DNA from: Actinomycetes bacterium
GTDB taxonomy: Bacteria; Actinomycetota; CALGFH01
Length of the DNA stretch: 5,484 bases
Direction: 5' to 3'
NCBI GenBank assembly: GCA_030152105.1
Contig: JASLIH010000158.1
Coordinates: 1 to 5,484 of the forward strand
Shown: positions 1 to 5,484 of the stretch, one piece after another
Numbering within the stretch: position 1 is the first letter of the stretch
Layout of the letters: every line of letters begins with the position of its first letter
Translations under genes and position numbers: made by a program
The notes under the pieces: generated by a model
What the model saw: only the letters and a program-made list of their open reading frames with translations
What the model was told of the DNA's origin: nothing
Database searches by the model: none

Positions 1-2
1 GG

Positions 3-199
3 CCGAGAAGACCTGAGGCGCGGCGACCGGCCGACGCGCCGATCCGCCAGGCCGTGACCGTCCCGTGCCGGTCGACCGGGCGTTCTCCGCCTTCGCCGAC
101 CTGGCCCAGTGGTGGCCCCGTGAGTACACCTGGGCCGCCGATACCCCGGAGGACATCGCCCGACCCAGCGGGAACAGGCCCCCGACCCCGCTGTTGTAA
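3..199 (+). pseudogene. SRPBCC/AHSA1-type protein gene fragment, frameshifted and truncated
   Basis: The left edge encodes what looks like the N-terminal part of an SRPBCC (START/AHSA1-like) ligand-binding domain protein. The frame open from base 3 reads ...PIRQAVTVP up to about base 64. The next frame, from 65, reads VPVDRAFSAFADLAQWWPRE, then YTWAADTPEDIA. Joined, this gives the family's usual beginning: a beta strand, then a P-V-D/E-R-A-F helix, then a W-W pair. The join needs one extra G near 61-67, so a one-base deletion (or a sequencing error) breaks the frame. After PEDIA similarity is lost and the frame stops at TAA 197-199, about 45 codons past the shift; these domains usually run about 140 residues. 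It ends just before the tRNA gene. The family call rests on a short stretch and is moderate; the true start lies left of the window. Confidence 0.45.
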
Positions 200-213
200 G
201 CTCGCCGCAGCGT

Positions 214-295
214 GCGAGCGTGGCGGAACCGGCAGACGCGCCGGGTTTAGGTCCCGGTGTCCTCGGACGTGGGGGTTCGAATCCCCCCGCTCGCA
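214..295 (+). tRNA. tRNA-Leu, anticodon UAG
   Basis: This is a class II tRNA. The acceptor stem is gcgagcg (214-220) paired with cgctcgc (288-294), with discriminator A295. The anticodon stem is ccggg (241-245) with cccgg (253-257), and the 7-nt loop tttaggt places TAG at 248-250, reading leucine CUA/CUG codons. A long variable arm (about 258-270) contains a small gtc/gac stem, as expected for leucine tRNAs. The T arm is ggggg/ccccc (271-275, 283-287) around TTCGAAT. The 3' CCA is not encoded; the DNA continues CAC. The gene appears intact. Leu tRNA genes are common integration targets, and an integrase remnant lies immediately downstream in the opposite orientation. Confidence 0.96.
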
Positions 296-299
296 CACC

Positions 300-629
300 C
301 CTCTGACCAGGTGCTTCGCGCTTCACCTCCTTTCGCCTGCTCGGGGTCGGATGGTCGGTTGTCAACGCCTTGTCAACGGGACGCGCCGGCTCTCGGTCGC
401 GGTCGCCCAAGATGAGCCTGGCGACCGTGCCGGCGGCCTCGGCGTCCAGGCCGGGCAGCACATGGCTGTAGGTGTCCATGGTGATGGCGATGGTCGCGTG
501 CCCGAGGCGCTCGGAGACGACCTTGGCTGGGATGCCGGCGGCCAGGGCGGCGCTGGCGTAGCAGTGGCGCACGTCGTGCGGCCTGATCCTCGGCAGGCTG
601 GCCGCCCGGGCGAACACCGTGCTTCTTGG
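300..629 (-). pseudogene. tyrosine recombinase (phage/ICE integrase), C-terminal remnant
   Basis: The minus strand encodes the C-terminal catalytic half of a tyrosine site-specific recombinase. The readable part starts after a stop at 630-632 and runs VFARAASLPRIRPHDVRHCY and onward. Motifs are in order: H-D-V-R (His at 576-578, Arg at 567-569), L-G-H (498-506) and the nucleophile tyrosine in DTYSHVLPG (Tyr at 468-470), followed by a typical EAAGTVARLILG tail. The N-terminal core-binding domain and first catalytic Arg are absent; to the right lies unrelated sequence. The frame has no stop after the homologous part. It continues antisense across tRNA-Leu and leaves the window, so the stated left end (300) marks where similarity fades, not a stop codon. 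Position next to a tRNA fits integration into that tRNA. It is non-functional as it stands. Confidence 0.85.
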
Positions 630-632
630 TCA

Positions 633-799
633 GGCCACGAAGGGTCGCTATTGGCGAGCCATGGCTTGGTCTGAACCATTCACGCTGGTCGTAAGGCAGG
701 ATACCCATACATATTGCCTATTTCAGGCAAGTGTAGCTCTGGGTTTGACCGTCCAGGTTCCCATGTCGTCTTGCATACCACCTTGCGTGGCAAGCAGGG
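633..799. other. Intergenic patch of lower GC, no gene seen
   Basis: Between the integrase remnant and the first repeat copy the base composition is visibly less GC-rich than the rest of the window (for example around 705-745). I see no convincing coding sequence. It holds a 6-bp hairpin, ttgcct (714-719) with aggcaa (725-730) around a 5-nt loop, and a smaller cttgc/gcaag hairpin (782-794). The change in composition next to an integrase fragment suggests leftover DNA of the former mobile element. That is inference only. Confidence 0.45.
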
Positions 800-918
800 C
801 AGGCTGAGATCACCGTCGAAGACGGCCCGGACCGCAGGTCCGCCAAGAACGCGGACAGGCCGATGAATCAATCGCGCGAAGCGCTCCTCGCGGCCTGGCC
901 GCTCCACTCCCCCGAGGG
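800..918 (+). repeat. GNA-triloop hairpin repeat, copy 1
   Basis: First of three same-orientation intergenic repeats, full-length form. It begins CAGGCTGAGAT. It then holds hairpin 1, ccgtc (813-817)/gacgg (821-825) with loop GAA, and hairpin 2, cggacc (828-833)/ggtccg (837-842) with loop GCA. A gcggacaggcc segment (851-861) and an AATCAATC linker follow. Hairpin 3 is gcgc (874-877)/gcgc (881-884) with loop GAA. The copy closes with the 22-nt module (897-918) that is invariant in all copies, ending cccccgaggg. The outer pair of hairpin 1 (A812, C826) is mismatched here but paired in the other copies. It lies between the integrase remnant and the 3' end of the minus-strand membrane gene. No terminal inverted repeats or target duplications are evident. 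The family is unknown to me. Confidence 0.85.
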
Positions 919-941
919 CGCCGGGTGATCCAGGATCGGGC

Positions 942-972
942 CGTGGGCCGCCACGAGTGACCGGCGCGCCGG
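942..972. other. Paired stem-forming sequences beyond the sigma operon 3' end
   Basis: The gap 919-1009 between repeat copy 1 and the stop of the minus-strand membrane gene holds a cgtgg/ccacg hairpin (942-946, 951-955) and a perfect 12-bp palindrome, ccggcgcgccgg (961-972). They lie about 40-70 nt past the 3' end of the sigma/membrane-protein operon and could contribute to transcription termination. Neither is followed by a T-run on either strand, so the terminator reading is weak. Confidence 0.3.
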
Positions 973-1009
973 CATGTTTACGATTTGGAGGGTGCCGTTG
1001 TCATGGTGG

Positions 1010-1876
1010 TTAGCGGACGCCTAGGGCGCGGCCACAGGCGTTGCCCGGGCCGACGGTTGACCAGCATTCGGCGATCTTGCGGCCGGCCTGGTTGTAGGCG
1101 ACCACGCGTGAGGGCATCCAGGCCTTCTTTACTGGTAGAAGGTAGGAAACGGCGTAGAACTTGACCGGAAACTGGGGTCCGAGCTCAAGGGGCACGATGT
1201 CAATCCGGAATCCGTTCCGGAACAGGATCTGCAGCCGGACCGCTTGTCTGGTAACGGGGCCACTGACTACCGCCAGCGTGCCCTTGTCACCCATGTTGTC
1301 GGACGCCATGCTGGCCTGGAGCAGCTTGAGCCGGTTCTTGGACCCGCCGTGACCGCCGTGGCCGCCGAACAGGGCTCCTCCACCCTTGTCCCAGAGGCCG
1401 TCTGACCAGCAGATCCAGTTCTTGCCGGGGAGCGGCTCCTTGGCCGCCAGCACCCAGGTCTCCCCCAGCACCATGGCCCACATCCGGACCTGGGCCGTAC
1501 CGCCTTCGCACTGCTTCATCTGACTGGTCAGGTCGCTAGCCATCCCCCAAGGGTCGGGGAAGCCTGCTGACCCGAGGTGGATCTGGGCGTCGACCTTGAC
1601 GACCTTCTTGACCGCCGCCGGGTTGCGGATGACCGAGGTGGCCGTCGGCAAGGTGGTCACAGTCGGGGCCGGAGCAAGCGGGGTCTGGCGGCTGGCCAGA
1701 GGGCCGGTGCCCAGCGCCCCTGCCAGGAGCACCAGGGCGACCAGCGAGGCCGTCCCGCCGAGCAGGCGCCGTCGCCGCTGCCGGCCTCGCCGGATCGCCG
1801 CCCCGGGTCCGGATGGGCGACCCAGCTGGGCGGCCTCCTCGGCCGCCCGCTGGAGCCGTGTCTGCAGGTCACTCAT
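1010..1876 (-). CDS. single-pass membrane protein, candidate sigma-factor regulator
   Basis: A 288-residue protein translated directly after the ECF sigma gene; its ATG (1874-1876) overlaps the sigma stop in an ATGA arrangement, so translation is probably coupled. A GAGGAGG sequence lies 13 nt upstream, inside the sigma gene. Residues 1-37 are hydrophilic and end in a basic run (RRGRQRRRRLL), followed by one membrane helix at about 38-60, which predicts N-in, C-out topology. A Pro/Thr-rich linker (about 61-82) leads to a roughly 200-residue external domain with a GGHGGHGG loop (171-178) and four cysteines (123, 156, 271, 281) that could form disulphides. Position and topology match membrane anti-sigma proteins paired with SigE-like sigmas, where the short cytoplasmic part would hold the sigma. 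However, I see no HxxxCxxC zinc anti-sigma motif, and the cytoplasmic part is only about 37 residues. The regulatory role is therefore inferred from context. I do not recognise the external domain. Confidence 0.82.
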   Translation of the reverse strand: MSDLQTRLQRAAEEAAQLGRPSGPGAAIRRGRQRRRRLLGGTASLVALVLLAGALGTGPLASRQTPLAPAPTVTTLPTATSVIRNPAAVKKVVKVDAQIHLGSAGFPDPWGMASDLTSQMKQCEGGTAQVRMWAMVLGETWVLAAKEPLPGKNWICWSDGLWDKGGGALFGGHGGHGGSKNRLKLLQASMASDNMGDKGTLAVVSGPVTRQAVRLQILFRNGFRIDIVPLELGPQFPVKFYAVSYLLPVKKAWMPSRVVAYNQAGRKIAECWSTVGPGNACGRALGVR

Positions 1877-2370
1877 GGGCGGTCCAGCACCTCCTCGGCC
1901 TCCCCGAGCCTGGCCGCCAGCGCCCGCCGGCCGCGGGCCAGCAGACTCTTGACCGTCCCGGTCGGCGCCCGCAGTGTCTGGGCGACCTCCTCGACCGGCA
2001 GGCCGACCAGGTGGTGCAGGACGATCGCCTGGCGCTGGCGGACCGGCAGGGTGCGGAGCGCCTCGACCAGGACCAGGGTCTCGACCGATGCCTCAGGGGC
2101 CTCAAGCGGAGGCCCGATCCGCAGGAGTGCCTTGGCGTGGCAGCGCAGCGTGCGGGCGTGATCGGTGGCCAGGTTCATCGCCACCCGCCGCACCCAGGCT
2201 TCGGGGGCGTTGTAGTCCCGCAGCCATGACCAGCGGACCGACGCCCTGGCGAACGCCTCCTGGACGACGTCCTCGGCCTCATGCAGGTCACCGGTGACCA
2301 GGAACAGTTGGCCGAGGAGCCGGCTGATGGCTCCTGTGTCGAGCTCCTCGAAGCTGCCGCCGCCGGTCAT
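1873..2370 (-). CDS. ECF RNA polymerase sigma factor, SigE-like family
   Basis: A 165-residue extracytoplasmic-function sigma factor, which directs RNA polymerase to a small set of promoters. Region 2 spans about residues 15-78: GQLFLVTGDLHEAEDVVQEA is the characteristic helix, followed by the W-rich RWSWLRDYNAPEAWVRRVAMN promoter-melting segment. A short linker leads to region 4 at about 102-155, with ALRTLPVRQRQAIVLHHLVG and a helix-turn-helix ending TGTVKSLLARGRRAL. Length and motif order fit actinobacterial SigE-type ECF factors. The ATG at 2370 was chosen because family similarity begins just after it and GGAGG lies upstream, although the spacing is only 2 nt. The frame is open for 52 more codons upstream, but that extension is Cys-rich and unlike sigma factors. 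The membrane protein gene starts at its stop codon, suggesting an operon of sigma and regulator. Which signal it answers cannot be told. Confidence 0.93.
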   Translation of the reverse strand: MTGGGSFEELDTGAISRLLGQLFLVTGDLHEAEDVVQEAFARASVRWSWLRDYNAPEAWVRRVAMNLATDHARTLRCHAKALLRIGPPLEAPEASVETLVLVEALRTLPVRQRQAIVLHHLVGLPVEEVAQTLRAPTGTVKSLLARGRRALAARLGEAEEVLDRP

Positions 2371-2609
2371 CGCCTCCGTCTCTCTGAGAGCCACACACAG
2401 AGAAGCACGCCACAGAGCCGTGATTGGTGGCATCTGGCCGCAACAAGGATTCCCACAGCACCAGAGAGACGCTCCCGCTCGAAGACCGCCAGCTGCTCCC
2501 GCACCCGGACACACGATGCGGTACAACGCACCGGGGCCTGCTCGCTCGGCCTCATGGAATCGGACCAGTGGAGCGTCAGTGGGCCACTACTCACCTGAGT
2601 GGTCACGGG
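2371..2609. promoter_or_regulatory. Upstream region of the sigma operon
   Basis: This non-coding stretch should hold the promoter of the minus-strand sigma operon. A 10-bp perfect inverted repeat, cgtctctctg (2377-2386) and cagagagacg (2462-2471), brackets the probable leader. On the minus strand a GGGAATCC sequence near 2450 could be an ECF-type -35 element, but I find no convincing -10 partner at the right spacing, so no promoter is placed. An ORF reading through here in the sigma frame is not protein-like. Confidence 0.3.
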
Positions 2610-2731
2610 GTCAGGCTGAGATTGCCGTCGAAGACGGCGCGGACCGTAGGTCCGCAGAAGACGCGGACAGGCCGTTTATCAATCGCGCGAAGCGCACCAC
2701 TCGGCGCGGCCGCTCCACTCCCCCGAGGGGG
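2610..2731 (+). repeat. GNA-triloop hairpin repeat, copy 2
   Basis: Full-length copy and the best-formed of the three. After gtcaggctgagatt it has hairpin 1, gccgtc (2624-2629)/gacggc (2633-2638) with loop GAA, and hairpin 2, gcggacc (2639-2645)/ggtccgc (2649-2655) with loop GTA. An alternative partner for the 3' arm of hairpin 2, gcggac, is at 2663-2668. A TATCAATC linker precedes hairpin 3, gcgc (2685-2688)/gcgc (2692-2695) with loop GAA. The invariant 22-nt module is at 2708-2729, extended here to cccc-cga-gggg. It sits between the divergent sigma operon and the first membrane sensor gene, about 260 nt from the start of the latter. Nothing in the spacing suggests a conventional riboswitch. 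Confidence 0.87.
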
Positions 2732-2870
2732 CGGTGAGGCGAGCGGTGGCCAGGACCCAGCGCTACTCCAGGTAGTCGCGGAGTACACGCGCGTGAGCGC
2801 TGTGCAGGTCGCAGGTCGTGCAGGTGACGGGCGAGCGTCAGAGCCGCAATATCCTGGAGTGAGCACGAGT

Positions 2871-2897
2871 CCTGGCCTCTTTGCCGAGGAGGCCAGG
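2871..2897. other. 9-bp hairpin upstream of first membrane sensor gene
   Basis: cctggcctc (2871-2879) pairs perfectly with gaggccagg (2889-2897) around a 9-nt loop. It lies about 90 nt before the GTG start of the first membrane gene. No T-run follows, so an intrinsic terminator is unlikely. It could be a leader-RNA structure or an operator. The rest of 2732-2977 contains three short CAGGT repeats (2805-2825), a 6-bp tactcc/ggagta stem (2764-2785) and the CGTAACG motif described separately. I see no gene there. Confidence 0.4.
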
Positions 2898-2920
2898 TGG
2901 AGCTTAGGGGCGGGGTGGGT

Positions 2921-2938
2921 CGTAACGATCCCGTACCG
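2921..2938 (+). promoter_or_regulatory. CGTAACG motif shared upstream of both paralogs
   Basis: cgtaacg-a-tc-c-cg (2921-2933) followed by taccg recurs as cgtaacg-c-tc-t-cg (4518-4530) followed by gtacgg upstream of the paralogous gene. Eleven of 13 positions match, in sequence that otherwise does not align. The motif begins about 70-100 nt before each gene's start. It may be a common promoter or operator. No standard -35/-10 pair is obvious. Confidence 0.3.
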
Positions 2939-2977
2939 TTGACCTGCCAGGATGGCAATGCCAGCATCGCTCGCGCC

Positions 2978-2983
2978 GAGGAG
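2978..2983 (+). promoter_or_regulatory. Ribosome binding site that decides a GTG start
   Basis: GAGGAG at 2978-2983 lies 6 nt before GTG 2990-2992, an ideal Shine-Dalgarno spacing. The in-frame ATGs at 2897 and 3017 have no comparable site: the one at 3017 has only AGGA 2 nt away. This supports GTG 2990 as the start of the first membrane gene. Confidence 0.75.
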
Positions 2984-2989
2984 CAGACG

Positions 2990-4285
2990 GTGAGCCTGCC
3001 TGCCCGGACCAGGACCATGGCGGTGACGTCTGCCGCCGGACTGGGCTGGCCACGCCGTTGGGCGGCCGGGCTGGCCTGGGGGCTGTGGGGGCTGGCCATG
3101 CTCGGCCTGGCCGTGGTGCCCTGGATTGATCGCCTGATGATCCGGGCCGGCCGGCCTGACCTGGTCGTGTTGGTCCCGGGCAGTGTCGTTGGCCCGGTGG
3201 TGGCGGTGCTGAGCGCGGCCACGGTCGGGGCGGTGCTGGCCAGCCGCCGCCCCCGCCACCCGGTGGGCTGGCTGCTGCTGGGCTTTGCCCTCTCGCTGAC
3301 CGCCAGCGGGGTGATCAACTCCTATGTGACCTACGGGCTGGTCGTCCGTCCCGGGGCGCTGCCCGCCGCCAACCTCTACGCCCGGGTCTACGGGCCGATG
3401 ATCTACCTGTCCCTGGCCATCATCGGGTTCATCCTGTTGCTGACCCCGACCGGTTCGCCCCCGACACGGCGCTGGCGCTGGTGGGGACGGGTGTCCACCG
3501 GCGCCCTGGCCGTGGTCCTGGTCTCGGCCATGGTGGCGCCGGGATCGCTGGACCCGGTGCGCATGTCGGTCCGGGGCCCGCTGGACCCGCTCTGCTACGG
3601 CGGCGCCCTGCGGGCGGCCAACGTGCTCGCCCAGGCCGTCGCCGTCCTGATCATCCTGGTCGGTGGCGGGTCGCTGGTGGTGCGCTACCGCCGTGCCCGC
3701 GGCCTGGAGCGCCTGCAGCTCCGCTGGGTGACGCTGGCCGCCGCCCTGACCGGTGTGGCGTATCTGGCCTACGCGGTCCTGCTGGCCTTGGGGAGCCGGC
3801 TGGCCGACTGGATCTCCGCCGGCGCCACCACCTTCCTGCCCTTGGCCGCCGGGGCGGCGATCCTGCGCTACCGGCTGTACGACCTGGACCGGATCGTGAG
3901 CCGCACCCTGGCCTACGGGCTGCTCACGGTCCTGCTCGGGCTCGGCTACGCGGCCGTGGTCCTGGGCCTGGGCCGGCTGCTGGGCCAGGACTCCAGCCTG
4001 GTCGTGGCCGCGGCCACCCTGGCCGTGGCCGCCGCCTTCCAGCCGGCCCGCCGCCGGGTCCAGGGGGCGGTCGACCGGCGCTTCAACCGCCGCCGCCACG
4101 ATGCCGCCCGGATCATCGAGGGGTTCGGGGCCCGTCTGCGCGACCAGGTCGACCTCGACACCCTCACGGCTGACCTGCTGGCGGTGGTCGACCAGAGCAT
4201 GCAGCCGACCCAGGCATCGCTGTGGCTACGACCCCAAGCGCCGTCGGGAACGGCTGGTGTGACCCTGGCTCAGCAGCGAACCTGA
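2990..4285 (+). CDS. polytopic membrane sensor-like protein lacking a kinase domain
   Basis: A 431-residue membrane protein. Hydrophobic segments suggest about 8-10 helices: roughly 24-46, 61-84, 92-112, 136-153, 168-186, 208-231, 246-268, 275-292, 307-329 and 335-350. Signature stretches are SRRPRHPVGWLLLG (85-98), LTPTGS (152-156 region), RRWRWW (160-165), RYRRARGLERLQLRW (232-246) and RYRLYDLDRIVSRTLAYG (293-310). A cytoplasmic tail follows with VQGAVDRRFNRRRHDAARII (357-376) and a linker resembling the start of a signalling helix (DLDTLTADLLAVVDQSMQPT). The RYRLYD-DRIVSRTL-YG element and the FNRRR-D linker are typical of the membrane half of ComP-like and actinobacterial histidine kinases. 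Here the protein stops soon after WLRP (412-415), with no His-box or ATPase domain. It may act as a stand-alone receptor or be a kinase that lost its output. Substrate or ligand is unknown. The next gene is a paralog in the same direction. Confidence 0.9.
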   Translation: MSLPARTRTMAVTSAAGLGWPRRWAAGLAWGLWGLAMLGLAVVPWIDRLMIRAGRPDLVVLVPGSVVGPVVAVLSAATVGAVLASRRPRHPVGWLLLGFALSLTASGVINSYVTYGLVVRPGALPAANLYARVYGPMIYLSLAIIGFILLLTPTGSPPTRRWRWWGRVSTGALAVVLVSAMVAPGSLDPVRMSVRGPLDPLCYGGALRAANVLAQAVAVLIILVGGGSLVVRYRRARGLERLQLRWVTLAAALTGVAYLAYAVLLALGSRLADWISAGATTFLPLAAGAAILRYRLYDLDRIVSRTLAYGLLTVLLGLGYAAVVLGLGRLLGQDSSLVVAAATLAVAAAFQPARRRVQGAVDRRFNRRRHDAARIIEGFGARLRDQVDLDTLTADLLAVVDQSMQPTQASLWLRPQAPSGTAGVTLAQQRT

Positions 4286-4375
4286 AGGCCGCAACGACCG
4301 CCAACCAGACGACCTCCGACCGGCCCGCCGTAGCTGCGGCCTTGGTCATGCCGTACCACCCTGGGTGGCCACCAC

Positions 4376-4460
4376 GTCAGGATCAGATCGCCGCCGCAGG
4401 CGGCGCGGACCGCAGGTCCGCCAGAAGGCTCGGCGTGGCCGCTCCACTCCCCCGAGGGGG
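4376..4460 (+). repeat. GNA-triloop hairpin repeat, copy 3 (internally deleted)
   Basis: Short form of the repeat, in the gap between the two paralogous membrane genes. Hairpin 1 is gccgcc (4390-4395)/ggcggc (4399-4404) with loop GCA. Hairpin 2 is gcggacc (4405-4411)/ggtccgc (4415-4421) with loop GCA. The sequence then passes directly from cagaagg to ctcggcgtggcc, so about 38 nt carrying the alternative gcggac arm and hairpin 3 are missing compared with copy 2. The invariant 22-nt module is kept at 4437-4458. Compared with copy 2, hairpin 1 carries a paired T-A to C-G change. A small ccacc/ggtgg hairpin (4356-4368) lies just upstream and may help end transcription of the preceding gene. Confidence 0.85.
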
Positions 4461-4504
4461 GCCGTCAACTCCTCATCGCCCGCCAGGTGGCCGGCATGTC
4501 GTGG

Positions 4505-4536
4505 CCGTACCGGTGTCCGTAACGCTCTCGGTACGG
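4505..4536. promoter_or_regulatory. 8-bp inverted repeat upstream of second membrane gene
   Basis: ccgtaccg (4505-4512) and cggtacgg (4529-4536) are perfect inverted repeats 16 nt apart. The spacer contains the CGTAACG motif (4518-4524) shared with the upstream region of the first paralog, where a single ccgtaccg (2931-2938) also occurs. An operator for a dimeric regulator, or an RNA hairpin, are both possible. The region from 4286 to 4588 otherwise holds only the repeat copy and no gene. Confidence 0.4.
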
Positions 4537-4601
4537 AGGCGGGTCACACTGGCAGGTGACCGAGGACGCTTGGGACGGTGACCGATCCGGAGGGGGCCTG
4601 C

Positions 4602-4625
4602 ATGCGCCGACGACCATGGGGATGA
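4602..4625 (+). other. Seven-codon leader ORF overlapping the next start
   Basis: GGAGGGGG (4589-4596) is the only strong ribosome binding site before the second membrane gene. It sits 5 nt from ATG 4602, which opens a frame encoding only MRRRPWG before TGA 4623-4625. That stop overlaps ATG 4622, an in-frame start of the membrane gene (ATGA). The layout suggests translational coupling through a leader peptide. The alternative is that the leader is accidental and the site serves ATG 4616, 19 nt away. Confidence 0.4.
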
Positions 4626-5484
4626 CCCGAGGCGCGAGAGCGGCGTGGCCGCGGTGGTGGCCGGCCGGGCTGGGGTGGGCGCTGTGGGCGCTGACCCTGC
4701 TCGCCATCCCCGCGGTCGCCTGGCTCGATCAGCTGCTGCGCCGTGCCGGCCTGGCCGAGATGGCCTGGTTGCACCTCAGCAGCATCCCCCAGACGGCGGC
4801 GGCGGTGAGCGCGGCCACGGTCGGGGCGGTCCTGGCCAGCCGCCGGCCCCGCCACCCGGTGGGCTGGCTGCTGCTCGGCCTGGGGCTGTCGCTGACCCTG
4901 TGGGGCCTGTCCTTCGGGTACACCCGCTACGGTCTGGTGGCCCGGCCGGGGGCGCTGCCGGCCGCCGCCTACCTGGCCGGATTCCACACCGGCATCACCC
5001 TCATCGGGCTGTCGTGCGCCGGTTTCGTCCTGCTGCTTACCCCGACCGGGTCGCTGCCCTCGCGTCGCTGGCGCTGGTGGGCCAGGGTCGCGGCGGCCGC
5101 GGCCGTGGTGTGGCTGCTGACATCGGTCGTCCACCCGGCACCGCTGTATCCGGAGTTCCCGGCCATCGGGAACCCGCTGGCCGTCCCGTTCCTGCCTCGT
5201 GGCCTGCTGGACGTCGCCCAACCGGCCGCCGCGGTCGTCATCCTGGTCTCGCTGGTCGTCGGGGCCGTGTCGCTGGTGGGGCGCTTTCGTCGCGCCCGCG
5301 GGACCGAGCGGCAGCAGCTGCGCTGGCTTGCCTGGGGGGCTGCCCTGGCCGCGGTGGCGTTGCTGGTCGCCCTGACCGGCCTGTTCCTGCTGGACAGCGC
5401 CACCCTGGTCGATGTGGCCCTGGGTGTCTGCACGGGGCTGCTGCCGCTGGCCACCGGGGCGGCGATCTTGCGCTATCGGCTGTA
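4616..5484 (+). CDS. second polytopic membrane sensor-like protein, partial (runs off window)
   Basis: A paralog of the preceding gene; 289 codons are visible and the 3' end lies outside the window. Collinear matches include WPRWWPAGLGWALW (11-24), ASRRPRHPVGWLLLG (74-88), RYGLVARPGALPAA (104-117), LLLTPTGSLPSRRWRWW (139-155), FRRARGTERQQLRW (224-237) and, at the very edge, GAAILRYRLY. At least seven hydrophobic segments are visible. Whether a kinase domain follows cannot be seen. The start is uncertain: ATG 4616 gives the longest form, while ATG 4622 (third codon) overlaps the stop of the leader ORF and may be the real one. Tandem placement and identity show a duplication. A 72-nt block is almost identical between the copies, while flanking codons have diverged. 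The two proteins could work together or sense different ligands; that is inference. Confidence 0.9.
   Translation, partial: MGMTRGARAAWPRWWPAGLGWALWALTLLAIPAVAWLDQLLRRAGLAEMAWLHLSSIPQTAAAVSAATVGAVLASRRPRHPVGWLLLGLGLSLTLWGLSFGYTRYGLVARPGALPAAAYLAGFHTGITLIGLSCAGFVLLLTPTGSLPSRRWRWWARVAAAAAVVWLLTSVVHPAPLYPEFPAIGNPLAVPFLPRGLLDVAQPAAAVVILVSLVVGAVSLVGRFRRARGTERQQLRWLAWGAALAAVALLVALTGLFLLDSATLVDVALGVCTGLLPLATGAAILRYRL

Follow-up and report, generated by a model that had tools for sequence, protein, structure and literature searches.

The stretch of DNA analysed here, referred to as the window, spans positions 1–5,484 of contig JASLIH010000158.1 and contains three plus-strand copies of a sequence that we call element A, which occupy gaps between the predicted genes (Table 1). 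Near its left end, a tRNA-Leu gene lies beside a piece of a tyrosine recombinase (window positions 214–617), an arrangement with the look of a decayed genomic-island junction; the N-terminal part of the recombinase was not found between the C-terminal piece and copy 1. Positions 3017–5484 hold a tandem pair of related genes, membrane-protein-like in character, that have many DNA matches in genomes G029 and G014; one of these two paralogs follows copy 2 and the other follows copy 3. A first-pass annotation of the window had proposed the three copies, and both a repeat search and the bounds given by our models confirm them; their starts had been placed too far downstream, as element A begins about 25 nt earlier, with P0.

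Table 1. Features of the window and of related stretches. Positions refer to the window unless a locus (L) is given.
Feature	Position	Strand	Remarks
tRNA-Leu	214-296		
Tyrosine recombinase, C-terminal piece (Phage_integrase)	frame 3-617	-	
Element A, copy 1	774..924	+	full length; R2 match 156 bits (copy part of model); repeat families D1, D5, D7
Gene	1010-1876	-	no Pfam family; pairs with 1873-2370
ECF sigma factor gene	1873-2370	-	best NCBIfam model SigE-fam_strep, just under cut-off
Element A, copy 2	2586..2735	+	full length; R2 match 146.2 bits (copy part of model); D1, D5, D7
Hairpin P1 of copy 2	2624..2638	+	GAA triloop
Hairpin P2 of copy 2	2639..2655	+	GTA triloop
Hairpin P3 of copy 2	2663..2713	+	arms 2663-2674 and 2702-2713, imperfect here; hand reading, outside RNAalifold consensus
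Inner hairpin P3a of copy 2	2685-2695	+	GCGC-GAA-GCGC; within P3 beside ATCAATC; in RNAalifold consensus
Hairpin P4 of copy 2	2720..2731	+	within 3' module; 3 pairs in RNAalifold consensus
Repeat B (second dispersed repeat)	2746..2866	+	BLAST bounds; after A here and at some other loci, also alone
Related genes	3017-4285 and 4616-5484	+	50% over 290 aa; second is a HisKA_7TM match under curated cut-off
Element A, copy 3	4352..4464	+	without P3 5' arm and P3a; R2 match 85.7 bits (copy part of model); flank alignment with L043
Segment C (follows some A copies)	L042:56-185, L043:884-956, L044:17958-18058, L046:4998-5063		

Element A is probably a non-coding, dispersed repeat of about 150 nt that lies between genes and consists of a row of hairpins. 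The repeat search of the window yielded all three copies as family D1 (79 nt; the other two copies are 81% and 70% identical to the reference) and family D5 (32 nt), and recovered copies 1 and 2 again as D7; these two copies are 79% alike over their alignment, and copy 3 is about 37 nt shorter than the other two, lacking the 5' arm of P3 and the inner hairpin P3a. All three share a CAGG..AGAT start and an identical 22-nt 3' module, GGCCGCTCCACTCCCCCGAGGG, both of which had been pointed out before. The added 5' part of element A is P0 (CCAC..GTGG), its register being shifted in copy 2. A coding function is unlikely: of the frames read in register across 12 copies none is open in all and one is open in nine, and the distance from one anchor to another varies modulo 3 among the copies.

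A covariance model built from the three window copies only found matches in two other genomes with E values of 2.7e-28 and 1.3e-26, which shows that element A is more than a chance resemblance or an artefact; the first-pass annotation had suggested searching relatives with such a model. Among the candidates scored, this model (R1) gave at least nine matches in G029, at least seven in G043 and none in G014, and a DNA search with a typed consensus, scoring 40 of 82–128 first-look candidates per genome, gave at least ten, at least nine and none, respectively. Element A is present in two of the three genomes available for the class of G029, which are also all those available for its order and its family. 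In a sample of 396 genomes of the phylum centred on G029, searched with stricter filters that weak members could escape, strong matches occurred in G029 and G043 only; five genomes had a match at E ≤ 0.01, namely these two and three with weak single matches (23.4–24.9 bits, E 0.0017–0.008 per genome), which we rejected as poorly aligned and close to the chance number for 396 genomes. Among the sampled genomes, element A is restricted to one actinobacterial lineage. Within a phylum sample of 396 genomes, G029 was found to encode a 72% relative of the protein encoded at window positions 1010–1876, for which a protein search returned many relatives, most of them, among the matches listed, from JGI; a search of viral contigs with this protein, aimed at window-like contigs, found no relative.

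Searches for a viral or plasmid origin gave no element A around the 16-mer hits in viral contigs; the best of nine 17-mer hits was a 52-position partial match (22.0 bits, L169) that we read as chance, two longer patterns had no hits, and the matches in plasmids (2) and phages (31) were all weak (E 0.03–0.1). A single 20-mer hit in genome contigs lies inside a Streptosporangium coding gene; it was taken as a chance hit and used only as the way into the phylum sample. When the Rfam covariance models were run against the window, only the tRNA family appeared at E ≤ 1, in keeping with the earlier failure to recognise a named family, and no description of element A was found in the titles and abstract openings of the literature searched.

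The structural analysis rests on an alignment (A3) of 12 full copies, three from the window, five from G029 and four from G043, outside which there are ten partial matches (C878, C763, C66, C645, C822, C24, C179b, C45b and C111 twice). A chain of pairings from P0 to P4 was drawn by hand from one alignment row and then counted over all rows; it contains the consecutive hairpins claimed by the first-pass annotation and adds their GNA triloops. Across the alignment, 89.9% of 417 cells in this chain pair, a value as high in 2 of 500 column shuffles, and the covariation score and the number of double-change cells were each reached by 1 of 500, while the numbers of pairs with double changes (5; 108/500 shuffles) and of further pair types (20; 185/500) were not unusual. 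Redistributing the stem substitutions of each copy led to an expectation of 67.5 broken pairs versus the 42 observed, with none of 2,000 redistributions as low; under this null, pair-keeping changes on both sides were seen in 11 cells versus 1.9 expected, and five pairs versus 1.8 expected had both-side changes, a count reached in 2.9%. With a structure taken from one of the rows tested, and with both nulls leaving the relatedness of the copies in, pairing in element A is kept better than by random redistribution of the same substitutions, and covariation support for the fold is thin.

The RNAalifold consensus of the 12 copies includes P1, P2, P3a and part of P4, without P0 and the long P3; instead, the 3' arm of P0 pairs with a CCAC close to the 3' end, each arm of P3 folds on itself and the covariation term is unfavourable (+0.44). 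The only candidate in this consensus for terminal inverted repeats of the classical MITE kind is a pairing of 4 bp (columns 16–19 with 138–141). Divergence from the consensus sequence is 9.1% in stems (77/847) versus 17.7% at unpaired sites (148/838), and is lowest in P3a (3/121), which together with ATCAATC inside P3 makes up the best conserved block of element A. P2 (35/204, 17.2%) diverges no less than the unpaired sites, and divergence is low in the unpaired stretch ATGAATCAATC (columns 94–105; 9/114, 7.9%). Not counting a gapped loop and the P3a that copy 3 lacks, GNA triloops make up 28 of 34 loops in element A (P1 9/11, P2 9/12, P3a 10/11); outside it, the examined stretches contain 213 triloop hairpins whose perfect stems measure at least 6, and 18 of these have GNA or TNC loops, a count that uses a different stem criterion. 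Such GNA loops on G-C stems are described as exceptionally stable DNA mini-hairpins (PMC4686876). Compared with shuffled sequences, the plus strand folds moderately better (mean z about -2.0 as RNA and -1.9 as DNA), with values near 0 for copy 1 of the window and for C57b, and the minus strand has a mean z of about -1.0 as RNA.

The 12 copies form a star-like tree in which genomes are mixed, genome labels changing five times versus a shuffled mean of 5.8 (as low in 70 of 200 shuffles), and the only supported fork joins two G043 copies (87/88). Pairwise identity among copies is 67–89%, a range in which no recent activity shows, and about half of the matches are truncated (10/19). Element A has apparently been amplified and is now decaying. 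Copy 3 is probably orthologous to the copy on contig C851 of G029, as gene end and spacer align, and the C851 copy has the P3 5' arm and P3a; identity is 85.0% in element A (102/120) versus 80.8% in the gene end (362/448) and 81.5% in the spacer (44/54). C45 of G043 and C763 of G029 probably form a second ortholog pair, with 77% identity over 96 nt of element A versus 70% over 240 nt of gene segment and neighbour genes that are 51% identical over 122 aa. Such orthology implies that some copies are older than the split of the G029, G043 and window genomes, and element A may be mildly constrained. The stretches L045:319-825 (G029:C763) and L051:10744-11208 (G043:C45) are homologous small genes without a Pfam match that read away from element A.

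Gene context was compiled for 20 copies (three from the window and 17 others, with C822 and the second C111 piece left out), 15 of which have both neighbours. As the first-pass annotation had indicated for the window, no neighbouring gene or orientation is constant: seven copies lie between converging, six between tandem and two between diverging genes, and copy 2, one of the latter, is by its position no simple terminator. Background gaps of at least 150 nt comprise 20 converging, 40 tandem and 22 diverging ones, so that the excess of converging gaps (7/15 versus 20/82) is not significant (Fisher P 0.11). The 40 neighbour proteins scanned are diverse, including SnoaL-like, EthD, ABM, sulfatase and AadA_C-type nucleotidyltransferase proteins, and several transposases and recombinase genes or fragments are among the neighbours; the C248 copy is overlapped by a weak gene call (121 aa, score 8). 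Long gene segments are common to the 1-kb flanks only in the combinations copy 2/copy 3, copy 3/C851 and C45/C763. A replication-strand bias was also considered and rejected, GC skew along the strand of element A being positive at 9 and negative at 5 of 14 loci, with values of at most 0.044.

Six neighbouring pairs of copies are less than 4 kb apart, two each in the window, in G029 (C154, C57) and in G043 (C179, C45); all are in the same strand and bracket one to three predicted genes. Two such pairs per genome arose in 33 (G029) and 23 (G043) of 20,000 uniform placements. Contig ends are disregarded in this test, and the copies were the reason for choosing the window; each G043 pair includes one partial, weak copy (C179b, C45b). 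Same-strand clustering around genes is the single feature that a plain repeat leaves unaccounted for. The block of sigma factor and membrane-protein genes between copies 1 and 2 (window positions 953–2476) is 82% conserved in contig C614 of G029, in which no element A was found with model R2 (E ≤ 0.5) or BLAST (E ≤ 1e-3). Similarity to C614 breaks off 29 nt short of copy 1 and 110 nt short of copy 2; for the flanking sequence past the block, four tests gave P values of 0.03, 0.705, 0.515 and 0.09. These comparisons are compatible with a possible synteny break near element A; however, G029 and G043 share almost nothing outside element A (one contig compared), and the break may therefore be a coincidence.

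No target duplications were detected at the 12 copies, the longest direct repeat being 4.75 nt versus 4.93 nt for mismatched flanks, a comparison in which age or misplaced boundaries could hide duplications, and no filled site was seen opposite an empty one, G029 and G043 being too distant. The first-pass annotation had proposed looking for a transposase or reverse transcriptase gene beside a copy; neither a Y1 transposase nor a reverse transcriptase was found on any contig bearing element A. Y1_Tnp (PF01797) has no match in G029 and G014 and one, with a stop, in G043 (contig C31, where no element A was found), and RVT_1 has none in G029, four in G043 and none in G014; these genomes are in many short contigs and may be incomplete, and partners could lie past contig ends. 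Phage_integrase matches number 27 in G029, 43 in G043 and 4 in G014. They occur on four of the six G043 contigs that bear element A, being below the curated cut-off on C111 and several kb from element A on C24 and C111; because they are absent from the G029 contigs that bear it, the association is not general. In the window, L051 and L053, whole or fragmentary tyrosine recombinase genes are situated no more than about 2 kb away from copies.

Two further repeats accompany element A at some loci. Repeat B has 12 matches in the examined G029 and G043 stretches besides the window, and none among the matches listed for G014; it follows element A at copy 2, C154b, C57a and C45, follows a weak 19-nt remnant of element A (E 0.021) in L052, and stands without element A at eight places. 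Segment C follows element A at C154a, C851 and C57b, has GAA-loop hairpins and is weakly similar to element A (3 of 500 shuffles reach the score), and C878 looks like an A/C chimera. Altogether, B or C follows 7 of the 12 full copies, and neither follows the other five (window copies 1 and 3, C179a, C248 and C17).

With its multiple intergenic copies, its structure, its length within 100–200 bp and no gene of its own, element A fits the small non-autonomous structured intergenic repeats, and fits none of the named families tested. It resembles the CcrM-associated intergenic repeats (CIR) of Caulobacter and Brucella in being intergenic and in having independent arms. CIR are described in PMC2229807 as elements of about 110 bp, intergenic and without TIRs, with two long, independent arms joined by a linker in place of end-to-end pairing and a conserved GANTC exposed in the terminal loop; this description sets element A apart, whose hairpins number four to five, are short and GC-rich and end in GNA triloops, and which contains GANTC in only 4 of 12 copies, outside the hairpin loops. 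ERIC/IRU and related RU are likewise dispersed, intergenic, structured and of the same size class (ERIC 127 bp). ERIC is listed with TIRs, TSDs and a terminal TA (PMC2229807, Table 1), whereas element A shows no TSD, and copy 2 had no match in 5,426 E. coli genomes; the target site duplications that are a hallmark of classical MITEs, including ERIC, RUP and Correia, set it apart from these as well. GC-rich hairpins, extragenic dispersal and a proposed single-stranded DNA mobility in trans are shared with REP and REPIN sequences. REPINs, in the account of PMC3116915, consist of two REPs in inverted orientation and are associated with a RAYT gene, whereas the close pairs of element A are all direct and no intact Y1 gene was found. 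The first-pass reading of a REP/MITE-like DNA element thus holds for the hairpins and the star-like amplification and not for a RAYT-type Y1 gene near copies, inverted doublets or target duplications. Integron attC sites are similar in folding as single-stranded DNA, in size (57–141 bp) and in bracketing genes as direct copies; however, the attC core motifs RYYYAAC/GTTRRRY (as given in PMC3053210) occur in 1 of 12 copies of element A and not at its ends, and attC forms one palindrome versus several hairpins in element A.

Element A is multi-copy, lies between predicted genes and carries consecutive GNA-triloop hairpins, with copies that radiate in a star-like manner. We consider it moderately probable that it belongs, as a new family, with small non-autonomous structured repeats of the kind of CIR, ERIC or REPIN, with mobility provided by an enzyme acting in trans. 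Element A would fold as single-stranded DNA (or as a transcript) and be recognised through its hairpins, perhaps above all via the near-invariant ATCAATC and GCGC-GAA-GCGC block; the enzyme would insert it elsewhere, and inserted copies would afterwards mostly decay. Several observations speak against this reading: no filled and empty site, target duplications or partner enzyme were found, the RNAalifold consensus differs from the drawn chain and some covariation counts are not unusual, one frame stays open in nine of the 12 copies, random insertion does not explain the same-strand clustering, and the two ortholog pairs in which element A is more alike than the neighbouring gene hint at constraint. 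These pairs, each with element A beside the same gene in two genomes, also speak for the structured RNA that the first-pass annotation had named as an alternative, that is, a non-coding RNA kept for its function, standalone or within transcripts, where it would act in mRNA stability or termination. Stems that are better conserved than unpaired sites, some double changes and the strand difference in folding (-2.0 versus -1.0, RNA means) agree with such a role, and ERIC and NEMIS repeats are described as affecting mRNA stability (PMC2229807). An RNA role is nonetheless less likely because the context is unstable, with inconstant neighbour genes and orientations and 2 of 15 copies between diverging genes, and because many copies are truncated; an entire arm present in the probable ortholog is missing from copy 3, Rfam offers no match and the converging-gene excess is not significant, and we regard this explanation as fairly unlikely.

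The followers B and C, the A/C chimera and the paralogous genes behind copies 2 and 3 would also suit a larger modular repeat (A+B or A+C) of which element A is a piece, the copies seen being truncated parts of one longer mobile element, or copying of element A together with neighbour genes. We think this unlikely, given two different followers, the five of 12 full copies with neither, the eight places with B alone and the 1-kb flanks with few shared gene segments. The gene-bracketing pairs, rare in uniform placements, are what a folded single-stranded recombination site bordering movable gene cassettes, attC-like but outside the attC family, would account for, as would the conserved sigma block in C614 that lacks a detected copy and whose similarity ends near the copies, and the whole or fragmentary tyrosine recombinase genes at up to about 2 kb from some copies. 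Yet strand-biased insertion would equally give same-strand neighbours, two of the six pairs include a partial, weak copy, and the limits of the placement test, the choice of the window and a possibly coincidental synteny break all weigh on this evidence. The three recombinase sequences (partial gene calls) score 22.7–43.4 bits versus a cut-off of 265 for the integron integrase model TIGR02249, none of the 27 G029 Phage_integrase matches is on a contig bearing element A, and the attC core motifs are all but missing (1/12), so that we judge such a cassette border to be quite unlikely. A more specific form by analogy, in which element A would be the folded recombination site of a novel gene-cassette system, its direct copies flanking genes that a recombinase acting in trans would shuffle, integron-analogous but unrelated, and with GNA mini-hairpins replacing the attC fold, appears very improbable.

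Under the favoured reading of a small structured repeat, element A adds an unnamed family to an actinobacterial lineage that has been sparsely sampled; its GNA-triloop signature is unusually clear, and it is notable for gene-bracketing copies in direct orientation and for having no recognised mobility enzyme. Proof of mobility would make it a REPIN-like system that lacks a known RAYT, and movement of the bracketed genes would mean a new cassette system. As a separate observation, three same-strand Phage_integrase matches lie in a row on G043:C45, G043:C212 and G029:C542, triplets that we take to be reminiscent of recombinase-in-trio elements.
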